A stretch of 19,425 nucleotides of DNA from Candidatus Saccharimonadota bacterium (lineage in GTDB: Bacteria > Patescibacteriota > Saccharimonadia > Saccharimonadales > Saccharimonadaceae), in contig WRLZ01000001.1 of NCBI GenBank assembly GCA_009777365.1, positions 1 through 19,425 of the forward strand, given 5' to 3'. The translations under genes and the position numbers were made by a program. Positions 1-19,425 of this stretch are shown here, piece after piece (position 1 is the stretch's first letter; the number at the start of each line of letters is the position of its first letter). The notes beneath the pieces were generated by a model. It worked only from the letters and a program-made list of their open reading frames with translations. It was not told where the DNA came from and searched no databases.

Positions 1-543
1 GCCAGCACTGGCTGCCCATTTGCCAAGGGCGTTGTTGTACGCGAGCTCGGTGTTTCGGAAAGTTGTTGGGACGACGTCGAAGAGTTCTTTGATGGTAGCC
101 ATTTGTTTTTCCACTTGGGCTTCAAATTCGGGGAGATTGTGGAAGAAAGCTAGGGAATGATAATACGTCTCGGCGACGATTTCGCATTGGCCAGTGGCGA
201 CGAGGCTCTGGATTTTGTCAATGACGTCGGGGGCAAATTCTTGGGCTTGCTCGAGAAAGACCCCAGTAATACTGAGGGAACAATTGAATTTAGACTCAGA
301 CTGCATTAGCTTTAGTAATAATTTTAACATCGGCCTATAGGATTTCTCGGCGACTTTCAGGAATATCGCCTTGTTGTCCGTGTCGATGTCATCATAATTG
401 CCATTGTTCCAATAGTCGTGGCTTTTGTCCACATCAAAGATGGTGTAGGGGCGGACTCGGTAGGGTTGGTGCATGTGCATGTAAAGACAGATGTGTCTGT
501 TAAAATTCTCTGTTAATGCCGATTTTTTCCCGTTTTTTGCCAT
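1..543 (-). CDS. GH57 family glycoside hydrolase (alpha-amylase-like), N-terminal part
   Basis: The frame is open from the ATG at 543 to the window edge, giving 181 residues; the C-terminal part lies outside. The N-terminus carries HMHQPYR (about residues 23-29), the HxHQP block of glycoside hydrolase family 57. It is followed by VFLEQAQEFAP, AETYYHSLAFFHNLPEF and FRNTELAYNN, all typical of the GH57 alpha-amylase/alpha-glucan group. Family members act on alpha-1,4-glucans by a retaining mechanism. The catalytic Glu and Asp fall beyond the visible part, so activity cannot be judged. No signal peptide is seen, so it is probably cytoplasmic. The start is set by AAGG a few bases upstream, which overlaps the end of the glycosyltransferase gene; the two are 6 bases apart and clearly co-transcribed. 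The pairing suggests storage-glucan or surface-glucan metabolism. The family is certain to me; the exact substrate is not. Confidence 0.9.
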   Translation of the reverse strand, partial: MAKNGKKSALTENFNRHICLYMHMHQPYRVRPYTIFDVDKSHDYWNNGNYDDIDTDNKAIFLKVAEKSYRPMLKLLLKLMQSESKFNCSLSITGVFLEQAQEFAPDVIDKIQSLVATGQCEIVAETYYHSLAFFHNLPEFEAQVEKQMATIKELFDVVPTTFRNTELAYNNALGKWAASAG

Positions 544-549
544 AATAAT

Positions 550-1791
550 TTACCTTAGCTCGGCCAAGGAGTTGACCTTTACTACATCATTATACACTGA
601 TAGAGTTTTATTTGCAACATCATCCCAGGAGATTTTATTGTACTCGGTCTTGATATTGCTTTGGAGGGTGTGGAGTAGGCCCTTGGAGAGGGAGATGCCG
701 ACCATGATGTCAGCGAGCTTGCTTGTGTCCCAGAAGTCGTAGACGAAGACATTGGAGAGGATTTCGCTGACGCCGGACTGTTTGGTGATGACGAGAGCGT
801 CGCCTTGGTGGGCGGCTTCGAGGGCGGTGAGGCCGAATGGTTCGGAGACGGATGACATGACGAAAACGTCCGAAGCGAGGTAGAGAGATTGCAAATCTTG
901 GCCGGCTAGGAAGTCTGTGAAGATGACGTTGTTCCCTATTTTGAGATTGTGGGTTAGGTCGATGAGGTTGGCCTTCTCCTCGCCGCTACCAGCGATTATG
1001 AGGGTCATTTTGGGGTTATGCTTAATACTCATGGCAAAAGCCTCGAGAAGGTGCGAGAGGCCCTTTTGGAGGGTGAGTCGGGCGACTGTCGTGATGATGG
1101 TATGACCGCGTTTTTTCAAGTTCTCCAAATGTTCGACAGGGAAGGCTTCGTGCGAGGGCTCGACCCAGCCGTTGTGGACGACGGTGATTTTGTCCTTGGG
1201 GATGCCGTATTTGTCGGTGATGATGTTTTTGGTGATGTCGGAAACGGCGAGAATGTGGTCGGCGGCACGGAGGCCAGCGTATTCGATTTCGTGGACGAGA
1301 GGGTTGCCGGAGCTTCCGCCAGCGCGGTCGAACTCGGTGGCGTGGACGTGGGCGACGAAAGGCAGATTGTGCTTCTCGCGAGCAAAGACAGCGCCCTCAA
1401 AGGTCAGCCAGTCATGGGAGTGGACGACGTCGGGATGGTTGCGTCGGCTTGCGAGATGTTTGACTAAGAAATTCATGTATCGCGACTGGAGTTCGCGGAT
1501 AGAGCTGGGGAGAGCGTCGGAATCGGGAGAACTCTTGATGACTTCCGACCAGAACATTGAGGCGTCGTAGGTGGCGAAGAGTTTGTTTTTGATAATATCC
1601 GGTGCGTTCTCGGTGGCGAAAAGCAGGCGCATGTGGCGGTGCATTTCGTCAGATATAGAATAGGGGAGAACGAAGTCGAGGTCGCAATTTTTGGCGAGGG
1701 CCTTGGAGAGGTGATAACAGGCGACGCCAAGGCCGCCGCTATTGTGTGGAGGTAGCTCCCATCCGAGCATTAAAACCTTCAATCTGTCCAT
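550..1791 (-). CDS. glycosyltransferase family 4 (glycogen synthase-like)
   Basis: 413 residues, a usual length for a GT-B fold glycosyltransferase. The N-terminus, LMLGWELPPHNSGGLGVA, is the donor-site glycine loop seen in starch/glycogen synthase-like enzymes. HSHDWLTFEGAVFAREK (near residue 124) is the matching N-domain helix, and VSEPFGLTALEA holds the C-domain EX7E motif (E317 and E325). Such enzymes transfer a sugar from a nucleotide sugar, often ADP- or UDP-glucose, to a glycan or other acceptor. No membrane segment is present, so it should be cytosolic. It is the first gene of a two-gene operon with the GH57 enzyme, which argues for alpha-glucan synthesis or remodelling. A good promoter lies 33 bases upstream. 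Acceptor and donor cannot be told from sequence alone; mannosyl- or glucosyl-transfer to a lipid is the main alternative. Confidence 0.88.
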   Translation of the reverse strand: MDRLKVLMLGWELPPHNSGGLGVACYHLSKALAKNCDLDFVLPYSISDEMHRHMRLLFATENAPDIIKNKLFATYDASMFWSEVIKSSPDSDALPSSIRELQSRYMNFLVKHLASRRNHPDVVHSHDWLTFEGAVFAREKHNLPFVAHVHATEFDRAGGSSGNPLVHEIEYAGLRAADHILAVSDITKNIITDKYGIPKDKITVVHNGWVEPSHEAFPVEHLENLKKRGHTIITTVARLTLQKGLSHLLEAFAMSIKHNPKMTLIIAGSGEEKANLIDLTHNLKIGNNVIFTDFLAGQDLQSLYLASDVFVMSSVSEPFGLTALEAAHQGDALVITKQSGVSEILSNVFVYDFWDTSKLADIMVGISLSKGLLHTLQSNIKTEYNKISWDDVANKTLSVYNDVVKVNSLAELR

Positions 1792-1823
1792 TCTTATAAC
1801 CCTGTTTTAACCATACTTACTAT

Positions 1824-1852
1824 AGTATAGCATGGAAACATGTGGATTTCAA
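1824..1852 (-). promoter_or_regulatory. promoter of the glycosyltransferase-GH57 operon
   Basis: On the minus strand TTGAAA (1847-1852) and TATACT (1824-1829) are 17 bases apart, with TGC just before the -10 (extended -10). The start site should fall near 1817, giving a leader of about 25 bases. Confidence 0.75.
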
Positions 1853-1906
1853 GAGTATTTCGGATGGTTTTTGGGTTAGGGGATGATGGGAAGATTGTGC
1901 TTATGC

Positions 1907-1935
1907 TTGGAGCGATGTGCCAGATGTGGTAGAAT
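1907..1935 (+). promoter_or_regulatory. promoter of the DUF3800 gene, probably leaderless
   Basis: TTGGAG (1907-1912), a 17-base spacer and TAGAAT (1930-1935), with TGG before the -10. The ATG at 1944 starts only 8 bases after the -10, so the transcript would begin within about 2 bases of the start codon. No Shine-Dalgarno sequence precedes that ATG. Confidence 0.65.
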
Positions 1936-1943
1936 GGCGAAGT

Positions 1944-2567
1944 ATGTCAAAGCAATATATATTCATAGACGACTCTGGGGATCCGGGGTTGGTAAAATCC
2001 AACACGACACGCTTTGTGGTGGCTGCTGTGCTGGTGGTCGATCGCCAAAACCTAGACTATTTGACGGCTGCCATAGATGGATTTCGTGCAGGGCTTCGGT
2101 GGAGTAATCTTGATGAGTTCAAGTTTAGCTCGACTAGAAAAAGTGTCATAAAGGACTTACTCCAGTTTATTCGGCAATTTAAGTTCGAGTCTTACGCAGT
2201 AGTGATAGACAAAGCCAAAATAACCGGAGCCCCGCATTTGCCGGAAAATGAAACGCTATATGATTACGCTATGAAAGAACTACTCTTGAAACTGGAGTTG
2301 TCCGAACCTACTATTGTGATTGACGGCGCTATTGGTAAGAAGCACGCTGAGAAAACTCGTACATATCTTCGCCAAGCCTTGAAGCGGCATGGAGTAGGAA
2401 AGAGCAAAATAAGCTTTACTGATTCGCGCAGGGATACGATGGTTCAGCTTGCCGACATTGTGGCCGGGTCAGTCGCCAGATCGTTGGACGCCAAAAAATC
2501 CGACCATGCGGATTATGTAAAACTGCTAAAAATAAAGAAAAAGAATATTTACGAAATCACTCCCTAA
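1944..2567 (+). CDS. DUF3800 domain protein
   Basis: 207 residues from the ATG at 1944. An in-frame ATG at 1917 lies upstream of the -10 element and so is not used if that promoter is real. The N-terminus YIFIDDSGDPG is the signature opening of DUF3800 proteins, with the conserved Asp/Ser loop. The C-terminal block DSRRDTMVQLADIVAGSVARS matches the family's second motif, in which the D and the QLAD segment line a putative RNase H-like metal site. There is no signal peptide or membrane segment. DUF3800 proteins have no settled function; they occur in many bacteria and phages, often near mobile or defence genes. The gene stands alone between oppositely oriented or independently promoted neighbours, so context adds nothing firm. 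Confidence 0.85.
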   Translation: MSKQYIFIDDSGDPGLVKSNTTRFVVAAVLVVDRQNLDYLTAAIDGFRAGLRWSNLDEFKFSSTRKSVIKDLLQFIRQFKFESYAVVIDKAKITGAPHLPENETLYDYAMKELLLKLELSEPTIVIDGAIGKKHAEKTRTYLRQALKRHGVGKSKISFTDSRRDTMVQLADIVAGSVARSLDAKKSDHADYVKLLKIKKKNIYEITP

Positions 2568-2684
2568 TGCGAAACCGATCCCTATCTCTTTCGAGCTTAT
2601 GCATCCATCCGGATACTCTTTCGGGATCGATTCAATCGACTTCTACTGCTATTATATAGCAAAACGATCGCAAAGTCAAGCCCC

Positions 2685-2713
2685 TTGCAATGCGGAATGT
2701 TTTATGCTAGAAT
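2685..2713 (+). promoter_or_regulatory. candidate sigma70 promoter
   Basis: TTGCAA (2685-2690), 17-base spacer, TAGAAT (2708-2713) with TGC before the -10. It would start a transcript near 2720 running towards the surface-protein gene. No gene begins right after it. Confidence 0.5.
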
Positions 2714-2844
2714 TAGGGTATTAAATCTTTATAAACATAAAAACTGCGAAAATTTTAGAAAAAGTCATGCGAGCACTTACATCTGTTAAACAGGTTGTAT
2801 TTGAGACTTTTTTGACAAAAAACCAAGGATTATGTTGATTTTGC

Positions 2845-2873
2845 TTGACTTTTTACACAAAGTGTGATATAAT
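2845..2873 (+). promoter_or_regulatory. strong sigma70 promoter upstream of the surface-protein gene
   Basis: TTGACT (2845-2850), 17-base spacer, TATAAT (2868-2873) preceded by TGA. It shares the TTGACTTTTT start and TGATATAAT end with the promoters at 13059 and 15104. The predicted leader to the ATG at 3225 is about 345 bases. Confidence 0.75.
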
Positions 2874-3097
2874 ACATATGATAACCCGGAAATGGGGCGG
2901 GTGGGTAGTGCCCATAACATGATAAAGTTTCCGCTCGGGTTTTAATTACGAACGGGAAACACGTATTGCATATATTGCTAATAATTCCGCTCGGGTTCTC
3001 GAATGGGCGGGGGATTTACGGGAAGATTTTTTGGAATTACTACCAGATTAAAACATAAGCGAAATGCAAAAAACGACTAAAAAATGCTCAAAAAGTC

Positions 3098-3126
3098 TTG
3101 ACACGACGATTTTTTTGACGTATACT
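3098..3126 (+). promoter_or_regulatory. proximal promoter of the surface-protein gene
   Basis: TTGACA (3098-3103), 17-base spacer, TATACT (3121-3126). The start site would be near 3133, about 92 bases before the ATG. This placement argues against the longer in-frame start at 3126, which lies on the -10 itself. Confidence 0.65.
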
Positions 3127-3224
3127 TGATGCAAGTATATTGCCCGAACGGCTGGGTGGTATATTGTGTTAGAGGTGTGTGTCAGGAGCATACTTCTAAC
3201 TACAAAAGCATAGAAGGAGGTAAA

Positions 3225-5534
3225 ATGAGCCAAATAAAACTAAATTTGAAGCTGCGGCAGAGAGCAGGGATGCTCGCTGACTGCGCGGACAGGTTTGTGC
3301 GAAAGCGCATGCTCGGGATTATAGGGTGTTCGGGGGCTTTGCTCTTGGCATTCGTTCTGACGCTTGCTCTCGTGTCTAATCGCGCAAACAGTAATGCAAC
3401 AGACACGATGTTTAACGTCAACGCAACAAATAGTTCAGTGGCAATTTATGTTGATGGCGTAGCTGGTGGTGGAAACGACCTGGATACGACGGTCATAACA
3501 TCGCTTGATGGTAGCGTGAGTTCGGTTAGTACGCAAGTTCGCGTTGTAACAGATGCTCTACATGGTTACGCATTGGCGCTCCAGGCGCAGACTGCCAACA
3601 TGATTGGCCAGAGCAATAGCTCAAACGTCTTGGTGCCAATAGCGAACGCTACAATCGAAAATCCAAGTCAGTTTACTGCGGGTAGCTGTAACTCTTGGGG
3701 TTTTGCAACACCTGGTGTGAGCAGTAACTTCTCGCAGGCGTTTGACACAGCTTACACAGAGCTATATAGCGTAGGTGTAAATACCGCATCAAGCAACTTT
3801 GCGGCTGTTCCAACAAGCGCTTCGCTGATTCATACAAGCACGGCTCAAGATGAGACGCGCCCATACTACTTTGCGGCTTGTGTAAACAGCACAATGCCAT
3901 CCGATACATATTCGGCAACAGTTGTTTGGTCGGCATATGCGGTTGATTCGCCGCCACAGGTTGGCAATGTCATTGTTGATATTGACCCAGGAATGATCCC
4001 GGTTCGATGGAACTATGACGCATGTTCATTCGGTAACGGGTTTGGTAACGTCATGGCTTCAGCGCCAGAAACAAACTCTACCCCTACGGATCCAACAGCA
4101 AATTCTTGCTGGGTAAAGGCTGATACAAATGTACACAGTTTGGCTATACCAGAAGCATGGTACAACTATAGTACGGACAATACAGCTACACGCGATTCGT
4201 TTGGGCAGCCGTATTATGCCAATCGCAAGTGGGCTAACGCCGTAACGTTTGCAAGCACTTCTGATCTTTCAACATACCAAGCAGCGGCTGTAGGAACTCC
4301 AATTCCTGACTCTGTAATTAGCGCCTATTGGACGTACCTGCCACGCTTTGAGTATAAGGTTGAGAACTTCAACTATAACGCAAGCAACTTTCCAAAAGCC
4401 TTCGATGTGCGCCTAACAAACAATACTTTGGCTTACACAAATGTCGCATCTATTGACGTGGGTCTTGATCCAACGACAAGTCCACAGTACTTGACGCCAC
4501 CGGCCTTTACAAATGGTGGCTCAGAGCTTAACGGTATCTGGTTTGGTAAGTTTGCAACTACTGGTGCGGTAGCTAACCCAACGATTAAGCCAGGAGTTAA
4601 CTCAATTGTCAGCCAGACTACTTCAGCCTTTTTCCAAGCTGGTTTACTCTTTGGTAATTCTGGAATCCCTGGAGGGACTGTAAGCTTTACTGGTGCAAAC
4701 CAACACAATTTTGCCAATTTGTCAACTCAGTCATCTGGTACGTTCACATCTGGTGTTTCATCGATGCAGTCTCTTAATTCTCAGTGGGGTGCCATTGTCT
4801 ACTTTACTCAGTCGATGTATGGTGTGTGTTCAAATATGAACTGTACATCAGATGATCAGCCTTTAACTGGAATGGCTATTGCTGCAACTACCGAGCGTGT
4901 CCGAAACAATGCCAAGTCTTCACCTTATATGACCGGTTGTGGACCAAACATTCTTGATTCGACAGATTCAGCAACTACAACGACTTGTAACCTTTACAAC
5001 ACGCAACTTGGAGTTCTAGCTTCAACGACTCACAATGTTTATGGTATTTATGATCTTGCAGGTGGAGTTTGGGAATATACTACTGGTAATTACGTAACTG
5101 GAGAAGGTGCCAACATTGATGCTTATGCTCCAACACCAGCCTCATCTGGCTTCTCCAACCTATCGGCTATGTTTAGTGCAGATGCCCTCAGCTACATACC
5201 ATACTTTGATGCCTATCCGAATCCATCTCTGACCAATAATGTATCTGACATCACCAACGGCAATTACGGTCTCGGTTCATCTGGCATCATAAACAATTCA
5301 AACTGGGGCATTTATGCTTCAAAACTCGGTCTCGGACAAGCCATCTTCGAATCCGCTGGGTGGTCGGGGGCTTACGCTGGTTCGTTCGGCTCTGGCTACC
5401 CATGGTTCGTCCGTGGTAGCTCGTCAGTCGATGCAGACCAGGCCGCGCGCTCAGTAGTCGAGTCCATTGGTGTCGCGCACGGTGGCGTGAACCCGAGCGT
5501 CGGTTTTCGTGGGGTGGTCGTCATTCGCCCGTAG
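3225..5534 (+). CDS. membrane-anchored surface protein with C-terminal FGE/C-type-lectin-like domain
   Basis: 769 residues. The start is the ATG at 3225, preceded by a perfect GAAGGAGG. A basic N-terminus is followed by one hydrophobic segment (about residues 29-51), which acts as a signal anchor, so the rest is outside the cell. The middle is Asn/Ser/Thr/Ala-rich without recognised repeats; SAYWTYLPRFEYKV lies near residue 366. YGIYDLAGGVWEYTTGNY (about 606-623) matches the FGE-sulfatase/C-type-lectin core motif. The tail (708-769) has GWSGAYAGSF, PWFVRG and VGFRG in the order seen at the ligand-binding C-terminus of CLec-fold proteins, including targets of diversity-generating retroelements. 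A ligand-binding or adhesin role is inferred; an enzymatic FGE role is unlikely in such a secreted context. Pieces of this gene recur at 9158, 12806, 13801 and 14181. Confidence 0.8.
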   Translation: MSQIKLNLKLRQRAGMLADCADRFVRKRMLGIIGCSGALLLAFVLTLALVSNRANSNATDTMFNVNATNSSVAIYVDGVAGGGNDLDTTVITSLDGSVSSVSTQVRVVTDALHGYALALQAQTANMIGQSNSSNVLVPIANATIENPSQFTAGSCNSWGFATPGVSSNFSQAFDTAYTELYSVGVNTASSNFAAVPTSASLIHTSTAQDETRPYYFAACVNSTMPSDTYSATVVWSAYAVDSPPQVGNVIVDIDPGMIPVRWNYDACSFGNGFGNVMASAPETNSTPTDPTANSCWVKADTNVHSLAIPEAWYNYSTDNTATRDSFGQPYYANRKWANAVTFASTSDLSTYQAAAVGTPIPDSVISAYWTYLPRFEYKVENFNYNASNFPKAFDVRLTNNTLAYTNVASIDVGLDPTTSPQYLTPPAFTNGGSELNGIWFGKFATTGAVANPTIKPGVNSIVSQTTSAFFQAGLLFGNSGIPGGTVSFTGANQHNFANLSTQSSGTFTSGVSSMQSLNSQWGAIVYFTQSMYGVCSNMNCTSDDQPLTGMAIAATTERVRNNAKSSPYMTGCGPNILDSTDSATTTTCNLYNTQLGVLASTTHNVYGIYDLAGGVWEYTTGNYVTGEGANIDAYAPTPASSGFSNLSAMFSADALSYIPYFDAYPNPSLTNNVSDITNGNYGLGSSGIINNSNWGIYASKLGLGQAIFESAGWSGAYAGSFGSGYPWFVRGSSSVDADQAARSVVESIGVAHGGVNPSVGFRGVVVIRP
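5346..5514 (+). other. expressed variable-region segment (reference copy)
   Basis: This 3' part of the surface-protein gene runs from TCGAATCC and CTGGGTGGTCGGGGGC to GGTTTTCGTGGGG. It has three homologous copies elsewhere in the window. From W of WFVRG to the last G of GFRG it spans 37 residues; the other copies have 34, 38 and 34. Confidence 0.75.
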
Positions 5535-5543
5535 CCTCGCGTA

Positions 5544-5570
5544 GGACTGAAGGCGTACCGCCTTCAGTCC
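5544..5570. repeat. perfect 12-bp hairpin just after the surface-protein gene
   Basis: GGACTGAAGGCG, loop TAC, CGCCTTCAGTCC, beginning 9 bases after the stop codon. No T-run follows, so it is not a classical terminator. It may protect or end the mRNA, or mark a cassette boundary. Confidence 0.8.
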
Positions 5571-5578
5571 AGCAATGA

Positions 5579-5602
5579 GTACTATATGGTAACATAGAGT
5601 AC
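5579..5602. repeat. 10-bp inverted repeat with one mismatch
   Basis: GTACTATATG, loop GTAA, CATAGAGTAC. It lies between the surface-protein gene and recA, with no clear function. Confidence 0.5.
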
Positions 5603-5682
5603 AAGGCTTCAGAATGAGTAAAGACTATAGCCCCCATAAGACAAAGACCAGACAACCAAACAACTCCGGGGGTGAAGACACT

Positions 5683-5709
5683 TAGTAATAGTAATTATTA
5701 CTATTACTA
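5683..5709. repeat. 27-bp palindrome downstream of recA
   Basis: Two perfect 13-base arms (TAGTAATAGTAAT and its complement) around one central base. The arms are themselves near-repeats of TAGTAA. It lies 19 bases past the recA stop. It could form the 3' hairpin of the recA mRNA or a bidirectional transcript end, but it is very AT-rich and lacks a U-tract. Confidence 0.75.
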
Positions 5710-5728
5710 CAAATATATACCCAAGGTT

Positions 5729-6862
5729 TTAAGCGTTTTCCGCTTCTTCGCGAACCTTTTTTCTTATCGCTTTCTCGACATCGCTGAGCACATCCTTATT
5801 CTCTTTCAAATATTTCTTCGCTTGCTCGCGTCCCTGCCCAATATTCTCGTCATTATACTTATAAAAAACTCCGGCTTTCTGAACCACATCGTGAAGCACC
5901 GCCAAATCAATCACATCTCCCGCCTTGCTGATTCCCTCGTTATACATTATATCAAATTCCGCAAGCCTAAATGGCGGCGCAACCTTATTCTTCACAACCT
6001 TAACCCTCGTCCGGTTTCCCGCCACATCTTCCCCGGCCTTGATCTGCCCAACTCGCCGAATATCCAGACGTACCGAAGCATAGAACTTCAACGCATTTCC
6101 ACCGGTTGTAGTCTCTGGACTCCCAAAAACCACCCCGATTTTCATACGAATCTGGTTAATAAACACCACTGTCGCCTTTGATTTTGCAATAATTCCCGTC
6201 AATTTCCTCATCGCCTGGCTCATCAGTCGCGCATGGAGACCCATCTGTGCATCACCCATGTCTCCATCAATTTCCGCCTGCGGAACCAGCGCCGCAACCG
6301 AGTCCACGACGATCAAGTCCACCGCGTTCGAGCGCACCAACGTCTCACAAATCTCAAGAGCCTGCTCTCCGTTATCTGGCTGAGAAACCAAAAGATTCAC
6401 CACGTCCACCCCGAGCTTCTTCGCATAAGCCGGATCAAGTGCGTGCTCGGCATCAATAAACGCCGCCACGCCGCCCTGCTTCTGAATTTCCGCAATCGCA
6501 TGAAGCGTAAGCGTCGTCTTCCCCGAACTCTCCGGTCCATAAATCTCTATAATTCGCCCCTTCGGATAGCCTCCACCAAGCGCCAAGTCCAGGCTCAGCG
6601 ACCCCGATGGCAGAAGCTCAACATTCACCTTCTGCGAATCCCCAAGCCGCATAATCGATCCATCACCAAACTGCTTCGTAATCTGTGCAAACGCCAAATC
6701 AATCGCTTGCCTCTTCCCGCTATCTTCTTGGACTTTAGCCTTTTTTGGCTTTTCCTCTTTAGCCGGCTTAGCCTTTTTCTCAGCCTTGGCTTCAACCTTC
6801 GCCTCTATTTTCGCACCCCCTACGTCTTTTGTCTCTTTAGCTTCTTTTAACTCTCTCGCCAT
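5729..6862 (-). CDS. recA: RecA recombinase
   Basis: 377 residues. RecA forms filaments on single-stranded DNA and drives ATP-dependent strand exchange. The core is complete: [22 protein letters not shown], Walker [10 protein letters not shown], the [16 protein letters not shown] block, [12 protein letters not shown] (Walker B), [14 protein letters not shown], and the L2 segment [13 protein letters not shown]. The start at 6862 is chosen because GGAGG sits 5 bases upstream; longer in-frame starts at 6874 and 6901 lack this. Compared with E. coli RecA, about 40 extra Lys/Ala/Glu-rich residues precede the core. This is a low-complexity, probably disordered tail that may bind DNA. It is a single gene with its own promoter. 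No LexA-type operator is visible near that promoter. If the lectin-domain cassettes here exchange sequence by homologous recombination, RecA would be the natural engine, but its adjacency may be chance. Confidence 0.97.
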
Positions 6863-6915
6863 CACAACCTCCATCTTCTTAATTACTACCAGCCCACACA
6901 TCCCATCTCATTCCA

Positions 6916-6944
6916 AGCGTACCACACGGCTACTGGATAGTCAA
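6916..6944 (-). promoter_or_regulatory. recA promoter
   Basis: On the minus strand TTGACT (6939-6944), 17-base spacer, TACGCT (6916-6921) preceded by TGG (extended -10). The leader to the ATG at 6862 is about 47 bases and includes GGAGG. Confidence 0.65.
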
Positions 6945-7014
6945 TGAAATACTCGAAAATTACAACATAAGCATAATGAGACATACCGCAAAACACCCCC
7001 ATCAACCCAAATAT

Positions 7015-7122
7015 TAAACTGGTTACCATTAAATTTTTCCCGAAAAGGAAACGCTCTAGGCGTAAAGCTTAGAACGTAACCAAACCCCATCTGATGAATG
7101 CGTCCTAGCCGCGTTCATCACT
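7015..7122 (-). ncRNA. candidate structured RNA between recA and the pilin gene
   Basis: A good minus-strand promoter (7129-7157) would start transcription near 7122. The first transcribed bases form a hairpin with an 11-bp stem (7092-7102 with 7110-7120, one G-U pair, 7-base loop). A second element is closed by GGTTAC (7021-7026) and GTAACC (7076-7081), which extends to 7 pairs. It contains an inner hairpin (TTTCC 7036-7040 with GGAAA 7047-7051) and a weaker stem at 7053-7075. No open frame fits. It may be an independent small RNA or the distal 5' leader of recA. I do not recognise the family, and the 3' end is not defined by a terminator. Confidence 0.45.
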
Positions 7123-7128
7123 ATTGCT

Positions 7129-7157
7129 ATTCTACCCCATTATAATAATAAAGTCAA
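7129..7157 (-). promoter_or_regulatory. divergent minus-strand promoter for the candidate RNA
   Basis: On the minus strand TTGACT (7152-7157), 17-base spacer, TAGAAT (7129-7134). Its -35 lies 3 bases from the -35 of the pilin promoter, so the two are back to back. Confidence 0.6.
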
Positions 7158-7160
7158 CCC

Positions 7161-7189
7161 TTGCAAAATCAAAAGACAAAAGGTATAAT
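7161..7189 (+). promoter_or_regulatory. promoter of the pilin-murA operon, probably leaderless
   Basis: TTGCAA (7161-7166), 17-base spacer, TATAAT (7184-7189). The ATG starts at 7196, 6 bases after the -10, so transcription probably begins at or next to the A of ATG. No Shine-Dalgarno sequence is present. Confidence 0.75.
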
Positions 7190-7195
7190 AACCCC

Positions 7196-7654
7196 ATGAA
7201 TAGAAAGAGAAAAGCTGGCGAGAGCTATAAAAAAGCCTTTACAACCATTGAGCTAACAGTAGCAATCATAGTCTTCGGCGTTTTGACCACCCTCTTCTTT
7301 TTCCAAAAATCCACCTACGACGCCTTCAAGAGAGACGACATGCGTAAAGTCGCTATCAATTCAATCTTCTACACGCTTGAAATGGTGTTCTACCAAGCCA
7401 ATGGCTACTATCCTGAACGGATCGAACTCGAGAACTTCGACACCGAAACTGGCGAAATCACCCCCGCTACGCTCCCCACCCTAAACCCCGAGCTACTCTT
7501 CGACCCCTCTGGCCGACCCCTCGGCACCAATGATTCCGATTTCAGATACGAGCCCTCAAACTGCTCCAATGGCCGATGTTTCGAGTACAGATTGTCAAGC
7601 CGCATGGAGAAAGAAGGCGAATATGTCCTCCATGGCCTTGGCGAAAATCGTTAG
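7196..7654 (+). CDS. type IV pilin-like (prepilin) protein
   Basis: 152 residues from the ATG at 7196; the open frame extends further upstream, but the promoter lies there. The N-terminus is short and basic, then reads KKA, the cleavage site, and FTTIELTVAIIVFG. This gives a prepilin peptidase site after Ala14, Phe at mature +1 and Glu at +5, followed by one hydrophobic helix of about 20 residues. These are the hallmarks of type IV pilins and type II secretion pseudopilins. The soluble part is small and includes NGYYPERIEL and DPSGRPLG, resembling pseudopilin C-termini, with two Cys (SNCSNGRCF) that could form a disulphide. It should sit in the membrane and enter a pilus-like fibre. The gene ends 18 bases before murA and shares its transcript. 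Whether it is a major or minor subunit is unclear. Confidence 0.85.
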   Translation: MNRKRKAGESYKKAFTTIELTVAIIVFGVLTTLFFFQKSTYDAFKRDDMRKVAINSIFYTLEMVFYQANGYYPERIELENFDTETGEITPATLPTLNPELLFDPSGRPLGTNDSDFRYEPSNCSNGRCFEYRLSSRMEKEGEYVLHGLGENR

Positions 7655-7672
7655 ATAAGAAAGGATCAAGAA

Positions 7673-8995
7673 ATGGCGCAAAATTTCATCATCAATGGCG
7701 GCAAAGAACTCCATGGAGAAATCACAGTCAACTCTAGTAAAAACGCAACCGTCGGTGTGCTCATGGCTAGTTTGGTCAATAAAGGCACCACCATTCTTCG
7801 AGGTGTTCCACGGATCGAAGAAGCTTTTCGCCTAATCGAAGTCCTCCGAAGCCTTAATGTCCAAGTCGAATGGATGAACGAAGACAAAGACGTCAAAATT
7901 GTTCCGCCCGCCGAAATAAACTGGAAAGATCTCGATATTGAAGCCGCCCGCAAAACCCGCTCCGCCATCATGCTCATGGGATCATTCCTCCATTATTTTG
8001 ACGAGTTCAAGATCCCCTTCGCTGGCGGTTGCACCCTGGGCGAGCGCACAATTGAGCCGCATCTCCAAGCTCTCAGCAATTTTGGGCTAGGGGTTGATTC
8101 ACGTTGTACAGATGGATTTTACGAGTGCAAAGTCGCCTCCCCCAAGTGCGAGGACAAGACTTTTGTCCTAATCGAACGTGGCGACACAGTTACTGAAAAC
8201 GCCCTCATCGCCGCCGCCCTCTGTGGAAGCATCACTCGCATCAAGAATGCCAGTAGTAATTATATGGTCCAAGACGTCTGTTTCTTCCTCCAAACCCTAG
8301 GAGTACAGATCGACGGCATCGGCACCAACAACCTAACCATCCGTGGTCGGGGCGACATCAACCAAGAAACCGAGTACTTCATAAGCGAAGACCCGATCGA
8401 AGCTATGAGCTGGGTATCTGTCGGGGTCACCACCAAATCGGAAATCACAGTCAAGCGCGCACCAATCGAATTCCTGGAAATCGAGCTAGCCGTCCTTGAG
8501 GAAATGGGCCTAAACTACGAACTCAGCGAAGAATACCCATCCCGAAACGGCAAGACCCGCCTCGTCGATATTTCCATCAAAAAATCCACCCTTGTTGCAC
8601 CAATCGACAAAATCCACCCCATGCCTTTCCCAGGCCTAAATATTGATAATCTCAACTTTTTCGCTCCAATCGCCGCTGTCGCAAATGGCCGAACCATGAT
8701 TCACGACTGGGTTTTTGAAAATCGCATCATCTATCTGACCGAACTCCAAAAACTCGGCGTAAAGGCAACCCTAATTGACGCGCATCGCATGTATATTGAT
8801 GGCCCAACTAACTGGCACCCTACCGAACTGGTCGCTCCGACCGCCCTCCGCCCAGCAGTTGTTTTAACTATCGGCATGCTCGCAGCAGATGGGCAGTCGA
8901 TCCTCCGCAATATCTACTCAGTCCAAAGGGGTTATCAGGATTTTGCCAAACGCCTCCAAGGCCTTGGCGCCGACATCACAGTAGTGGAAAACTAA
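7673..8995 (+). CDS. murA: UDP-N-acetylglucosamine 1-carboxyvinyltransferase
   Basis: 440 residues, a little over the usual 420. MurA transfers enolpyruvate from PEP to UDP-GlcNAc, the first committed step of peptidoglycan synthesis, in the cytosol. The sequence has the N-terminal NGGKELHGEITVNSSKNAT block (substrate-binding Lys23), and IPFAGGCTLGERTIEPHL with the catalytic Cys120. It therefore belongs to the Cys type, expected to be sensitive to fosfomycin. The internal GDTVTENALIAAAL and the C-terminal DLR-like region (ALRPAVVLTIGMLAADGQS) also fit the two-domain EPT fold. AAAGGA (7659-7664) precedes the ATG. It follows the pilin-like gene in one operon. A paralogue such as MurZ cannot be excluded. 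Confidence 0.95.
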   Translation: MAQNFIINGGKELHGEITVNSSKNATVGVLMASLVNKGTTILRGVPRIEEAFRLIEVLRSLNVQVEWMNEDKDVKIVPPAEINWKDLDIEAARKTRSAIMLMGSFLHYFDEFKIPFAGGCTLGERTIEPHLQALSNFGLGVDSRCTDGFYECKVASPKCEDKTFVLIERGDTVTENALIAAALCGSITRIKNASSNYMVQDVCFFLQTLGVQIDGIGTNNLTIRGRGDINQETEYFISEDPIEAMSWVSVGVTTKSEITVKRAPIEFLEIELAVLEEMGLNYELSEEYPSRNGKTRLVDISIKKSTLVAPIDKIHPMPFPGLNIDNLNFFAPIAAVANGRTMIHDWVFENRIIYLTELQKLGVKATLIDAHRMYIDGPTNWHPTELVAPTALRPAVVLTIGMLAADGQSILRNIYSVQRGYQDFAKRLQGLGADITVVEN

Positions 8996-9157
8996 CTCAT
9001 CTTTTTATCCTCAGGTTTAACCCGATAGTCCAGGCTATTTTTCTCATTTTTTGTCCATCATTTCACAATATTTATTTTAATTTGTCAAAATTCCCACACA
9101 ATTAACCCTACGAGAAGGCAGGAGTTGCAATTGGATTATCTGTCGGGGTTAGCGTTG

Positions 9158-9243
9158 GCTACATACCATACTTTGATGCCTATCCGAATCCATCTCTGAC
9201 CAACAACATCTCTGACATCACCAACGGCAATTACGGTCTCGGT
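9158..9243 (+). pseudogene. orphan internal fragment of the surface-protein gene
   Basis: These 86 bases match 5191-5276 in the surface-protein gene at 82 positions, in the same orientation. The four differences are clustered where NNV is replaced by NNI. The reading frame is kept (YIPYFDAYPNPSLTNN) but there is no start codon, ribosome site or rest of gene, and the similarity stops abruptly at both ends. It lies between the convergent murA and CAP genes. The rest of 8996-9285 shows nothing I can name. Confidence 0.85.
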
Positions 9244-9285
9244 CCAAACATTACACACACTCTTTCCGAATCAATTTAGTTTTTC

Positions 9286-10032
9286 TTACCGACCGAACAA
9301 CTGCACCCAGTAATACCCATACGCGCTACCCGGACAATAATACCCAGCAACACCAATAGAATTAAACCCACTATTCAAAATATTACTCCTATGCCCTGGC
9401 GAAATCATCCAATCGTTGAACGCCGACGTGACACTCCCCTGTCCTGCGGCAATATTTTCCCCAAAAGCCAATGGATTTATCGACATCCACGACCTTCCGT
9501 CCGGCCTAGTGTGGGCAAACTGTTCGCAAATCTCTACAGCTCGCATCCCAGCGCTCTCCGCCAAAGACGCCGACCATACCAGCCCGCTCTCGCCAACCTC
9601 AAACCTCGCAGCATTTATCATAGCCAACATGCCCATAGCGTCTATCTGAGTTCCCTGAGGCTGCTGAGACTGCTGTTGAGCTGGCGGATTTTGGCCTTGG
9701 CTATTGGATGGATTATTCGCGGGAGGGTTATTGTTCACCTCCTCTACAGGCTCTTCGTTCTTTTCCTCCGGAGGGGCCGCTTCTTCTTTCTGCTCTTCCG
9801 CCTCGAAGGCTATATCACTATGACCCTCCTCGTCTCCAGACCCAATCTGGTCATCATCCCCCCGCCAAGAACCAATAACATCCCTCAGCCCATAGTACGC
9901 TCCTCCGGCCGCCAAAATCACCGCAACCACAACAACCCCGATTATCAAATTCCTCTTCAGCCGCCCCTTTTGCTTATTAGTCGCATTGGCAACAATATCG
10001 TCAATGCTCTCTAGTTTATCTCGTCTCTCCAT
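9286..10032 (-). CDS. membrane-anchored CAP (SCP/PR1) domain protein
   Basis: 248 residues. A basic cytoplasmic stretch is followed by one hydrophobic segment (about residues 29-49), then an acidic and Pro/Gln/Asn-rich linker (about 55-130), then a CAP domain. The domain shows LAMINAARFEVG, the helix LAESAGMRAVEIC, FAHTRPDGRSW, FGENIAAGQGS and WMISPGHRSNIL, in the order of the YkwD-like bacterial CAP family. The two His and the Glu of the conserved cavity are present. Bacterial CAP proteins are extracellular; their activity is mostly unknown. The anchor and flexible linker suggest a domain held away from the cell surface. It lies downstream of the ATPase gene but has its own promoter, which leaves almost no leader. 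Confidence 0.88.
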   Translation of the reverse strand: MERRDKLESIDDIVANATNKQKGRLKRNLIIGVVVVAVILAAGGAYYGLRDVIGSWRGDDDQIGSGDEEGHSDIAFEAEEQKEEAAPPEEKNEEPVEEVNNNPPANNPSNSQGQNPPAQQQSQQPQGTQIDAMGMLAMINAARFEVGESGLVWSASLAESAGMRAVEICEQFAHTRPDGRSWMSINPLAFGENIAAGQGSVTSAFNDWMISPGHRSNILNSGFNSIGVAGYYCPGSAYGYYWVQLFGR

Positions 10033-10041
10033 ATTACTTGC

Positions 10042-10070
10042 ATTTTATCATATGGAGTGCCAAAAGTCAA
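10042..10070 (-). promoter_or_regulatory. promoter of the CAP protein gene, probably leaderless
   Basis: On the minus strand TTGACT (10065-10070), 17-base spacer, TAAAAT (10042-10047) preceded by TGA. The ATG at 10032 begins 9 bases after the -10, so the leader would be about 3 bases. No Shine-Dalgarno sequence is seen. Confidence 0.7.
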
Positions 10071-10096
10071 GCATTACGCCGTAATTCTTCGCTCGA

Positions 10097-12703
10097 TCAT
10101 AGCCACTCACCATATTTCTTTATATATATCCTCTTCGCAATCTGTACAGTCAACGAATACCCAGCCAACAGCACCATCAGCCACGCCACGAACACAACCG
10201 GCAACCTCATCATATTAAGCGCCGGAGCAAAGTCCGAAAAAGCAATCCATAGCGCAATAATCACGGCAATCGTCGTCGAAGCAATCAAAGGCTTCGAGGC
10301 ATTACTATCAAAAAACGGCCTCTTGGCAGTTCGTATCATATGAATGATCAACACCTGCGAAACCGTCCCGAATACAAACCACCCCGCCTGAAAGAGCGGC
10401 GCCGCATCTACAGTATTGGCATGTATAATAAAAAACAACACCACAAAGCACAAAACATCGAAAATAGAGCTTATCGGCCCCATCACAAACATAAACCTCT
10501 TGATCGATCTCGCATCCCACTTCCTCGGCTTCTCCACAAATTCCTCATCAACATTATCAAAAGGCATCCCCAATTGCGAGAAGTCGCATATTAAGTTCTG
10601 CACCAATATATGAATCGGCAACATCGGCAGAAACGGCAAAAATATACTGGCTATAACCACCGAGAACATATTCCCAAAGTTCCCGCTCGTCGCCATCTTG
10701 ATATACTTTATAATATTCCCAAACGTCTTCCTCCCCTGAACCACACCCTCCTCCAAGACAAGAAGATCCTTCTCCAGAAGAATTATACTCGCAGTCTCCT
10801 TGGCAATATCAACAGCATTATCAACCGAAATCCCCACATCCGCCTGCTTCAACGGCAACGCATCATTGATCCCATCACCCAAATACCCCACCGTGTGCTC
10901 GTTTGCCTGCAAAGTTTTCACAATCCTCTCCTTCTGCGACGGCGAAACTTTATAAAAAATACTGCACGCCTCGACTTGCTTATACAGCTCCTCATCGCTC
11001 ATCTTCTCCACTTCCGCCCCAGAAAGAGCCAGAGAGGCGTCAATCCCAACCTTCTCGCAAACGCTCGTCGCCACACCCATAGAGTCTCCCGTCAGCGTCA
11101 CCGTTCGTATTCCATGCTCATACAACGCGCGCACCGCCTCGGCCGCACTCTCCTTCGGCGGATCCAAGAACCCGATAAACCCTACTATCGTCATCCCGAT
11201 CTCGTCTTTTACAGAATAATGCCTACCATGTTCATGTTTAGTCTTTTTCTCCGCAATCGCTATCATCCTCATGCCCTCGGATGTATATTTTTCATAAATC
11301 CCATCTATCTTCTCGCGCACTCTCGCGTCAATCTCCACCACTCTATTCCCACGCCGAATCTTTTTACAGATCAAAAGCATCTCCTCGACCGACCCTTTCG
11401 AGATAATATAATCATCCTTGCACTCATGACTCAACACCACACTCATCCTGCGCCTCTCGAAATCATACGGAATCTCATCGAAAATACTATACTCTGCCGA
11501 AACTTCATGAAGTTTGTCCTCATCGGCTCTCGCAATAATCGCCTCATCAATCATATTCCGTAGACTCGTTTGGAAATAGCTATTGAGATACGCACACCTA
11601 AGCACCTCCGGGTCGTCCTCGTCATTGATATTGATGTACTTCTCCAATACAATCCTATCTTCCGTCAATGTTCCGGTTTTATCAGTACAAAGCACATCCA
11701 TCTCCCCAAACGCCTGGATCGACCCCATATTCTTGACAATCACCTTGTATTTCGTCATCTTTATAGCACCCGTCGCCAACGTCGTCGTCATAATCACCGG
11801 CAACATCTCCGGGGTCAACCCCACCGCAATCGAAATCGCAAAAAGCACCGACCCGATCCAATCACTCTTCGTCACCCCATTCACAATAATCACTATCGGC
11901 ACCATAATCAGCATCATCCGTATCAGCAGTCGACTCACCGAATCTATGCCCTTCTCGAAACTATTTTTGTTCCTACTGCCCGAAAGCGACTTCGCCATTC
12001 CGCCAAAATACGTGTTGTTCCCAGCCGCCACTATCACCGCCGTCGCCACACCACTCACCACATTCGACCCCATGAACCCAATATTCGGCAAATCCGTCAG
12101 CGCAGTATCATCACGCCCAATCCGATCCGCAAATTTCTCAACCGGATTGCTCTCCCCAGTCAGCGCCGCCTGCGCGATAAAGGTGTCCTTCGTCGTCAAA
12201 AACCGCACATCCGCCGGAATCATATCCCCCGCCGTCAACTTCACCACATCCCCGACCACCAGATCCTCCATATTCACTTCCGCAAACTCGCCATTTCGCT
12301 TCACGCTCGCCGTATTCACAATCATCTTGGAAAGCTTATCGGCCGCCCTATTCGACTTCTCTCCCTGCACAAAAGCAATCAAACTCGAAATAATCACCAG
12401 CCCTATTATAATCCCAAAAGTCAAAAAGTCCTGCTCTTCCGAGAGCACCACATCAGTAACAAACGTAATCGCCGCAATCGCCAAAAGAACTATATTGAAC
12501 GGATTGATAATCGCCTCAAGCAACCGCGCTATGAACGTCGTCGCAATATCGGTACTTATAGTGTTCGGCCCATTCTCTTCCAGCCTATGCTTCGCCTGCC
12601 TACTCGTTAGCCCATCCGCCGAGCTACCAAGCTCCCTCTGCAAATGATCCGTGTCCAACGCACTATATCTCCGCAAATTTAACTCAAGGCCGTCTTTGTT
12701 CAT
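10097..12703 (-). CDS. P-type cation-transporting ATPase, MgtA-like (P3B)
   Basis: 868 residues from the ATG at 12703. An in-frame ATG at 12754 exists but lies upstream of the likely -10. The order is an N-terminal cation-ATPase domain (GLTSRQAKHRLEENGPN), paired membrane helices, the actuator motif LTGES, the phosphorylation motif DKTGTLT (Asp about 341), the hinge GDGINDALPLKQADVGI, and a C-terminal helix bundle. The spacing and sequence (SNVVSGVATAVIVAAG, IAVGLTPEMLPVIMTTTLA) resemble bacterial Mg2+ importers of the MgtA/MgtB type more than Ca2+ or heavy-metal pumps. There is no CPC motif, which argues against copper or zinc transport. It should sit in the cytoplasmic membrane and import Mg2+; the ion is an inference. 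The CAP gene follows 64 bases downstream on the same strand. Confidence 0.88.
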   Translation of the reverse strand: MNKDGLELNLRRYSALDTDHLQRELGSSADGLTSRQAKHRLEENGPNTISTDIATTFIARLLEAIINPFNIVLLAIAAITFVTDVVLSEEQDFLTFGIIIGLVIISSLIAFVQGEKSNRAADKLSKMIVNTASVKRNGEFAEVNMEDLVVGDVVKLTAGDMIPADVRFLTTKDTFIAQAALTGESNPVEKFADRIGRDDTALTDLPNIGFMGSNVVSGVATAVIVAAGNNTYFGGMAKSLSGSRNKNSFEKGIDSVSRLLIRMMLIMVPIVIIVNGVTKSDWIGSVLFAISIAVGLTPEMLPVIMTTTLATGAIKMTKYKVIVKNMGSIQAFGEMDVLCTDKTGTLTEDRIVLEKYININDEDDPEVLRCAYLNSYFQTSLRNMIDEAIIARADEDKLHEVSAEYSIFDEIPYDFERRRMSVVLSHECKDDYIISKGSVEEMLLICKKIRRGNRVVEIDARVREKIDGIYEKYTSEGMRMIAIAEKKTKHEHGRHYSVKDEIGMTIVGFIGFLDPPKESAAEAVRALYEHGIRTVTLTGDSMGVATSVCEKVGIDASLALSGAEVEKMSDEELYKQVEACSIFYKVSPSQKERIVKTLQANEHTVGYLGDGINDALPLKQADVGISVDNAVDIAKETASIILLEKDLLVLEEGVVQGRKTFGNIIKYIKMATSGNFGNMFSVVIASIFLPFLPMLPIHILVQNLICDFSQLGMPFDNVDEEFVEKPRKWDARSIKRFMFVMGPISSIFDVLCFVVLFFIIHANTVDAAPLFQAGWFVFGTVSQVLIIHMIRTAKRPFFDSNASKPLIASTTIAVIIALWIAFSDFAPALNMMRLPVVFVAWLMVLLAGYSLTVQIAKRIYIKKYGEWL

Positions 12704-12738
12704 CAGTGGTCTTACCCCGCTTATTGTCCTTATGTTTA

Positions 12739-12767
12739 AGTATACCACATCCATGCAAATCCAGAAA
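12739..12767 (-). promoter_or_regulatory. candidate promoter of the P-type ATPase gene
   Basis: On the minus strand TATACT (12739-12744) is preceded by TGG (extended -10). The -35 position holds only TTTCTG, a weak match. The start site would be near 12732, making the ATG at 12703 the first usable start. Confidence 0.45.
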
Positions 12768-12805
12768 CTTTTAGCGGTTAACGCGGTATCGGTTCAGCCA
12801 CTCCC

Positions 12806-12968
12806 AAATCCTCTGGGTGGTCGGGGGCGCACGCTGTTTCGTTCAATGGCACCACCGGTCGTTGGTTCCTGCGTGGCGGCTACTCGGACGATGCCGCTGC
12901 TGTCGGAGTCGAGTCCATTTTCGCTCACACTGGCCAGGCTTTTGCAGGTCGCGGTTTTCGTGGGGTGA
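12806..12968 (+). pseudogene. orphan copy of the lectin-like C-terminal domain (cassette 1)
   Basis: Translates as SSGWSGAHAVSF, then RWFLRGGYS, VGVESIFAH and GFRG, colinear with the end of the surface protein. The framework codons TGG TCG GGG, TCG TTC, TGG TTC, GTCGAGTCCATT and GGTTTTCGTGGGG are identical at the nucleotide level to the expressed gene; the codons between them differ. There is an in-frame TAA upstream and no ATG or ribosome site, so it is not expressed as a protein. It runs directly into the C/A-rich promoter module of the next gene and lies divergently from the ATPase gene. Confidence 0.85.
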
Positions 12969-12983
12969 ATCCGCAAAATCCCA

Positions 12984-13087
12984 AAAATCATCAAAATCCC
13001 CACTCATCTGTAAAATCCAACAATTTCACCCAAAAACGGCCAAAAACAAGCCTTTTCCTTGACTTTTTAGGCAACCTGTGATATAAT
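12984..13087 (+). repeat. C/A-rich promoter module, copy A (with promoter at 13059)
   Basis: About 104 bases from AAAATCATCAAAA to the -10. The same arrangement recurs at 18612-18715 with equal overall length. Shared blocks are AAAATCATCAAAA, CCAC, ACAATTT, ACCCAAAAAC and TTTAGGCAA. The end is the promoter TTGACT (13059-13064), 17-base spacer, TATAAT (13082-13087), preceded by TGA. Confidence 0.75.
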
Positions 13088-13242
13088 ACTAGTTAGAATG
13101 GGAAGAATTTCCTATCAGCACCTTCACATAATGACTTACAGTAGTGTTTTTGCCTTAAATGCTTATTGATTTCCAGTGAGTATCTAAGGCGGAAACACAA
13201 GTTTCTCCTAAATAAAATATAAAATTTCAGGAGGAAACTACC
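13088..13242 (+). promoter_or_regulatory. structured 5' leader of the small secreted protein gene
   Basis: About 150 bases between promoter and ATG. GCCTTA and TAAGGC (near 13153-13190) close a hairpin whose inner arms TGCTTA and TGAGTA also pair if G-U pairs are allowed. AGGAGG (13229-13234) is 8 bases before the ATG. Confidence 0.5.
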
Positions 13243-13731
13243 ATGAAGAAAAACCATGTTTTTTGTCTTTGCGCTGTCATATTTTTGGCTGCGTTCTTTT
13301 TGGGGTTTGCCACAAATGCCGCAACAACACCCAAAGCAGAAGTGGAAACAGAAACGACAGGTATTGAAGCAATGAACTTTGCGGGTATTGCTATTGAAGC
13401 TGACTTCCCAAATGAGGCTATAGTTAAGTTTACGCTTATCGAGGCTATCGCACCTGACTTTTTCGTTGGATACGGAACAGTAGGCGGGTCTTACGAAATC
13501 TTTTCGGGAAATTCCGAAAGATGGGACCCAATGGGAATTGGCACAGATAAAGCAATAGGTTTGATTAGACAAATACGCACAGAAGTTCCGGGGATAACAG
13601 AAGGTATCCACGCAAAAGGACACGACCTAACAATCACAATAGCCAAAAGCCATCTTACTCGCAAAGACCAGATAATTGAAGAAGTTCTGGCTATCATCCA
13701 AGATTTTTTAGACAACCAAGCTATCGCATAA
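13243..13731 (+). CDS. small secreted protein of unknown function
   Basis: 162 residues starting at 13243 after a perfect AGGAGG. MKKNHVFCLCAVIFLAAFFLGFATNAATTPKA is a classical signal sequence with likely cleavage after an Ala-x-Ala site near residues 25-27, so the mature protein of about 135 residues is exported. The Cys at 8 and 10 lie in the hydrophobic core and are not a lipobox. The mature part is acidic with alternating hydrophobic residues (FAGIAIEADFPNEAIVKFTLIEAIAPDFF), a Gly/Tyr/Ser stretch (VGYGTVGGSYEIFSGNSERWDP) and a C-terminal helix (KDQIIEEVLAIIQDFLDNQ). I recognise no family. It has its own strong promoter, a leader and a terminator, so it is a single-gene unit, placed between two orphan lectin-domain copies. 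Confidence 0.75.
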   Translation: MKKNHVFCLCAVIFLAAFFLGFATNAATTPKAEVETETTGIEAMNFAGIAIEADFPNEAIVKFTLIEAIAPDFFVGYGTVGGSYEIFSGNSERWDPMGIGTDKAIGLIRQIRTEVPGITEGIHAKGHDLTITIAKSHLTRKDQIIEEVLAIIQDFLDNQAIA

Positions 13732-13766
13732 ACACACTCTTCAGTCAGTCATTATAAATTATAAAG

Positions 13767-13800
13767 AACCGCCAAGCACTCGCAGGGCGGTTTTGTTTTA
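13767..13800 (+). terminator. rho-independent terminator after the small secreted protein gene
   Basis: AACCGCC (13767-13773), 12-base loop, GGCGGTT (13786-13792), followed by a T-rich run to 13800. It also lies at the 3' edge of cassette 2 on the other strand. Confidence 0.85.
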
Positions 13801-14010
13801 TCTCCCCACGAAAACCGATCGCCGCATGCGTGCGACCGCTATCGCGACTTAGTGTTTCTACTCCACCTAGAGAAGGATAAGTAGACGTATTATTCGAGCT
13901 GCCGCCACGGGCGAACCATGACTCATTACCACGGAACGAACCGGACATAGCCCCCGACCACCCAGAGGATTCGAAGATGTTGTTGACTGAGAGGGTATTG
14001 ATTTTAGAAC
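13801..14010 (-). pseudogene. orphan copy of the lectin-like C-terminal domain (cassette 2)
   Basis: On the minus strand it reads SKINTL, NNIFESSGWSGAMSGSF, ESWFARGGSS, LGGVETLS and IGFRGE, matching the surface protein from its SKLGLGQAIFES stretch to GFRG. The frame is open from an ATG at 14026 to a stop at 13745 (93 codons), but the last 18 codons only read through the neighbouring terminator. No ribosome site precedes the ATG, and tRNA-Asp occupies the other strand just upstream, so expression as a protein is unlikely. It has 38 residues from WF to GFRG, the longest of the four copies. Confidence 0.85.
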
Positions 14011-14047
14011 GAAAGTATGTTAACATATACGTATATTATCTGACGAT

Positions 14048-14124
14048 GCGCTCATGGTATAGAGGCCTAGTACGCCTCCCTGTCACGGAGGAGATCGCGG
14101 GTTCGAATCCCGCTGGGCGCGCCA
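14048..14124 (+). tRNA. tRNA-Asp (GTC)
   Basis: 77 bases including an encoded CCA. The acceptor GCGCTCA pairs with TGGGCGC (one G-U). The anticodon arm is CCTCC, loop CTGTCAC, GGAGG, giving anticodon GUC. The T arm is CGGGTTCGAATCCCG, and the discriminator base is G. It is flanked on both sides by orphan lectin-domain copies on the other strand. Just upstream are the small palindromes TATGTTAACATA and TATACGTATA; I see no clear promoter. Confidence 0.97.
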
Positions 14125-14141
14125 TACAAGATAATTAGGAC

Positions 14142-14171
14142 AAAACCACTTCGAAAGAGGTGGTTTTTCTG
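14142..14171 (+). terminator. rho-independent terminator after tRNA-Asp
   Basis: AAAACCACTT, small loop, AGGTGGTTTT followed by more T. The symmetrical A/T flanks would also allow termination on the minus strand, at the end of cassette 3. Confidence 0.8.
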
Positions 14172-14180
14172 TTTTTCTAC

Positions 14181-14377
14181 CTCCCCACGGAAACCGTGCG
14201 CCGTACTAGCGCCGCCAGAAGCGACATTGAGAGTCTCGACTCCAGCACTAGCGGTATTACCTGACTGCCCGCCACGGACGAACCAGGCACTATTGCCAGA
14301 GAACGAACCAGCACTCGCCCCCGACCACTCCGACGGGGTCCCCGCGAAGCAGGGGTGTCTCTGAGGATTCGATATAT
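14181..14377 (-). pseudogene. orphan copy of the lectin-like C-terminal domain (cassette 3), interrupted
   Basis: On the minus strand EWSGASAGSFSGNSAWFVRGGQS, AGVETLNVASGG and HGFRGE align with the surface-protein tail. Upstream, the shared TCGAATCC stretch is separated from GTGGTCGGGGGC by an insert of about 33 bases. The insert contains a mini-hairpin (CCCTGC, TTC, GCGGGG) and throws the upstream part out of frame. No start codon serves the domain. It lies just past the stop of rnpA and could be transcribed with it, but not translated. It has 34 residues from WF to GFRG. Confidence 0.85.
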
Positions 14378-14399
14378 GGACTTGTCTTAGCCTAAAACT

Positions 14400-14744
14400 T
14401 CACAGCCCCGCCCTCTCCACCAAATCCACCATCTCCCGCACCAACTCCCCATGCGCCATTTCCGCTACGTGAGAATCCTGCACAAAAAATATCAAATCAT
14501 GGCTCAAGGCCAGCTTCGGCAAAACCGAAAGACGCACAACCTCAAAAACCCTCCGCCGAATCCTATTCCGCTTCACCGCCGACTTCGCCACCTTTTTACT
14601 AACAACCACAGCCACCCGTGACGCCCTCCGCCCCGTATCCATAAGAAAAGTCAACCCCATACGCTTCCCGCGCACTCGGGTTCCCTTAGATAAAACAAAC
14701 TGCACCCCACCTCGACTATGGAAGCGGTACTTTTGACTAATCAT
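14400..14744 (-). CDS. rnpA: ribonuclease P protein component
   Basis: 114 residues. RnpA is the basic protein subunit of RNase P, which trims the 5' leader of pre-tRNAs together with the catalytic RNA. The sequence has the N-terminal aromatic/basic start (QKYRFHSRGGVQFVLSKG), the central strand VAVVVSKKV, and the RNR motif KSAVKRNRIRRRVFEVVR (about 55-71), as in the family. The ATG at 14744 lies 14 bases after the rpmH stop, the classic rpmH-rnpA order. The usual next genes (yidD/yidC) are missing; instead an orphan lectin-domain copy follows within 25 bases, so the operon looks cut there. The RNA subunit gene is not seen in this window. Confidence 0.95.
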   Translation of the reverse strand: MISQKYRFHSRGGVQFVLSKGTRVRGKRMGLTFLMDTGRRASRVAVVVSKKVAKSAVKRNRIRRRVFEVVRLSVLPKLALSHDLIFFVQDSHVAEMAHGELVREMVDLVERAGL

Positions 14745-14758
14745 TAGTACCTGCTATC

Positions 14759-14896
14759 CTACTTAGTCAATCTAGCTCGGCCCTTAATTCGTCGTCGCTT
14801 GATAACGTTCCGCCCCGCCTTAGTGGACTGCCTCTTCATAAAGCCATGCTCGCGCTTAGCCTGTCGTTTGTGCGGCTGATATGTTCGTTTTGGCAT
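14759..14896 (-). CDS. rpmH: 50S ribosomal protein L34
   Basis: 45 residues, the normal length for L34. The start [20 protein letters not shown] and the core [17 protein letters not shown] are the family consensus. L34 is a small basic protein of the large ribosomal subunit. AAGGAAAGG lies 6 to 14 bases before the ATG. It is followed by rnpA in the same transcript. In many bacteria this pair is next to the replication origin; I see no cluster of DnaA boxes here. Confidence 0.97.
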
Positions 14897-14928
14897 TCGT
14901 ATCCTTTCCTTTTTCTATAACTTCCTAC

Positions 14929-14957
14929 ATTTTAGCACATTTTGCCCTTATTTTCAA
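14929..14957 (-). promoter_or_regulatory. rpmH-rnpA promoter
   Basis: On the minus strand TTGAAA (14952-14957), 17-base spacer, TAAAAT (14929-14934) preceded by TGC (extended -10). The leader is about 26 bases and holds the ribosome site. Confidence 0.75.
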
Positions 14958-15103
14958 GTGCAAAGAGAAGCGTGGGCTCGCAAGGAGTCAAGCCAAAACC
15001 GCACTCTTAGCCTAACCAGCGCAGCCCAATCTGACCCCCATCTGTTACGCATCTGATAATTAGACTTTTTATGCCAAAAACAGCTCAAAATCGCCCAAAT
15101 CTA

Positions 15104-15132
15104 TTGACTTTTTTGATGAAGTATGATATAAT
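15104..15132 (+). promoter_or_regulatory. promoter of the Cna-B adhesin gene
   Basis: TTGACT (15104-15109), 17-base spacer, TATAAT (15127-15132) preceded by TGA. A C/A-rich tract with CCAAAAAC and GCCCAAA lies upstream, as at the two repeated promoter modules, but here the similarity is looser. Confidence 0.8.
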
Positions 15133-15138
15133 GTAAGA

Positions 15139-15586
15139 GTGAATACTATATGTAGTGTTCCAACTTTTAATCGACCTTTAAAAGTTTAACGTTTACACCA
15201 TAAATTCCTTTTCCATAGGCGAAAAGCCGTTTTATATATAGCAACACCTAGTGCCATCGGCCTCAGCCGATGCCGGAGCGTAAGCGCCGCAGGCTCTTTA
15301 GTAGCGAAGGAGGATTCACTCCGACTGAAGCGAATGCGGCCTACAGACTTACCCGCAATAACCCTTATAATACGGTTACTATTCCTGATGTTATTAGCTT
15401 AAGCTAATAACAAGGTGCTTCTATGCACCTTCACCAGAATAGCAGTCGTTTTTTAATATAAGAACACAGGCAGTGTCGCAAATAACCTACAGCAATGTAG
15501 TGACATCCGTAGTACCACGCAACCCCATTGGCGTAGGCCAATACCGTACTGTACAAATATTCCAGAATGAAAAGGAGATGTTTCTT
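15139..15586 (+). promoter_or_regulatory. long structured 5' leader of the Cna-B adhesin gene
   Basis: About 445 bases without a convincing gene. Visible elements are: hairpin CATCGGC/GCCGATG near 15256-15273; a domain closed by GCCGCA and TGCGGC (about 15286-15340) with an inner GGAG/CTCC hairpin; the perfect 20-base palindrome TTATTAGCTTAAGCTAATAA near 15393-15412; and the hairpin AAGGTGC/GCACCTT near 15413-15432, followed at 15449 by a run of six T. The last part could act as an attenuator. I recognise no known riboswitch. Confidence 0.5.
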
Positions 15587-18136
15587 ATGACCAAGAAGAC
15601 AATCATCGCTATAATAGCGATAGCCGTCCTTGCCGCGTTACTTGCAGGCTTTGTCCTGTATAGCATCTTTGGCGGCGACAGCTCAGACACCGAGGGTGAT
15701 GACCAAAATACCACCCAAACCGAAACAACCACAACTCAGGAGGAGCCTGATGATGAAGACGACCCATTCGGCAACGCGCCGGAATCCATCGCGATTCAAG
15801 ACGATGAGGACGACCCGTTTGGCGAAGCGCCAACACTCGTAGTCCTAACCGAAGAAGAAGCTGACGAATTTCAAGAGGAACTACCAAATGGAAACACGGC
15901 AGCCGAAGACGAGGAGAACGGCGTAGCACGCAATGGCAACACAGCCACAGGCGACACAGCCAACAACTTCTCGATCGAGCTTCGCGACGCTAGCGCAGGA
16001 GATGACGTTACACATATTGTCCGTGACTTGTTTAACCAAAACGGCAATATCAACCTCAAGCTCCAAGGCTTCGGCCGCACAGCTTTCGGTCAACCCCTGA
16101 CAGAAGACATGATAGTCAGCGCCGAAATGGTTACTTTCCGCATTTCCGACTACACCTACAAAGACGAAAATGGTGCCACTAGGCCCATGACCCGTTCAAG
16201 CCACACCGTTCGGAATTACTATATCCGGTCGGATGGCCAAATGGGCTGGACAACCAACAGCACCCAAGACGGCACATTAGTAGCCAAGATAGTCGTAGAA
16301 GTCGAAGGCGAGCAATACTTTTTCTTCATGAAAGGCTATTGCAGCAACCTTTGGCTCATCGTCAGAATCCCGCCGCAACCCACCACAACCATCTTCGATG
16401 TAGTGAAAAACTGGCTTAATGATGCGGCAAGTAATAGACCGTCATCGATTCAGGTAGAACTGTATCGTAACGGCGTAGCAACAGGTCAACGCCTGACCCT
16501 GAACGCTGGCAACAATTGGAGCGGCCGTTGGACTGGTCTCGAAATAGGCCATACCTACACCGCCCGCGAAGTCAACGTTCCATCAGGCTACACCGCGAGT
16601 TACTCGCACAGCGCAACAAGGACAGTCATAACCAACACCTTCACTCCACCACCGCCACGTACCATCACCATTACCATAATCAAGGAATGGAGACATGGCA
16701 CAAACCCGGTGGCCAACCATCCGGCTCAGGTTACTTTTGCCAACACCAAAAACGGTACAAGGCAAACTGACATCACCGTAAACGCAGCTGGAAATTGGCG
16801 TAGTGTTATCAGGAACGTACTCCCGACCGACGATTATCGAATTTGGGAGAACGCCGTTCCCGGATACACCACCGCCGACCCGACCAGAGCTGTTGATGGC
16901 AATGGCAACATTGTCTTGACGTTCGTGAATACCTTCATCGAACCCATTACCAGAACTTTCACATGGGATAAGACTTGGGCTAATGACACGGCTAGCAATA
17001 GACCGCAGTCGCTTAGCGTCCAACTCTACCGTGGCAGACCTGGTAGCGGCACAGCTGTCGGCAACCCCGTACAAGTAACCGCCAACATGGGTTGGAGCTA
17101 CACGTGGACCGGACTACAGGCTGGCGACTATTACGCCCGTGAAGTTACAGTTCCAACGAACTACACCGCCTCAAACGCGGATAGCCGGGACAGAACCGTA
17201 ACCACGAACACCTTTGTTCCGCCCACCGTCTCCTATGACGTAGAAAAAGTCTATGTCGGAGGCGTAGGACCCGCAGTTACAGTAGAATTACTCAGGAATG
17301 GCACCGCAACTGGAAACCGCCTGACCCTGAACGCTGGCAACGGCTGGAAAGGTAGTTGGACTGGATTGGAAGCTGGTCATACCTACACGGCTCGCGAAGT
17401 TAGCGTTCCGTCAGGTTATACAGTCTCCTATTCGCACAGCGCAACAAGGACAGTGGTGACTAATACCTTTACACCGCCGCCGACAACCTCGCACACAGTC
17501 GTAAAACACTGGGATCATGGGACCAATACAGGCTCTCGCCCTTCTTCGGCTCAATTTGTACTTTGGAATACAAGTACGAATAGCCAAGTCGGCAGTGCCG
17601 TAACCCTGAGCTCAAGCAACAGCTGGACGTACACCTGGAGCGGTCTCGACGCCAGCTTCTCCTATGAAGCCCGCGAGATCAACGCTCCTGCGAACTACAG
17701 CGTAAGCTACAGCCGCAGCGCCACTCGCACCGTAGCGACCAACGTCTTCATTCCCCCGTTTATTCCACCTGTCGACCCTGGCAAACCGACTGGCGACGAC
17801 GCCATCGTGCCTAACCCGAACACCGGTGAACAGCTCACTCCTGCCCAGCAGCAAGAAATCATCAGCCAACAGCAGGAAAACGAGCGTTTGAATAGGGAAA
17901 GAGAACAGCGCGAAAGAGAAGAAGCGGCGGCAGAAGCCGCAAGGAATGCCGAGCGTGACCGTCAGAACCAAGAGGCGATAGACAACGCCAATACCCTGAC
18001 ACCCGCAACACCCACTCCCCCGCAATCCACAGAAACGCCTCCTGCGGCCACCCCGCAGCCCACAACACCAGCACCAACCCCCGCTCCCACCGAAACACCC
18101 CCCAACGACAGGATAATTGACTTCGGCGACTTCTAG
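15587..18136 (+). CDS. Cna-B repeat surface adhesin
   Basis: 849 residues from the ATG at 15587, which has AAAGGAG about 10 bases upstream. A signal anchor (residues 5-28) is followed by a Thr/Asp/Glu-rich stalk containing DDEDDPFG(N/E)AP twice (near 56 and 73). A region of unknown fold (about 125-260) precedes five Cna-B-like domains (about 268-351, 357-452, 457-542, 548-627, 634-721). Several have the VxKxW lysine and the YxAREV glutamate that form an intramolecular isopeptide bond in this fold. NPNTGEQ (about 740) resembles a sortase signal but is internal and lacks the following membrane segment and basic tail. A charged, Gln/Glu/Arg-rich coiled coil (about 752-802) and a Pro/Thr-rich tail ending in RIIDFGDF close the protein. 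It is probably a stalk-like adhesin held by its N-terminus. Ligand unknown. Confidence 0.88.
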   Translation: MTKKTIIAIIAIAVLAALLAGFVLYSIFGGDSSDTEGDDQNTTQTETTTTQEEPDDEDDPFGNAPESIAIQDDEDDPFGEAPTLVVLTEEEADEFQEELPNGNTAAEDEENGVARNGNTATGDTANNFSIELRDASAGDDVTHIVRDLFNQNGNINLKLQGFGRTAFGQPLTEDMIVSAEMVTFRISDYTYKDENGATRPMTRSSHTVRNYYIRSDGQMGWTTNSTQDGTLVAKIVVEVEGEQYFFFMKGYCSNLWLIVRIPPQPTTTIFDVVKNWLNDAASNRPSSIQVELYRNGVATGQRLTLNAGNNWSGRWTGLEIGHTYTAREVNVPSGYTASYSHSATRTVITNTFTPPPPRTITITIIKEWRHGTNPVANHPAQVTFANTKNGTRQTDITVNAAGNWRSVIRNVLPTDDYRIWENAVPGYTTADPTRAVDGNGNIVLTFVNTFIEPITRTFTWDKTWANDTASNRPQSLSVQLYRGRPGSGTAVGNPVQVTANMGWSYTWTGLQAGDYYAREVTVPTNYTASNADSRDRTVTTNTFVPPTVSYDVEKVYVGGVGPAVTVELLRNGTATGNRLTLNAGNGWKGSWTGLEAGHTYTAREVSVPSGYTVSYSHSATRTVVTNTFTPPPTTSHTVVKHWDHGTNTGSRPSSAQFVLWNTSTNSQVGSAVTLSSSNSWTYTWSGLDASFSYEAREINAPANYSVSYSRSATRTVATNVFIPPFIPPVDPGKPTGDDAIVPNPNTGEQLTPAQQQEIISQQQENERLNREREQREREEAAAEAARNAERDRQNQEAIDNANTLTPATPTPPQSTETPPAATPQPTTPAPTPAPTETPPNDRIIDFGDF

Positions 18137-18468
18137 AAGTTACCAAGCCAAACCCCGTCTCACTGTTCTACCCTTGGGAAAACGAAGCTCTCGGCGGCGT
18201 AGCAGCTGCCAATTGCTTTAAGAGTAGCGTCCTGGCATCATGGCTTAGCCGCCATCGCCAGCGACAACACTATCGAGGCAAAAGCCTCGCCCTAGCGGCA
18301 ACAAGAAAAGGAACGTCCATTAGCGAAATATCATCATCAAACCGTAGCAGGTTTATGATAATATGTTTGACAACTGCGCCAAAACTGTAGAAGGTTTTGT
18401 CGTATGTAATGTCAATGTTAGCTCCCGGACCTTCCATGGTAAACCAAGTTAAACTTCAATACAACAGA
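18137..18468 (+). other. non-coding stretch after the adhesin gene, possible structured RNA or long 3' UTR
   Basis: About 330 bases between the adhesin stop and a strong terminator, with no supported gene. It has local inverted repeats such as GAGGC/GCCTC near 18274-18290 and AACCGTAGCAGGTTT near 18340, and its base mix differs from the C/A-rich tract after it. I considered tmRNA because of short resemblances, but no tRNA-like ends or T arm with CCA are present. It may be simply the 3' UTR. Confidence 0.35.
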
Positions 18469-18500
18469 TCCCGCATCAACCAGATGCGGGACTCTTTTTT
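18469..18500 (+). terminator. strong rho-independent terminator
   Basis: CCCGCATC (18470-18477), loop AACCA, GATGCGGG (18483-18490), then six T at 18495-18500. It ends the adhesin transcript or an RNA encoded just before it. Confidence 0.9.
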
Positions 18501-18686
18501 CGCAAAACCCCCAAAACCACTAAAAACCCAGACCTCCAACCCCCGAAACCCCAACCCGCCCCCCCAAAAAAAACCACCAAACCCCCAGCCTCAAAAAACC
18601 GCCAAACCCCTAAAATCATCAAAACTCTCCACCCCTGTTATTGCCGACAATTTTACCCAAAAACACCCCAAAATAGCCCAAAACTA
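18501..18686. repeat. C/A-rich low-complexity tract
   Basis: About 185 bases almost without G or T on the + strand, with repeated runs of C (up to 7) and A (up to 8). The other strand is G/T-rich with many runs of 3 to 7 G, able to form G-quadruplexes. An apparent 97-codon frame across it is only a product of the low complexity. Confidence 0.75.
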
Positions 18687-18715
18687 TTGACATTTAGGCA
18701 AAAGTATGATATAAT
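18612..18715 (+). repeat. C/A-rich promoter module, copy B (with promoter at 18687)
   Basis: Counterpart of 12984-13087, with the same 98-base distance from AAAATCATCAAAA to the -10. The promoter is TTGACA (18687-18692), 17-base spacer, TATAAT (18710-18715), preceded by TGA. The transcript start carries a small hairpin (GAGAGG/CCTCTC, about 18727-18744). Confidence 0.75.
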
Positions 18716-18784
18716 AGAAGTACAATGAGAGGAATTTCCCTCTCTTCTTTCCGAGATAAACTCCAAGGCCAGTTATAAAACGCC

Positions 18785-18813
18785 TTGCAATATGGAAAAG
18801 CTTGTGTTATAAT
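18785..18813 (+). promoter_or_regulatory. second promoter upstream of RNase J
   Basis: TTGCAA (18785-18790), 17-base spacer, TATAAT (18808-18813) preceded by TGT. It lies about 130 bases before the ATG, so RNase J may be read from two tandem promoters. Confidence 0.65.
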
Positions 18814-18941
18814 AATAAATAGAAAGCAAAAGCTTGGGAAATCTTTGGAAGAAACGGCATCTATTATTTTATTAATGTGCCGAAGTTATTTGCTTTGCCA
18901 AAGTAGCATATAAAATTATTCAAATATATAGAAAGGACTAA

Positions 18942-19425
18942 ATGAACGGAAAACAAAATGAAATGGAGCGCCGCGCCAAACTTGTGGCCGAAGGACGAAA
19001 ACGTCTCGAAGCCCTAAGAGCCGAACGCGGCAGTGGCGGCAACGAGCGCGGCAATAGCCGTGGCGACAAAACCGACCGCAGGGGCTCCAACAACCGTGGC
19101 CCAAATGGTCCTCGAAAACAAGGCACGCCCCAACCCAACCAAAAGGGCAACACCCCGAAGCCTCGCACCTCCAGCGGCGCCAAAGGCCGCCAAGTCATCT
19201 TGCCAGTCAAGGCCCGCCATGGCGAAGTTATGCACGCCCAAAAAATGGTCTCCAGCGACGTCAACGCCAAGGCCACCCAGCACATCGTCGGCATCCCCGT
19301 AAACAAAAGCCGATACAACGGCTATAATGGCGCCCAAGTTACCGGCGCCAAACTAAAGGTCGCCAAGCCCGATCCCGACGCTGTTCGCATCATCCCAATG
19401 GGCGGACTCGGCGAACTCGGTATCG
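18942..19425 (+). CDS. rnj: ribonuclease J, N-terminal part
   Basis: The ATG at 18942 follows GAAAGGA, and the frame is open to the window edge (161 residues); the rest lies outside. The last visible residues, VRIIPMGGLGELGI, are the characteristic opening of the metallo-beta-lactamase domain of RNase J, which degrades and matures RNA by 5' exo- and endonuclease action. The HxHxDH metal motif lies beyond the window. Before that domain there are about 145 residues rich in Arg, Gly, Asn, Lys and Pro (for example ERGNSRGDKTDRRGSNNRGP), far longer than in Bacillus RNase J. Such basic, disordered extensions can bind RNA or partners. Two upstream promoters and a leader of at least 120 bases suggest regulated expression; RNase J might act on its own leader, but that is a guess. 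Confidence 0.85.
   Translation, partial: MNGKQNEMERRAKLVAEGRKRLEALRAERGSGGNERGNSRGDKTDRRGSNNRGPNGPRKQGTPQPNQKGNTPKPRTSSGAKGRQVILPVKARHGEVMHAQKMVSSDVNAKATQHIVGIPVNKSRYNGYNGAQVTGAKLKVAKPDPDAVRIIPMGGLGELGI

What the first reader, a model, noticed from the sequence alone, without database searches (positions are those of the whole stretch)
5346..14377. One expressed lectin-like surface protein and three silent copies of only its variable C-terminal domain
Seen: the segment from GWSGA to GFRG at 5346-5514 recurs at 12806-12968 (+), 13801-14010 (minus) and 14181-14377 (minus), each between unrelated genes and without start or ribosome site. In all four, W-S-G is TGG TCG GGG, S-F is TCG TTC, W-F is TGG TTC and the GFRG end is GGTTT(T/C)CGTGGGG, so even silent sites are kept. 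The codons in between are almost all different and the loops vary in length (37, 34, 38 and 34 residues from WF to GFRG). Known: CLec-fold C-termini of this type are used as variable ligand-binding tips. Inference: conserved flanks plus divergent interiors fit silent donor cassettes that replace the tip of the expressed gene by gene conversion, as in pilS/pilE or vlsE systems, but not previously known to me in this lineage. Decayed paralogues are the main alternative.
Basis: partly seen in the sequence, partly recalled or inferred. Interest (0 to 1): 0.88.

Follow-up and report, generated by a model that had tools for sequence, protein, structure and literature searches.

The report
Genome-wide library of silent lectin tips
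A small bacterial genome scatters about eighty promoterless copies of the variable tip of one surface protein between its genes, which looks like a store of spare tips fed by a mutation-making retroelement, and a related genome has a separate store of its own.

Summary
The window's genome (645 kb, 64% complete) has 86 profile matches to the tip: two full-length carriers (window gene, C69), five template-like loci and 79 dispersed copies, mostly between genes. Two outer DNA boxes are nearly fixed; interiors differ at about half of their sites, change length in frame, and only 2 of 86 matches contain a stop. The gene is of the diversity-generating-retroelement (DGR) kind: in the same-genus genome G001 its orthologue stands beside a reverse transcriptase and a template from which it differs at 18 adenines and one other base. 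The window genome has adenine-rich template loci with a covarying 3' RNA domain but no reverse transcriptase in the assembly. A second genome of the family, G107, holds 55 analogous copies without stops, many in head-to-head pairs. With the two profiles used, 2 of 394 family genomes show such libraries. Best reading: a recombination library of DGR-derived tips. Mosaics that end at the boxes support exchange; switching of the expressed tip is not shown, and no copy matches it.

The parts
3225..5534 (+). Carrier gene (769 aa from ATG 3225; ORF opens at TTG 3126): membrane-anchored surface protein with variable C-terminal tip
   Evidence: start chosen because the G001 orthologue begins there; PF03781 weak match, E 7.4e-4, below cut-off
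5220..5371 (+). Stretch 99.3% identical to the copy at C2:9537-9688, ending at the 5' box
5346..5371 (+). 5' box of the expressed tip
   Evidence: columns -10 to +10 each at least 0.90 one base in 70 tips
5361..5513 (+). Expressed variable tip (VR core)
5502..5514 (+). 3' box GGTTTTCGTGGGG
   Evidence: Exact in 61 of 74 tips
5515..5542 (+). Tail shared with the template loci and absent from the dispersed copies
5544..5570 (+). Hairpin, 12-bp stem, right behind the VR, in the place where DGR targets need one
   Evidence: Read; requirement from abstract of PMC3240598
9158..9246 (+). Dispersed piece of the stretch upstream of the tip, without tip
12778..12967 (+). Dispersed copy A with its 5' flank
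13804..14000 (-). Dispersed copy B with its 5' flank, between a small ORF and a tRNA gene
   Evidence: tRNA
14183..14377 (-). Dispersed copy C; its 5' box is split by a short hairpin insert also seen at C2:8693 and C8:9223

Best explanation
The window gene encodes a surface protein whose C-terminal tip is a DGR variable region. New tips arise by adenine mutagenesis from template RNAs encoded at several loci; the reverse transcriptase is not in the assembly. The genome also keeps 79 promoterless copies of the tip, mostly between genes. Each is bounded by two DNA boxes and was shaped inside by protein-level selection. I infer that they are donors, and deposits, for recombination at the boxes with the expressed gene. 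Shown: number, boxes, open frames, codon pattern, box-bounded mosaics, structured template loci, DGR in the sister genome. Inferred: that exchange with the expressed gene goes on now, its direction, its enzyme, and how copies reach new sites.
For: 86 matches, 79 of them neither carrier nor template; 19 of 88 tips overlap an ORF of 150 aa or more against 2047 of 3000 random intervals. Fixed ends with mixed codons at conserved inner residues; carrier C69 writes the same residues with other codons. 75 of 77 box-to-box intervals keep the frame. Few stops against 60-70% expected. Box-bounded mosaics. G001 DGR with 18 of 19 TR-VR mismatches at adenines. Template RNA covariation, 0 of 500 shuffles on four of five measures, 1 of 500 on the fifth. 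Second, analogous library in G107.
Against: No strain or population data. The expressed tip has no matching donor among the copies; its closest relative is template C81 at 69%. Copies are old: mean interior distance 0.49-0.53 and only 9 of 2485 pairs share an exact run of 24 nt. No reverse transcriptase in G000. The adenine signature of the dispersed copies is weak: non-adenine positions of templates differ too (0.20-0.30 at codon positions 1 and 2), and selection for amino-acid change would look alike. G107 copies show no clear adenine signature and no full-length carrier with their 3' end was found in its 71% assembly.
Confidence: 0.5

Rival explanations
1. Debris of the DGR: mutagenised cDNA or copies of the VR insert between genes and have no use.
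For: Copies carry template-like variable codons; template loci exist in the same genome. Adenine mutation of AAY codons cannot make stops.
Against: Templates lack the 5' flank of the copies, and copies lack the template tail. In-frame indels and mixed codons at conserved residues. Stops are rare although non-adenine sites have changed.
Confidence: 0.15
2. A small mobile element that has captured a tip: palindromic pairs and terminal repeats drive its spread, and the tip rides along.
For: Head-to-head pairs with gap 69-70 in G000 (five, plus one at 103). In G107 30 of 52 5' ends are paired, 22 of them 3 nt apart; 18 of 53 3' ends are followed by GGTGAG and 6 of 22 unpaired 5' ends preceded by CTCACC. 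Moderate excess of hairpins behind copies, 7 of 76 against 2.3% of controls.
Against: Ends fixed but interiors about half different, unlike recent transposition; protein-level constraint inside. No target duplication was looked for systematically and no transposase was searched. Terminal repeats are in a minority, and none was seen in G000 by eye.
Confidence: 0.15
3. The copies are expressed in place as small secreted or intracellular tip peptides.
For: 27 of 73 have an in-frame start upstream; strong protein constraint.
Against: 46 of 73 have no in-frame start before a stop, 1 of 73 an SD-like site; the -40 flank is not a gene start and runs one base out of register with the gene's own flank.
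Confidence: 0.08
4. Decayed remnants of full-length paralogues.
For: Some copies reach further up into the gene (C2, C23, C53, C8, window 9158-9246).
Against: Most copies start at the same short flank and end at the same box; only two long carriers match; almost no stops.
Confidence: 0.04

Closest known systems
Diversity-generating retroelements (prototype Bordetella phage BPP-1; PMC3240598 abstract read; Patescibacteria-only clade 2 in PMC8144416, passages read)
   Same: C-terminal variable tip, adenine-rich templates, hairpin behind the VR; complete element in the same-genus G001
   Different: Several template loci away from the target, no reverse transcriptase in the assembly, and 79 dispersed tip copies between genes
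Silent-cassette gene conversion (pilE/pilS, vlsE; abstracts in the listing, otherwise recalled)
   Same: Promoterless partial copies with conserved ends and variable inside; box-bounded mosaics
   Different: Copies are spread over the genome (41 contigs) rather than mostly clustered, far more diverged, and the expressed gene is also a DGR target; switching not shown
Shufflon (R64 pilV; recalled)
   Same: Alternative C-terminal tips, some in inverted pairs
   Different: Dispersed, not one invertible cluster beside the carrier; no recombinase looked for
Genomes with many TR-VR pairs (e.g. Pseudomonas costantinii, 91 pairs, in PMC6642488, passages read)
   Same: Dozens of VR-like copies
   Different: Those are about 97.6% identical on average with few A-to-N changes; here interiors are about half different between fixed ends

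Membership tests
DGR (window genome) | Reverse transcriptase of DGR type | tested here: inconclusive
   None in the 64% assembly; present beside the orthologous gene in G001
DGR (window genome) | Template repeat whose adenines, and little else, differ in the VR | tested here: inconclusive
   Window VR against four templates: 47-58% of adenines and 13-21% of other bases differ, ends included; clean in G001, 18 adenine and 1 other mismatch over 226 nt
DGR (window genome) | Hairpin just downstream of the VR | tested here: met
   12-bp stem at 5544-5570 (read)
DGR (window genome) | C-type-lectin fold of the variable domain | not tested
   No structure predicted; weak PF03781 match below cut-off, best PDB sequence match SUMF2 at E 0.44
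Silent-cassette gene conversion | Expressed gene plus promoterless partial copies | tested here: met
   (promoters themselves not tested; starts and SD sites were)
Silent-cassette gene conversion | Copies stay open although unexpressed | tested here: met
   2 of 86 with a stop; 55 of 55 full G107 rows without
Silent-cassette gene conversion | Segmental mosaics between copies and expressed site | tested here: met
   Upstream segment 99.3% to C2 ending at the 5' box; but no donor for the tip itself
Silent-cassette gene conversion | Expressed tip varies between cells or strains and matches cassettes | not testable with these tools
   One genome per species held
Shufflon | One cluster of invertible segments beside the carrier | tested here: not met
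   88 tips on 41 contigs

The most novel reading that the evidence does not exclude
A DGR with a memory: tips made by adenine mutagenesis from several separately encoded template RNAs of an undescribed RNA family are deposited between genes as box-bounded cassettes, kept under selection and recalled by recombination. It arose in at least two lineages of one family (G000, G107) with different tip sequences and ends.
Probability: 0.33. Interest if true: 0.95.

Novelty: new variant of a known kind. Interest (0 to 1): 0.86.

Why it matters
A genome of well under 1.5 Mb spends about 2.6% of its assembly on spare binding tips (84 copies at 200 bases each). It would join two known diversifiers, mutagenic retrohoming and silent-cassette recombination, on one gene end, and give a heritable store of variants. 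If the organism lives on host cells, as its presumed relatives do (recalled), the tip may decide which host it can hold. Seven searches of an open-access library listed no report of this; one paper leaves antigenic variation in Patescibacteria as an open question (PMC11809585, passage read).

Tried and rejected
Hairpin behind every copy as an insertion signal: an excess, but in a minority only (7 of 76 score 9 or more; 2.3% of 346 control windows). Boxes elsewhere: the exact 20-base 5' box occurs once in genome contigs and once in viral contigs, both read by me as chance inside unrelated genes (the tool may leave out records near the window's own genome); the G107 3' box is not in viral contigs. 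Mosaic test by nearest neighbour: same neighbour in both halves in 2 of 71, not decisive at this divergence. Rfam: no match on four template loci at E<=0.1. First contig merge had wrong strands, redone. A 5' box count gave 0 by an indexing slip; redone: 48 of 74 exact over 18 bases. Contig ends inside tips as a sign of strain variation: noted, not counted.
Full report
What is there. The window's own genome, G000, changes the scale: 79 DNA matches to the gene's 3' end (E<=10, so weak ones included), 76 protein matches (E<=10), and 86 matches to a 24-row tip profile at E<=1e-3. Of these 86, two lie in long carriers (window gene; C69, 59% identical), four are template-like (C12:6865, C26:3607, C48:1549, C81:810), one is a broken template (C24:7123) and 79 are dispersed copies. 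The stretches that I hold contain 88 tips on 41 of 88 contigs, both strands. Of the 88, 19 (carriers included) overlap an ORF of at least 150 aa by more than 20 nt, against 2047 of 3000 random intervals from the same stretches. I take the genome for Saccharibacteria-like from gene content; no call names it.

Anatomy. In 70 tips, templates left out, every column from -10 to +10 around the W codon is at least 90% one base; the 18-base 5' box is exact in 48 of 74 and the 13-base 3' box in 61 of 74. A weaker, G-poor flank reaches -40. Inside, two tips differ at about half of the sites. Of 85 hits of the 5' core, 77 have a 3' box within reach and 75 of these keep the frame; a few of the 77 are spurious short or non-tip intervals, including one of the two exceptions. 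Two of 86 profile matches contain a stop. Random substitution to the observed divergence from a template would give stops in 60-70%. At conserved inner residues codons are mixed, at the boxes not; C69 writes the same residues with other codons. So the ends are kept as DNA and the inside as protein. Caveat: profile and box searches favour intact copies.

Exchange. The window gene is 99.3% identical to the C2 copy from -141 to +10, 24% before, and 48% (58 of 120, codon-aligned) inside the tip. Copies C18:5230 and C26:2689 are 94.1% identical from -15 to +154 and 20-29% outside. C18:5230 and C71:95 share 107 nt from the 3' box to the end of contig C71 at 100% with unrelated tips. Against: 9 of 2485 pairs share an exact interior run of 24 nt or more, and the closest relative of the expressed tip is template C81 at 69%, then copies at 58% or less.

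The retroelement. In G001, same genus, the orthologous gene (55% identity) stands beside a reverse transcriptase (PF00078, E 1.6e-18), a 142-aa ORF in the place of an Avd gene (no family match above cut-off) and an Asn-codon-rich template. Over 226 aligned bases 18 mismatches lie at template adenines and one at a C near the end. G016 has the same layout. In G000 the four template-like loci have 8-12 AAY codons; 67 other tips have 2.66 on average and at most 7. They share with the window gene a tail past the stop codon that other copies lack, then an RNA-like region with a promoter-like start. On five such loci, C24 included, 57 pairs form in 96.4% of cells; 23 pairs have changes on both sides; four measures are reached by 0 and one by 1 of 500 shuffles (the structure came from the same alignment). 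The model finds seven strong loci in G000, five of them its own makers plus C15 and C69, a weak match at the window VR (5518-5614, E 0.001), and none in six relatives. C24 and C15 carry broken tips; C69 has none there. No reverse transcriptase is in the assembly. A hairpin with a 12-bp stem follows the window VR (5544-5570), as DGR targets need (PMC3240598, abstract). The window VR differs from the four templates at 47-58% of adenines and 13-21% of other bases: related to, not freshly copied from, any of them. In the dispersed copies variable codons keep position 3 somewhat better (entropies 1.73, 1.65, 1.53; G107 1.75, 1.72, 1.73). Templates as reference lower the non-adenine differences (0.20-0.30 against 0.32-0.39 at positions 1 and 2), but do not remove them. 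DGR origin of the copies is thus likely for G000, not proven, and not indicated by this measure for G107.

A second library. With profile A1 13 of 394 family genomes, with A2 17 of 394 match at E<=1e-5; 14-17 candidates per genome were scored there. Only G000 and G107 have libraries; libraries with unlike tips would be missed. G013 has 11 matches, most in ORFs of 459-941 aa. Of 392 class genomes 7 match A1; G107 is not among them and may not have been drawn. G107, another genus, has 64 matches to A2; the 55 listed rows that span the profile have no stop. Its copies begin with CAACTCGGCGTG and end with SHRTILLGY and its stop, fixed as DNA, with protein-like insides. Of 52 5' ends found, 30 are in head-to-head pairs, 22 with ends 3 nt apart. 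It has a partial reverse transcriptase at a contig edge. In the same genus G010 (97% complete) has no match to A1 or A2, and G122 (63%) has six to A2, four of them short.

Mechanism. The best reading is a library of tips for recombination at the boxes with a gene that is also a DGR target. Evidence for the donor role is indirect: constraint without expression signals, and box-bounded exchange. How copies reach new sites is open; the head-to-head pairs and, in G107, terminal repeats in a minority of copies hint at a mobile step.

Literature. Seven searches of the open library listed no report of such dispersed tips. Passages read: PMC8144416, PMC10907252, PMC6642488, PMC11809585, PMC12102498; abstract: PMC3240598. 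PMC10907252 explores targets diversified in trans; PMC6642488 reports genomes with many near-identical TR-VR pairs.

Noticed in passing
window 2568-2633 (-): Match to Rfam DUF3800-IX RNA (35.1 bits, just under its cut-off of 36.8) directly behind a DUF3800 gene at 1917-2567.
   Followed up: no
window 15473-18136 (+): Large surface protein with five Cna_B stretches (PF05738, E 1.6e-47).
   Followed up: no
G000 C12:6669-6860, C26:3755-3945, C48:1345-1544, C81:607-805, C24:7273-7474, C15:364-567, C69:459-658: Undescribed structured RNA domain behind template repeats; at C69 it stands without a tip, behind the second carrier gene.
   Followed up: partly
L193 and other G107 loci: 5' ends of paired G107 copies form the palindrome CACGCCGAGTTGG-CCAACTCGGCGTG.
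   Followed up: partly
window 14328-14370 (-); C2:8693; C8:9223; C29 near 3957: Short hairpin insert ending GGGGACCCCGTCGGAG inside or beside the 5' box.
   Followed up: no
G000 C51:4335-4385, C2:9537-9688, C23:9750-9914, C53:1-205, C8 end, window 9158-9246: Second class of dispersed pieces from the stretch upstream of the tip, with a small variable part; four contain CCATCTCTGACCAA(C/T).
   Followed up: partly
G013 and G004: G013 has at least 11 tip matches, most in long ORFs, but no reverse transcriptase found in a 93% complete assembly; G004 has a tip in a 4422-aa open frame.
   Followed up: no
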